Source: Phocoena phocoena (Eukaryota > Chordata > Mammalia > Artiodactyla > Phocoenidae). From it: 64,000 bases of DNA. Position numbers and translations under genes: made by a program. Location: positions 147,952,288-148,016,287 of the forward strand of contig NC_089219.1 of NCBI RefSeq assembly GCF_963924675.1. Direction: 5' to 3'. Positions 1 to 64,000 of the stretch are shown here, piece by piece (position 1 is the stretch's first letter; every line of letters begins with the position of its first letter). A model generated the notes under the pieces. That model saw only the letters and a program-made list of their open reading frames with translations. It was not told the DNA's origin and did no database searches.

Positions 1-917
1 TGGGGTGGCTTCTAGGCAGAGAGAGCATCTTCTGAATCTTATGTGATAATTCAGAGAAGTTAAAAAATTAAATTCATTCTCAATCCCGCATACAAATACA
101 CAAGCTGTTATAAATTTTGCTGATTTCCTTCAGGCCAAGTGCAGAGATCGTTTTCGTGAATTGTCGGCAAACTCTTCTGCTATTTCCCTCGGTATAAATT
201 TTCTGTCCCTGCCTTAACAGCGTCTGCTAAGGCTGTTTCATGGGAAACTTGTGGCTCTACAGCTCTTAATACTAGGCTCTGATAAAATTTATCTACTAGA
301 GACTTTTATCTTTTTTTTAAATTGACTTTTTGAATTCAACTTCCCAGGAAAGATGAGTTTAGAGGTTGCAGGGTCACTGTGAGACAGAGCAGGTACTGCA
401 TCTCCCATTGCACGTTCTGAGGGTGCTCAAACACAAGGTGGATTGCTCTTCCACAGCATCTTCGCTTGAACTTTTCACTGACATGCTCCTAGTCATATGA
501 CTTGCATTCAGTTGAGTAGCTTTTCACTACTTTTCTAAGTTCCATCTGGCTGCTAGGGTCAAATGAGATACTTTTGCCACCTAGAAAATTTAGTATATCA
601 AGATGATTCCTGTAGGATTTTGGAGTACCCTACTCTAGGTGATGCCCCTTCTCTTGAGAATCAGGAAATGACTCTTATCTGTCTACTTGCCCTCCTTCAC
701 TTACCCTGTCATTTATAACTTTGCAACCAAGTGATGAGTAAAGACAACGATCATAGAGCTCTCTCAGGTTAATATTGCTACAGCTACATTCCCACTTGGT
801 GCAATTTTAAGATTTGGACATTTGGAAATGTGAGGTCCTTTCCCAAATCTTTGGCTGACTCATTCTGTTATTCTCACCCCTTAAAAGGATGCAACCCATT
901 TCCAGAATCCTGATTTC

Positions 918-1132
918 CCTTTTTTTTTTTTCTTTTTTTTGCGATACGCGGGCCTCTCACTGTTGTGGCCTTTACCGTTGTGGAGCACAGGCTCCGGACG
1001 CGCAGGCTCAGCGGCCATGGCTCAGGGGCCCAGCCGCTCCGCGGCATGTGGGATCTTCCCGGACCGGGGCACGAACCTGTGTCTCCTGCATGGGCAGGCG
1101 GACTCTGAACCACTGTGCCATCAGGGGAGCCC
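918..1132 (-). mobile_element. CHR-2 type tRNA-derived SINE, copy 1 of a tandem pair
   Basis: A poly-T tract (918-940) is followed by the reverse complement of the cetacean CHR-2 SINE, so the element is on the minus strand with its tRNA-derived head at about 1132. Typical blocks seen are GGAGCACAGGCTCCGGACGC, CGCTCCGCGGCATGTGGGAT and a GGCAGGCGGACTCT block near the head. Confidence 0.9.
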
Positions 1133-1140
1133 CTCATGTC

Positions 1141-1327
1141 TTTTTTCGGTACGCGGGCTTCTCACTGCTGTGGCCTCTCCCGCTGCGGAGCACAGCCTCC
1201 GGACGCACAGGCTCAGCGGCCATGGCTCACGTGCCCAGCCGCTCCGCGGCATGTGGACCGGGGCACGAACCCGTGTCCCCCGCATCGGCAGGCGGACTCT
1301 CAACTACTGTGCCACCAGGGAAGCCCC
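1141..1327 (-). mobile_element. CHR-2 type tRNA-derived SINE, copy 2 of a tandem pair
   Basis: This is a second copy in the same orientation immediately after copy 1. The junction sequence CCTCATGT plus a T run occurs after both copies (about 1132 and 1329), which looks like a target-site duplication around copy 2. It lacks the block between CATGTG and GGACCGGGGC found in copy 1, a small internal deletion. Confidence 0.88.
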
Positions 1328-2190
1328 CCCTCATGTTTTTTTAAAGCTAATGTTGTGTGGCTTTATGTTATGGGCTACCTTGGATCCTTTATGGAAACAT
1401 GTGAACGTATATTAAAAATAAAAAAGTAAAATACATAGATATAACCAGACTCATACACAAAGGGTCAAAGAAACCTTAACCTCTGTGATTTCAGAGCTGT
1501 TGGGCAGAGGAAGAAGAATTGTTGAAGAATAGATGCTTAAAAGGTGAGGCTAGGAGGAAAAATCTGTAAACTTTGGAGTGAGCCAACTTTGACAATAGCT
1601 GGGATATAGGATGTGTTTTTCATTCTCTCTTTTAAAAGTTTTAACTGGATACTTTTGAATAAATAATACTCTTACATGGTTTAAAATTCATAATGGTACA
1701 AAAAGGAAATCAGCTGAAAGGTTTTCCTTCTAACTTGTCTGAACAGTTCCTTCCCTGGAGGAGACAGATCTTTCCAGGTTCTTGAGTATCCTTCCTGATG
1801 TTTCATGCATGTAAAAAAGTATGTGTTTGTTTTTAAAGGAATTTCTATACATTAACACTTATTCGAAGCTAATCAGTCAATTTAGTTGAGCTCATTTTAT
1901 GGAAGACAACCAGTTTCTGTTTAATCGCTGGGTTCAAATTTTGTAACAGGGAATCTCTCATTCATGCCTGTCCTAATTTAACCCCAGAGAGTACCCACGT
2001 GTCTGTTAATCATCAGCAAATGCATGTTTTCAGAATTATGAGTTTATGAGAGAACTAATAAGATTAGGAAGCAGAAGCAGGGGAACCTTATTTCTTTTGG
2101 TGTTTGTTGGGGGAATTACTGATGGGCTGCCACACTGAGTTGTGGTCCAGTGTTGGACCTTTTAGATTTGAGAGCTTCGGACCCAGGTGA

Positions 2191-5564
<3,374 letters not shown>

Positions 5565-5767
5565 TCATGAATGCCATCTTCCTTCTCTTTTTTACAATAT
5601 TGTACATATGGATATTTTTTATTAGATTTAACCAGCTTTTAAACCTTTCTTCTTTCTAACAATATTAGTACTCTCTGACTCTCCAAATATGCCTAGCTTT
5701 TAAAGTTGATTTAATTTATGGAAAAATCACCCTTCATACTTTCCCTTTCTTTTTTAAACCTCCCCAC

Positions 5768-5925
5768 GGTAGTGTAATGTAGTAGAAGGAGATTTGGCCT
5801 GGGAGTTTGGACACCAGGGTTCTAGCCGCAGCTTTGCGTCCAGTGGTGTGACCTTGAACCAAGTCATTTAGCCTCTGGGCTTCAGATTCATTACTGTAAA
5901 ATGAAGGAGTTGGAATGATGCCTGA
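5768..5925 (+). repeat. MIR SINE remnant
   Basis: The core GTGACCTTGAACCAAGTCAT is followed by CTCTGGGCTTCAG and TGTAAAATGA, the usual MIR order. It lies in the probable IRF6 3' UTR. Confidence 0.7.
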
Positions 5926-6349
5926 AATAATGCCAGCTTTAAAACTCTGACTCAGTGACTTCCTTCTACTTGTACAAGGCAAAACTGCCTGGAACAGAAC
6001 ATTTCTGCCTTGTTCTTGCACCACTTTTCTTTTTTTTTTTTTTTTTTTTTGCTTTCATTAAAGTTCCCTCAAGCACTGATTTGTCCAGGATTGATCTCCG
6101 TTTGACCTGTTCTGCTAGTATAGTAAGCTGGCTCCCCGATGGGGGAAGAGGGAGGGAGGGGCACTGGCTGGTTGCTTGGGAACCAAGCTAGATATCTAAA
6201 GAGAAGTAGGTGCCAAAGTCTGAAAGTCACCCAGCCTGTGGAGTAAAAACTCACAAACTGAGCTTCTAAGGGGAGGGCATTGATGTAGAGGCTTAGGGAT
6301 TCTGTAGAAGAATCGGCTGTCAGGTTTTCAACTTATCACCACTGAAATA

Positions 6350-7178
6350 CGGGCATACCTCGGAGATATTGCAGGGCTAGTCCCAAACCACTGCAATAAA
6401 GTGGATATTGCAATAAAGCAAGTCACAAATTTTTTGGTTTCCCAGTGCATATAAAAGTTATGTTTACATTATACTGTAGTCTTTTAAGTGTGCAATAGCA
6501 TTATGTCTAAAAGTACAAATGTGCATACCTTAATTAAAAATACTTGGGGACTTCCCTGGTGGTGCAGTGGTTAAGAATCTGCCTGCCGATGCAAGGGACA
6601 TGGGTTCGAGCCCTGGTCTGGGAAGATCCCACATGCCACGGAGCAACTAAGCCTGTGCGCCACAACTACTGAGCCTGCGCTCTAGAGCCCGCGAGCCACA
6701 ACTACTGAAGCCTGCACGCCTAGAGCCCGTGCTCCACAACAAGAGAAGCCACCGCAATGAGAAGCCCGTGCACTGTAATGAAGAGTAGCCCCCGCTCGCC
6801 GCAACTAGAGAAAGCCCGCGTGCAGCGACAAAGACCAAACGCAGCCAAAAATAAATAATAAATTAATTAAAAATAAATATACTTGATTGCTAAAAAATGG
6901 TAACCATCATCTGAGCCTTCAGCAAGTCATAATCTTTTTGCAATAGTTACATCAAAGATCACTGATCACAGATCACTGTAACAAACATAACAATAAAAAA
7001 GTTTAAGTATTGTGAGAACTACCAAAACATCACACACAGACATGAAGTGAAAAAATGCTATTGGAAAAATGGCGCCAATAGGCTTGCTTGACGCAGGGTT
7101 GCCACAGATCTTCAATTTGTAAAAAACACAGTATCTGCAAAGTGCCATAAAGCAAAACAATAAAATGAGGTATGTCTG
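6350..7178 (+). mobile_element. Tigger1-like DNA transposon, internally deleted, with a nested SINE
   Basis: Terminal sequences are GGGCATACCTCGG on the left and GAGGTATGTCTG on the right (inverted), flanked by TA target duplications at 6348-6349 and 7179-7180. Sub-terminal blocks match the Tigger1 ends as I remember them, but the transposase centre is absent, as in non-autonomous derivatives. A CHR-type SINE interrupts it at 6547-6878. Confidence 0.85.
6547..6878 (+). mobile_element. CHR-type tRNA-derived SINE, plus orientation
   Basis: It starts with GGGACTTCCCTGGTGGTGCA, contains an A/B-box-like tRNA head (GGGTTCGAGCCCTGG), and ends in an A-rich tail around 6845-6878. It is inserted in the Tigger element, with TACTTG on both sides as part of the target duplication. 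Its body is longer and more diverged than the CHR-2 copies, so it is an older subfamily. Confidence 0.85.
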
Positions 7179-7534
7179 TACCGCTGTGTGTGTGTGGTAG
7201 ACAACAGTATATAACTCAGTGATAACCTTTGGAGAGGACAGAGCTCTCTTGTTCTTTTTTCCCTTCTTTGAGGAAGACCTGAGAGTGAGCTGGGCATCCA
7301 GGACCAACTCCTGTGACCACAGAGGAGACAGGGACAGTTCCTCCTTGTATGGAGATGTTTACAGTCTTCCTGTCATTTGGATTTTTTGTGGATGGGGAAA
7401 ATGGGGTGTTGAATGTGTTAAGGTCAAGGTGAAGAAGGGCTGGGCAGTGCTTTTCTGGAAATGGCTCACCTAGGCACAAACCTGCTTGCCTCCCTCCCTG
7501 GTGGAGGTAGCTGGATGTGAACATTTAAGGTGAG

Positions 7535-7600
7535 GAGTGTAGATTAAGGTGTAGAACATTGCAGCTATGGCTACAATTAAGGTGTAGAACATTGCAGCTG
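7535..7600 (+). repeat. Short tandem duplication (about 33-36 bp, two copies)
   Basis: The block ATTAAGGTGTAGAACATTGC followed by AGCT and a TGGCT stretch occurs twice back to back, with few differences. It lies in the probable IRF6 3' UTR. Confidence 0.8.
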
Positions 7601-7960
7601 TGGCTGCCACAAACTGGTCTGATCTATTAACTTTTGCTCTGTCCCTGACCCTTTGACTCTGTTTTGTTTTTGTTTTGTTTTTTAGGATGAAATTATACAT
7701 AATTTAAACTCCAGGACCTAAATGGAAAACAAGATGCTTATCTCTGGTTGCAGGTTCCAAGCCTCCTGAATACTGATACCTATGTGTGCCATGCCATATT
7801 AAGAAAGTCCATGTCTGGTCTGCTACCCTTAAAGCAAGCCACCTCCTACTTGCTACTGTAGTTGAGCTAGCTGTAAAGTTGGGCTAGCTTTATTTCAAAA
7901 ACCCCTCAATCACAAGTGGCAATGGACTTATTTAGAAAGCTTAAGCTGTGGTTTTAGGGT

Positions 7961-8086
7961 CTCTAAGGGACCTAGTAGTACCTGTTGTTACTAAAGCATG
8001 ACCAAGAGAAATCTGGGTGTTCTCTCTAAGGGACCTAGTAGAATCTGCTGTTACTAAAGCATGACCAAGAGAAATCTGGGTGCTCA
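7961..8086 (+). repeat. 63-bp tandem duplication
   Basis: Two adjacent units (7961-8023 and 8024-8086) each begin CTCTAAGGGACCTAGTAG and contain ACTAAAGCATGACCAAGAGA. They differ at only a few positions, implying a fairly recent duplication in the probable IRF6 3' UTR. Confidence 0.92.
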
Positions 8087-9889
8087 GGTGCTCAGCTGTG
8101 AGCAGAAGTTGGGCTTCTAGAGACCAGGAAATGTGCAAGGTATAGGAACTTTATATTTTGGGGGCATTCTTTTGAGTGGGTGAAGTGAGGGATTTGGTCT
8201 TGATGTCTGGCTCCCTCTGTCTCTTATCTGCAAAGCTCAAAGTTAAAAAGAACCCACAGAAAATCCATTGGGAGGGCAACTGCTGGATCTGGGCTGGTCC
8301 CTTCCCCTTATTCTGTGAGATGCTAACAGCCAGGCTGTACACCTGGGTAGGGGCCCAGAAAATGTGAGCTGGCAAAGGGTGTAGAGAACAGTGCTCTTAA
8401 GTGCCAAGAAGGATTGAACTTTTAGTATGTGATTGTAATGAAAAGCTGATGAATATGTTAGAGGAATGGATGAGTGGTTTTATGTAGTCTTAACCCAGTA
8501 GTGTAGTTTCTTCCTTGTTCTTTATCCTTTTCAGAACACTGGGAGAGTGCACGCAGGGCTCTCCACTGATCTCCCTCAGTGCTCCTTCTGTGGTCCTGAT
8601 GCCAGGTGTCCTTTCTTGGAGACTCAGTCTGCTATCTCCTTTGGTGGCTACACCAATCATTCCCTTGGTGTTTTCTACTTCCTTGCCTTCACCTTGCTTA
8701 AGACTGGAAAGGGAGTTAGGTGGTGTCCCCAGCTTTTCATTTTCTCACTGTCCACCCCACTAAACTAGATTAGCTGTAGGTGTAAATCGGGAGGGCAGAT
8801 GTTGGGTCTGGACTGGTCCCTTGCCCACATAGTTAGGTCCCTGGCTATATGTTCCCATAGCACCCTATAGTTCCTCTTTCAGAATAATCAATTCCCTTGC
8901 AATTACTCAGTTTGTGTCCTGCACGACTACAGACTTGCTGGAGGTAGGGACTGTTTGTCTTGGACTTTGCTGTCAGCCCTTAGCACAATGTCTGGTACAT
9001 AGTATGTTCTCAAATATTTATGGTTAGAATAAATGCATTAACTCAATACGTCCTTCATTTCAGAAACTGATTGCTAACTACCATGGGAAAATAAAGTAAA
9101 TATGGGGATGGAAAAAAATCTAAAATTAGTTTCTGCTCTGCTTCTGGCTCCACGTTAGTGTGGGAGCCCCTACAAGCTGCACCTCCTTCCAGGCTGGCCC
9201 CACCTTTACTCTACAGTGGTCTCTTTTCACAGTCTGAAGATGCCACCAAGGTACAGCCAGGAGTGAAACTTCCAGTGTAGGTGACTGCAGTTCCCTTAGC
9301 CTCTGCCCTGCCCATGTATCAATAAATTTGGGCTATTTCTTCAGATACGAATTTTCTCAAGAAATTCTTTCCCTTCGTGGTATGGGTCATATCACTGGTA
9401 GTTAACCTTTCAGTGAAATAACTTTTTCTTCCTAATGACCTGAAAAGCTTCTGCACCTCTGCCTCTCATTTCTCATGTGAAGTCAGCAAACTGAATTCCT
9501 CAATTTGAGCTCCAAGAAGGTGGGGTTTTTGTCTGTTTTCTGCGCTGTAATACTTCCAGCGCCCAGAAGCATACCTAGCACACATTTGTTCGGGGTGAAT
9601 ACTCATGCACTTCACACCCTGCTTAGAGATGACAAACTTTGGCCAGGACACCTGTCCACCCACTTCTCGGAATTCAGCCTCTCAGGATTTAGGTAGGCCA
9701 AAGTAAAAAACAAAAAACTTTCCAGCACCCACAGGTGAGGATATTATGCAAAACACGTCGCTTGTCTTGAGATAAGTTTCGTTTGGAGGGGAAAGTACAT
9801 TTCTCCAGAGACAAATCAAAGCATGCTTTTGCGTCGAGTGCCCTGCTTCCGCCTTCCAGGTCAAACGGGACACCGGACTTAACACCACA

Positions 9890-10345
9890 GAAGGAGGGCA
9901 AGCGGCGGAGCCGAGGGAGGGCGGCGGCGGGCTATTAGCTTCACCCGCCTCTTTTCTTCCACTCCCGCCTCTTTCCATTCCTACGCAGACGGGTGGGGCC
10001 CACATCTGCGTAGGAATGGAAAGGGGCCGGAAGGGGCCGGGCCGCAGGCGCCCAGACTTCCGGCACTCAGCCGGGCTGCTCTGCGGGTAGTTCTAACGCG
10101 AGGTGCGCGAGCGGACTGGGTGACGTCAAGGAAGGCAGTGGGGCGGGGGACGTGTTGGGCATGCGCAATAGATCGACTTCGCCCACCCTGGCCCCAACGG
10201 CAGTAAAGGACCTGACCACGCTGGTGGGATTTCCAGTTTTGTGGCAGAGGGCGGGCGCCTTGCGGCTTTCTTGGCAGCGGGCAGGAAACTGGCAGGAGTT
10301 CCTGAGCCTGAACGTGCAGCGGAAGTAGAAGAACGTATGTATGTG
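9890..10345 (+). promoter_or_regulatory. CpG-island promoter, probably of C1orf74
   Basis: A GC- and CpG-rich block stands out from AT-rich flanks. It contains GGCGGCGGCGGGC, GC boxes (GGGCGGGG near 10141), an ETS-like ACTTCCGG at 10056-10063, a perfect CRE TGACGTCA at 10121-10128, an NRF1-like GCATGCGCA near 10160 and CGGAAGT at 10320-10326. No TATA box is evident. The island lies about 0.8-1.2 kb upstream of the C1orf74 coding exon, so a non-coding first exon here is likely. A possible donor GAG/GTGAGC lies at 10413, unproven. Confidence 0.75.
9971..10023 (+). repeat. Perfect 19-bp inverted repeat with 15-nt loop
   Basis: The left arm CTTTCCATTCCTACGCAGA (9971-9989) is exactly complementary to the right arm (10005-10023). 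The loop at 9990-10004 is GC-rich. It sits in the CpG island. Confidence 0.95.
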
Positions 10346-11064
10346 TGAGAGAGACCTCTGCCTCATTTAACAAATTACGATACTATGCTCAGGAAACGGT
10401 GTAGGGGTTGAGGTGAGCCCATCGTCCGAGGGTCCGTGGATGTCCACTCGTAGGGGAAGGCGGGACCAGCAGAAGTTAAAGTACAACCCTCTTGCAATTC
10501 TACCCGATTTCCTTTATTTACTTTTCTGTCTCAGGGTGAGATGGTTGGTAGTCCACATTCTGGTGTATATTAGTTTAATCAGATTGCTATTCTTACAACT
10601 ATTGGCGGGAAGCGAAGGGGGAGTTGGCAGTGAAAAGAATGCATTTGGAACCTAGAACTCCATCTCAGAGGGCAGTTTTAGGTGAAATGCTCAGAATTTT
10701 GCCAAAAACTCCCCTGCTTCCTTTCTGCCCCAAACTCCTTAACGTTTGAATCAGAGAAAATAAATTACAACAGGTAAAATTCAGCCAGAGAAAATATAAA
10801 TCTAGGCGTAGGCTAGAAAGACACATGAATTTGGGACTAATGGAGGCCAAGTCAACCAAAAAATCAGATAGCATTGTTGACCCCATCTTGTCTGGGCTGG
10901 GTTAGCATTCCAAAGCAGAGGGAGGGGAAAATGGCCTCTGGAAGATGCTGTAAGACTTAAGGGAAAGTTGTTGGCAGGTTTCCTGGTATGTCACTAGCTG
11001 GTGTTAATAATCCACTGCTACTGCTTTGATTTTAGGCCCTTCTTCAAGTGTCTGGAGCTCAGAG

Positions 11065-11094
11065 ATGCAACCCAGGGGAGGGAAATGTGACTAG
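11065..11094 (+). other. Short upstream ORF before C1orf74
   Basis: ATG at 11065 is followed by nine more codons ending in TAG at 11092-11094, just upstream of the main start. An ATG-TGA minimal frame lies at 11085-11090. These count only if the exon starts upstream, for example at the acceptor-like TTTTAG before about 11035, which is inferred. Confidence 0.5.
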
Positions 11095-11922
<828 letters not shown>

Positions 11923-12045
11923 CTTTAACTCTTTTCCTGTGTAGAAGGAGCTCGGTAAATGATCAGCTCTAGGTCAGAGATGGCACCTAGGAATCATCTC
12001 AAGTGCCAATTCCAAGCATCTCGGGGACCTAGGGAAGAATGCTGT

Positions 12046-12111
12046 AATAAATTTGCCATTTTTATGCTGAACTGGACTAGGGAGAGTAGACCAGGATGCT
12101 TCAGGAATAAA
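12046..12111 (+). terminator. C1orf74 poly(A) signals
   Basis: AATAAA occurs at 12046-12051 and 12106-12111, about 125-185 nt after the stop codon. Either could end the C1orf74 mRNA. Confidence 0.65.
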
Positions 12112-12147
12112 GAGTTCTTTGGAACAGAGGCCATCAGGTGAAGTTTG

Positions 12148-12153
12148 TTTATT
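12148..12153 (-). terminator. TRAF3IP3 poly(A) signal
   Basis: TTTATT on the plus strand is AATAAA on the minus strand, about 140 nt after the TRAF3IP3 terminal stop. It faces the C1orf74 signal at 12106-12111, so the two transcripts end almost at the same place. Confidence 0.6.
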
Positions 12154-12290
12154 TTTACAGCAGGTTAAAAAAATGGGAGTCAGAAATCTCAGTTGAGTTG
12201 GAAAAACCCACACATTAAAGTACCCAGACCTGAGTTTTTTACTGAATTTCTTGCTTCTGATTATCACCCAAGGCAGCTGTCACCAGTTAT

Positions 12291-12383
12291 TCAGAGCTTC
12301 AGGCTGTCCTTATTGGCCAGGAACACTGCCACTGCTATAGCAGTCAGTGCCGTCAGCATCAGAAGCCATCGGCCACGTTGCCT
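12291..12383 (-). pseudogene. TRAF3IP3: TRAF3IP3 last coding exon (membrane anchor) with damaged acceptor
   Basis: The frame RQRGRWLLMLTALTAIAVAV, then FLANKDSLKL and a TGA stop at 12293-12291, matches the C-terminal membrane anchor of human TRAF3IP3. Exon 14 ends in phase 0, so the acceptor AG should sit at 12385-12384; the bases read AA. The nearest AG, at 12383-12382, starts the exon two bases late and destroys the anchor frame. The transmembrane frame itself remains open. Confidence 0.8.
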
Positions 12384-15300
12384 TTGTGAGGAGGGAGGGG
12401 GAGAGAAGAGAAAGAGGCCATGGGTTGGTCAGAGAAGATGCAGGCAAAAATAATCTTCCTTCTTCCCATTCTAGCCCAGTGGAAAATCTTGGGTTGTTGG
12501 AGGAGAAAAAGCTTTTTATATCTCTGTCTCTCTCACTTTGCCCCCTCCCTCGGGATAAAACCACTTTCCAGTGGTCACTGGCCCAGCGAACCACAGCCAG
12601 CGGGGGCCAGGTACTTAAATACTGATATGAATAATCAAAAGTGGAAAATAACTCAGCAAAATTATATTCTGTTTATATTCCTTTTCTCGTCACTCTGTCC
12701 TTGCCACTATGCTCATAATAGACTAAAAGAACACCGTTTCATACTTCAGCTAGTAGTAACTCTTTTCCTTCAGGCTCAGGCTTTCCATGAAAATTAGGCT
12801 TGGAGGCATGAGCCAGTGTTTCTTTACATGGTTGCTATACTCTCAGTACAGTATAAACCAAGCTGAACGGGGCCGGCTGGTCAGATGTTGGCAGGGGCTG
12901 AACAATTTTATGGGCAAGATTTGGCTAAAGGAGGAATCGTCCCACGATCACCTAGGGCTGTACGGGAGGATAGACCCTCTTACTCTGGGAGGCAGCTGCT
13001 GGCTCTGGTTCAGCTCTTCTCGACAATGCTGCAGCTTACGCAGGCAGGAGAGATACTCATCACTGAGGCTGTCTAATTCTGAATGCAGTTCTTTGCACTG
13101 TGTGGGGGCGGTGGGGGGGGCGTTGCGGGAGAACACCACCAAGGTCATCAAGACAGTTTTGTCAGGGACAGAGCTCAGGTGGGGGAGAGGGCCCTGTGTA
13201 AGTTGCCCTGTCATTCATTTGGAATTTTTACCTCCATCCTCCCTTCCCAGCTTTTCTCAGAGCTTTCAGTTTGCCTTCTGTCTCACCTAGTTTGTTTGTA
13301 ATGTGTTCATTTAAATGATTGATTATAATGCATATTATTATATATTACACATGTGTGACAGTTGTATGTGCCAGTGCTTTGTAAATGGAGACACACAAAA
13401 ATGAAGTTCCTATAGCACGCACAACCTGGAAGAGATCTTAGTGCAAGTCTCTTTGCTGGGAACTAGTTGTGTGTGAACACTTCAGGAGCTACGTATTTCT
13501 GTGAGTATGCAGATAGGAAGAGTTTTGTTATTTAAAAGACACTGTATAAAGTTTTAAGATACTCAACGTAGGACAGAGTTTGAGGAGTTAATGTGTTTGT
13601 TAAATGTGTTTGAGTTTAGGTTGACTTTCTGAAAAGTAACTCTTTAGTAAAACCTTGAATAAGGGTTGGTATAAACAAGAGAAAAGATTGACAAGTTAAC
13701 CCGAAAGCAAAGATGTTTTATTCAGGCCTAAATGAATACCTGCACGCACCCAATCACAACTTAAGCTCAGAAATGCCTGTTGTCTGGCTGCCTCCCAGCA
13801 GTTTCCCTGTCACTGTAGGATGAGCCCCTTACTATCGGAGGTCACCATCTCACCTCCATTTCCTTGGCCAGGAGCTGCAAAGTTTTCTTTTGGAGCTGGT
13901 CTCTGAAATCCCAGTCCTTCTCCTTCCCTGGACCACTGCGTTATGGGAGGGCTTTGGACTCCACCCAGGCAAAGCCTGATCTAAAAAATCAGCCAGATTC
14001 GCAGTGAAAGTGAGATCCATACCTCTGAGGAATGGTCCCTACACACTGAGAGAAGCCCTAAGCGGGAGGGAATAAGGAAGGGCCTGTCCCTGGCCAGACC
14101 GTGTGGATTGCAATTCTCTGACTTTTAAAGAACATCCATTGGGATCCTGCCCAGACTGGACAGAGAGTGGGAATTTGAGCCCCTTGAGGGCAAGGTTGGC
14201 ATTTTACTTTTCTCTGTATCTCTAGTCCTGTCTAAAGCCAGATACTTTTAGAAAATACTTATTAATTTAGTTTCTTTGGTTGCATGTCACATCTTTTAGA
14301 CTGGGAGGTTTGCTGGATGCTTCAGTATAACTCCATTTTCCTTCTGTCCTTGTTTCAAAATGATGAGATGAGAATGGCAGTCATATAACTCATCTTCATG
14401 TAGTTAAAGATGGTTTTTCAGCCACCTGGCAGTCTGCATCTTGGTGAAGAGAGCCCTGGCCTGGGAGTCAGAAATTCTGGATTGTGGTCATAGCTGTGTC
14501 CTTAATTTGTATGACCACAGACCCTCATTTACCTTCATTTTCTTATCCATCCTATGTGGGCATAATAATTCCTTCTTTATATTCTACCCAGTGATTGTGA
14601 TGACAAAACAGAGGGCCATGTGCAGTGGATAAATGAGGAGCTTTTGCCCCTCCAGATGTATGATGAATTCTTCTCAGGAAGCTAAGGCAGCAGACTTGAG
14701 GGCTGAGAGTGGGGTGACTGTTCCATGTGACGTGGTTTCTACTTGGGGAGCTGGATGTGGTTTGGAAAGTTAAGGGTAAAAATTAACATAAAATCCTGAG
14801 TTCAAAATCAATTTATTGAAATATTCAATGCAGGCATATGTTTTCAGAGGGAGTGGGAATCCTTTTCACAGTTTATATACCTCTCAGGATAGGAGGCTAA
14901 CTAAACTATTCTCAGAGCCAATGATGAGTCCTTAAAATGGCCCTCTAGCTCCCTGACCTAATAGACTCCCAGAACTGGGTGGGACTCCAAGAGGTCATGT
15001 AGTCCATCCCGCTGTCTCTAGGCAGACAGGGAAAGGGCAATATCTTAGAATTTGTGGAAATAAATTTGCTGACCTTTCTTTGTTAAGAGTTTCTCCTGTT
15101 CTTGAAGCTGTAAGGATTGATTCTGAAGCAGACCTGTTGGAAAACACAAGGAACTTCTCTGTGCTAGCATATTTACTGCGAAGAGTAACTTTTCAGAACT
15201 TCGCTTAGAACCTTAATGATTGTGTTCCCATCTGTAGTTGGTTGAATTGTGTCTCCCCCACCTGCCCCCCACAAATTCATATGTCAAAGCCCTAACCCCC

Positions 15301-18300
15301 AGTACTTCAGGAATGTGACCCTATTTGGAGATAGGTTCTTTGCAGAGGTAATCAAGTTAAAATAGGACATTAGAATGGGCCCTAACCTAATATGACTGAC
15401 GTCCTTATAAGAAGGGGAAATTTGGACACAGACGTGGATGGATGGAAGATGTGTGAAGAGATGGACAAGACAGCCATCTCCAAAACAAGGAAAGCGGTCT
15501 AGAACAGATCCTTCTCCCAGAGCCCTCAGAAGGAACCAACCCTGCCTGACACCTTGATTTTGGACTTCCAGCCTCTAGCACTATGAGAATGTAAATGTCT
15601 GTTCTTTAAGTCACCCAGTTTGTGGTGCTGTGTTTTGAACACACCATCCTTATGTCTTTTCCTACCATGTACATTTAAGTCTCTGCTTAAATGTTACCCT
15701 AGAAGAAAGACTTCCCCAGATGACCCTGTGTAAAATAGCAACTATTTTCTCTTTAACCTGCTTTATTTTTTCTCTGTAGCCGTTATTAATACCTGACACA
15801 TATTTGTTCACAGAAGCTCTGTAGTCCACTGTAGTGTTTCCTTAGAATGTAAGCTTTGTTAGGGAAGAGACCGTGCCAGCTCTGTTCATTACTGTATCCC
15901 CAGTGAGTATCTAGGGTGCCTGGCACTTGGTAGGGGCTCAATAAATATGTATTGAATAAATAAAGGCATGATTTTGAAGTGACTTGCCCATTCAGCTCCC
16001 GCTGTGTAGGAGCCCGGCTTCTGCTGGTGTTCTTTTCCCCTTAGCCCTGTGGCTGCCTTGCTGTTTTCATATTCATTGCTGTTTGCATGAAACTTCTCTG
16101 TCAGGGTGTCAGAGGTTAAGGTGTGAGCTATTAATTGAATCAGGTTCTGCAGCTTTTCAGAAATTGCCTGCTTTTCTTCTGAGACGTCCCTTGTCTTCTT
16201 TGGCCTCAACATGTAATTTTGAAGTGGACTGAGGCATATGTATGTAGTGTGAGCTTATTTTCTGAACCATTCCTAGTGACAGGTCTATGTGACATGTACA
16301 TAATAAATTAGACTATATAAAATAAGAACTACCTTAGAAAACTCAACACGTTTTGAAATCTGCAGTTCTGGGGGAAATGCAGGTGGTTGTCAGAGAACAT
16401 GGTGGAGAAAAGTAGAAACAAAAAAACCCAGAGGCTAATGTGGAACTTGTGAAGAGCTGTAAATGGCCTCACTGCAGAAGAAGAGGGTCTGAAAATGCAG
16501 AGATAGAGGATATGCCAAGGACCAGGCTCCCCATCCCTCCTTTGGGTGCCTTTCGTGGGGCAGGAGCCCCAAGAACACCAAAAAGCCACCTGTGCTACTT
16601 TCAGAATCTGGAAAAGGGACTTACTCTGCAACTGCTGTACTTTGGTCACCAGGGCAAGTTTCTCCTCCTCTGACCTCTTTAGTTGATCTGAAAATGAAAT
16701 AATGCAAACCAAAATAGACGAACCTAAGACTTAATGAGCTCGCCCCTGAGGCTGGAAATTGTAACAGATGCTGTCTTGCCCATGGCATCTGACAAGTGTC
16801 AAGTGGAAGTTGCTCTTTCTTCTGCTTGTCCCAGTTTGGAAGAGGTGAACCAGAACCCGACTACCTGGGATTTCATCTGCATCAACAGTGAGCTGAATTA
16901 AGGGTTATATGTGCACATAATTTGGTCTTCTCTCAGCTGACAGAGGCTGTGACTGGGAAACCTTCACTATGCCTTGTGTTTCAACTGACCTTTCCGTTTA
17001 AATTAGGAATGCGCCCTTGACACGTGACTGCTGTGTTCTGGCTTAGAGGGATGGGCTGGATCCTTTCAGTCTTGGATGATTAAAACAGCCTTGACTTTTT
17101 CTCAAAGTCAAATGAAATCGCCAAGTCAACCAAATGAACAAGCGAAAGACTGAAGCCTTTCCACCCAGCTTCCTTTCTCTGGGCTCCTTCAGCCAGAGGC
17201 CTCCAAGGAGAAGGGTACCTTGTAGGTGCTGGGTATCCAAGCTGCACAGGTCTCTGTCCCGCTGCAGGCGTTCAGTCTTGGTCTGCAGCTCCTGGCGCTC
17301 ATTCTCCAGAAGCCTTAGGGCCTGGTTCATCTGTAAGTCTCTACTGTCTGCTCCCTGGAAGGAGGAGGAGGGGTGGACACAAGCAGGTCAGTGCTAGGGT
17401 GGAGGTGGGGGGCGGATCCCAAGGAAGAGGAAAACTAGAAAACTGTGGAATTTTAGAGCTGCAAGGAGCCTTAGGGAAATGGAAAAATATGAAAAGTTTT
17501 TAAATTCTTTGCTCTATTCCTCACGCTTACAGCAAACAGTGCATTAGATTTTTGATGTTCACAAGGGATACATTTGGGTAAATGCCCAAATTAAGGAATA
17601 CTGAATCATCACTTTTCTAGATGTCTTCACTTTGTCTTTACTTCTCATTCTCACGCTATCTGGGGTGGCGGGGGGAGGCGGGGTGGGGGGGGGAGGAGGC
17701 GGGTAGGATCATTTTTCACAACGGATTAAGGTTAAAAAGAAACGGGCCTTCTGGAGAGTTGCCTTGTAGGTGATTCGAGGAAGAGAACAGTGGGTGAGAT
17801 GTGGCTGCGGTGCAGCGCCCAGCGAGGTTCCCTCCTGTGATAAGACGACTCACTTGCTGTTTCTTATCAAATGGGCTTTTTTTTAAGGAAAAAAAAAAAA
17901 AAAAGAATTTTAACGTCCTTTGAGAAATTCTTTGCCTTTTAAAATAAAAAATTAAAGAACAATATAAGAATAATTTGTACATAAGAATATAAAAAGTGAG
18001 AAGCAAAAATAGCGAGAAGCAAATTCTAAGGTTTCTGTTTTTTAATAGATTTGAAAGGAAATCTATAGATATGTCTTTTTTGCGGTACGTGGGCCTCTCC
18101 TGTTGCGGAGCACAGGCTCCGGATGCACAGGCTCAGCGGCCGTGGCTCACGGGCCCAGCCTCTCCGCGGCATGTGGGATCTTCCCAGACCGGGGCACGAA
18201 CCTGTGTCCCCTGCATCGGCAGGCGGACTCTCAACCACTGCGCCACCAGGGAAGCCCAACCTTAAATGTTTTTAACCCCCATTCCTCTGTCTGATCGGTT

Positions 18301-21300
18301 CTTCCTTTTTCTACATTTGGAACATTAATTCTTCATAAACAAATATGATGTCTATGAGTACAAACTGCTCGAGGTAATAAGGGAATTACAAATGTCTTTT
18401 TAATGACTTTGAACTAGAGTTGCACTCTTCTTCATTGCTAATAGGATATTGTATATAAAACTCAAACACATTGATATCTGGACCACCATCCCCCCAACAA
18501 ATTCTTTACAATCACTCAAAATGTTCCCCTTTCTCCCTGCTCACCTTAGAGCCACACATTAAGGTTTAGGTTGTTAAAAAACATAACAAATAAACAAAAA
18601 CAACTTTCACACTTCATTGATCTTATTTCTAGAACTGGCACACACTAGGATTCTCAGATCCCAGCTTCAGTAAAAGTATAAAGAGACACTTTTGAGGTGG
18701 GTCCTCAAAATTCCAAACCAAGTAAGTAAAATCTGCGAAAAACAATAGCTAGTATCTATGGAGAGCTTATATGTGCGAGGCATTGTGCTAAGTGCTTTGC
18801 ATGGATTTCCTCACCTAATCCTCACAACGATCCTATGATAGAGGTACCGTTATTATCCTCATTTTACCGATGTGGAAACTGAGGCTTAGGAGGTTAGTTG
18901 ACTTCTCCACGGTAAACACGGATTGGAAATGATGCAACCCTTGAGAATGCCAAGGGTCTACTGATTTGGCTTAAAAAACACATTGGCAAGATGTGTTAGT
19001 TGATACTCAAAACTGTAAGTAAACTGGTGACATTTATTCTGCCCCAGTAGTGGGCATTTCTGAACTGGATGCCCTGCTGGGATGGGGTGCAGAGAGTGGG
19101 TTGGGGCATGACAGTAGGCTGATGACTATTCCAGCCCAGCCCTTTGCATTCGGATGATGTCATTTCAATGAACACTTAGGTGTCATTTGCATGAGCAGTG
19201 CAGACATCCTTGCTAAACTCAAAATTAGCTTTGGGTCCCCCTGCCCAGCAGCAGCTTCTCTCATCACTGCTGTCAACACCTCCCTCCCCTAAACCCTGCC
19301 TTCCCTCCCCACCTCCCTACTCCCAGGGCCTGGTACCTGCAGTTTGGACTGAAGCACGTGGAGCTGGCTCTCCAGCTCCCTGTGCTGGGTCCCCAGGGTC
19401 CTCCAGTCCTCCTTCAGAGCCTCGTACTGGCTCTTCCACTCTTCACACTTCTGCTCCGCCAGAGCTAGGGACCGCTGAGGGAGATCAGAGGAGAGGGTGG
19501 TGCCTTGGGGGTTCCAGGAGGTCATGCAGCTGGCTCCCTTGCCACCCAGACTGCCCCAGGGTCCCCAGCCCCAAGGATTATGGAGCATCCCCACACCTGT
19601 GTGCTCTGCAGTTGCTGTTCTGCACTCATTTTCTCCTCCAGCACTTTCTGCAGTGACTCCTTGGCCTTCTGCTCATAGCTGTTTTTCTGGTCTTCCATCT
19701 CTAATAGCACCTTATTCATTCCCCAAGGAGTGTATTTCTGTAAATTTGAGGCAATTCAACAAATACACATTGAGCTACTGTGTGCTAAAGCCTGAGCAGG
19801 GATACAGAAATGAAAAGAAATTGGTCCTTGCCCACAGGGCAGAGATGTCAGTAATCTGGTGGACCTTCTTCCAGGCTGGAGGCAGGCAGGGAGAGTCCCT
19901 CAGGTGATGTGAGAGGTGAGTGGGGATAAAAAACTGCCCTGGGCATGCTGGGCATTCTCCCCTAGGCCTTCCACAGGCACTTGAAATCCAACATTTCCAA
20001 AGGGAAATCATCCTTCTAAACCTGCTCCTATCTCAGTGACCAGCATCACCACCCACCAAGTCTCCCAAACCCTAAACCAGGGAATCACCCTTGATTTCTC
20101 TCTCACCTTCTTCAAGGAATCAGTTCATCATCAAGCTTTGTCAAGTCAATGTCTTTAACAGCTCGTACCTGTATCCTCTATCCCTACTGCCACCTCCTTA
20201 GTTCAGACCCCAGTAATACTATTATATGGATTATATCGAGACTATATATTATCTTCATGCCTTGCCTCCCTTCAAACCCTTTTCAGTCCTGCAGCTAGAG
20301 GGTTCTTTCCAAAACGTAAATCTGATCACGTCGCAACCTGCTTAAATCTCTCAGTGGTTCTCAGTATTCTAAGAATCAGGTCCAAACTCCTTGGCATGGT
20401 TCCTACTTACAAGCCCAGACTTTCATCTCATGCTGCCTCCACGCAAGCTGAACTGCTTGTAGGTCCTCTAAGCACTGTGCTTTTCAGCCTCTGCCTTTGC
20501 CCATAAAGCTGCTTCTACTTAGAGTATCGTGACCCACACTTTTCACTTGGTTAACTTCTACCCATGTTCAAGATTCAGCTCTAGAATCATAAATTCTGAT
20601 AAACTTGGCCAACCATACCTACCCCTCGTCTCTTTATGGATTAGGTAGTTTTACTGGTGTTCACATAGTATCTGTATTTCTAATCTGTTGACTCATCTGT
20701 CTCCTTTAAGGGACTGTAAACTCCTTTGAGGCAGGGAGCATTTTTAAAAAAATAAAATTATTTTTGTAGGCTTGGGGATCTGAACAATATTCAGTAGTCA
20801 AGTTTTAAAAATTAATACATTTGTATTTTTAGAATCTCTCATGGCTTCAAGATCAAAAATAAAAAGACACAAGAGCAGCTTTGCAAATTCACTGGGGGTC
20901 TTGCCCTTCCAGTGCTTTTCATTTTTATGTCCTGTGATTTTTGGGAAAGCGGGAGCCTTTTACTATCGATTCTGGGTTACCCAACTGGGTAAGAGATAGT
21001 CTAGATAATGCAAATTTAGAGTTCAATATCAAATCATTTCCATTTAGCTTTGGAGTCATCTGAAAGTTTGGATTTAAATGTTGAGTGGGTCTTATGTTCT
21101 TGGAATTGTCACTAGAAACCAGATACAGGAGTTACTGGTTGAGATCATACATGGTTATGTCCAGGTTATTGGATTTAACCATGCTGGTCACTGACCAGCT
21201 TTATCCCCCATTGAAAACGAGTAGACTGGCATTCTGGATTATCTGTCAGTCTCTTATGAGCTTGGTTGGCATTACTGAAAAAATAAAAGTTGTGGATCCG

Positions 21301-24300
21301 CAAACCCATAGACTATATAGACTATAGACTATATGTTCCCCTGCAAAATTCTAACTACGTGGCCACCTTATCTTCCTAACATCAAGTGGGAGCAGTCTGG
21401 CCGGTTCATCTCGTTCTCTTGACTTATCTCCCCGCCTGTCAGAAATCTATCACTTCTCGAGTGTGAAAACTGACTTTTTTCTATCTCATGTAATCCAAGA
21501 TCAGGCCAATCAAGAGATTACCGGAGCTGGATAGCAATGCCACAGAAAGCCAGGAGTCACAGTCTTTTACTTTCTCCCAGGGATTGCTGGTAGATAAAAG
21601 TTGCCCATGGCATGAAAATCATTTTGCGAGACTTCATTGTAATATCCAACCCATCTGTTCAAATATTAGGGCCTGTGAAGTTCTATCCAGGTGAGCTGAA
21701 TCTTTACCAAGGGCCTCTCCCTACGTTTCCAGGTATTCTCAAAGTTCCCCTGGAGCTGGCAAAGCGCTTAGTGCTGGGCTTCATTTCCTAGGGTACAAAG
21801 TGAAGGACACCAGGAGAAAGGGAGAGGGGGATGGAGATAGTGTTTTGGTGAATTGGAGACCAAAGTGAAAATGGTAAAGGCCAGAACTGGGTGAGTAGGG
21901 ATGGGTGCATTAATCTCTAGCAGGTCATGTTTCTAGAGAGTAAGCTTGACGTTCAAGCATTCTCTCCCTTAATTCTAGATTCCTGGGCTAGAAGTGTCCT
22001 CCGGAATGCTTACCTGGGTACAGGTGTACAGCTGGTTTTCCAAAGATCTCAGTTTGCCCTTCAATTTGTCTTCATTAAGCTGGCCCTGGAGCAAATGGGA
22101 TGAGTTAGCCAGAATACAGCTTGGGCCAGAATACAGCATGCAAAGAGTTTTGTTCCGTATTCCCAGCCTACTGCCTAGAATAAACAGTGTTTGTGGAATT
22201 GAGCTCTTTCAGGAGGTAGAGAGAGGGAGAGATGACAGATGTTTGGAAAGAAAAGGATCTTTTCCTCTTTCTCTGTAATAGGAGAAGGAAGAATCAGACT
22301 GGACCCCAAAGTCTTCTGTGTACCTTGAGGTTTTGTATCAAGTGGCTCAGGATATCATAGCAGGGGCCCATTTGAAGGAAAGCTTCTAAGCTCTCCTTTT
22401 CTTCTTTCATTACCTCTCTCCCCTGTCTGGCCAGGCACTTCTATACTCCGCACCTCCTCTCAGTCTAGTACCTGGCCCTTTACCTCTAAAGGCCAGTAGG
22501 ACTAAAGGGGTCTCCCCTCCCAGGGGGAACATACATCCCTCCCTTACCCCCTGTTATGGGCTGAATTATGTCCCCCTAACCTCCCCACAACGTGCATACG
22601 TTGACCTCCTAATCCCCAGTACCTCAGAAGGTGACTGTATTTGGAGATAAGTTCTTTAAAGAGATAATTGAGGTCCTTAGGGTGGGCCCTAATCCAATAT
22701 GACTGGTGTGCTCATAAGAAGAGGAGATTTGAACATCAGGATATGCAGAGGGAAGGCCACATGAGGACACAGGGAGGAGAAAGCCATCTGCAAGCCAAGG
22801 AGAGAGGCCTCAGAAGAAACCAACCGTGTCAACACCTTGTCCTCACACTTCTAGCCTTCAGAACTGTGAGAAAATACATTTATGTTGGTGAAGCCACCCA
22901 GTCTGTGGTACTTTGTTATAGCAGCCCTAGCAAACGAATACAGTCCCCTCTCTGCCCTACACACACACACACACACACACACACAGACTCAAGATGAGAA
23001 ATTCTCTAAGAAAGCAGGAAAGGGAGGAGGGATATTAAGGCAGGGTGTGTATGTGTGCGTGGTAGTGACGGTGGTGGTGAGAGGACCTCCCAGAAAGCCA
23101 CATGCTATTTATTCACGATCTGGGTCTGTCTAGTGGCATTTTGGACATTCCAAGAGGGACGTAAATCTCAAGGGCGGGGGTGGCGAAAGGCAGGCAGGCA
23201 GGCCCGTTATTTGTTTCTCAGTATTTCTGCTGAGCAGCCGACAGCTTCCTTGCTGCCTTATTCTTTCCTCCACCTGTAGACATGTTCCTTTTTCCCAGGT
23301 AGGGGTTTTGTTCCTCCAGTCCTGAGTCTGATTTAAGGTTGTGTGTGTGAGGGGGTGAGGGCGGGGAGGTGCCGTGGATGAGAGCCAGTTTCGCAGAGAA
23401 AAGGCCATGGGTCTCTTTAGCAGTAACCGGTTCTCATATCCTTTCGCTGGCTTTTCCAAGCAGGCCCCGTGGGACGCTTGTGAGGTCTAGAAATTACATT
23501 TCTCCTCAGGCCTGAGACGCCACCGTCCCTCTCCGTTGGGAGACGGCTTGGACACGGCTTGGACGTTTCCAACCCTTACAATGTTTCTGGTCTGTAACGG
23601 CCAGAGGGCAGAGGAGCCTCTGTTTTCTTTGTTTGTTTGTTTGTTTTGTTTTTATTTTTTTCGGTATGCGGGCCTCTCACTGTTGTGGCCTCTCCCGTTG
23701 CGGAGCACAGGCTCCGGACGCGCAGGCTCAGCGGCCATGGCTCACGGGCCTAGCGGCTCCGCGGCATGTGGGATCCTCCTGGACCGGGGCACGAACCTGT
23801 GTCCCCTGCATCGGCAGGCGGACTCTCAACCACTGCGCCACCAGGGAAGCCCGAGCCTCTGTTCTGAGGTCTGTCCCCCTCACTGAGTTTCAGGGCACCT
23901 GGGAGAGGCAGGAAGTGGTATCTCACAGCTCCTGTTTTGATCTTGTTTGGCCGATTCTTCTAACCCTGGGAGCCAGGGGGCACCTCCACCCTTTTTCCTT
24001 CCTGTATTCCTCAGCGGGGCCTTGCAAAAGCAAAAGGCTTTGCCAAAAATAATTTTTCAAAGTGCCTTCTGCTATGAATGTTTTTCATAATGTCTGGTGT
24101 GAGAGCCGAGGGTCAGGATTTGGCATCTACAATAACCACAGGGCTTTGGGACAGATAGAACAGATGGAAAAGACTTCCACTGTTCTGGGCTCCAGAGTAA
24201 CTGGGAAAAGTTACTCCCCTGCATGGCCTGTTCATTATTAATCCACAGGTCCTGAAATCAACTCCTTCCACCTGTATCGCAGCTCCGGGTTCAGAGAGTG

Positions 24301-27300
24301 TGACTGTGTATTTTCCTTTGCCTAAACTCTTACTTTGCAGGATGCAATCAAACCCACTGAGTTTGACAGTTTATCTTGTGGTAGTTTCAGAAGAAAACAA
24401 GCCCAAGGCAATATTCTTACAATTCCCTCAGTCTCCTACCCTTTCTGGGTAGCTCCCTTCTCCTTCCTTAGTATGGTTTCTATCCAGTATTTTTGCCTCT
24501 TCCAACTGTTTTTGTGTTTTAGCCACTCCCCAGATTACTTTTCCATTCACGTTGTAATAGAAGACAATTCAGTTAGCCCCTTCAGTGGAGACGAAGGGCC
24601 ACCCAAGTCTGGGGCTTGAAAACATCTCTGATCCACAGCCCCGCCTGCCCAGACTCCCCAAGGCAGGCAGGGAAGTTGCAGCCGAGTTGTTGCGAATGGG
24701 GCATGTGGTTTCCTGGTCTGAGCCCCGGCTCTCCCCACATGAAGCCCAGTGGTACAGTATGGGGAAAGAAGCACTTTTTACAGGCCAATTGTGGAACTTT
24801 TTTGGCAGTAGCATCCCAGGAACCCAGGGTTCAGAGAGCATAGTATCCCCGCTTGTAAAAGGGAGCAAGGTGGAGGCCATACACACCCGATGCTGGTCTG
24901 AGGGCTTCAGCTCCTGCTTCTGCTTGGCTTTCCCCTTGCCTCTGATCTGCTCTCCAGAAACACCACCGCCTCACCGCAGAAGCACCAGCCCACTTATCTC
25001 TCTGCTCTACTAGAGGTTGCTTAGGGCCTGCAGCCAATCCCCCACTGCGCTGTCATCTTAAGATCTCATTTCCACTTTGCAGAACTCAAAACCCACGTGT
25101 GCCCTGCTCTGGGTTTGTATTGCCCCATACTGAGGGCTTGCTTTCTCTACTGCCCAAACTGTTTCTGCTCTGAAGCTTGGAGCCAGCTCAGGAGTCTTTG
25201 CTGTGCCCCAGGGCCTGTCACATCCAAAAGGCCCAAAGTCATCTTGAAGGTGGAGGCAACAGAGGGAGCTGATCTCTGGTGTTCTAATAGAGTTTGTGGT
25301 GAGCTTCTCTGCATGTGCATTTGGAGATTCAAATTATGGAGGCCAAATGGAAAAAAAAATAAAGGCCTGAACTTGGCTGAATATCGGAGTCCCTGTTCTG
25401 GCCACATTCTTCCACTTAACTTTTCCCAAGTATGGAAGTCTGGGACTGTCTTTTCATTGAAGTTGAGCTTTCCAAGGAAGGGGTAGGGGGTTGAATTGTC
25501 TTGTTTTGGGGGAAGCAAGAGCTGTTAACTGAAAAAACCTGAGACTATTTTTCTTAAAAACGGGAAGCTGAGGGGTTGGTGGGGAGGAAGAAGACAAAAA
25601 GGGTGAATATTAGGGGGTGGGGGGAGAAGGGAGGGAGAAAACCACAGCTGGAGGAACTCCTGCACCCCGCAGGAGCATGGAGCGAAACCGCCCTCAGAGT
25701 CTACCTTGGAAATGTCTCTTAATAAATCCTCCCCATTCCCACCACGCTGGCTGTAATTCAGCTTCTGATTGTGTCTTACCTGCGGTATTGCAAGAACTTT
25801 CACCACCCCTACACCCACTGGGAGCCAGGGTCCTCATTGTTGTCAGAGAACCTTTTATAAGGTTTATAAAACACAGATCTGATCAATTGCTTTCAACTCA
25901 GTTCTACAGCTATCTTTTTCATTTCATTTAATTAATTAATTTATTTCTTGGCCACGCCACACGGCACGTGGGATCTTTCTTCCCTGACTAGGGATCGAAC
26001 CCGCACCCCCCGGCATTGGAAGCGTGGAGTCTTAACCGCTGGACCGCCAAGGAAGTCCCACCACAGCTATCTTAGTACACGTGCTGCCAAGCGAGTGCAA
26101 CTCCACGGCTACTGGACAAGCTCCTTCTCAGGGTGGGCCGGACACTGCTAAGCGTAGGGCTTTAAACCTGAGGAGAACGTGGTCCCACTGCTCCCCTGCT
26201 TATTGCCTGCGGCAGTGTTTCTCAAACTGGGGTGGCATGCATTCTCATGATATATATATATATCTTTTAAGAGGGAATCTATAACTATTTAAGTTTGAGA
26301 TACCCTATTCAACAGAAAAAGTTTAAGCGCCATAATTCTAAAGACCTATCTGAGGCCCCTTCGGTCTTATCTTTGGAGCTACTCTGACACAGTCCCTTCA
26401 TTTCCATCACACTCTGCTATACCCTACGCTTTGTTACACCTAGGCCTGTAATCATTCTGATTCCTTTACTGTGAGCACCCTTTTCCTTTTTCCTTCTTCT
26501 TACTCTTCATCATTCCTGCTTCTGTACTGGTAAACTCCTATTCAATCCTTCCAGACCCCACTAAAATGGTCCGTTTCCTTTGGAGTCTACCCTATACCAC
26601 CTCAGGCAGAAGAACTGCTCCCTTCTCTTTTCTCTGTGTCACTTTGTAGAAAGTGCTGTTACAGCTTTAGCACACTGCAGTAGAGTTATTTATGACCTGT
26701 CTCTCTCTTCCTGGCTGATGTTGGAACTCCTAAAGACAAAGCACCCTACCTCTGTCCCTGTAGCACCCAAGCCAGCACATAGTTGGAACTTATCAGATGT
26801 CTGTTGAATAAATGAATGAGACAGTCTCAGTTTAGTTCAGCACCGGAAACCACCTGGCATGCACAGCTGTCTGTCTCAGGCTCCTACTCAGCTATGAAAA
26901 CAACTTCCTTAACCAGCAGGAGCCCTGAACATAAACACCTAAATCCGGATACAGTGACTGACATGAAGAGGGAGGGCTGAGCCTAGGAGTCTCTTTGACA
27001 TCACTGCAAACTTCTTAGTTTTGTCCCACGTCCTCCCATCCCATCTCTCTGTCTAAGCACAGCCATCTACGTGGTAAGGTCAGATGTGCACGGAGGCTGG
27101 GAGGTTGTGTGTTCTCTCTGTGCACCCGGGGCTTTCTGCTCCAGTCGCATCAAACTGCTTATGCTCCCTGAACATTAAAGTCTAGGGGTTTCGATGTGGG
27201 GTCCAAGGACCCCTGGGAATCCAGGATCTGCAAGGTCTTCCCTTTTCCAACTACATATCTGTGTGAGGCTGGATTTTCCTCATATGCTTCAACCAAAACA

Positions 27301-30300
27301 ATGTATTAACAACAGACTGAATGCAGACGCAAATATGAGAATCTAGCTGTCTTCCGTTCAGACATTAAAAAGATTTGCCAGCTCGGTGCTTTGTGACCAC
27401 CTAGAGGGGTGGGATAAGGAGGGAGGGAGGAAGACGCAAGAGGGAAGGGATATGGGGATATATGTATGCATATAGCTGGTTCACTTTGTTATACAGCAGA
27501 AAATAACACAACACTATAATTATACTCCAATAAAGATGTTAAAAAAAAACAAAAAACAAAACCAAACAAAAATTTGAAAAAGCATAAAACAATGCCACTC
27601 CTCTCACTATTTTTTTAAGAAATATACTATTTTTTGCAAAGATATATAATTTAGGTTCACATGTAATCTATTTAATATTGTTATTTTAAAATTAATGCAT
27701 ATTTTAAGATTCCTGTTTTCATTTCAAGTGGTAAATATAAAAAGTTCTTTGGATTTTAATATATATTTTTAAAGAGTATAAAGGGGTCCTGAGATTAAAA
27801 AGCTGGAGACCCATTGCATTAACCTATATCATGCCTCTGGTTCTTTGCCTATGCTGTATCCCCTGCCCAGAATATAGTTCCTGTTTCCACATTTGCCTGG
27901 AAAATACTAATATAACTATAAATATTTCCCTGGTTCTCCCCTTCTGTGGATTCATTCATTCCTCCTTGTATTCTACTATATCCTGAAAGCCTTTATTTCT
28001 CACATCGCTGCTTTGTTTAGGCATCTGTCTCCCTGACAAAACCGCAAGCTCTCTAAAATCAGGAACCCTGTCTAATTAATCTCGTTTCCAGTGCTCAGTG
28101 TAGAGAACATGACTTATGAATATTTGTTGAATGAATGGACTAAAATCAGGAAGTCTGAATTTTAGATCCAGTTCTGCCTCTAACTAGCAGGGTGACTGTG
28201 GACTAGTCACCTGACCTCCCTGACACTCAGTTTCCTCATTGGCAAAATGAGAAAATTAACTAATCTCCAAGGTCCCTTCCCGCTTTGGCATTCACGTCTG
28301 GGCTGACCAGTAGGTGTAGGATGACTTGGAATTAATATTGGTGTGAATCCCATATGAAAATAGTTGCATTTATCACAGTCAGTAATATTAACTGAATTGG
28401 GACCGTCCTTTCTTCCAACAAACTAAAAAATGGAAACTCTTGCCTCTTTTGGTTCTGGGTCTTCCCTGGGTGTGTCCTCAGCTGACCACCCTGGATTGAG
28501 CCAAGCTCTCCCATATATTTACTGTGACATGTTTGACCTCTAGGTCTTAGCACCATCCCCCACTTTCAGCCTCTTCAGTAGCGAAAAAGCCCCTTCTCTT
28601 GCTGGGATGGTATGGAAAGAAGAATGAGATAGGCACACATAGAAGTCCATGAGCTTTGTTCAAGCAAAGATTTCCCTTACCTTCCAAGAGCTGTCAGAGG
28701 CCCGAATCAGGGCAGACAGTAGGTCTTGGAGAATCACCATTTTCTGTTTTAGAATCAGCTCCCTCTGTAGGGCCTCCTGGGGGGCAAAATGCAAGAGGGT
28801 AAGATTAAGTTGGAGGAGAAGGGAGCAGATGGATGGAGGAGCTGCGGGGAGAATTCACATGTTACTTACTTTGAGGTACTCAGAAAGCTGGATGATTTCC
28901 TAGAGAGAAAGAAAAAGATATTTAAGAAGATTGTAAGTTCCCTGAAATCCTAGAACATGGAACCCGAGCCAGGATTGGCTTGTGCTGAGTAAACTTTCTT
29001 CCTTGACTCAGGGTCCCTCCAGGCCCCCATGTCTATGCTCATCCAGGAAGAGGGTACCCCTCCATCCCAGCTGAGTTTACCGTGGAATTCCAGAATGTCA
29101 GAGCTTGGAGTAGAGTAGATGCCACCTGATTCAACACCTTCACCATGAGGATTTTCTTACCTTATCTAGAACTGCAACTCCATAACTGGAAGAGAAGAAA
29201 AAAACACAAAAATAAAGAACAAAAATGACAATGGATCAAAGAAATAAGAGTGTCAGGAGGCGGTGTATTGATTCCTTCTCTGATCTCTTCTGAAGAGCCA
29301 ATGGGGAAGCGGAGGGGGGGAAGGCCTTCCTTTTTCTTAATTAAGGTGGACGTGGAAGTTCCTTGTGCTCCTCTCCGCGTTCTGGGGGAGGGTTCAGGTA
29401 AAAGCTTAGGAGAGAGGAATGGATGGGCTGTGAAGGAGTTGAGGTCAGGAACATGAAAGGTACTCACTTGGTTTGCTGACTGGCATCGTGCTTAATTGTT
29501 GGCTGTGTTTCTTCTGCCTTTGTCTGAGTGCCTGAGGGATAGGGATAAGGCAATTCAGAACCCATGGGAGAGGCAGTGAGGGAAGTGGGGAGGGATAGGG
29601 ACTCTCCACTGCCAGCGAGTGGAAATGCCTCGGCCCAGTGAGTGAAGGAAGGCCCTGCTCTTACCACGGTGGTGTTTGGGTGGCTTCCTGATGGGAGGGT
29701 CCTGTGGTGGAAGGCCCCCAGCCTGGGAGGGGAGGTGGTCAGCTGGATCCCTCCAGGTGCCTAAGGGAGGATGGTGTTGGGTTGCAAAGACTTCGGAGCT
29801 GGTCCCTGACACCTGGAAAGCAAGTGGGGGATGCTGAGAGCCTAGACAGAACCTCTTAGAACAGAATTCTCCAGCTGACTGCAGAAAGATGAGCCAGTGA
29901 TCAAGTTTCAGGTCCAGAAAACCAAAGGAACCCATTCAAGCCTTCAAAGCTACAAGGTTATCCCTGCTCCTGCCCTTTCTTGTCCTGGCTGGTGGGATCG
30001 GTCCTCCTCAGTTCAGGCAAATGGGGAGCTGGGTTTGTCTCCAATTACTCTCTCTAGAGTCCCTGATCCCGGAAAGAGAACCGGTCTGAGGTGGGAGTGA
30101 GGGGATCTGGGATCAGGTCCTGCCTCTTGTTGGTCTCAGTCTCCTGGCTGTATAATGAGGAGCTTGGAGTAGATGGTGTCCAAGGTGCCTTCCTATTCTA
30201 GAGGTGGTTTCCTTCCTCTTAGTAACAGCTGGACTATTGTTGAGGTTTTGTGTGAAGAGAAGGTAAATTAGGCAGCTGTAGGGAGGAATGCAGCAGTAGT

Positions 30301-31812
30301 TGTCACAATTTTGCTTGCTATTTTTACATTTTCTTCTTACAAACTAAAAAAATTTATGTTTGTAACATAACACTAAAAGGCTAAGAAATGCATGTGACAG
30401 CTAATCATGCAGACTAACTGAATCTCAAGAAACCTTAAATAACTGATAGGCTCAGGAAGAGTTCTTTAGGTAACTGTGTTTTCTGTTCTTTTTCTCCTTA
30501 AAATTATTTTTTCAACCGAAGGCACGTAGAAACCTTCTTGCCTTAGAAAGTACACAGTTGGTTTTATTTTACAGCTGGGCTCGAGGATCATTCTTCTGGA
30601 CAGCACCTCCTGTTGTGGATAACACATGCACTGGTTAAGAAGGCCCAACAGAGCACCTACTCTGGGGACAGTACAATACCAGTTACTTCCAGGGAATCCG
30701 GAGGACCCATCCCTGCTGTCCACATGCTCACAATGTGGATAGGAAGACACAGATGGTTTGCTGGCTGAGTTCATTTCAACGTACCCTGGCTTTTGCCAGC
30801 ACTGCTCCTTCCCAGGGTGGACTAATGGGCCCTCTAAAAGTTACACAATCTTAGAGGATTTATAACCTCATAAAAACCACAGAGAGCAGAGGTGGCCTGG
30901 AGAAGCTAGGGAAGCTAGGGCTTCCTGGGCCAGATGGCAGCCTTAGGTGAACGATATTGGAATTGGGATGGCCCAAGAGAAAGAGAGAAGGTGGGTGATG
31001 CAGCAGCCTTACAGAAGAATAGAGACGAGAAATGTGTGTGTGTGTGTGTGCGTGTGTGTGTGTGTGTGATTTGAGGGAGACATTAAGAGATTGGTCTGTG
31101 TCCCTGGCCTACAGTAAGCATTCATCGAATGTTTGTTGAATGACGGAGGAATGAATGCCGTAGAAGGTATGTCTAGATAGACTGAACTTGAACTAATACT
31201 AGGAATTAGCTATGGAATTGTTTTTAAATTATTCTTTTCTCTCCTAAAAGGCAAGTGCAAAACAAAAAGATAGCTAAACAAACAAAAAAAAACCCCAAAA
31301 CACAACAACAAAAATATCTGTTGAATAAGTGGCTAAGGGAGACTTTATGATAACTGAGGAAGGATGGACTTCATTTAAATCACTTCTTAGTGACCTTGAG
31401 CCCACCCACCTGCCTTGGTGCTGCACCCCATCCCCTCCAGAGCACTGTGTCCCTCTACATGGCCCACCTGCTGTCTGGGGGAAGAAATCCTGTTGGCCCA
31501 AGACAAGGGCTCCTTGAGGTCGGTCGCCTGGCCTGGCCTCCTGGAGGGACCTGGCTCCCTGGCCTGCGGGCTCTGTGCCTCGCCTTTCTCTTCCACCTTC
31601 AGGTTCCTCCGTCTGAAAAACTGCTGTTGTCGTGCCCTCTGGAGCTGTTCCCTCTGCTGGGTCCTCAGCACCTTCCCCACCTGGCGGCAAGTGGTCACAT
31701 TGGGGCGGCAGCGGCGGCTCTCACGGGTCTCCTGCCGGCGCTCGCACTTGGCCTCGTAGCTCTCAGCCCACCGGGCCAAGCCAGAGGCAGGCCTAGGGTC
31801 TGGGCTGATCAT
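12291..31812 (-). CDS. TRAF3IP3: TRAF3-interacting JNK-activating modulator (TRAF3IP3/T3JAM), C-terminal frame disrupted
   Basis: TRAF3IP3 is a coiled-coil adaptor of lymphoid cells with a C-terminal membrane anchor. It is known to bind TRAF3 and to act in JNK/ERK signalling, thymocyte and B-cell development and MAVS antiviral signalling. Fifteen coding segments on the minus strand reproduce the human protein order (about 551 residues there). The start ATG at 31812 gives MISPDPRP with LARWAESYEAKCERRQ. Exons 1-12 encode 439 full codons in one open frame, including a basic N-terminal region and long heptad-rich segments (EMEDQKNSYEQKAKESLQ, HRELESQLHVLQSKL). Exon 13 has a length that breaks the frame, giving a stop in exon 14 at 13075-13073 and a predicted protein of about 489 residues. 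Exon 15 has also lost its in-frame acceptor. All other splice sites are canonical. It could be a recently inactivated gene or one making a truncated, unanchored isoform. Confidence 0.93.
12984..13097 (-). CDS. TRAF3IP3: TRAF3IP3 coding exon 14 (reached out of frame)
   Basis: The acceptor is CACACAG and the donor is GTAAGA. In the ancestral frame it gives 38 codons, from CKELHSELDSLSDEYLSCLR to SQQLPPR, well conserved. Arriving from the shifted exon 13, translation meets TAG at 13075-13073, 89 nt before the last exon junction. That is far enough for nonsense-mediated decay by the usual 50-55 nt rule. Confidence 0.9.
13854..13980 (-). pseudogene. TRAF3IP3: TRAF3IP3 coding exon 13 with a frame-breaking deletion
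   Basis: The acceptor TTTTTTAG and donor GTGAGA are intact. The exon is 127 nt (1 modulo 3), while the incoming phase (two bases complete Asp) and the phase-0 start of exon 14 need 2 modulo 3. It starts in frame as QALPGWSPK, but the family-like continuation KEKDWDFRDQLQKKTLQL is in another frame. The break falls near the CAGTGGTCCAGGG stretch around 13934. Human, as I recall its protein, needs 137 nt, so a net 10-nt deletion is implied. Confidence 0.85.
13981..15073 (-). other. TRAF3IP3 intron 12
   Basis: This non-coding stretch contains a MIR remnant at about 14438-14600. I see no exon in it. Confidence 0.75.
14438..14600 (+). repeat. MIR SINE remnant
   Basis: Order of blocks: GGCCTGGGAGTCAGAAATTC, a diverged GTCCTTAATTTGTATGACCA core and TTTTCTTATCCATCC, as in MIR on the plus strand. 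Confidence 0.6.
15074..15133 (-). CDS. TRAF3IP3: TRAF3IP3 coding exon 12 (last exon in the original frame)
   Basis: The acceptor is CCAACAG and the donor is GTCAGC. It completes the Ser, encodes LLQNQSLQLQEQEKLLTKK and ends with the G of a split Asp, which exon 13 completes with AT. Confidence 0.94.
15232..15655 (+). mobile_element. MaLR-type LTR (MLT1/MST-like)
   Basis: Typical order: GGTTGAATTGTGTCTCCCCC, CCTAACCCCCAGTAC, a TTTGGAGATAGG block, CCTTATAAGAAG, CTTGATTTTGGACTTCCAGC and a GTCACCCAGTTTGTGGT end. It is a solitary LTR of an ancient non-coding endogenous retrovirus-like element in a TRAF3IP3 intron. Confidence 0.75.
16625..16687 (-). CDS. TRAF3IP3: TRAF3IP3 coding exon 11
   Basis: The acceptor is ATTTTCAG and the donor is GTAAGT. 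It completes a split Asp, encodes QLKRSEEEKLALVTKVQQLQ and ends in the A of a split Ser. Confidence 0.94.
17219..17354 (-). CDS. TRAF3IP3: TRAF3IP3 coding exon 10
   Basis: The acceptor is CTTCCAG and the donor is GTACCC. Forty-five codons plus one base: GADSRDLQMNQALRLLENE, then DRDLCSLDTQHLQ. Coiled coil continues. Confidence 0.95.
17661..17704 (+). other. G-run tract with quadruplex-forming potential
   Basis: Several runs of three to nine G occur within 44 nt, interrupted by single T, C or A bases. It lies on the template strand of TRAF3IP3, in an intron. Confidence 0.7.
18076..18257 (-). mobile_element. CHR-2 type tRNA-derived SINE
   Basis: A T run is followed by GCGGTACGTGGGCCTCTCC, with the usual CHR-2 blocks and the tRNA-like head at the right end (GCGCCACCAGGGAAGCCC). 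It is in a TRAF3IP3 intron, sense to that gene. Confidence 0.9.
18745..18930 (+). repeat. MIR SINE remnant
   Basis: Well-preserved MIR 3' half: GCTAAGTGCTTTGCATGGAT, TAATCCTCACAACGATCCTA, and CATTTTACCGATGTGGAAAC followed by TGAGGC. Confidence 0.8.
19337..19474 (-). CDS. TRAF3IP3: TRAF3IP3 coding exon 9
   Basis: The acceptor is TCCCTCAG and the donor is GTACCA. Forty-six codons: RSLALAEQKCEEWKSQYEAL, KEDWRTLGTQHRELESQ and LHVLQSKLQ. This is central coiled coil. Confidence 0.96.
19597..19737 (-). CDS. TRAF3IP3: TRAF3IP3 coding exon 8
   Basis: The acceptor is TTTACAG and the donor is GTGTGG, a weaker donor than its neighbours. Forty-seven codons from KYTPWGMNK to QQLQSTQ form a strongly charged coiled-coil segment. 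Confidence 0.95.
22014..22085 (-). CDS. TRAF3IP3: TRAF3IP3 coding exon 7
   Basis: The acceptor is TGCTCCAG and the donor is GTAAGC. Twenty-four codons (GQLNEDKLKGKLRSLENQL, then YTCTQ) are nearly identical to human. A 6.6-kb intron separates it from exon 6. Confidence 0.95.
22553..22944 (+). mobile_element. MaLR-type LTR (MLT1/MST-like)
   Basis: It runs from TGTTATGGGCTGAATTATGT to GCAGCCCTAGCAAACGAATA, with internal TGACTGTATTTGGAGATAAG, a GGGTGGGCCCTAATCC block and CCTTCAGAACTGTGAGAAAA. It is a near-complete solo LTR in the plus orientation. Confidence 0.8.
22959..22985 (+). repeat. (CA)n microsatellite
   Basis: About 13 uninterrupted AC units just downstream of the MaLR LTR. Confidence 0.95.
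23655..23852 (-). mobile_element. CHR-2 type tRNA-derived SINE with clear target-site duplication
   Basis: Reverse-oriented CHR-2 with a T-rich tail from about 23625. The direct repeat GAGCCTCTGTT flanks the insertion at 23614-23624 and 23853-23863. In TRAF3IP3 intron 6, sense to the gene. Confidence 0.92.
25935..26059 (-). mobile_element. Older CHR-type tRNA-derived SINE, short form
   Basis: AT-rich tail (ATTAATTAATTTATT) then GGCCACGCCACACGGCACGT, CTGACTAGGGATCGAACCCG and CGCCAAGGAAGTCCC at the head end. Shorter and more diverged than CHR-2. Confidence 0.8.
27180..27825 (+). repeat. Ancient interspersed repeat, possibly hAT DNA transposon, split by an L1
   Basis: The left arm begins TCTAGGGGTTTCGATGTGGG and contains CAAGGTCTTCCCTTTTCC. 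The right arm ends GGGGTCCTGAGATTAAAAAG. The arms look like one element interrupted at 27378-27570 by L1 sequence. The class is tentative. Confidence 0.4.
27378..27570 (+). mobile_element. L1 LINE 3' end fragment (artiodactyl type)
   Basis: Contains CACCTAGAGGGGTGGGATAA, a GACGCAAGAGGGAAGGG block and TTCACTTTGTTATACAGCAG, ending CAATAAAGATGTTAAAAAAA. This is a 5'-truncated L1 terminus with an A tail. Confidence 0.85.
28140..28290 (+). repeat. MIR SINE remnant
   Basis: GATCCAGTTCTGCCTCTAAC, then a diverged GACCTCCCTGACACTCAGTT core and TTCCTCATTGGCAAAATGAG, in MIR order. Confidence 0.65.
28681..28776 (-). CDS. TRAF3IP3: TRAF3IP3 coding exon 6
   Basis: The acceptor is CCCCCCAG and the donor is GTAAGG. 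Thirty-two codons, from EALQRELILKQKMVILQ to ASDSSWK, form predicted coiled coil. Confidence 0.95.
28870..28899 (-). CDS. TRAF3IP3: TRAF3IP3 coding exon 5 (30-nt exon)
   Basis: The acceptor is TCTCTCTAG and the donor is GTAAGT. It encodes EIIQLSEYLK in phase 0. Confidence 0.93.
29161..29185 (-). CDS. TRAF3IP3: TRAF3IP3 coding exon 4 (25-nt micro-exon)
   Basis: The acceptor is CTCTTCCAG and the donor is GTAAGA. It completes the split Asn and encodes YGVAVLDK. The length and frame fit both neighbours exactly. Confidence 0.93.
29468..29531 (-). CDS. TRAF3IP3: TRAF3IP3 coding exon 3
   Basis: The acceptor is CCCTCAG and the donor is GTGAGT. The exon completes a split Gly and encodes TQTKAEETQPTIKHDASQQT, ending in two bases of an Asn codon. 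Confidence 0.94.
29665..29812 (-). CDS. TRAF3IP3: TRAF3IP3 coding exon 2
   Basis: The acceptor is CTTTCCAG and the donor is GTAAGA. Forty-nine codons plus one base encode VSGTSSEVF, SQAGGLPPQDPP and KPPKHHR, matching the proline-rich region of the human protein. Confidence 0.94.
31033..31069 (+). repeat. (TG)n microsatellite
   Basis: About 18 TG units with one CG interruption, in TRAF3IP3 intron 1. Confidence 0.95.
31468..31812 (-). CDS. TRAF3IP3: TRAF3IP3 coding exon 1 (start codon)
   Basis: The ATG at 31812-31810 (A at -3) opens 115 codons ending QQ before the donor GTGGGC. The sequence is rich in Arg/Gln (QREQLQRARQQQFFRRRN). Upstream an acceptor-like CTATTCCAG precedes 31852, so about 40 nt of 5' UTR are probably in this exon and a non-coding exon lies farther upstream, not identified. 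Confidence 0.95.
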
Positions 31813-33814
31813 GATGACCTCCCGAGCACCTGTTGTGCTTGGCTTCCAGTTCCTGGAATAGCTGCCCGGATCTGCCAAGTGCCAACAGAGAGGCGAAGAG
31901 GAGGGGTCAGGAGATGGGCCGAAAAATGGCCATCTTCCTGGACGAGGGGGTAGAAATAGCACAGCGTCCCATATGTGTGGGTTGACAACTGAAGAGGGGA
32001 TGATGTCATACGGGAACTCAGGACTTCTGGATTCAGCCTCTAGACTAATTTCTGCTCTTCTCGGGCCTGTGTCTCCCCTTCTGCAAAGTGGTGAGATTCC
32101 CCTGGCTGCCACCTCTTCCTTGACCAAACGTCTCACCCTGCCTCTGAGTTAGGGGAACGTGAGAAATAATTGATAAAAATCACTAAAAGCTTCTTCTGGA
32201 GGGCAGATGGGGCTGTGTTCCTTTTCCAGGGACTTCTAAAGAACCAGTTAAATTGGCTCCCTGATCCCCAATCTAAAAGGAAAGCCAGAATCTTCACTGC
32301 TCTCTTGGCTGAGTTGTTACTAACAGAGGTGAGCAACTTTTCTCAAGGCCTGGAGGGATAGCCAAACCCCTCGAGGTGCTACCAGTCCTACGACCAGCAC
32401 TCACTGTCCTCTGTTTAGCCTTTAGCAGCTATCTTGCCAGCCTGGTCCTGGGCATGGTTCAGGAGGGACACCCCACGTTATTGCCTACAGTCATGGAGCC
32501 CTGACCTCGGTCCCTTGGCACTCCACTCCTGGCCCAGGACTGGGCTCTGACTCTGAGGTACAGGACAACCCAGATCCATACTGGCTGATAACTTGCCATT
32601 TGCCCATCACTGGCCAAAACTCATTTCAGAGCTTTCAGCTCAGTATCTCTTCAAGTGGCAGGTTCCATTTTTTTAGGATCACCTCCCTGTTAGGGCTAAG
32701 TATGGTGCCGAGTCTGCTTTCCTTAGCCCAGACACAGATTGTGCCATCGAAACCAGCAACGATGTGGATTATACCTAAATAAGGCTATTGCCAAGAAAAA
32801 GGAAACCAAAGCGAACAAACAAAAACAGTAACCAAAAGTCCCCAGGGAACCAGGCTTGGAGTAGAGACCACACTTGCTGCCCCTCTACATGGCCTTACCT
32901 GCTACTCACATAACCCCACCCTCACCCCTTCTGCCTTCTCCGTGCCCTTCTCTCTCTTTCCTACTCTCCCTCACCTACCTTCTGCAAATTTGTTCATTCT
33001 CCTAGAACCCTCTGGTAGCTTGGCTGAGTTGGGGCTGGACATGGCTAAGCTGGATTCTGAGCACTGGAAATTCTGGTCCCTGGGGTCAGTCCAGAGACTG
33101 ATGAAGGGAGGGGGACTTCCCCTTACAGCTGCCGCCTCTCTCTGTCCCACAGCCTCACTACCCACTGCCCTGGGAATCTAGCTCCCGGGGAGGTCAGTGA
33201 AGGGATTTCTCAGCTTCACCAACCAGGAGGCATTTGCTGGCTCTGGCCCTTCGGGTTTATTTATAGTCAAACAGACTCGACAGGTAGCAGCCTCTCTGCC
33301 CTTTCACTGGAGTTCCCTGCTCCTCCTGGATCAGTCTGGAATTCTCTGCAGGATTCTTGCTCTCTCTTTCTCTCTCTCTCGTCATACGACTCCTTCTGGG
33401 GGCTCATGGGTGGGGGCGTATCACACCCTGAGAGGGAGTCTTACACAGTCAGACCCTGTTCGCTCTCCAATGCCTGACTCTCCAGGCTCGGAGGGGCATC
33501 TCCTGGCCTTGGGCAGTGCTGACCCCAAGCAGAACTGTTAGATTGTCAATGCTTGTCCGCTCCTCGTCTCATCCCTGGGTGCCTCTCCCCTTTCTTTAGG
33601 CTTTTCTCCTCACTCCTACTCTGTAGGGTCCCCTCACTTCTCACCTGCCACTTTCTTTGTTTAAAAACTTAGGAAAGGATCTGAGAGGCCCATTCATATT
33701 AAATTATGAAGGACTGGGTGTGCAGGTAAACTCCACTTTCAGAATCTATACTTGTGGTTTCCTAAGCCATAGGCCCTAGTTATTCTGCCGTAAATGGGGG
33801 AGACGGGGTGCCCC

Positions 33815-34025
33815 GACCCTGGACTCAGACTGTGTGGACTCCTGTCCTGGCCCTGTCATCTACTACCCACGTGCTTTTGAACAAGCTATTAACTGTCTCT
33901 ATGTCTCTGTCTCCTCATTTATAAAGTGGGAACCTACCTCCTAAGGTTATGAGGATTAAAGAGAAAATGCATGTCCACAAGCATCTGGGACATAGCACAC
34001 AATAAATGTTAGCTTTTGATAATAA
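33815..34025 (+). repeat. MIR SINE remnant
   Basis: CTGGACTCAGACTGTGTGGA, then TCTCCTCATTTATAAAGTGG, AGGTTATGAGGATTAAAG and GCACACAATAAATGTTAG, an almost complete MIR order. Confidence 0.75.
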
Positions 34026-37000
34026 TGTGATTATTATCACTCCTGTCCTACTGATCTTGGATATTGAAGACTCAATGCTATAAGGCAAATGTCCCGAGCT
34101 AACCTAGCACTCCAGGACCGAGAATGCCTCATCCTCCAACTCCCCTGCCCCCTTTCTCTTTGAAGGGGCACTGTCTACCCCACGGAGGCGATGCTGGTCC
34201 CTGGTTGAAATCATATTTACTGTTGCTCTGTTCCTCTGACTTCTGGGTGTAGGCTACAGGGAGAAAGGACTACTCTGTGGTCTGGATACAACTGCCATTT
34301 CAGTTAGGCCTGGCAGAAAGGCAAAGAAGAGAGGACTGCCTGCTTCCCACCTTTAAAATGTGGGGTGCTAGGTCCCCTCCCTGTTTGGTTCCAGGTAATC
34401 CCTCAGGCTTCGTAGACGAGGAAGATCCCTTGATTGTGGAGAATCCTCCTGCCTCCTGCTGTGAAGAAAAGAGGGCTGTCTGGGAGAGATAAGTGTGTGG
34501 GCTCTGTCTACACTAGTTCACTGAAACGCATGGCTGCCCTGCTCTGTTTCCAGTGGGGGTGGGGGGCGCAGACGTTAGCCCTTGCTACCCAAGCTGGGAG
34601 TTGCAATGGGAAAGTCTCCTCAGAGATGTGAGTGTTCTCAGGCCCCCAGGCTCTCACACTGGGTAGGATTTGTTGTGGCACACCTGGGTAGAATCATACC
34701 CAGCTTTCCGGGAGGTCTTGGCTATTCTGATTTGCTTAAACACAAGAAGCCATGTGGACGGCTGACTGACAGAGATGGGCTGTAGAAGAAAATGGAACGG
34801 GTCCCCGTGTGCTTCAAAGAAAGGTCACTGGGCCACTGCCCAGGCAGCCCTTGGTGGCATGACAGGGCCCAGCTGGAGCTCTGGGAAAGGGTGGTATTGG
34901 CTGGGGGAGACTGTCCTCACTGCCACAGGGGGAGATCAGGGCGCTGCCCTCACCTGACTGTGCTTTGTTGCTGCCTTTCCCGGTCTTTGCTCCTAATTCC
35001 CTGCTGTGTGTGTGATAAATGGCCTCCTGCATGAATGAACGGTCTGGCCTTCCTAGCCGAGAGCTCTCAGAGTGAGGTAGGAGAGAAGGGGCTGCACGCA
35101 AGCTGCTGGGCAGGCAGCTTGGTGCTATGGGGTCCCTGCTGTGAAGGGAGCTGTAAAATGCGCCTCCCATCACTGGGGAGCCTGAACCCTTAGTCATCTG
35201 ACTCACTGCTAATCTAATCTTATGGACGCAGCAAAGAGTGATGGAAGCTGTGCCTCTGGAGACCAACGCGGGACACTTTCCTGTGTACCCAACCCCCAAC
35301 ACTCAAACTACAAAATCCACTCCAGTATCTCCCCTTTCAGACCAGGGAAGCTGGCAGACAGAGCCTCTTCTGCCCCACCCCAGAATCGGAGGTCCCCAAC
35401 CTGGACACAAAAGCCTCCTCCTAAGTTACCTTGGGTCCCAGGCTCCAACCCAAGCAGCTCAGGAAAGCCTCCCAGCTCCTGGGCAGATCTCGGCTCTGGT
35501 CTCTGATGGGGCAAGCTCTCAATCCATGGCTCTGGGCCCCCTTAGCATTTCCCTTCTTGGTACTGTCTTTCTTTTTGCACAGCAGCCTTGCTGAAACAGG
35601 AAACCACAATACTTGCTCACCCCAGTTCTTCTCTCTTCCTCTCTGGTGTGATCTGAGGGGCGCCTGAACCTTGAGGCCTTCAGGGCTGGGCTCAGGAGCT
35701 CCTCCCACCAGCAGGCATCCCAGCCACCCTTTCTCTTGCTCTTCGATTGGTCTGAGCTCTTGGTCAGTTTCAAGTCAAAATTCCCTTTCTAGCTTAGACA
35801 AGGATGGGTCTCTGGGTCAGATTCAAACCTTGCAGTTTCTATGAAGGGGGAAAAAAGGCCTTTTTGACCTAGAAGAGAGGTTCCAGTGTAGGTTTTCACG
35901 TGTATCAGGTAGTTCCCTGTGTAAGGATTTTCTCTTTTCTTACTTTACTTCTTCCCAATCCTGGTGTTGTGAAGGCTTTCTGCTCTTCTAAAGTACTGGT
36001 ATTTTTTTTCAGAATTCTGGAATGAGGTCAGCTCTGAACTTCCTCCTTTCTGAAGCAACGGGACGGGACACAGCGGGTAGGGGAAGGTGAAAAGATGGTG
36101 GTTGGGTGGCTGGGAAATCAGGGATCAATAGCAGGCAGAATCTTATGAAAATATTTCCCAATCCACTGAACTAGGAAATTTGGGGAAAAACTAAAAGGAA
36201 CTTATCTGTGTGCATTAAAAAGAAACTATTACAAATGCGATAGGAAATTTCCAAGAAGTTCAGTATAAGACGGTGGAGAGGGAACCGGATTGGGACAAGT
36301 TGACTGAGTAGCTTTGTTACCTTTGTGCAGTCCATCTTGTCTGAATGGCCCATTCAGTGTCTGAATGGATGATTAATGTGGCTCCCATGAAGTCTAAGAC
36401 TTCACATGTGAGGCACGTAATGAGACTTTTAAATAGCTGTGATAAGATAACAATTATTAAGAGGTTGGGAGTATGTCACAATCTTCTCTGTTGCCTACTA
36501 CTGCCTCCATTCTCTGAGGAGAAAGAGAACAGGAGAAGGCAGGGGAAAATGAAGAGGATGAATTCTCAAGTGCTGGGACTGAAGGGAAACGACATTCCCT
36601 CAGGATGAGAGACAATAGCCCAAGGTCCTGTGTCTGAAGCTTGGCACATGGAGATAGGAATGAGGACAGAGGGGCTGGGGAGCCCAAGATGGCAGAGTAA
36701 GAGAATGTTATGGGCATAGAAGTATGAGAGGGTTCTGGGAGATTAGGGCGCTAGAGCATAAGAGAGGACAGGTGACGGTAATACGAGTTCCTGTTGGCCA
36801 GCTATTCGGGTCCCATTGAAAGTCAGAAAGAAATGTGTATGAAGTTTGAAATCCCTTTTAGGGCTATGCATTCAATGGGGTACCACCTCTACTTTAACTG
36901 GGGTTTGGAGAAGTTACAAGTGTCAGTTCAAGGTCACACAGGTTTGCCTGGCATCAGAGCCTGAGCTCTTAACACTATGTTCTGAGAATAATACAATTAA

Positions 37001-37044
37001 TAAGGTTGTCATACCTATCTATCTATACAGACAGAAAGAAAGAG

Positions 37045-37045
<1 letters not shown>

Positions 37046-37083
<38 letters not shown>
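37046..37083 (+). repeat. (AC)n microsatellite
   Basis: Nineteen uninterrupted CA units preceded and followed by GA-rich sequence. Confidence 0.95.
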
Positions 37084-37089
<6 letters not shown>

Positions 37090-37413
37090 GAGAGAACTCT
37101 GAAAACAGAGACTGTACCTTATTTTCAAATGCCCATGAAGCGTCAAAAAATTTGCTGTATTGATCATAAAGCAAACTTCATTAAAAAAAAGCAAACATTA
37201 GTCTAATGTAATGCATTGAAAATAGACAGGATTTGACTTTTAGTCTGCTGCTGCCCTCAATCAGTTGTGTGGGCTTGGCTTATTATTTGATTTCTATCCC
37301 AATTTCTTCATTTGTAAATGGGGAGGGCCCCTTCTGGAGCTAATATTTTCTGAATCTTTGCTTTCTGTTTAAAACTGTATTACCCTCAAAAGAATGATGT
37401 TGGACCCTTATCA

Positions 37414-37712
37414 CATAAATAAAAATGAACTCAAAACGGACCAAAGACCTAACTGTAACAGCTAAAACTATAAAACTCTTAGAAGAAAACTTAGGACAAA
37501 ATCTTCAGGACATTGGATCTGGCAATGATTTCTTGAATGTGACACCAAAAGCACAGTTTGGGATGATGAAAAAGTTCTGGAAATGGATAATGGTGGATGG
37601 TTGCATAACAGTGTGAATTACTTAAGTAGTGCCACTAAACTGTACAGTTAAAAATGGTTAAAATTCTAAACTTTATGTCGTATATTTCACAATAAAAATT
37701 ATTATATGTCAT
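37414..37712 (+). mobile_element. L1 LINE fragment (ORF2 end joined to 3' terminus)
   Basis: The left part resembles L1 ORF2 coding sequence (ACCTAACTGTAACAGCTAAA, then AACTCTTAGAAGAAAACTTA). The right part resembles an old L1 3' end (TACAGTTAAAAATGGTTAAA, then TTCACAATAAAAATT). The intervening sequence is missing. Confidence 0.65.
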
Positions 37713-39757
37713 GCATACAAAAGAATATAGAAAAAAAGCAAACATTAAAACAAGTTTATCTCTTACAGCAGGATTTTCTAACCATAGTACAGTAAAATTA
37801 GAAATAAATAGCAAAAGTTGGAAGAAATAAACATTTCAACCTCTTGGAAAAAGAATCCTCCTGGTTTACTCTTGAAATCTAGAGGAGACCAAATCTGTAA
37901 CTAAGAATGACTTGAAAACAACACTAATGAGAATATTAAGAACAAAATCTATGAGATGTGGCCAAGGCATAGTCTTAAATATTTTTGTATTCGTAGTCTT
38001 AAATATTTTCATTACTTAAATAAGGGGGATTAAAAACAAATTAGCCATTTATTTATTTTCAAATAAATTTCTAAAAAAAGAAAGGAGGTAAGAATAAAAG
38101 GGAGATAAAAGGGGAAAGCAATAGAATAAATTGGAATTTAGAGTAGAATTCATTTATTTATTCATAAATAAATTCAGGAACTGGTCCTCGTGTGTGTTTG
38201 TGGAGAGAGGTATAAATACCAATAGAAAAAAAAAAAGCAATAAAATAAACTACTAGCAAGCCAAATCAATTTAAAAAAGCAAAAGCACATCTGTAAAAAT
38301 GTATTAACAATACATGGAAAGTAAACATAATTCAATGGAAACTAAAATAAATTTAGAGTTATTTGTGCAACTAAGCTAGTGTTTTGAAAATCTGGATAAG
38401 ATGGATTTAAGAAACTCTGCTTTACCAAATTAGACTCAAGTCGAGGTAGATGGTCTAATCATCTGCCTGCCTCTACTGAGGGTCCCCTTCCTCTAGTGTG
38501 GGTTAGAAAAGAGAAGGATTTAGATCAGGCCCCTGTTGAGTTGACCACCTGGCATTTACTGGCCAGCATTCAGTGCTTCTCCTCACTATTTCCAGGTCCC
38601 TTTGTTGATGGTCATATCCTGAACTTTGGGATATGGTCTCCTTGATAGATGCTGAGCCCTCTCTGAGCTCCCATGAACAGGTAAATATAGGATAAGAAAC
38701 ACTATGCTTTAGAACCCTGTTGCTTTACCCTTCACAACATCACACAAGGAGGTATAGGATTATCAGATTTTATGGTAGGGTTGGGGTAATGACCGGGAAT
38801 CTCAATTATGAAAGAAAAAATCTTAAACTGTATGCTAATATGACTTTTCCTATACTCCAAGAAATAGCACTGTGAAGTTAACCCCTAGTTAACCCATGGA
38901 GGGCCCCCTATGGGTGCTACTAGTTCTAATCTTGTTCTCCCTTTCCACTCTACTGGATGACTCCTTATTCATTTTTTGGGAAATGGCAACCTTGCTCAAA
39001 AGAAGTTGTCCGTCCAATATTTTCTCAGCAATGCCTTCCTGAAGTATAAGTTATTCACTTTAGAATAAGTTCACAGACATTCAACAGAATAGTACCTGGT
39101 GGCCTTGGCAACCCACATTCTGCAGAAGGTACCAGGGGTGTGTGGTGAGGGGAGCTTGGAACTCCAAGTCCTGCAGAGCAGCTCAGGGTGGGCATACTTA
39201 AGTCTGTTCCCATTCAAGTTTTCCCCAGTGCAGACTTGCAGACTTTCCTCTTTAGTCTTCCAAGTGTCTAGCTGGTAACTGTTTAATCAGATGTCCATAC
39301 AAACATCCCTAGGACAAATATCCATTCTCAGAGGGGATACAGTCTAAACTCATCAGGAGAAGATGAATAGCTTCTTAACTTGTCCATTTGCAAGTCTGCT
39401 TCTCTAACAGTGGAGTTACAACTTCACATTCATGGCAGGACAGAATTCTCAGTCCTCTTCTCTTTTTTTGCTTTGTCATCATTGTTGATAGAGGACCTTT
39501 TACTGTACTAAAACCTCCAAGTTACGCTGTGAGAGATGATCAACATTGGCATGAGATTCATCTATTGTGTAGATGCTAGGAATCTGAAAGGCTTAACCCC
39601 AACGCACAACTAACTGTGGATCCATTCTTGTGGGTCTCAGCACTGAGCAAGGAACAAGTTACTTTTCATTCGAGGCTCCTGAGAAGGACCATCTCACTGT
39701 GTTTGACCTGGAAGGGCCCAGACAGGATGCAACTTTAAGCCTGGGGGGTGGGGTGAA

Positions 39758-39803
39758 AGGTGTGTGTACGCGTGTGCGCGTGTGTGCGTGTGTGTGTGTG
39801 TTA
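39758..39803 (+). repeat. (TG)n repeat with CG interruptions
   Basis: Alternating TG/CG dinucleotides (GTGTGCGCGTGTGTGCGTG), a potential Z-DNA-forming stretch. Confidence 0.9.
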
Positions 39804-41404
39804 GAATGGACAGATAGAAAAGCGAAGAAGAAGGTAGGCCAGAAAAGGAGGGCCTCCCAGACACCAATCTGTTTGGACTAAAAGGAAAAACTTGGTGTTA
39901 GTCTTCAGAACAACTTAGTTTCTCCCTTTAGACTTTGTTTCGGATTGTGTCCCCTTGGGCCTGTCAGAATACAAAATAAGGCTTATCTCCGAATCAGATA
40001 TCATCGTGAGTTATCCCCTAGGTATGCCATACCCCCTTCTGAACTTTAAAAACTACTGCTTTCTAGGGTTCAATTAAAGCACTGCCCTCCTTCCCCCAGG
40101 GTGAGTTGTCCAATAACAGGACTCTGAGAACTTCTGGTTTATCACTAAAAAGCCACCTTATTTATTAAAAACAATATACTTACACAAATTACTCAGCTAC
40201 CAAAGACCATTTAAGAAAAAATTAAAAATATGAAGCTTCTATTCTTTAAAACATGCTTTCACTTACTTTACTTTACTTGCGTATTGTTTTCTCATGATAG
40301 CCTGGGTCGTCAGAACCAGTACCTTTGTCTTAAGCCAAGAATTCTAAGAGCCTCAACAAGAGTAACCGTACTCACTAACAATGTAAGTCCAGAGACGTTT
40401 GCTCTCTGGTAAAATTAGGTTATTTAATAGTGTTATCCTCTTTCTGAAACTGACAATTTTCCTTCCTAGTTTAAATTGTCATTTTTTGGCCACAGCTTCA
40501 GTTAAACGGTACCAATTATTTCACAGATGGCCTCACATTCCCAAACTGTAATATCCACCAGAGCCTTTTCAATACGTCTTACATCTACGTTTCTACCCTT
40601 ACCTTTCAGATCTGTTTTAGACTCAGCACAATCTATTATCCATAACAGAGAATATTTGAATTGATGCAGTAAAATGAACCCAGACTGATCTCACCAGAGG
40701 GCTGACGTGCTAGACGGCTGTCAGCCTGCTCTGCAGAGAGCATTCCAGGGCTCTGAAAACTAATAATGAAAGCAGCTTGGTGGAGAAATGAGTCAGAAAG
40801 CCTTCAGATTTTCTTTCATTTTCTTTTTTTCAGTTCTAAAAAGGGGTAATCTGATACCCTTAAAAGAATTTTTAAAATAGAAAAAGAAAGACTTCATCTT
40901 ACCACCCAAACACAAATTAGTTCATATTTTTTACATTCCCTTCTAGTTTTTGCCTGTATGCACACATCTTTTTTTTTTAACAATGTAGATTTTGTGTTGT
41001 GAATCTACAATTGTTTTCTTTCCACTTGATACTGTATTATAAATAGTTTTCATGTTTTTACCTTTTTTCATATTTTTACTTTTTAGTGTTGTCACAATCT
41101 TTCATAATGTGAGTGTGCTACGATCTGTTTAATAATTTCCTTATTATTGAATGACAGCCATGCCTCCCTAGCATTGCTCAGGATAATGATCAACCGCTGG
41201 TTAATACCATTTAATAGACATAAAAATAACTATGAGTTATAATATTATAATTTTCTGTGATTGCAATGATAAATTCAGAGCTGGGATAACTTTCAACTTT
41301 GGAACAAGATCACTTTATGTATCATATCTGATACGTCCTGTTGCTCACTCTGAAGGGTTTTGCCCTGAGTGGCAGCCCAGGGCAATAGAGCAGCAAGGGT
41401 GCTC

Positions 41405-41610
41405 CGAAGTAGGGCTGCCTGTGTTGGAAGCCTGGCTTCACCTTTACTGCCTGTTTCAGTTTAGTAAATTATTTAACCTCTTTATATCTCAGTTTCTTCC
41501 TCTGTAAAATGACTATAATGATAATCCCTACCCTACGGGATTATTTAAAGATTACATGAGCTAACACTTATGTAGTACTCAGTACATGTTAGCTCTCACT
41601 ATTATTTTAG
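41405..41610 (+). repeat. MIR SINE remnant
   Basis: AAATTATTTAACCTCTTTAT, CAGTTTCTTCCTCTGTAAAA, then GGATTATTTAAAGATTACAT and GTACTCAGTACATGTTAG. Confidence 0.75.
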
Positions 41611-42599
41611 CCCTTGTGACCTATCAGTGATGGAGGTAATGGATCCTCACTTGGATCTGCAGTTGTATGAATATGAAGGAATGGTTTCAGTGAGTTTTTG
41701 TCTGGTATAATTTCACAAGTATATCTATAGGATAAAAATGTTTAAAGTTATCACTTCAAAAGACCAATAAACATGTGGAACCTTCCATCCATGAGATGAT
41801 GGCAAAAGTTAAAATATGTAATGTTTTGACAATCTAAATATCTTTATTATTATTCTATTTTTTGTGTTTAATAAAATATGTAACTTTTAAAACTCACTAA
41901 ACGGACCAGGTTCTTTTAAGAGTACGTGTTACGCTACTCTGTGGAAGAAAAATATTTGACGTGCCTCACAGAGCTCCCCCCACATAAGTGTCTGGCAGGT
42001 CATTTACTTCTATTTTTTTATTGGACCAAATCAAATGTGTTCTGACATAAATAATGGGAATCATAATAGCACCTACCTCATTTTGAGCATTAAATGAGTT
42101 AATATTCATACAGTAGAATAATGTCTGAACCTAGTGAGTATATGGAAATGTGGGCTAATAAATGAAGTTAAAAAATCATCCCAATGTGTTGACACTCGTT
42201 TTAGCTTTTGTATTATGTGATTGATAATTTGATTTATAGGGAGATTATATGGAGGAACTTAATTTGATTTATCTGGAGATTTTGGTCATTTCTAAATTTT
42301 AGATTTTACTACAGTGAGCACCTGCATGCATGCAGTTATGCGTTTTCTTCTTTTAAAATATGTCCTTGAGGATGCAAATCTCAGCAGTGGGTTTGCTGGA
42401 GCGGTTTCATGAAGACGTGGTTTCCTTCTGATGAGAAAGTTTTGCAGGAAGTGGGCCGGAAGGAGTAGAGCTAAGGTATAGGGCACTGCTGGAGATGGCA
42501 AAGTCAGGAGAGCTGCAGAGAGGTGAGGGCCCTCCTACCAGCGTGATAGCTCACTGCTGCTGGGTGTCGGCAAGGAGGCAAAACCAGGGTGGTGTGGTG

Positions 42600-42740
42600 A
42601 AAAGAGTAATGGTCTGGAATCTGGAGAAATGACTTTTACATCCATCTACGCCTCTCTCCTGAAATGCAAAGTTGTTTTGTCCCTGTGGGTCTCAGTTTCC
42701 CCTAAAGCCTTTCCCAGTATTAGGGTCTAAGAGTCCTCTA
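42600..42740 (+). repeat. MIR-like SINE remnant
   Basis: AATCTGGAGAAATGACTTTT followed by GGGTCTCAGTTTCCCCTAAA. Weak and truncated. Confidence 0.45.
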
Positions 42741-45539
42741 TTTCTGATATATTAATTAAATACTTTATACATGCCAAGATCTGTGTTTGGTACTAGGGAG
42801 GCAACAATGAGTAAAATACAGCAAGTCCCTTGATGTAGTCATGTAAGACAATTTAAAAGGTAAATTTAGAGTTGGTAAACTCAAGTGATAGGCAAATACA
42901 GAAATTTATAGAGGCACGGGAGAGGGGTGGGAGAGCGCCCATCCCAGCCTTGAGGGGTGGGCCCTGGCAGAAGGGGGCAAGTTTTCCTAGAGGGGGTAGT
43001 GGTTGAGCTGAGCAGGATTTAAGCAGACTATGGGGAGAGTGAAGAGTGTCTGGGCAGAAGCGGTGGCCTGGGTAGAGGTACGGTGGGAATAGCAGGGCGC
43101 CTTCAGAGGGCCAGCGGTTCTGTGTCCTCAGGGAATCCAAAGCTTGGCAGGTGACCTGAGGTGTGTCTGGGGAGGTGGCCGGGGTCCTTGCACATCACTG
43201 TAAAGAGTTTAGGTTTTCTATGTACCATTTTACCCAAGGATGGCTTTGGGTATATGCTAGCCTCCACTCGCAGCCAAGACTCTGTCTTGATTTCCCTATA
43301 CCTTGACATTTCTTTCCCCTGGAGGCTCAGAGCCCCTTGCTTTTGAGGATGACCACTAGCTGTCGCTATTGAACAGATCTGGCTGCCCACAGCTAAAGGC
43401 CAATGGTGGTGTTCTAGGCTGCTAGCTCCCGGCGGCCCTACCAGATGCTTGAGTGTGCCCCGCCTCCTCTGGGTCTGTTCATCCGTCCTGCGAGGTGACT
43501 CCCCGTAGACACGCAGTGAGGAGGTGGTGGTAGCCCTTGAGCAGAACCTGGGCAAGCTGGGGGAAGGAATTGTGGTGAAGTGCGGTCCACCACACCACCG
43601 CAGTCAGCCACTGGGTGGCGCTGCCACCACTGACCGCAGAAAAGGGAGGCCTGTGAAAAGGGTAAGTCTCTGGATAGGACTGCTTTGCTGCTTTGGGATG
43701 GAGTAACTTCTGGCGTCCACTCTGTTACCTGGAGTTCGGGGGCCACAGGACTGGTCAAGGACAGTGTGAGGGAGGTCTGGAAGCACACCAGGTCAGCCAA
43801 CACTGCCATTTTTCGGGTCCTTCAGGCCTCACCCCGGGCCGGCATGTATTTTTTGACTTGTCCCCAGTTTCCACCCTTTGGTTCCAGGTCATGCAATGAG
43901 CCAATACACCCTTCCCTTTGGCTTCTGTTTCCTTATTTTCCTTCCCAGCAACTCCCATCTCCAAAGCCTCCCCATTCAGCGGGTGTTCATCTGGGACTTT
44001 ACTTTTTTAGGAATCCATTTCCCCCTCTCCTTTTTCCTGTGGCATTGCTGTTCGCTGTGTCTGTGTCCTCACCCTGTGTGTTCGGGATCTGTGCAGACTT
44101 AATTCTGCTTCTCCTGGCTTTTCTGCCTCTGGGCATTGTAGTTCTAAGGACTCTTTTACCTTTTTAAAAATTCTCTTTTCTTGTCTGCCTTTCCTTTTCA
44201 CATTTGCCCTGTCTTCGTCCCTGTCTCCCATTCCCCCACCTTTAAAAACCAGAGAATGTAGACATATTCTAAGTCTAACTAGAAAACTTGTGAGTCTAAC
44301 AACTAGAGAAGTTAGAGTCTAACAACTAGCGGGGGAGGATATAGCAAGTAAGGGGTATCCTGACTTTTCTTGGCATCCTTCATGAGCTGGCGACCCTCTG
44401 GGGTGGGCTGGTGATCTAGGGGCGCTGAGAGGCTGACACTGAGGCAGACTTGCTGGAGACATGGTGAGACAGCATGGGTACTTATGTGTTTTTCTCTTCC
44501 CTCAATGCTGCAAGTTAATTTGGTTCTCATACCTCCCTTGAGAAATTAAGGGATGCTTCTGGGACCTGATTAGCATATGTGTCCCCGTGCTCTGGGATGG
44601 GCACTAATGAAGACGAATGTGGGTTCTTGGCAAATTCCCTGGACAGCAGGCAATGCCAGAAGGTGTAAGGGTTCTACCCAACATGTAGCATCCTCAGAGG
44701 GGAACAGGAGTACACTCTGAGCCAAGGGAAGGTTAGGCCTGTAACTAAGGTCCCAAAGGACTGGTTAGTAGCATAACATATGCTGACTGCTTCCTCTCAC
44801 ACAACTTTAGAGCCTTAGTCTCCAAAGGGGATGTGTTGCAGGGACTACTGGGGTGTAGGGAGAAAAATATTAGAATTTCTCTTTATTTTTTTTATCTTGT
44901 CTTTTTAAGATTTCTATTTTTGCATATGTTTTGTGCTAGTAAATATTACATGCATATATTATATAAATAGTAGCTATGTATCTATCAGAAATACATATGT
45001 CTAATCATTTTTTAATGATGAAGTGTGGGATCCAAAGTTTCAGAGATCACTGCTCTGGAGAATCTTTGGAGCTTGCCATGGACTCTAGCGGAGGCCTGTG
45101 ATGCTGGCCCAGAGCAGCCCAGCTGAGGAAAAAGGTCCAGCCTGTGTGGACAGACTTGGCGGCGAGGTGGGACTTAGTTGTCCTTGAGAGGGAGCTCTCC
45201 AGAAACAGCAGCTGGATGACTGTCCCCCATGCCCATGTGAGTCACAGCCTCTGAGATCAACCTCAGGGTCCCCTGCTACCTGATACCTTAGGGCCTTTTA
45301 TTACATTCTTTGCTGAGGACAGGTTTCATAGTTTCTCAAAGGGAAATTTGAAGAGGTGGGAGGCCTAGGATATTCTGCAGCATGGGGGGAGCTGTGACTG
45401 ATTAGGACTTTGCAGATGGTCAGGTGGGAGGGGATCCCGTCACCATGGTTAGGAGCCTGGCATCTTAGGGACTGTGTCCTGCTCTGACTGTATCTCAGAC
45501 TTGTTTCCGAGGTGATTTACATTTGTGGCAAATACTTGT

Positions 45540-46110
45540 GGTTGCCTAACGGAACCCCATTTTTGTTTGGGGTGGAAATGTGCTCAGCTGAAAATTCCAT
45601 CTCTCAACCTCTCTTGAAGGGAGAGGTGGTCCCAAGATGTGACCCTAGCCCAGGGGATGTAAGCTGAAGTCCTCGCTGGGGCTTTCCTATTGGCTGCTTA
45701 TTAGGGGTCAGAATCAGCTGGTGCACACATTTGACCCTTCACATTCCTCTTTTTTTTTTTGGCATGATGCTGAAGGTGGGGCAGCTGTCTTGTGACCCCA
45801 CCGTGACAAGGAGGAAGATGGATAATTGGAAATATAGAAGGAGCCTGGCTGCCGGAGGTGCTGGTCTGCTCTTCCCAGACTTTTTGTTATGGAAGGAAAA
45901 GAAATCTCTATTTGATTCAGCCATTGCAGGGGTTTTTCTGTTGCTCCCAGGGGAACGCAGTGCTAGCGAACAGGAAGGTGGACTCAGGGCTCGCAGACAC
46001 AAGGCCATGGCTTCATGCAAGATGCTGACGTCCTTAGAGTTGAAGAACGTGAGCGTCCCCTGTCTCAGGGAGCCCTTGTTCCCTCTTCTTCTCCAGCAAT
46101 GATGGAAACA
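45540..46110 (+). repeat. Unclassified old interspersed repeat, possibly MaLR LTR
   Basis: Contains GGTGGAAATGTGCTCAGCTG, a GACCCTAGCCCAGGG block and AAGGAGGAAGATGGATAATT, reminiscent of mammalian MLT1 LTR remnants. I am not sure of the class. An ORF of 123 codons here is not gene-like. Confidence 0.35.
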
Positions 46111-46564
46111 AGCTGTCCTGTTACTTGCGAGTCCTTGGAAGAGGAGAGAGGCATTGAGCTGGCCCTTTAAGGATGACTAATTCTGTTAAGAATGTGGAAA
46201 GTGAAAGTCAGGGCGAGTGCTGGAGCCGACTGTGCAGGTTTGAGCGAACTGATGGTGCTTAGCTCTGCTAATACAAATTCAGTGGTGGCTTCAAATTGGC
46301 CATGGTGAGAGTACTTGTATCATGGAAGTAGGCAAATATTACACATCAGGGCTTTTTTCTTTTTTTTTCTTTTCGGGAGAGCCAGTTTTTAAGCATTTAC
46401 CAACACACCCTTGGAAAGACCACAAGTTTAGTTTACTAACTACCTTAATATTGTTTCATAGCTTCTCTGCTTTCCCCATGCTGGCTAATAAGTTATAAGT
46501 GAGCAGAATCAAGAAGCAGCTGATTTCTACTGAACTCAGGCTGAAGTCTTTTATGTATTTATTT

Positions 46565-47059
46565 ATTTATTTTCTTTTTTCTTTTTTATTTATTTATTTA
46601 TTTTTTTAACATCTTTATGGGGGTATAATTGCTTTACAATGGTGTGTTAGTTTCTGCTTTATAACAAAGTGAATCAGCTATACATATACATATGCTCCCA
46701 TGTGTCTTCCCTCTTGCGTCTCCCTCCCTCCCACTCTCCCCATCCCACCCCTCCAGGCTGTCCCAAAGCCCCGAGCTAATATCCCTGTGCCTTGCGGCTG
46801 CTTCCCCCTAGCTATCTACCTTACTACGTTTGTTAGTGTGTATATGTCCATGACTCTCTCTCGCCCTGTCAAAACTCACCCTTCCCCCTCCCCATATCCT
46901 CAAGTCCGTTCTCCAGTAGGTCTGCGCCTCTATTCCTGTCTTATCCCTAGGTTCTTCATGACATTTTTTTTCCTTAAATTCCATATATATGTGTTAGCAT
47001 ACGGTATTTGTCTTTTTCTTTCTGACTTACTTCACGCTGTATGACAGACTCTAGGTCTA
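46565..47059 (-). mobile_element. L1 LINE 3' end, minus orientation (artiodactyl type)
   Basis: A T-rich stretch, then TTTTTTAACATCTTTATGGG, GTGAATCAGCTATACATATA, CCATGACTCTCTCTCGCC and CTTACTTCACGCTGTATGAC, the reverse complement of a 5'-truncated L1 terminus. Confidence 0.9.
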
Positions 47060-47073
47060 TTATGTATTTATTT

Positions 47074-47280
47074 TTAAAGATCCTTGAATTTTATTTATTT
47101 ATTTATTTGGCTGTGTCAGGTCTCAGTTGTGGCATGCAGGGTCTTTTGTTGTGCACGGCTCTAGGCATGGGCTTAGTGGCCCCGAGGCATGTGGGATCTT
47201 AGTTCCCCAATGAGGGATCCAACCCACATCCTCTGCATCGGAAAGCGGATTCTGAACCACTGGATCACCAGGGAAGTCCC
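47074..47280 (-). mobile_element. Older CHR/tRNA-derived SINE
   Basis: TTTATTTATTTATTTGGCTG, GGTCTCAGTTGTGGCATGCA, GGCATGTGGGATCTTAGTTC, and the head end CACCAGGGAAGTCCC. Minus orientation. Confidence 0.85.
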
Positions 47281-49837
47281 AGGCTGAAGTCTTATTATGT
47301 CTTTGGGCCTAAGGTGAGCCCTAAAAGTTCAGCCTGAAGGTAAAACTAATTTTAATCTGACTTTGGCTGTAAAGTTGTCATCCGGTCAAGCCCCTGTCTC
47401 GGCATTCGTCTCCTTTCCACGTCATCAGCCTCCTGCCCCCATCCTGTCGACAATCTACAGGGTCTCAGCTCTTGCAAGCCCAGCTTCTTGCCCCAGTTGT
47501 GCCACCCACAGAAGCCCCCGATTCTGGGTCCGGGGCAGCAGTTTCTCACTTGCATCCACACATCTTACGCTCTTCCTTATGAACACACCACACGCTCTTC
47601 TTACGATGTGACATGACACTCCTCTATCAAGAGCTGGGGTCTGTATGTCCTGTCCTTGAAATGGGGTGGGTCTTCAAAAAACTGCTTCACTAATAGCATA
47701 TGGTTGGTCGTAATGGGCAATACAGCTTCTGCCTGTCTCTGTGTCTCAGGACACATGCCTTTGGAGCCCGGAGCCACCATGTAAGAAGTCCGGCAGCCCT
47801 GAAGCTGCTGTTCTGAGAGACCACGCGGAGAGGCCACAGAAAGCTAGAGAGGCCCAAGGAGCCCTCAGCTGTTCCAGGCTCCAGCTAGCCAAGTCTTTCC
47901 AGTTCAGGCACAGGCTGCATGTGCGACGGGGCCTGCAGATGATTTAATGCCTGGCCTTTGAGCCAGCCCAGCTGTGCTGAGTGGAGCAGAAGTGAGCTGT
48001 CCCTCTCTGAGCCCTGCCCAGACTGCAGACTCATGAGTGAAGTAAATGTTTCTCTGAGGTACTGGAGATGAAGCCTTCACCATATCTTTAGGGGGGACAC
48101 ACTTCAACCCACAACACTGCCATTGCAAGAAACACAGGTCTGCTCTTCAGAGGGAAGCCATTCCTAATTCTGTCAGGCCTGAGAAGAGTGCTTCATGCAA
48201 GTTAGCCTCCCCATTCCATACACTCACACTGACACTCACACGTATGTGTGCACACACCTCCCATTATGTGTGTGTATATATCTATATAAATATTATGTAT
48301 ATAATTTTAACATAAATGGGATTATGTTATACAGATTTGTAAACAACTTGCCTTATACACTTAACAGTATGTCCTGAAGGTCCTTCCATGTGAGTACGTT
48401 TAAATCTACCTCATCCCTTGTTATCATGATATAGTCATTTCATAGTATTGATAGCCTGTGGGTAGACAGTAAAGTTGTTTTCAATGTTTTGGTTAGGGTT
48501 AGCCCTAACCACAAATGTAATGTTTGGTGGCTTTAAGATTTTCCTAACGGTTAGGACAGTAATTCCTTATGGTAAGAGAATATTTTTGTTAAAAAAATAT
48601 TGCTGGGTGACCTCCAGGTGGAGTCATAATCTACTTTGCATGATAAATGAGGGAGCAGAAGGAGGGTGGGGGCTGAGCACACTGGGGTCTGAGTCAGGGA
48701 AGATGTGGAGCCTGGAGCCGGGAGGAAGCACTTTGAAAGGGACCTGGCCCAGGGGGCCCTTTTGAGTTAAATGATGCCCAGCCATGGAATGTAAACCCAG
48801 TCTTCCTTCACCTCTCTGAAATATTAGGAAAAGGTGACATTGCTCACTAATACGTTCAGTGAGAGTGGAATTGGTTTTAGAATCCACAAAGGAATGCTGA
48901 ATTTTTGTGTCACTGAGGGTGAAAACAGACATCCTTGCACATATATTTTTGAGCTCATTATGAAGTGAGCTAGGCAGGCCAGATTCTCTTACATGGAACT
49001 CATCCAATGACAAAAGCCTTTAGGCTGCTGGTATCACTGAAATTGGACCTTGCCTCTGGAGACAGTGGGCAGATATCTAGGGGTAGGGGAGCCAGGTAAG
49101 GAGCTGGGTTAGGGACCTTGAGAGGGCATCTTGGGAAGGGCTCCCTGAAAAGATCACTACAACCACCTGTGGGTGAGAGAAAGAGCTGAGTTTATTGCTC
49201 TCTCAGGTAAGGGGAAGTACTACCTTGGGTGGAGACTTAGCAGCCTTTCAGAATGGGGAGGGCAAAGTTGGTGTATTTATGAAGTGTTGGAGTCTAGTTT
49301 AAGGTGGACTTTCAGTGTGGTGGCTTGATTAGGATTGGGGAAGGGTCGTGATGCAAACATTTCAGATTGGTGACGACAGGGTTTTGACATCAGGTTCCAA
49401 AGAGCCTTGAAGAGAATAGCCATTTGATGCTGTCTGTTGAAAAGCTGAGCATTTTTAAATGCGTTTGCAACATTTATCTTCCTGGACAGAAATTGCTTGG
49501 AATAGTAAGGTCATGCTGCTGAAGACAAGGGAATTGTAATGTCCAGGTTAGTGAAGACAGCAAATGATGAGGGTGTCAATGGTATTGGTTCTCAGACCTA
49601 ATTTCTGAGATCATCCCCTTAGGATTCTGGGGAAAACCTCATGTAGTAAGACGTTTAACCTGTACCCAAGCAAATTCTAAGTCGCGTTTAATATTGTCCC
49701 CACCCTTCAGTTAAGGAATTATTGCACTCTATGTCATCAACAAAGTCTGTGAAGAGGGAGCCTCATTTCTACAGGAGACTGAGGAGTGTTAATCTGACTG
49801 GTCAGAAACCAAGACATCTACTAGATCTCATTTTACA

Positions 49838-49838
49838 T

Positions 49839-49874
<36 letters not shown>
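49838..49874 (+). repeat. (TG)n microsatellite
   Basis: About 17 TG units after a TGTATG start. Confidence 0.95.
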
Positions 49875-49876
<2 letters not shown>

Positions 49877-51231
49877 TATGCTATATAGTCAGAAACCAGA
49901 CTTCACGTTTTTGGTGCATTTTCTCACACACAGGTTCAGTCAGGTCTCTCCTGCTCCCTTTGCCCTGGACATAACCTGGGAAGGTCCATGTTATGGACTG
50001 AGAAAAGTCCAGCCATATTCACACTCCCAGATCCAACTCCTTGTATATGCGGCTGGCAGCTCAATGGACTCCAATCTGTTCTGCTGACCAGCCATCTTGA
50101 TTAAGAAGCAAGAAAAGGAAGTTTACCCTACACTTCCAGACCCATGTCTTGTGTCCCAGCATTACTTCCCGTGGAAACTCTACATTTGGGAGTGTTGGGT
50201 TTGTGCTGGATATACACCATCTATCCCTCCAAACACTCTCCATCCTTTTCCACCCCGCTCTGTGTATGGGTATGCTGACCTGTATGGTTTATATCAATCT
50301 ACACTTTGCCCCTTTGTTCACCTAATAGAAAATACCAACCAGAAATCAGAAGGAGGGAAGTGAATGAGGCTGGTATATTTATTTCCCCAGATCCCTCCCC
50401 TGTGGTCCTTGATGGGCTGGTGGTATCCTTTAACTGAATGTCATAGCTCCTGTCATGTGGCACTCTGCAAACACTTCTTTCTATCTGGGCTTTCATAACA
50501 GTTCTCACCTCTTTTCCCGATGGTGGGCCTAGGGTTGGAAATAGCTGCAACTAACCCTGAGATACTACATTACCTCTGTGATTTCCCTGTAATCTTGCCC
50601 ACACTTTTGTAAAAAATCTCCTTTTCATTAACCTCTACTAAAATTATCCAGTTTGCCACTCTTACCTGTTGGGGGACCTGGCCAATATAGGGCTTTGTCG
50701 AGTTGTTAATGTTTTGTTTCCTCTTTGGTTGTAGTCACGTGATGCCTGGCAAGTGTTTGATAGATATTTGTTGAATGAATGAATGACTCAATGTGTGAGT
50801 GACAGGATTTGAACTCCAACCCCTCCTCTACAAACTTCTAATATACTACTGAGCGTTCACATGTAGAGTACAGCTGCTTGATGCACTCTGAGTACAATAA
50901 ACGAGTGTAGGTGCTGTGGCTCCAGTTTCCAGGAACCTCCACTTCTTTGGATTTGCCCTGATTGTTCATACCCAGATGTCTTCCTTCCCAGAGGAGCAGT
51001 GTGAAATAATGTAAAGACTGTCTGAAATATACAAAATGGTAAAGACACGATGTTCGCTAAATGAAGAGTAGAATGATTTCTTCGACTCAAAAAGAGATAA
51101 AAGGTTCATATCACAAAATAAGAAATGTACACTGAAAAGTTTCACATGTATAGGTTATGGTTTTAATGGAGCCGTACTGAATGAACTGAAGTTACAGCCA
51201 TGAGGTATGAACTTATAAAGTTTATGTGACC

Positions 51232-51237
51232 TTTATT
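51232..51237 (-). terminator. Candidate HSD11B1 poly(A) signal
   Basis: TTTATT on the plus strand (AATAAA on minus) lies about 290 nt after the HSD11B1 stop, giving a 3' UTR of plausible length. Confidence 0.5.
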
Positions 51238-51525
51238 ATAATTGATATTGACTAAGCATTATAACATTATTACATATGAGATAAATTTGATATAACTATC
51301 TTGTAATTATATCTGTTGTTACTATCAGGTTCACAATTGCTGGTTCATGACATTCGTACACTTTCTACTGCATAAGTGTTAGAGGAGCTTCTTTAAATTT
51401 TGAGATGTGATATGTGACTTGCAACCCTCTGGGAACACTCATATCTCTCTGGGGAGATACCTTCAGGATGGAACTCATGTAGATATCAGGCAGAATTGTT
51501 CCAAGCCCCCTTATCATGCCTAGCC

Positions 51526-53613
<2,088 letters not shown>

Positions 53614-54989
53614 TTACCCTTTGAATCTTAGTTTTTCTCTACTCCCCAAAGAGATTATTATGCTGTGTTGAATTTCTGAAAGAGAAAAAACATTAAGGTA
53701 TCAAAGAAACTCCCCTTGATGAGACTGGGATGCAGTGTGGAGTGGGCTGCAGGAAAGCCTTCAATGAAGAGGGATTAGTTAGATTTTTAGTAAAGATAGT
53801 AAATATGTGGATTATGAAAGACCCATGTAATTCCACAGCTGCTAACTTTTCCACCTCTGACCCAAGAGCGCTGGAAGGGTTTGGCAAGGGCTGTCTACAC
53901 AGAAACCTATCACTGATTTACTCGCTATGCAAGGGGAATGAAAACTCCTGTCTTTGTTTTCTACTCCATATCACTTTTCTTACTTTCATCAGCCTGGTTA
54001 ATTCTCACTCAGGTTTTTGGAGGATATGTGGACATATGCCTGATAGCATAACCTATTCATTATACCCTTTCCAAGATGAGAGAGTAGTGGTGTCCTGAGA
54101 CCTTAGACTCTTTTCTCAGCATTATTATAACAGCTACTTTAAAATCCGTGTCTGCTAATTCTAAAATCTGGGTCATTTAGGACTGATATCCATTGATTGC
54201 CTTTCCCTCCTGAGTATGGATCACATATTCCTATTCTTGTATGTGCAGTAATTTTTCATTGTATCCTTGATATTGTAAGAGTCTCTGGATTCTGTCATAT
54301 TCCTCCAAAGAGTATTCATTTTTATTTTTTAGTTTTTGGTAGACAGTTAACTTGGCTGAAACTCTGTGTCTCTTGCAGTAAGTACCAGATGAAATCTCTG
54401 TTAATTATTTGAATCTTAACTGGGCCTCTTGGTATCTACACTGCCCTGTGAGTATTTCAGGGGACAAATAGAGATTTGAGAAGGGTTTACAGACAGAATT
54501 TGGTGCTCTTTCCTTTCTGGGGTGTCTCCCTTCACTTTCCAGCTGCTACAGAAACCCCAAACTCTTCCTTCTGCTTTTACAAGGTAGTAAGATGGCAGAT
54601 TTCAATCCTAAAAATGACACTGATTGGGGTCTGCCCTTGAGCACAAGCTACAAAATTGGGAAACTCATCTAGTGTCATTTCCCTCTTTCAAGTGCCAACA
54701 ACTCTCCAGTTTCTTCTTTTGATTCTTCTCTTCAGTGCTTTCAATGGTTGTTTTCTGTATTTTGTCTAAGTTTGTTATCTGGAGAAGGTTGGTCTATTAG
54801 GTATTACCCTGCCATTATTGGAATTGGAACCTCTGTGAGTTTTTAAAATATAATGAAGTTTCCAATTCCATTCTTCCAATGAAGGAAGAATGATTTATTC
54901 AGTAAAGATGCTGGGAAAGTTGTTTAACTAATTGGAAAAAATTGTTAGCTCTTTGTTTTATGTCATATATCAGAAAATGATACATGGAA

Positions 54990-55450
54990 AATTATGGCAG
55001 GTGGTGTTGTCTACCCAATATCCATTTCCCTTTCTTTAATAAAAGAATCTAATTTTGTTCAGGATAGCAATGTATTCAGATAAAAATATTTACTTCTTCA
55101 AGATTCCCTTGCTCTTTTGGGTAGTCATGTGATCTAAATCTGGCCAATGAGAAATCTAGTAGTTGGGGTCTCCCGGAAAGATACTGATTACCTGATAAAC
55201 TAGATGGATTCAGGTGACATGCAGCTTTTACATTTTGCCCTTTCTCTTTTTTTCTAAGTAGACTACAGATGTGATGCCTAAAATTGCAGTCGTCATTTAT
55301 GAACTTGAGGAAAAGCTGTATATTAATTATATAATTAAGGATTATAGAACAAAAATGTGGAATGAGCTTAGATTCTTGAAGATATAGTAAGTCCATCAAA
55401 CCAGCCCTGAACTTATTACCTGAGAAAAGGAAATCCTATTTAGTGTTAAG
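54990..55450. repeat. Unclassified old repeat, possibly MaLR LTR
   Basis: GTAGTCATGTGATCTAAATC followed by TGGCCAATGAGAAATCTAG, and similar blocks at 56080-56960 (GTGCCATCCAATAAGTTGCA), resemble MLT1 LTR remnants. Class uncertain. Confidence 0.35.
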
Positions 55451-56079
55451 CCATTTTTTTAAGTGGAGTTTTTGTTACATGCACAGCAGAATGAATCTCC
55501 TGACTGATGAAAACATTCAATCATAGAAAGATAATATAGGCAAACACTTACCAGATTCTCGTTTATGAAAAATCATTCTAACATAAAAGTAAAAAAAACA
55601 GGTAAAGGCAAAGAATATTTTATTATACAAAATGTAAAATTTCTATATGCCAAAACGGTAACTATAATAATTTCACTATAAAGATAAAGGGTAAATGATA
55701 AACTAGAAAATCATTTTCAACATATTAGTCAGACAAAAGCTTAATATCATCAATCTTTAGTATATAAAGAACTCTTAAAAATTCAAAAAATACAAACAAA
55801 TCTCTGTAGGGAAACACTCCATCCTCAATCCTCAATCATGAGTTTTGGCTTGAGATAACTCTACAGTCAAGTTCCAGGAATGGGTGTGTAACACAGGATG
55901 GCCAATCAGAGTTTCTGATACCACTGGGTTACTGACTAGTCTAAGGTTGGACCAAAGACCCAAGCAGGGCATCAAGATACATTGTTGTTGCTTAACAAGA
56001 AATCAGTTCCCTTTTCTTCCTCTGTATCAGAACCCCAACTGAATTCATGTTTCCACCTGTTGCAGAGACTGCAGTATTC

Positions 56080-56960
56080 TCTCCAAATATCTTCTGCCCC
56101 TCTTCCTTAGCAGTAGAATCCCGGATTTGTAGCTGGGCTCTGTTATATGGAATAAAGTCCACACTTCTCAGCTTCTTTCAGCCAGATGGTGCCAAATGAC
56201 TAAGTGCCATCCAATAAGTTGCACACAAAAGTGTGTCATGTGATTTCTGGGATATGTCCTTAAAGGAAGAAATCAGTCTCTCCTTTCTCAATCCTTCCTC
56301 CTTCTTGTTTCCTGAAGGTTGACCCCAGAACTATCATGGACCTTGAAGTAGAAGCCGTATGTTGAGAATGGCAGAGCATTTAGAGAAAAGGAAGGAACCT
56401 GGGTGACCGTGGAGCTGCCATCCTAGCTCTATACTGCTTACCTCCAGACTTGATTTGCCTTTTAACTTATTATATCCACTGTTATTTTAGGTTTTCTGTG
56501 TCAGAGAGCTGCACCTAATCCATGTTGAGAGTCTCCCTCACTTTTATGTAGCCCATGTGCCAAAGGAAAGCTGATACCAGCTCTAACTCTAGGGGTGGCT
56601 TGTATGATTTATTTAATACCATCCTCCTTGCCCATGATTGTTACTGGAATGGGCATGGGGCCCAGTTTGGACCAATGAGACTTGAGCAGAATCTTGTTGG
56701 AGTATCTGGGAAAGTGCTTTGCCCTTGTGGGAGAGTTTCTTAAAGTAGAAATCCTGTTTCTCTTCTGCTGGACATTTCCGTGTACGGATATGGGGGCTGA
56801 AATTGCTACATCTATCTCACTGTCAGCCTGAGGATGAAGCCACACATGGAGGAGAGCAGAGCCAAGAGAGTCACGGGGACCCTGAGCTTGAGCCAAGTCA
56901 GTTGCCTGCCCTGCATCTGGACTTCCACTTATGTCAATAATTTTCCTGTTGTTTAAGTCA
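56080..56960. repeat. Unclassified old repeats, possibly two MaLR LTR remnants
   Basis: Two successive stretches each carry a TTGGACCAATGAGA-type or GCCATCCAATAAG-type block followed by a purine-rich GAATGGCAGAGCA-type tail. The order resembles diverged MLT1 LTRs. Confidence 0.35.
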
Positions 56961-57004
56961 AAAATAGATCCAAATTGTTTATAAGAATAGCACAATTGTC
57001 AAAA

Positions 57005-57150
57005 CTATGAGTTCTCGAGTTAGATGACCTGGGTGTGAAATCCCAAGTATGCCATTTCTTAGCTGTAATATGTGGATAATAATATTACTAAGCTGAAGTA
57101 ATCCATGTAATAGACTTAGGACAAACTGACACTTAGTAAATGCTATTATT
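57005..57150 (+). repeat. MIR SINE remnant
   Basis: GAGTTAGATGACCTGGGTGT, TGCCATTTCTTAGCTGTAAT and ACACTTAGTAAATGCTATTA in MIR order. Confidence 0.65.
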
Positions 57151-57343
57151 AGTAGTATTAGTATTTCAAATTGGTGAGAAAAGCATGAGCTGTTCCAAAA
57201 ATCACGTTGGAACAAATAGCTAGCTATTTGAAGAAAAGAAAAATGCCATTCTAATAAATAAATTCAAATTATATTAGAGAATATATGTGGAAAATAAAAT
57301 AATAAAATATGTGTGAATATATAACCTCAAGGTAAGAGATATT

Positions 57344-57546
57344 CTTTTCGTGGTACGCGGGCTTCTCAGTGCTGTGGCCTCTCACGTTGCGGAGCACAGG
57401 CTCCGGATGCGCAGGCTCAGCGGCCATGGCTCGCAGGCCCAGCCGCTCCGCGGCATGTGGGATCCCCCGGACCGGATCCGGGGAACGAACCCCCGTCCCC
57501 TGCGTCGGCAGGCAGACTCTCAACCACTGCGCCACCAGGGAAGCCC
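57344..57546 (-). mobile_element. CHR-2 type tRNA-derived SINE
   Basis: GTGGTACGCGGGCTTCTCAG, the CHR-2 blocks and the head end CGCCACCAGGGAAGCCCC. A GGATCC insertion-like difference sits in the middle (CCGGACCGGATCCGGGGAAC). Sense to HSD11B1, with a short T-rich tail. Confidence 0.9.
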
Positions 57547-58218
57547 CTGTTTTGTATTCTTGATTACGACCTAGGTAACGATCAAAATAATAAGGATTCT
57601 AAGTTGTTTTGCAGGAGAAAAGGGACAGATTTTTTTTTTTATTGTTGTTGTTCCTGAGAGGAAGGTGAGAAAAGAGAGAAAGGGAAAGAGGAAGAAAGGA
57701 GAGGGGTACGGAAGGAGCCATGGCAGAAGAGTTTTTGAAAAATTCATCAGATAGCTGTATGGTTTCAAAAAACGTTTTAAATGGTGAAGAGAAATACTGA
57801 ATTGACATAGAGATGGCCAACAGGCACATGAAAAAATGCTCAACATTGCTAATTATTAGAGAAATGCAAATCAAAACTACAATGAGGCACCACTTCACAC
57901 TGTTCAGAATGGCCATCATTAAAAAGTCTACAAATAATAAATGCTGGAGAGGGTGTGGAGGAAAGGGAACCATCCTACCCTATTGGTGGAAATGTAAATT
58001 GGTACAGCCACTATGGAGAACAGTATGGAGGTTCCATAAAAACTAAAAATAGAGTTACCATGTGATCCTGCAATCCCACTCCTGGGCATATATCCAGAAA
58101 AAACTCTAATTTGAAAAGATACACACATGCCAATGTTCATTGCAGCACTATTTACAATAGCCAAGACATGGAATCACCTTAAATGTCCATCGAGAGATGA
58201 ATGGATAAAGATGTGGTA

Positions 58219-58219
58219 C

Positions 58220-58248
<29 letters not shown>
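58219..58248 (+). repeat. (GT)n microsatellite inside the L1
   Basis: About 14 GT units followed by TATATA, expanded within the L1 ORF2 remnant. Confidence 0.95.
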
Positions 58249-58254
<6 letters not shown>

Positions 58255-58689
58255 AAATGAAATATATATACATATAATGAAACGTTACTCAGCTATAAAA
58301 AGAATGAAATAATGTGATTTGCAGCAACACGCATGGACCTTGAGATTATCATACTAAGTGAAGTAAGTCAGACAAAGATAAATATCATATGATATTGCCT
58401 ATATGTGGAATCTAAAAAAAAAATTCAGATGAACTAATTTACAAAGCAGAAATAGACACACAGACATAGAAAACTTATGGTTACCAAAGGGGAAAGGTGG
58501 GGAGGGATAAATTAGGAGTTTGGGATTAACATATACACACTACTATATATAAAATAGATAACCAACAAGGACCTACTATAATACAGGGAACAATACTCGA
58601 TATTTTGTAATAACTTATAATAGAAAAGAGTCTGAAAAAGAATAGGTATATTATGTATAATTGAATTACTTTGCTGTACACCTGAAACT

Positions 58690-58722
58690 AACACACACAC
58701 ACACACACATACACACACACAA
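58690..58722 (+). repeat. (CA)n microsatellite at the L1 3' end
   Basis: About 15 CA units with one TA interruption, where the L1 tail would be. Confidence 0.9.
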
Positions 58723-59769
58723 AATACTGAACTATTAGACAGGGGTCAAGATTGAACAGACTACTGAAAGTTTTTCATCTTTATTATGAAAATTATGCAT
58801 GAGGTACACTTTAACCTAACTACCTATGGGAACTGTCAGTTTTTCAGCTGAAGGCTGCAGCTGTCATTGACATTCATTATAACCATATTTCATTTCTTAA
58901 ATTTTGTGACCTGCCACTGATCTGCAAACCTTTAAACCAGTAGTTCTCATATTTAATTCCCATAAGCACCATGTGTCAAGAACATGCAGTTTTGAGCCCA
59001 CCTCTTCCTCAGAGTCTTCTAGTTGGTGTTTTGGGGTAGAGGCTGTGCTGAAGGGTTCAGTAGGAAAGAGGGTCATAAACCATATCTAGGGTGGTTTTAA
59101 AGGTGGATATGGGAGCAGGAAAGGTATGGCGACATAAGCTTACTGGACCTGATCTAGGAACTTACAGGAGAAATGGAGGGGGAAGGTCTTTGGAAGGGGC
59201 TGAAGTCTCTGACAATGATAATTGGATGAGCCGTCAGTAAATTATGAGCTGTTGGATCTCTTTAAAGCTCATACTAGTATGATCAGGGAAAACATCTGTC
59301 CCAGATCTAAAGTGGATATTCAGGTGAAGAAACATATTGGACTAACCAGGAAACTTCACCTGCAGGAGGTAAGTTCTGAGCTCTGCTTTGATGAAAGAAA
59401 GTGCAGGAAGGGCCAGGTTGGTGGGGGAACGGTTTGTACAAAGACTAGGGGTGGGAATGAGTTAGTTACAATGAAAAGCCAATGGAACAAGAAAAATAAC
59501 AACAAAGTTTATTATATTTTCTCCTCTGTAGAAGTATAGGCTTATAAGCACATATCCAAAGCCCTTAGGGCCTGATGTGTTATGGAATTAGTTTTGGAAT
59601 TTAGAAGATGGTGTGAGGCTTATACAGTGTATTCCATAACACTCCCAGTAGGGCCTGGGGAGGCATCCTGTAAGCAAACACATTATAATTTCTGCACTAA
59701 GATATTTGAAAGTTCACACAGAGATAAAGGCTTTAAGTAGCCTCACTTTAGTTCAAGTTAAATAAATTA

Positions 59770-60689
59770 CAGTAAGTCCCTTACATACAAACGAGTTCTG
59801 TTCCGAGAGCGCATTCCTAAGTCCACTTTGTTCGTAAGTCCAGCAAAATTAGCCTATGTACTCAACTAACACAATCGGCTATATAGTACTGTACTGTAAT
59901 AGGTTTATAATACTTTTCACACAAATAATACATAAAAAACAAACAAACACAAAAAAAACAACGAAAACATTTTTAATCTTATAGTATAGTACCTTGAAAG
60001 GTACAGTAGTACAATACAACAGCTGGCATACAAGGGCTGGCATCGAGTGAACAGGCAAGAAGAGTTACTGACTGGAGGAGGGAGAGGAGGTGGGAGGTGG
60101 TAGAGCTGAAGGATCATCAGCAATAGGAGACGGAGGGCAAGCTGCCATTTCACTCACGCCCGACGTTGATGGCACAGGTTCTGGCTCCTTGGTGGATTCA
60201 GTTCTATCTACCCTCTTGAAAAAATGATCCAGTGATGTCTGGGTAGTAGCTCTTTTTTTTTTCTCGTCATAGATGACACGGTGGCATTGGATTGCATTCT
60301 GAATGGCTGCTGCAACCTTCATGTACCGTTCTACATTCGGGTCCTGTGCCTCAAAAACTAACAGTGCCTCCTCAGATAAAGAAAATCCCCTTGCCATTTC
60401 CTGCATCGTGAATCTCTTTGGTTCTTCAGTTACTTCTTCCTCTTGTCTCTCTTTGTCCTTTTTCTGGACCTTCAATACCATCAGGTCCTCATTAGTAAGC
60501 TCCTCGTGTTGCACATAAACAGTACTGTACAGTAAAGTACACAAAAGCACAACCACTTGTAGAGGATGCATGTATGTAGCAATGTACACCAGACACGTGA
60601 ACTAACTTACGTGACTGGACATTTGAATGCATGTTCTCATCTTTGAAAGTTTGCAACTTGAAGATTCGTATGTAGGGGATTTACTTGCG
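59770..60689 (-). mobile_element. Tigger-family (pogo/Tc1-mariner) transposon, internally deleted
   Basis: Ends are CAGTAAGTCCCTTACATAC on the left and an inverted CGCAAGTAAATCCCCTACAT on the right, with TA at 59768-59769 and 60690-60691. Sub-terminal sequence (TTTGCAACTTGAAGATTCGT) fits Tigger. The interior keeps only the C-terminal part of the transposase. Confidence 0.85.
60065..60589 (-). pseudogene. Tigger transposase C-terminal reading frame (TIGD1-like)
   Basis: An uninterrupted frame of 174 codons on the minus strand. From about residue 30 it matches the C-terminal tail of Tigger/TIGD1-type transposases: ELTNEDLMVLKVQKKDKERQ, EEPKRFTMQEMARGFSLSEE, YMKVAAAIQNAIQCHRVIYD and SLDHFFKRVDR. 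The helix-turn-helix and DDE catalytic region are absent, so it cannot be an active transposase. The first residues come from the deletion junction. Confidence 0.8.
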
Positions 60690-61507
60690 TATAGAATTAA
60701 TTATTTTAAAAAAATCCTTGGTTTTCGGAGTTTTTCTTTTACTCCACAAAACTTTTTGGATATTTGGAAATTGCAGATAAAGGATTGTAAACCAGTCTAG
60801 GCTCGCTAAAGGAAAGCTGAAACATATCAAAAAATAAAAAAAAAAGAGGAAAGAGGAAAAAACCTCCTAGGTTCTCACGATTCCAAACAATCTTGGTGCA
60901 TTTCGTTAAAGTCTGTTTTCTCTTCACAGCACTATTCTTAATCATCTCCCCACATAACGCTAATTAGCTTGTGTGAGGAAACCTTTGCATTCTGCTCTAG
61001 GTGAAATATATTTCGAAGTTTCAGAGAGCTGAAAAGGGCAAAAGCCCTCTAAAAACACAAACTTTTATTTTTCAAAAAGGATCTTTGAGCTAAGGGGACC
61101 TGGTCAAAATGGAATAAATAATATGCAACCGGATGTTAAAATATGACTTTTCCTGCTCTAATTTCAGCTGAGGTTCAAAGACTGAGAACATAGTAAATGG
61201 CAAAAGCCTCCATATTCTGAAGGGAGGTTCCAGACTACCTGTGCACCTTATGTAGGATGTGGTAACACAAACAACCCCCCCAAAACCCTAAACATAAAAT
61301 CTAGTTTGCAACACGTAGACCCTTAACCATCCCAAGGGAATAAAAAGGGCTGAAGGTGAAGAGGTTGGAAAGGACAGGCGTTAGGGAGAGGAAAAGAACA
61401 GTGTCTCAATGAGCTTCCAAGAAGAAGGGGTTAATCCTTGTGAGAAGAGCTTCAAGGGCACCTCGTGGAGAACTTGTCCCCAGGAATTTGAGGGGCACTA
61501 AGGGCTG

Positions 61508-61709
61508 TTTTTTTTTTTCGGTACGCGGGCCTCTCACTGTTGTGGCCTCTCCCGTTGCGGAGCACAGGCTCCGGACGCGCAGGCTCAGTGGCCATGGCTC
61601 ACGGGCACAGCCGCTCCGCGGCATGTGGGATCTTCCTGGACCGGGGCACGAACCCACGTCCCCTGCATCGGCAGGCGGACTCTCAACCACTGCGCCACCA
61701 GGGAAGCCC
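61508..61709 (-). mobile_element. CHR-2 type tRNA-derived SINE
   Basis: A T run, then CGGTACGCGGGCCTCTCACT, all CHR-2 blocks and the head GCGCCACCAGGGAAGCCC. The short duplication AGGGCTG lies at 61501-61507 and 61710-61716. Very close to the other CHR-2 copies, so young. Confidence 0.92.
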
Positions 61710-63886
61710 AGGGCTGAGGTTTGACCCAACCTGAGAGGCGCTGGTTACGGGCAAGGCCACTGCAGAGCTAGTGCAAATTGTGTCGTACGTAAGGGAACTC
61801 TCCCTGTGGGGGGCCTGAAATCCAGCCCACACTCTGCTTGCCAACCTGCGGGTCTTGTCCCAGGGCTCATCCCTTCTCCCCTAGAGTCATTTCCAGTCCT
61901 GCCCAAAAGGACAGCCCTATGTGATTAGTGTATCCGCCTGTACTCCCACTGTATTCTCAGAGTCTGAGGGAAATGACATAAGCAAGTACTGCCCAGCGCA
62001 CAGGAAGAACTCTCAATATCCCAGCAAGGACCTCCAAAGAACCCGTGAAAGCGCCCAGTGGAAGAGTCAGGTGTGGTCATCCTCCCAGTCCAGAGAACAT
62101 GAGCTTTCAACATGCACTGTGTCCAGAGGAGACTGATGCTGTAATAGCTGAGTACCAGCCAAGGAAGATCTTTCCTACCCTGAACTTTTCTTCCCTGCAT
62201 CCTCCCTTTCCTTTTATAGGAGAGGCTAGAGGGAGCCTGATGACTAGGGAGATGCGGAACAGGAGGAAAAGTTGAACACATGTCTCTTTCCTATCCCAGG
62301 TCTCCTATGACAACAGGTTCAAGCTTGATGAGGTCATTACAAATGAATGGACATTTAATTACTGAAGTGAGACCTTTCCTGAGACTGGAAGCAGCTGGAG
62401 GATCTTTTATTATCCTAGAGTATTGCCATCTGCCCTCAATCACAGCCAGGTTCAGAGAAGAACTCACCCATAGAACAGGTCTGAAGGAAAGAATAAGTTT
62501 GTTTTCTGATTGCACCTTACGAGATCCACCGTTCAACCACTGCTCATAAAAAATATACCAGAATATGAACCTAATTAAATCAAATGAATAACTGAATGAA
62601 TGAATAAATAAAACAAACAAACAAACAAATAAATAAACTGTTCTAATATGCATGACTCAGTCATGAAAGTGAAGGGATTAGAAGCCCGAGTGCTTTTGGT
62701 CAGGGTTAAGTTTGGGTTTACGTAGGGAGAATGGAGCCTGCAGTGAGATTTATCTTCCGGGAAGTTTTAGACCACAAAGAACCAGAGCTATGGTGACCGT
62801 ATTTCCTGAAGCAAAATATGGGACACGGAATCTGACAAGTAAGAGTGCAGACTTGGTGATAAATGGGACAGACTGCAATTAGCTCTGTCCCAGAAACGCA
62901 GGGACTTAGCCACTGTAGAAACAGCAAGAGCCAGAGAGCTGGCAGATGAGCTGCGCGCTGGAGCTTGTTAGCTGAGCAGAAGAGGTCAAAAGCAGGCCTC
63001 GGTGCTTTTGTTCATCCACTCCACACCCTCCATCCCCAACTGCTTTGCTGAGATTTTGAAATGATTTCCATTCCAAAGGCAGATTTTAAACTACTTTAAT
63101 TGAGAACTCGGAAGAAAGTGCACAGGATTGAAAAGCTTCATTCCTGCATGCCCTTAGACTTTCAGAGTGACCCCAGGAAAATGTGCCACATCCTCTGTTG
63201 AGCAAGCCCCAGCTTGAGGTTCATCATGCCTCAAAGCCTGGGTCCTGCCCAGTTTTTCTAGCTCTTCCTAGAATATTTTTTCTCAGCTAGGACCCTCATG
63301 GTCTAAACTCTTTAGTTGTTTGGGTTGAGTTGGGTGCTAAAGATAAATCCTTCTCTTTTCCAAGCTTTGGTAACCTGAGGTGTCTTCATAGGTATTGAGA
63401 CAACCCACAATTTATCCAATAATAATTGAAATAATGGGAATGGATGGGATTGTCCAGGGAGAGTATGTCGGGTGAAAAGAGACACAAGGGCTTACAATGG
63501 AAAGAATCCTGAGGAAACCAACAAGACAGAACTGAGACAGGCAGTCAGAGCAGCTAGAGGAAACCCAGGGAAGGATTTTGGCTGAAGACAAGAGAGTGTA
63601 TGGTGTAGAATCAGCACAAAATCCTGCAGAGATGAGATAAAACCTGTAAAATTTCACAAGGCAACTTTGGCAAGAGCATTTCTGTGCAGGTACGGGACCT
63701 GGGAAATGTAGCTCCTCCTTAGGTCCTTAGCACATCTCCTAAGGCAAGAATAAAAGAATAGATTTTAAGAACCCCCATAGTTGAAGGGTGGACCCAAACC
63801 AGTTCCACCAGCATCACCTCATCTCCCATAGAAAGCCTAAGTAGTTGTACTTGGAGAGAGGAGTGTTGTCAGTGTCCTATGTGTTC

Positions 63887-63943
63887 ATCCACCAGAGGTC
63901 AGTTCATCCACTAAGGGTCAGGTTCATCCACCAAGGGTCAGGG
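63887..63943 (+). repeat. Three-copy minisatellite (about 20-bp unit)
   Basis: GTTCATCCAC followed by a CAAGGGTCAG-type block occurs three times in a row with small differences. Confidence 0.8.
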
Positions 63944-64000
63944 GAGGCATTTGCATTGCCTTCATCTTAATCAGCATGAGAGGGACTTCAAGAGGATTTT

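Follow-up and report, generated by a model that had tools for sequence, protein, structure and literature searches.

Two faults in the C-terminal exons of porpoise TRAF3IP3 point to loss of the canonical membrane-anchored C-terminus, probably shared with the beluga

TRAF3IP3 (T3JAM) is described as a STRIPAK component and a paralogue of SLMAP (PMC6323126); T and B cells are described as depending on it for their development, and regulatory T cells for their stability (PMC9260427, PMC6323126). Residues 188-513 bind SIKE1 (PMC6323126), and the nuclear localisation and export signals of the human protein have been placed at residues 30-37 and 407-416 (PMC9260427). In work on lung cancer, a fragment of the transmembrane region, residues 521-551, showed the strongest binding to STRN3 and a greater overlap of STRN3 with an ER marker, and, citing other work, the same paper calls the transmembrane region essential if the protein is to reach lysosomes in regulatory T cells (PMC12061266). 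The gene that we examine here shares its exon order, its frames and the coding sequence of exons e2-e13 with TRAF3IP3 of other mammals. Theirs, however, has the canonical anchored C-terminus, which here would be unavailable to the standard transcript.

The closest described cases are the lineage-specific gene inactivations of cetaceans collected in the Gene Loss DB (PMC12462620), in which frameshifts and splice faults are likewise found in a subgroup of cetaceans, with the hippo and other whales intact. TRAF3IP3 differs from them in being hit only in its last three coding exons, while the upstream coding exons are open. The gene is absent from the main text of the Gene Loss DB paper. A full-text literature search for TRAF3IP3 or T3JAM together with cetaceans or gene loss returned no relevant report among main texts, and the co-mentions that it did return were unrelated by title.

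The window, the whole stretch of DNA that we analysed, comprises 64,000 nt of the Phocoena phocoena genome. TRAF3IP3 lies on its minus strand, where we placed 15 coding exons, e2-e16, by reading frame and splice dinucleotides (e3-e7 and e16 by reading translated frames; Table 1). The gene had been named as TRAF3IP3 in an initial annotation made from the letters alone, and we agree: the exons are in order, and the read-through text is 92% identical to the minke whale protein (P0001) over the whole query, as expected of a full-length orthologue. Exons 12, 13 and 14 of the initial annotation are e13, e14 and e15 here. The twelve exons e2-e13 give 1318 nt of open frame, with no stop or frameshift, with GT donors throughout and with AG acceptors from e3 to e13. 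A PDB search with e11 gave no match, and a Pfam scan gave one match for the minke protein, below the Pfam cut-off, and none for the beluga protein.

Table 1. Positions in the window of the TRAF3IP3 features discussed in the text.
Feature	Position	Strand	Remarks
e2, first coding exon, with ATG, 345 nt	31468..31812	-	begins ATGATCAGC; donor GTGGGC; frame open
e3-e13, eleven intact coding exons	15074..29812	-	AG acceptors and GT donors in all eleven; frame open
e13 (exon 12 of the initial annotation)	15133-15074	-	ends in phase 1
e13 read-through tail of the anchor-free isoform	15047..15073	-	GQQIYFHKF, then stop; matching tail in sperm whale P0067 and Pteropus P0108
AATAAA, the sole AATAAA/ATTAAA of intron 13	14812..14817	-	256 nt past e13
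e14 (exon 13 of the initial annotation), 127 nt, with frameshifting deletion	13854..13980	-	phase, length, alignment
Junction of the 10-nt deletion in e14	13932..13933	-	10 nt by comparison with the 46 codons in minke P0001
Start position of the beluga model's e15, longer by 61 nt	13159..13160	-	AA in the window; beluga side is a gene model
e15 (exon 14 of the initial annotation), 114 nt; family frame intact, entered in the wrong phase	12984..13097	-	
Premature TAG stop of the shifted frame	13073..13075	-	89 nt before the end of e15
AA where the acceptor AG of the last coding exon is expected (second fault)	12384..12385	-	first AG 2 nt downstream
e16, last coding exon, with transmembrane anchor and stop	12291..12383	-	family frame from 12383; usable acceptor gives a start at 12381

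The first fault lies in e14, the third-last coding exon. Because e13 ends one base into a codon, so that e14 is entered in phase 1 (flanks TTTTTTAG and GTGAGATG), and because the family frame of e15 starts with the exon's first base, e14 must be 2 modulo 3 long, as the initial annotation had argued. It is 1 modulo 3. The frame in which it is entered gives DQALPGWSPKPSHN for its left part, whereas KEKDWDFRDQLQKKTLQL on the right is read in another frame, which again bears out the earlier reading. The corresponding exon of minke P0001 spans residues 440-485, that is, 46 codons or 1 + 137 nt, and therefore 10 nt are missing from the window. This was also the length proposed initially; the proposed site, near 13934, has to be moved slightly, to the junction given in Table 1. 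The window's TRAF3IP3 carries an inactivating DNA change of the kind by which lineage-specific gene inactivation is recognised. The shifted frame ends in e15 at the very TAG that had been named. Its distance of 89 nt from the end of e15 exceeds the 50-55 nt usually given for nonsense-mediated decay (NMD), and NMD is therefore predicted for the canonical transcript. Leaving e14 out is no remedy, as had been claimed, for it yields VQRTAFRIRQPQ followed by a stop.

The second fault was absent from the initial annotation. The family frame of e16 opens with an arginine codon (12383-12381) ahead of QRGRW, and the two bases directly before it are AA instead of the acceptor AG. Splicing at the first AG further on would enter the exon with the anchor out of frame. 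Models that join e13 straight to the last exon (Papio P0119, Myotis P0104 and Hipposideros P0105) imply that in those species the exon starts 2 nt before this late entry. In 113 of the 137 relatives that we fetched (45% identity cut-off) the C-terminal end has the anchor in frame, and in the standard transcript of the window it is not. Judged by reading frame, either fault alone would be enough to keep the anchor out of the standard product. Both lie in the C-terminal exons, no more than 1.6 kb apart.

A beaked whale protein gives an unusual reading at the same exon. In P0009 (Mesoplodon densirostris, annotated as "-like isoform X1"), a divergent copy, the reading of the last exon (residues about 520-554) at first suggests entry 2 nt late (SRAMWPKF) but soon returns to the anchor frame, and it continues beyond the usual stop. 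The stretch deleted in the window is kept, and 35 of 433 residues differ from the sperm whale. P0009 may have arisen by retrocopying of a late-spliced mRNA; alternatively, another indel may have repaired the gene. If its late-entry reading holds, the acceptor change would predate the deletion; because it is possibly a retrocopy, we left it out of the dating of the second fault.

We next turn to the distribution of the faults. A search with the read-through protein matched 585 proteins, and the 120 matches listed include minke, humpback, fin, sperm, pygmy sperm and beaked whales, Sousa, vaquita and hippo. With the out-of-frame stretch alone the search returned one protein, beluga P0121. This protein carries the window's out-of-frame run QGRRRTGISETSSK, and it reads SHNEVVQGRRRTGISETSSKGKLCSSWPRKR where the window reads SHNAVVQGRRRTGISETSSKRKLCSSWPRKW, so that the break point is the same. 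Its C-terminal end, PPR-AMWPMASDADGTDCYSSGSVPGQ, is the reading from the late acceptor, which in the window gives ATWPMASDADGTDCYSSGSVPGQ. The beluga protein model thus agrees with the window both in the shift and in the late entry into the last exon, and the faults are common to two species, with the beluga represented for both faults by one annotated gene model at the protein level. Because this separate record has the same break point, the deletion is likely shared with the beluga by common descent.

The initial annotation had suggested aligning the exon with cetacean and other relatives. In minke, humpback and fin whale, Kogia and hippo the e14 stretch is undamaged and both fault sites read in frame (intact outgroup models P0001, P0002, P0014, P0076 and P0005); in the beluga the shift recurs. 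A loss common to all cetaceans is ruled out by the three baleen whales and Kogia. Over the 3' part of e14, the alignments show the ordinary frame in 125 of the 137 fetched relatives; besides the beluga, the exceptions are 11 models in which this part is missing or replaced. Four of those 11 are cetacean and uninformative on the deletion: the models of Sousa (P0072, ending in intron 12), vaquita (P0118, ending before e14) and sperm whale (P0067, ending in intron 13) are without e14, and that of the bowhead (P0122) joins other exons. Three blocks of the vaquita model, 369 residues in all, show one difference from the window; at e3 and at its end it departs from the window in stretches that look like model faults.

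With a probability of roughly three in four, we read these data as an inherited loss of the canonical membrane-anchored C-terminus of TRAF3IP3, by two faults, on the branch of porpoise and beluga. The deletion would shift the frame into the stop of e15, the changed acceptor would delay entry into the last coding exon by 2 nt and so put the transmembrane anchor out of frame, and the canonical transcript would be exposed to NMD; any protein made from it would be without the last part of the coiled coil and the anchor, and hence without membrane placement. By its sequence, the canonical anchored product appears lost from the standard transcript in the porpoise and, according to the gene model, in the beluga. 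NMD, the loss of membrane placement, the fixation of the faults and their common descent are what we infer from this. Three things count against the loss: skipping of e15 would return the anchor, e2-e13 are open and not accelerated where a long-disused gene would be expected to be otherwise, and the sharing of the faults depends on the annotation of one beluga gene. The support reaches a frameshift of TRAF3IP3, not the death of the whole gene. The initial interpretation therefore stands as to gene, deletion, stop and failure of e14 skipping, and needs to be extended by the acceptor fault, the distribution and the ways round the faults (e15 skipping and an anchor-free isoform). A whale branch without canonical anchored TRAF3IP3 would be a natural test of which roles depend on the membrane and which can be supplied by a soluble coiled-coil form.

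One such form brings us to a first alternative, in which only the anchored product is gone and an anchor-free one, made by read-through of e13 and intronic polyadenylation in intron 13, is kept under selection as a soluble coiled-coil partner in STRIPAK. We consider this possible, but short of probable. In sperm whale P0067 and Pteropus P0108, an isoform continues past the e13 donor and has GQQIYFHK[YF] as its C-terminus, and the window encodes the same end and has a single AATAAA further into the intron. Ending in intron 13, this isoform is unaffected by both faults; in sperm whale and Pteropus it is one isoform beside others, and in the window it may be the sole undamaged one. The positions of the localisation and export signals are upstream of the lesion, and from the human and mouse work we would expect a product ending in e13 or early e15 to keep these signals and most of the coiled coil, and to lose the anchor. 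The binding of SIKE1 by residues 188-513 (PMC6323126) also speaks for this reading. The state of the upstream exons also fits: over 426 residues of e2-e13 the window differs from the hippo at 35, as does the sperm whale, and the minke at 39, and the window's branch in a tree of e2-e13 is short. On the other side, the read-through tail was found in only two of the 137 relatives.

Window and beluga differ at 8 of 285 compared residues, and these are unevenly spread, with 2 of 182 before the lesion and 6 of 103 after it (Fisher p 0.028, ratio 5.3, at the protein level). The low count before the lesion would be expected if the anchor-free form were selected, but a control weakens the contrast. Among the 1225 pairs formed by 50 relatives in which both stretches are present, which are non-independent and involve small counts, the median after/before ratio was 1.88, and 3 of 1220 pairs reached 5.3; of 15 close pairs, one reached this ratio and three exceeded 5. 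The control took 50 of the 137 relatives, 87 having been dropped for missing anchors, a missing e12 or odd length. We regard the contrast between window and beluga as suggestive at best.

A second alternative is that the function of TRAF3IP3 as a whole has gone in this lineage, and that the gene is a pseudogene in which more lesions have yet to accumulate. The two lesions within 1.6 kb, both in the C-terminal exons, and the predicted NMD speak for it. Against it, the 1318 nt of e2-e13 have acquired neither stop nor frameshift, nor is there a rise in rate over these exons. We rate this reading, like the first, as possible but short of probable.

The third alternative is a rescue by splicing. 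Skipping of e14, of e13, of e13 and e14, or of e14 and e15 does not rescue the frame. When e15 is skipped alone, the result is a frame of 511 aa that runs into RQRGRWLLMLTALTAIAVAVFLANKDSLKL, the anchor, because the 10 nt lost by deletion and the 2 nt lost at the late acceptor add up to 12 nt, and the two shifts cancel. The two faults might then be a matched pair by which a minor splice form was rebuilt into the only anchored form, with its linker replaced; we think this unlikely. The e14-e16 join is annotated in 3 of the 137 relatives (P0086, P0088 and P0097), and the e15 acceptor, at 3.8, scores lowest among the real acceptors of the gene (here and below, by a consensus matrix). A match of phase would, however, be expected by chance in one case out of three, and e15 is included in the beluga model. 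It seems improbable that an anchored protein of 511 aa, its linker replaced, is made. That the faults cancel under e15 skipping gives a clear prediction for RNA-seq.

The initial annotation had allowed that an alternative splice site might restore the frame. All alternative e14 donors and acceptors scoring above 3 either run into a stop or leave the frame shifted as before. Within 400 nt upstream of e15, seven AGs would restore its frame; six of these reach stops, and the one that is open (13173, preceded by GAG) is not above the score cut-off of 2. Four AGs inside e15 restore the frame as well, three of them not above this cut-off and the fourth (12984) outside the scored stretch. None of these AGs returns the anchor, because e16 is entered late. 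In the beluga model the suggestion is borne out in part: e15 begins 61 nt earlier and its frame is regained, but the anchor is not, and the window has AA at the matching start. The bowhead model P0122 likewise extends e15 upstream, with an intact last exon. From 13160 to 13098 on the minus strand, the window shares with beluga P0121 and bowhead P0122 an open e15 frame (TVLMTLVV...), which both models use to extend the exon. The C-rich piece before the e15 acceptor is longer in window and beluga and shorter in the bowhead.

That base calling or assembly went wrong in the window's genome, or that a rare allele was sequenced, is very improbable and was set aside as the cause of the shift, since the separate beluga record P0121 has the same break point, the same shift and the same last-exon tail.

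Several other features were seen in the window. On the plus strand at 11095-11922, a frame of 275 codons is open and looks intact (a TTG start is listed; an internal ATG begins MSAPSPQLL); we take it to be the single-exon neighbour gene C1orf74. Between it and the next gene, at about 10020-9971, a GC-rich stretch holds an inverted repeat whose arms are about 15 nt long (CATTCCTACGCAGA ... TCTGCGTAGGAATG), and an imperfect tandem duplication of about 65 nt (CACCCAGATTTCTCTTGGTCATGCTTTAGTAACA...) lies at about 8090-7960. A stop-free frame of 178 codons at 60601-60068 on the minus strand resembles the end of a Tigger/pogo-type transposase.
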